Positions 1-7,981 of a stretch of DNA of 7,981 nucleotides are shown here, piece by piece; position 1 is the first letter of the stretch, and each line of letters begins with the position of its first letter. Position numbers and translations under genes: made by a program. The notes beneath the pieces are model-generated. The model did no database searches. It worked only from the letters and a program-made list of their open reading frames with translations, and was not told where the DNA came from. The stretch comes from Elusimicrobiota bacterium. Its GTDB lineage: Bacteria; CG03; SLGR01; PWQF01. The stretch spans positions 1-7,981 of the forward strand of contig PWOI01000206.1 in NCBI GenBank assembly GCA_003557485.1, given 5' to 3'.

Positions 1-1
1 A

Positions 2-1408
2 GAAGTTCGTGTGAGAATAAGGCGTGGAGAGAATCTCTATTGGAACGAAGAAGCTGAGGGTGGGGCTGACTGGGTGGAGGGAGCTGTTACTGCGTGGAAT
101 AAGGCCCAGCTTCATACCTCGACCTGGACTTATTCGTCCCCGGGGTGGGCCAACGGGTGGACTTACTATGTGTGGTCTTATGCCGTTGATGTTGCGACAA
201 ACACCGAAACCGTGGAAACCGAAAAGACATTTATATATGATGAAACGCCCCCGTCTTCAAAAGTTACCTCGCCTTCGGACGGAAGCTACCTGAGAGACGC
301 TTTCACTGCAGTTTCCGGAACATCAAAAGACGAAGAGACCGGTATCCAAGAGGTGAAATTCAGCTTAACATATATAAAATCCGGTACAACCTATTACTGG
401 GACACCATTAATTTTACTGAAGAAGAAAACTGGCTGAGCACAAACCACGGCTACCCCTACTGGGAAAGAACCACCGGAGGACTGCCGGCGGCCGGGAAAT
501 ATGAAGACGGGAGAGTTTATTACCTCGTATCCCGTGCGGCCGATACGCGCGATCGCGATGGAACTCTTGAACCCACCGACCCCGCCAGCCATCTTAATTA
601 CGAAAATCCCGCAGGAAGGGAAATATCCTTTATCTGGGACGTGGTTTCTCCTACATCGGCCATTAGCTATCCCGTTGATAGCGGATACATATCCGAGACA
701 GGAAATATAACCGGCGGCAGCTACGACGCAACCGGAGCGACCTATACCGTAACGGGGGAAATAGAAAAGGACGGTGTTGTTGAAGAAGTCTGGGTTAAAC
801 TCTGGAAACTGCAGGAAGGGGTTACGTACTACTGGGATAATTATAATTTAGACCCGGCAACCTGGACTGTTTCTGAGGCCAGGTCGCTTGCGGTACTTTC
901 GCCGGACGCTACAAGCTGGCACCTGCCGCATCCGGAGTGGGAAGCGATTAATTACAGGGCAAGCGTTCAGGCAAAAGACAAGGCCGGCAACTGGCAGATG
1001 GTTGTTACAACTATTTCATTTACTGGCGACTTTGAAGCTCCGGTAACCGAAATTACCCGTCCGGCTGACGGTGTAAATTATGATGTAATGAACAGGATAA
1101 CAGGTACGGCTGTTGATGATAATGAAATGCAGACCGTGATGGTAAAAATAATGAATGATACCGCTGACGACCCGGAGCAAAACTACTTCTGGTCCGGTTC
1201 CGAATGGGTGGAGGTCGAAGAGTGGCTTGAAGCAACCTGGGTATCCTGGCCGCATTGGAAATACGAGATAAGCGATCCTTCTTCAGCCTGGGGAGTCGGA
1301 AAACAATACCTTATTACTACTCATGGCATCGATATGGCAGAAAACAGAGAAAGCGCTGAAGAGGACGGCAGAAACCGCAACAGATTCGGTTTTTCCGCTC
1401 CGGCCCAG
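2..1408 (+). repeat. Class A array 1: four Trp-rich FN3/Ig-like domains (A1 partial to A4)
   Basis: Residues 1-469. My boundaries are A1 1-84 (N-terminal part lost), A2 85-217, A3 218-347 and A4 348-469, set by junctions such as FIYDETPP (77-84), FIWDVVSP (210-217) and FTGDFEAP (340-347). Each domain has an aromatic-W core motif: LYW (12-14), YYWD (131-134), YYWD (276-279) and YFWSGSEW (395-402). Evenly spaced further Trp residues follow, then a late strand such as 'SRAAD' (177-181) or 'AKDKAGN' (324-330). Tryptophan is about 5% of this array. A2 has a long insert where most domains have AGN (about 182-207). A4 ends in a basic/Asn-rich segment (RNRNRFGF, 457-464) that leads directly into the first class B domain. 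The pattern resembles Ig-like domains that close with 'DxAGN...YDTTPP' in many bacterial surface proteins. Fold assignment is by pattern only. Confidence 0.8.
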
Positions 1409-4400
1409 ACTTTTAAAATAGATATTAATACCAATCCCGTCGCGGGAATAAGACAAACGCTTACGGTAACGGCCTGGAATAACGAAGAAAGCGATACAGC
1501 TGCAGGGTACCAGGGGACAATACGCTTTGGGTCTCCTTCGGAAGCGGTTTACAGTATGATTCCTTCAAGTTATACGTTTACACCCGATGATGAAGGAGTA
1601 AAAACTTTCCTTGCGGGTGAATCTCAGGGCCCGGTATTTATGTCACCGGCGGATACTGTAAGTACATTCAGAGTGTACGATGACGATACCTATGGGGTGC
1701 CGGTATCTACTACTGTGAATATAAATATAAGGCCGGGCGCGCTCAACGACTTTATTCTTGAACAATTTCCGCCTGAAGAGTTGTTTGCCGGAGACCCCGG
1801 TGATATAAAGGTTACTGCAGTAGATGCGTACGGCAACATAAAAACGGATTACGAGGGCACAATAAGGTTTACCAGCAATGATCCGGCCGCGGTTTTTCCG
1901 GGGGATTATACGTTTACAGGCGAAAATAACGGTCAGGAGCTGTTTGCAAGCACTATTTCTTTCAGGACAGCAAACATCGGTACCGGCAATGAAAGTACCC
2001 CGTGGTACCTTCGCGTAAGAGACGCAGGTCCTCCGGCCGTAGAAAAAGATATAACCGGTATAATATGTTTTCCTTATGAATTTTCCGGTTACAATGTTTC
2101 AATGGATACCGGACCTTTTACCGCCGGTACGCCAAAAGATGCAACAGTAGAAGTTGTGGATGCTTACGGTAATCGCGTATCTACCGGGCTGTACCGCTAT
2201 ACTGGAACCGTAGAGTTTGAATCATCAGACGGCCAGGCTGTCCTTCCTGCAGATTATCAATTTACAGCGGGTTCCGGAGAGGATAACGGCCTGCGTGTAT
2301 TTACCAGTTCTGTAACCCTTAAGACTTTCGGATTTCAATCGGTTTCAGTAAAAGATACGGACTATCCCGGCAGGACAGGCCAGCAGGATGGCATAGATGT
2401 CACGCCGGATTCGGCAAGCAGTTTCAGGATTACAATGTCAACTAATGTTGTAGCCGGTCAGTATTATGACCTTACTCTTGAAGCTCTTGATCCCTACGGC
2501 AACATTGATACTAATTATAGTTCGGATGTGGATGCCCTGCAGTTTGAGGCCGTTAATGTGACCAATTCTGATTTTACGCTTGAATTTGCCACTTTTGAAG
2601 GAGAGGACGGTGTCCAGACTTTTGAAAACCAGGTGGCTTTAATGGCGCCTTCAGGAACGGGTAAATCAGTTAAAGTCACTGATACCGGAGCCTCTCCTGT
2701 GATAACAGGAGCGCAGACGGGTATACGGATTCACCCTTCACCGGCATCGACTCTTGTTGTTTTTGTAAGAGATTTAACCGAAACCGGAGCCGTGGAACTT
2801 ACGGCCGGCAGCTGGTATTCAATGAAACTTGTCGCCCGCGATCCTTACGGTAACATCGATATAAATTATGGGGAAGAGGTTAAATTCACCGCGCCAAATT
2901 CGGCTTATTCTGCGTTTAACGTTGACGGTGAAGGCGGCGACACCTTCCAGTTTACACCGGGTCCCACGGGAGAAGGAGGAAATGCCGGGCAGAAAACATT
3001 TGCCAGCGCGGTAAGACTGGGTGAGGCCGGGGCAAACAGGATAGTAAAGGCCTCATCTACCGTTTCGGGAGTATGGGGTCAGAAAGCGAACGTTAATGTT
3101 ATAGCAGGCGACCTTTACGAGTTCAGCGTTTCCGGTGTCAAAACTCCTCACACCGTGGAGGAACACCGGTCCTGGACAGTTGAAGCCGTGGATGAGTTCG
3201 GAAACAGGGTAACGGAATATGACGGGGAGGTCGGGTTTTCTTCCGGCGACGAAGAAGTCAGTTTTTTCCCGGCTGTTTACAGGTTCAGCGAATCTGACAG
3301 CGGGGTTAAGAAATTTGATGTGACAGTGTCAACCTATCTTGTTTTCAATTCAACCGGGCTTTTTTATATAGAAGCCAGGGATTATACAGAGGATAAATTC
3401 GGGAGGCAGGAGGATATACGCGTAGTAGGTAAACCGTTGAGCTCGATATCCCAGCATTCACCGGATTATTCACACTGGTCACAGGTTCCCACTATACAGG
3501 GAAGTGCTATTACACAACACTCTTCAGCTACACTAACTAAAGTTGATATAAATATAAAGAATGTAGATGAAGGAGAAGAAGGAATGTGGTGGAGCGGTTC
3601 GGACTGGGAAATGGTGAACAAGCACTGGATAACAGTGCTGACAACCGCCGGCGTAAATACCGCCGACTGGGATTATTCAATATCCCAGGCATACTGGCAC
3701 GACAATACCGAGTTCCTGATTGAGTCGCGCTCTCACGATAACCTGGCAGGCGTGCAGTCGGATACCGGGGAAAGGGGTTTTTATGTTGACAAGACCAGCC
3801 CGGATTCCTCCATAATAAATCCGGCCTGGAACGACCGCAAGAATGATTCTTTCACTAATATCACAGGAAACGTTGTGGACCTGGGCGCGCCGCACGCTTC
3901 CGGGGTTGATTACGTGGAAATAAGGATTAATAATCCTGACGGATATACCTGGGATGGTTCTACCTGGGTGGTAACCGTGGAGTGGGTTCTTCCCTCTATG
4001 ACCGGAGGGACGCCGCCGACCGGGTTTAACTACGACCAGGCGGCAGATGTGGACTGGCAGGACGGCAGCGAGTATCACATTTACTCGCGCGCCTACGACA
4101 GCGCTTACCCGCAGGCCAATGTTGAAGCAGAGGCCAATTACAGCCATCGCAAGTTTACTTACGACATAACTCCGCCTACGGCATCAGTGACTTCCCCGTC
4201 ATACGGCAGCGGCCGTAATTCTCTCAGCTCTATTACCGGTGCCGCAGTAGATCCGGGTAATGTGTCAGCTATAACAGAAGTATCCCTGGTTATAAGAGAC
4301 GAGACTGATGATACCTTCTGGTCAGCTTCCGGATGGGGTGGTACCTGGGACTGGCTTGTAGCGTCAGGAGGAGCAAGCTGGACTCTTGATGTTTCGGGGA

Positions 4401-7400
4401 TAAACTTCAGCGACGGACACGAATACAAGGTTTGGGTCAGGGCCGAAGACAAGGCAGGAAATGTAACACCGGTTTCCTCCGGCGATATAACCGGAGGCGA
4501 TAACTACCATAGCTGGTTTTACTTTGACCAGGAGCCGCCCGAAGCTTCTATAACTTATCCCGAAGACGGAGGTTTCTATAAAGAAAATAAACTCGAATAT
4601 ATTTCCGGAACAGCCGCCGACAACAATGCCGATGCAACGCCAAGAGAAGTAGATTATGTCAGAGTCAATATTTTTGACGCCTCTGAAGTTTATACCTGGA
4701 ATGGAACAGGATGGACCAGTGGAACACACGATACCCAGGCCTTCTGGCGCCCAGCCCAGTATACCCCCTACTATGGGGGCGCATCTTCGGGGACCTGGAC
4801 TTATCCGGGCGATGCAGGAGATGGTGTTCTTTCCTGGGATGATACCCGCTCGTACATAGTAAAAGTAAGGGTATATGACAAAGCGGGCAACTATGATCTT
4901 TATGCGGATACCGTTTCTTTTACATACGACGAATACTATGCAGGGCCGCCGGAAGCCCCGGATTCTTTGGTTGAATCACCGGCAGACGGAGATCATCTTG
5001 ATCAAACTCTTACTCACATATCAGGAAGTGCCTATGACGATGTTCAGCTTGACACAGCTGAAACAGTGAAAGTCAAGATATGGCGCCGCGATACGGGACA
5101 GTTCTGGACAGGTTCGGGATGGGGCGCGGAAGGCTGGCTCTCTGCTTCAGGTGTGGCGAGTTGGGAGAGGAATGTGGATCATGCGCTGTTCTGGGTTGCA
5201 AATACTTCCTACAGCGTTATTTCGAGAGCGAAGGACGCAGCGGGCAACTACGAAAAAATATTCACCACTGTAACCTTTGTATATGACCCGACTCCGCCCA
5301 CAGCCCAGCTGACGTATCCGCCGGTTGCCCCTAATAACTACATAGCTTCAATGGAAAAACTCCGCGGAACCGCATCTGACCAGCCGCCCGGCCGGGTAGA
5401 AGAAGTTTTTGTGAGGATACACAGGGAAAATAATAACGAATACTGGGATGATTCTCTGGGATGGGTCGGGGAATCTGATTCCTGGAACGAAGCGGAACTG
5501 AGCTCGGCTGCCACATACTGGACTTTTGTTCCTACGGTAGATTGGGATGAAGACGATGGCCTCTACAGCGTGAATGTACTGCCCAGGGATAAAGCCGGCA
5601 ATTACGCTCTTTCTTTTGCCACTTATACGTTCCGCGCCGATTTAAGCCCGCCGGAAACGCACCTTACGGAACCGGTTTTTGATAATTACGACAGCCTGCC
5701 GGCAATAAAAGGCACATCGCAGGATAACGGAGTACTGAGTGAGATACTGATTGATATAAGAAGAAACGAATCGCCTTACCACAGATGGGATAACGAAAAT
5801 TCACAGTGGATAGATACTTCGGACGGTCCTTACTGGAACCAGATAAGCGCCTCCGGGTCGTGGCAGTTTGATATAAACTATCCTACAAACTGCTGGAGCG
5901 CAGGCGTGCAGTACCGGGTGACAGCCCTTGCTGTTGATATAGTTGGAAATACAGATGAAGTATCTGCGCCGCAGAACAGGAGAAATTTTACATTCAGAAA
6001 TCCGGCGACAACATTTATTATAGATCTTATAGGCTCTCCGGCCGCCGGGCAGAGCTATAATATTACAGCGACCGCCTGGAACCAGGAACATTCACAGCCG
6101 GCGATGGCTTACAGGGGACAGGTTGAATTTGAGACATCCGACGCCTATGCTACCTATCCTTCTTCTTACCAGTTTACAGCTTCTGACCAGGGTGAAAAGA
6201 CATGGGAAGGCGGTATGACTTTCAGGACTTCCGGTGAACAAACGCTGACAATCAGAGATATGGATAATGTTGAAATTTCAACTACCGTTTCAAGGACGGT
6301 AATACCCGGGTCTTTGGATTATTTTAGTATCGAGCTTACCCCGGATCCCGTTTCGGAGAACGTAACCGCGGGTCAGCTTCTTGACCTGGAAGTTGCAGCC
6401 CGTGATGTGCACGGTAATATTGATGATTCTTTTACCGGAACTGTGGATTTTTACAGCAGCGATAGCGAGGCAGTGTACCCGCCCTCGTGGTATTTTGCAC
6501 CGGAGGATAATGGTTTCCGGCAGGCTTCCGGTACCGTAGCATTCAGAACATCCAACCTTGGTCCCGGCAATGAACCGGGCGCCTGGCTTATGAGAGCCAC
6601 TCACGGCGGAGTAGTAAGCGAAAAGACAGGCATAAGGATTTACCCTGCCCACCTGACCTATGAGCGGCCGGATACGCAGCAGCGCGGGAGTTTTGCGGTT
6701 GCAGTTGACCCAGGTCCGCATACAGCCGGGCAAGAATATCACGATATTACGGTAGAGGCCCTTGACGCTTACGGGAACCGGCTTTCTACCGGTACCAGTA
6801 TATACTCCGGGGAAATAAGGTTTACATCCTATGCTGATGGCGGAGATGAACTGTCAAGAACCCGTTTGGGAGGAGAATTGCTGCCGGTGTTCTATACGTT
6901 CACAACGGGTCCCGGCGGAGATAACGGGTTCCGCGTATTTACGGCAACTGTTGATTTCCGGAGGACCTCCGTGAATGCCTGGATAGAGGTGAACGATACA
7001 GTTCATACAAGCCGGACCGGACGGATGGACGGTATTACAATAAATCACGCCGAAAGAGACGTTTATGAAGTTGAAATGTCAACGAATGTCCAGGCGGGCG
7101 CCGTGTCCGACATTACTCTCAGGGCAGTGGATTCCTACGGGAACCTGGTTACCAATATTGACCCGCCTGACGAACTGGCTTTTTATACCAATATTCCTCC
7201 GGATTACTTCAGTCTTCCGGCAGCTGGTGCGGAGGAGCTTTCCGGCGGAGAGATTACATTTACGGAATCGGTGACCCTGAACAGGTCTTCCTGGACTACC
7301 GGAGGAGATCTGCGCAGCCCCTGGTATGTAGGGATACGCCATAACGATACCGAACAGTTTCCGCATTTAACCGGAGAACAGACCGGTATAAAGGTGCATC

Positions 7401-7981
7401 CGGGTCCCGCAAGCAATTTCAGCGTAACGGGCATACCCACGCCTGCCGATGCGGGACAGCCTTATACTATTTATGTTGTAGCCCGTGATGAGTTCAACAA
7501 CCGGGACGTTTATTACACAAGCACAATTACATTCAGATCAAACAACGCTGACTGGACGGTCAGCCCGGCAACATATAACTTTATACCGATTAACAAGGGG
7601 AGGAAGAGTTTTGAAGCGACGTTAAGGGAAGCCGGTCAGAATTTTTATCTTGAGGTATTCCAGAGTGTTCCTTATAATGCGGATATAGCAGGAAGGCAGG
7701 AGCCAATCAGCGTAACGCATGCATCGTTTCACAACTTTTCAATATCCGGCATAGCTGAACAGCAAAGGGTGGGGTATGTCTCTCAAAATGTTCAGGTTGC
7801 GGCGCGTGACCCACATAATAACATATATCGGGACTATGTTTCTACGGTGACATTCAGTTCTCCTTCCGGGGCGCTTATAGACGTCACTCCTTTACAGTAT
7901 AAATTTAAGCCGGAAGATCAGGGAGTGGCTTACTTTGATGTCCAGATGCATACTCCCGGTGAGCATACTGTGAGAGTTTAC
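2..7981 (+). CDS. Giant multi-domain Ig-like repeat protein, probably extracellular adhesin/fibre (partial at both ends)
   Basis: A single frame is open for 2,660 codons; base 1 is the third base of the preceding codon and the last codon ends exactly at the window edge. The translation is a string of about 23 beta-sandwich-type domains in two classes: Trp-rich FN3/Ig-like domains (residues 1-469 and 1144-2003) and invasin/Big_1- or filamin-like domains (470-1143 and 2004-2660). I see no transmembrane segment, signal peptide, catalytic motif, RTX nonapeptides, dockerin or sorting signal. Only two cysteines occur (689 and 1964), and the sequence is rich in Asp, Glu, Thr, Ser and aromatics, as is usual for exported repeat proteins. 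By analogy with invasin-type and giant bacterial surface proteins, I infer an extended stalk or adhesin displayed outside the cell. Ligand, anchor and secretion route cannot be read here because both ends are missing. Nothing about operon or regulation is visible. The coding call is very secure; the role is an inference. Confidence 0.95.
1043..2749 (+). repeat. Supermodule copy 1 (A4-B1-B2-B3-B4)
   Basis: Residues 348-916 form the first copy of an ordered five-domain unit that recurs about 4.6 kb downstream. Markers, in order: RNRNRFGF...TF at the A-B boundary (457-471), TAWN (490-493), FRTANIGTGNE (654-664), DAYGNRVSTG (720-729), DNGLRVFT (761-768), MSTNVVAG (812-819) and TGAQTGIRIHPSPAS (902-916). 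Each marker has a counterpart at the matching position of copy 2 and not in the neighbouring domains of copy 1. The unit may extend upstream into A1-A3, where pairing with A8-A10 is plausible but weaker. Confidence 0.7.
1409..3430 (+). repeat. Class B array 1: six invasin/filamin-like Ig domains (B1-B6)
   Basis: Residues 470-1143. Boundaries: B1 470-580, B2 581-694, B3 695-806, B4 807-916, B5 917-1037, B6 1038-1143. The shared pattern is an 'AG' turn, then a 'VxAxDxYGN' strand (VTAVDAYGN 604-612, VEVVDAYGN 716-724, LEALDPYGN 826-834, LVARDPYGN 943-951, VEAVDEFGN 1060-1068). Then come 'YxGTxxFxS', a 'YTFT' strand with D/E-x-G, 'FRT'-like and 'VxD' strands, and a linker such as 'TGIRIHPSPAS' (906-916). 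B1 departs from the consensus, with TAWNNEE (490-496) in place of the YGN strand. B5 carries a Gly-rich loop (976-996). The layout matches the bacterial Ig-like Big_1/invasin and filamin-repeat style; these typically form rigid extracellular rods. Trp is rare here (5 in 674 residues), in sharp contrast to the flanking arrays. Which Pfam family fits best is uncertain. Confidence 0.8.
3431..6010 (+). repeat. Class A array 2: seven Trp-rich FN3/Ig-like domains (A5-A11)
   Basis: Residues 1144-2003. Boundaries: A5 1144-1267, A6 1268-1392, A7 1393-1513, A8 1514-1650, A9 1651-1766, A10 1767-1884, A11 1885-2003. Junctions are FYVDKTSP (1260-1267), FTYDITPP (1385-1392), FYFDQEPP (1506-1513), FVYDPTPP (1759-1766) and FRADLSPP (1877-1884). 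Core motifs are MWWSGSDW (1195-1202), YTWDGSTW (1315-1322), FWSASGW (1439-1445), YTWNGTGW (1564-1571), FWTGSGW (1701-1707), YWDDSLGW (1814-1821) and RWDNENSQW (1928-1936). 'DKAGN' or 'DAAGN' is present in A7 (1483-1487), A8 (1626-1630), A9 (1744-1748) and A10 (1863-1867). It is replaced in A5, A6 and A11. About 40 Trp occur in 860 residues. A11 contains one of the protein's two cysteines (1964). A11 ends with NRRNFTF (1992-1998) before the next class B run, echoing the end of A4. Confidence 0.8.
5654..7414 (+). repeat. Supermodule copy 2 (A11-B7-B8-B9-B10)
   Basis: Residues 1885-2471 repeat the markers of copy 1 in the same order: NRRNFTF...TF at the boundary (1992-2005), TAWN (2024-2027), FRTSNLGPGNE (2181-2191), DAYGNRLSTG (2255-2264), DNGFRVFT (2307-2314), MSTNVQAG (2359-2366) and TGEQTGIKVHPGPAS (2457-2471). 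Offsets from copy 1 are 1,534, 1,534, 1,527, 1,535, 1,546, 1,547 and 1,555 residues, so spacing is nearly constant with small loop-length changes. Codons differ even where residues agree; for example TAWN is acg gcc tgg aat in copy 1 and acc gcc tgg aac in copy 2. This means an old duplication rather than a recent or assembly-made one. Confidence 0.7.
6011..7981 (+). repeat. Class B array 2: at least six invasin/filamin-like Ig domains (B7-B12, last partial)
   Basis: Residues 2004-2660. Boundaries: B7 2004-2104, B8 2105-2217, B9 2218-2353, B10 2354-2471, B11 2472-2575, B12 2576 to beyond the window. Signature strands are TATAWN (2022-2027), VAARDVHGN (2131-2139), VEALDAYGN (2251-2259), LRAVDSYGN (2373-2381), VVARDEFNN (2492-2500) and VAARDPHNN (2599-2607). 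In the last two the Gly of 'YGN' is replaced by Asn. The 'YxFT' strand with a following D-x-G is clear in B7 (YQFTASDQG, 2056-2064). B8 carries 'FRTSNLGPGNE' (2181-2191). B9 is the longest domain (about 136 residues), with an extended loop around 2277-2296 before its YTFTTG strand. Trp is about 1%. The order of private motifs repeats that of B1-B4, so this array looks like a diverged copy of the first. Confidence 0.8.

Follow-up and report, generated by a model that had tools for sequence, protein, structure and literature searches.

Related giant proteins

Multi-domain super-repeats are known from the A-band of titin, where they consist of Ig/Fn3-type domains and have grown by recursive duplication of the super-repeat (PMC10665226). 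The SprB-type gliding adhesins of Bacteroidota are very large, repetitive proteins with type IX export, an outer-membrane shuttle and a proton-driven motor (PMC8986121, PMC12618676). In Flavobacterium, type A cargo is served by a single PorV, while the genes of type B adhesins are often followed directly 3' by a cognate SprF-like gene (PMC12618676). Giant open reading frames have also been described from uncultured Omnitrophota, with a proposed function in adhesion or as a coat; many of them have membrane helices, and the giant genes of the class Velamenicoccia are poorly conserved (PMC10066038). In Apilactobacillus kunkeei, the proteins Giant1-5 carry a signal peptide, a long repeat region and repeated C-terminal domains (PMC12863079).

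The locus described here encodes part of a giant Ig-like protein from another uncultured bacterium. By architecture, the titin A-band super-repeats are its nearest kind, since both have a multi-domain super-repeat in which domains at equal positions are more alike than neighbours (PMC10665226). Unlike titin, however, the present protein is bacterial, the 13 domains of its unit belong to two Ig-like families, the units number only about four, no partner lattice is known, and in-register hybrids occur between units. With SprB-type adhesins it shares size, repetitiveness and putative type IX export, whereas it has a type A-like sorting domain, a PorV-family shuttle and nearby genes for MotA/MotB and FliF/FliG-TPR, and any movement is hypothetical. 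In contrast to the Omnitrophota proteins, its domain order is conserved across orders. The A. kunkeei proteins resemble it in overall plan, but the cited part of that account describes single-level repeats, mostly of other folds, and reports no multi-domain super-repeat (PMC12863079). We consider it quite likely that the protein as a whole combines type IX export, a 13-domain super-repeat, in-register recombination between units and a role as stalk or adhesin.

Domain organization of the window

The window (the whole 7,981-nt stretch of DNA analysed) makes up contig C103 of a draft genome of 2.07 Mb that is 86.6% complete (G000; G, C and L numbers denote genomes, contigs and loci). It contains a single open frame of 2,660 codons, open at both ends, and two larger ORFs are also present on the minus strand. 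The frame encodes two tandem families of Ig-like domains in the order A1-A4, B1-B6, A5-A11, B7-B12 (Table 1). Among Pfam models, Big_13 gave the strongest match to the window (31.1 bits, cut-off 27), and all others fell under their cut-offs. Tandem Repeats Finder found nothing in the window, because the copies are too diverged. Compared with its relatives, the window is the K1-A7-K2 segment of a giant protein (K1-K4 being the blocks of B domains), with a hybrid second block.

Table 1. Features of the window (nucleotide positions) and neighbourhoods of the giant gene's C-terminus (locus positions)
Feature	Position	Strand	Remark
Putative internal segment of one giant surface protein	2..7981	+	whole contig C103
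A1-A4	2..1405	+	Ig-like A domains preceding block K1
A3	656-1045	+	pairs with A10
A4	1046-1405	+	pairs with A11
B1	1406..1744	+	K1 position 1, partner B7
B2	1745..2083	+	K1 position 2, partner B8
B3	2084..2416	+	K1 position 3, partner B9
B4	2417..2746	+	K1 position 4, partner B10
B5	2747..3115	+	K1 position 5, without clear partner within the window
B6	3116..3439	+	K1 position 6
A5-A11	3440..6007	+	seven A domains, in-order 1:1 with a1-a7 (K1-K2 interval of relatives)
B7-B9	6008..7057	+	second block, first half, K1/K2 type
B10-B12	7058..7981	+	second block, second half, K4 type; B12 cut by contig end
G000:C84 neighbourhood	L106:12798 to L146:10350		
G002:C65 neighbourhood	L107 and L147		

A repeat of 13 domains

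An earlier note on this DNA had proposed an order-conserved duplication of a multi-domain supermodule with a period of about 4.6 kb. When the domains were compared with one another, an offset of 13 domains gave a mean Z of 12.2 (next best offset 6.2), and DNA self-matches of about 60% lay at offsets of 4602-4665, apart from a shorter one at 4581; both bear the proposal out. The five pairs named at that time (A4/A11, B1/B7, B2/B8, B3/B9, B4/B10) are all reciprocal best matches, as is A3/A10, which carries the pairing one domain further upstream, to nt 656 (Z 10-22 for the six pairs). B1-B4 share 38-45% identity with their partners, while the mean among B domains within a block is 30%. All six motifs held to be private to these pairs are present, and five occur exactly twice, 1527-1555 residues apart; the sixth, TAWN, is found in A1 too (residue 30) and is thus not private.

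Among the possible pairings of B1-B6 with B7-B12, the native order ranked 2/720, and the order with B6 paired to B11 ranked 1/720. B5/B11 and B6/B12 show no clear pairing, because the second block is a hybrid according to the phylum-wide tree. A one-domain shift, as might be read from the B6/B11 pairing (Z 12), was rejected since B6 and B11 fall in different position clades. The second copy pairs with the first for B1-B4/B7-B10, but it is a mosaic of two units and no simple partner.

Layout of the giant protein in relatives

A first contig scan with the whole window as query found no relative. With the B block as query, matches at E < 1e-20 were obtained in seven of the 16 genomes examined from this small candidate phylum, all of which are draft MAGs; the deposited names are Elusimicrobia bacterium HGW-Elusimicrobia-2, Elusimicrobia bacterium GH52, Caldiserica bacterium B21_G15 and bacterium 01_128. 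When the contigs of these genomes were parsed into domains, a common layout emerged. An N-terminal region and A domains are followed by K1-A7-K2-A15-K3-A7-K4, after which come 38-58 A domains and a single B, a run of 14-17 C domains, more B-like domains, a second family of repeats and the C-terminus. The complete K1-K4 order in G004 was read over three overlapping contigs (overlaps of 95% identity over 587 bp and 100% over 119 bp). In G008, an exact 69-bp contig overlap gives a continuous frame from K2 to the stop codon of about 17,200 aa, and the total reaches about 20,400 aa with contig C88, taking C88 and C42 as joined. By analogy with these relatives, three separate contigs of the window's genome (C103, C135 and C84) would be parts of one gene; the N-terminus of the giant gene was not found in that genome (86.6% complete).

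The search for further copies on the flanks, proposed with the original repeat, thus found its answer in the contigs of relatives, where the unit of seven A and six B domains is seen about four times, at conserved places. The suggestion that the whole protein might be a chain of units of about 1.5 kilo-residues holds for these N-terminal units only, because one interval has 15 A domains and the rest consists of the A array, the C array and the C-terminal region.

Several further observations were made on these contigs. G013:C5 (L076:11835-18950) has an N-terminal IPT/TIG array ahead of the A domains, with 11 stretches over threshold. Close to the C-terminus, repeats of about 130 aa form another family (L077:3-2087 on the minus strand, and relatives), which is present in 10 of the 16 genomes and has no Pfam match. 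Beyond the phylum, distant relatives of the B block occur in a Bacteroidales MAG (L085, 28% identity) and in a 9-Mb genome (G043:C90, 35%). G014:C141 (L067/L068) is 99.97-100% identical to contigs of G012 (L071/L072), and G014 also has its own diverged copy (C124, C276), so either mixed strains or bin contamination may account for the double copy.

Age and growth of the unit

On a tree of 126 B domains from seven genomes, block position changes 9 times, compared with 81 times when labels were shuffled. B domains across the phylum thus group by position, not by block, as the domain tree suggested in the earlier note was meant to reveal, and its view that the protein grew by copying blocks, not only single domains, is upheld. 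The A domains agree: A5-A11 match a1-a7 singly and in order, the A runs before K3, before K4 and after K4 correspond (b12-b15, c4-c7, q4-q6), and c1 corresponds to q1 and a1. Since the A runs match and the B domains form position clades, the unit comprises seven A and six B domains and is older than the split between the orders. These comparisons give strong support to block copying, which is old and phylum-wide.

According to the proposed mechanism, a unit of seven A and six B domains (about 1.5 kilo-residues) in the N-terminal part of the protein would have been duplicated before the lineages of the phylum diverged, giving about four units, K1-K4, and traces of a fifth. Each position may then have diverged under purifying selection (dN/dS among close relatives is 0.11-0.20), which would leave same-position domains more alike than neighbours. 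Later in-register recombination between units would have led to the loss of whole units or the formation of hybrid blocks.

The hybrid second block

In the tree of positions B1-B3, most K1 and K2 blocks form one group with both blocks of the window, and K3 and K4 form another with the long K1 of G002 (99/97). At positions B4-B6, the second block of the window is instead placed in a clade of K4 and G002's third block (100/99). AU tests rejected a union of the second block with K4 for B1-B3 (p 1.1e-9) and with the window's first block for B4-B6 (p 6.9e-7); these p values are somewhat optimistic because the groups were named after an earlier tree had been seen. The best matches of single domains agree with this split. 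The second block is accordingly a hybrid of K2 and K4 type with its join after the third domain, between B3 and B4 positions, and we infer a recombination boundary near 7057/7058.

Other genomes show further in-register changes. In G012, the near-identical G014:C141 and G013, a single block is followed directly by A15, and in G002 one unit is missing between K3 and K4; each of these losses amounts to 13 domains. In G014:C124, the stretch from K1-B4 to a5 is replaced in register by its K3/c1-c5 counterparts, with length unchanged.

These changes bear on how the units arose and how the hybrid was formed. Single-domain duplications combined with position-dependent selection might mimic a copied block, and the long A array does show gains and losses of single domains, visible as drifting reciprocal-best offsets; yet several neighbouring positions keep their order from unit to unit and from genome to genome, and the losses seen are of entire 13-domain units in register, so we regard growth without any block duplication as very improbable. 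Still less credit is given to the idea that units and hybrids are artefacts of short-read assembly. It draws on the fact that every record is a fragmented MAG with contigs ending within the gene, but exact direct repeats in the window reach no more than 13 bp, and those in the further contigs of the giant gene that were tested do not exceed 30 bp, so that k-mer assembly cannot merge units and collapse is excluded; moreover, independent assemblies show identical architecture. Given true recombination between block-copied units, the K2/K4-type join could stem from a K2-to-K4 deletion of 34 domains or from gene conversion that kept the intervening units. Gene conversion is a serious candidate to which we give somewhat less than an even chance: the replacement of K1(4-6) and a1-a5 in G014:C124 sets a precedent at constant length, and the contig of the window stops inside B12, with the sequence beyond lying outside the window; however, true unit losses occur in other genomes, and K2(4-6), K3 and K4(1-3) were not found elsewhere in the window's genome, which is only 87% complete.

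Repetition in this bacterial giant protein is organized on two levels, as in titin, with an order kept across the orders of a phylum. Because this order is kept and recombination edits it in register, the growth of the giant gene can be read unit by unit.

Fold, and probable export and surface role

The predicted structure of A4-B1-B2-B3 (pLDDT 91.2) is all beta and composed of beta sandwiches. Its best solved match is the Ig-like domains of the adhesin FdeC (Z 13.4, rmsd 8.7, 290 residues), and further adhesin stalks appear lower in the list of structures, amid many Ig-like chains. The top Foldseek matches, complement C3 and macroglobulins, were set aside, as their rmsd exceeds 30 and they reflect only a chain of sandwiches. 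The beta-sandwich stalk fold is thus held in common with invasin, intimin and FdeC, whereas the present protein is far longer and is apparently exported by means of a C-terminal sorting domain; no N-terminal barrel domain was listed when the N-terminal pieces of five relatives were scanned with Pfam. The N-termini in G002, G004, G008 and G013 are hydrophobic as judged by eye.

The type A sorting domain of type IX secretion (TIGR04183, cut-off 23) was matched by the C-terminus in G000:C84 (28.3 bits) and G002 (23.3 bits), and just below the cut-off in G008 (22.5 bits). An NCBIfam scan of three C-termini listed type A and no type B sorting model. Each of the 16 genomes has PorV-family members that score above cut-off, the window's genome as many as 26; SprA-like proteins were found in 15 genomes, all below the curated cut-off. 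For PorU the matches were sub-threshold only, and the search for GldL gave no match, nor did it in the control genomes. Taken together, the sorting domain, PorV and the SprA-like proteins are best read as pointing to type IX export, the route by which the giant protein would be secreted. Ig-like beta sandwiches make up almost the entire protein, and by our estimate some 165 domains of about 4 nm each would give a filament of roughly 0.7 micrometre. Most likely it serves as a stalk or adhesin of great length on the cell surface, held by its C-terminal type IX sorting domain, with location and adhesion deduced from its predicted parts; no ligand-binding domain was identified in the giant protein.

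PorV-family genes lie about 100-500 bp 3' of 13 of the 17 sorting-domain genes listed in G003 and of 6 of the 13 in G002, an arrangement that looks like one shuttle per cargo.

Motor genes downstream of the C-terminus

In G000:C84, the C-terminus of the giant gene is followed first by another large protein, which has FG-GAP repeats and matches the sorting domain weakly, and then by PorV, PorV-TPR, FliG-TPR, a 1,302-aa protein, MotA and MotB. The order in G002 is giant C-terminus, PorV-TPR, FliG-TPR, a 1,301-aa protein, MotA and MotB, and the same neighbourhood is found in G003, G004 and G005 as far as the contigs extend. The FliG-TPR fusion of G000:C84 combines FliG_M/FliG_C with TPR, and there is an additional match to the C-terminal domain of FliF in G012 and, weakly and below the cut-off, in G002. 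A fusion that is complete or truncated at the end of a contig is present in 12 of the 16 genomes; outside the phylum, only two genomes (among 290) match over most of its length. By eye, MotB keeps the aspartate in its membrane helix. FlhA was detected in none of the 16 genomes of the phylum, with positive controls. MotA/MotB and FliF/FliG-TPR without detected FlhA may point to a non-flagellar use of stator and switch, which is directly testable.

One tentative reading is a motor-driven adhesin, in which a non-flagellar MotA/MotB motor would reel the giant protein or move it over the surface. Its parts, to be assigned with equal reserve, would be the MotA/MotB, FliF/FliG-TPR fusion and PorV-TPR encoded just 3' of the giant C-terminus. 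The gene order in G000:C84 and G002, in part also in G003, G004 and G005, speaks for it, as do the FlhA result, the MotB aspartate and the near confinement of FliG-TPR to the phylum. Proximity is not function, however, and in G012, of a second lineage, the cluster of motor genes is found away from the giant gene; in G001, G009 and G011 FliG-TPR is present but no giant gene was detected, and the reverse holds for G010. The sorting domain is of type A, which in Flavobacterium fits static anchoring or release (PMC12618676). Since the co-occurrence of fusion and giant gene is incomplete, the motor-driven adhesin is put forward as a hypothesis, and an unlikely one. At the same low estimate, a non-flagellar surface machine can be imagined, in which a MotA/MotB stator would act on membrane-bound FliF/FliG-TPR, with PorV-TPR as outer-membrane link to a type IX Ig filament of 20,000 residues.

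In G005:C124 (L148:133-4262), two histidine kinases and a PilZ-domain protein are encoded directly 5' of PorV-TPR/FliG-TPR.
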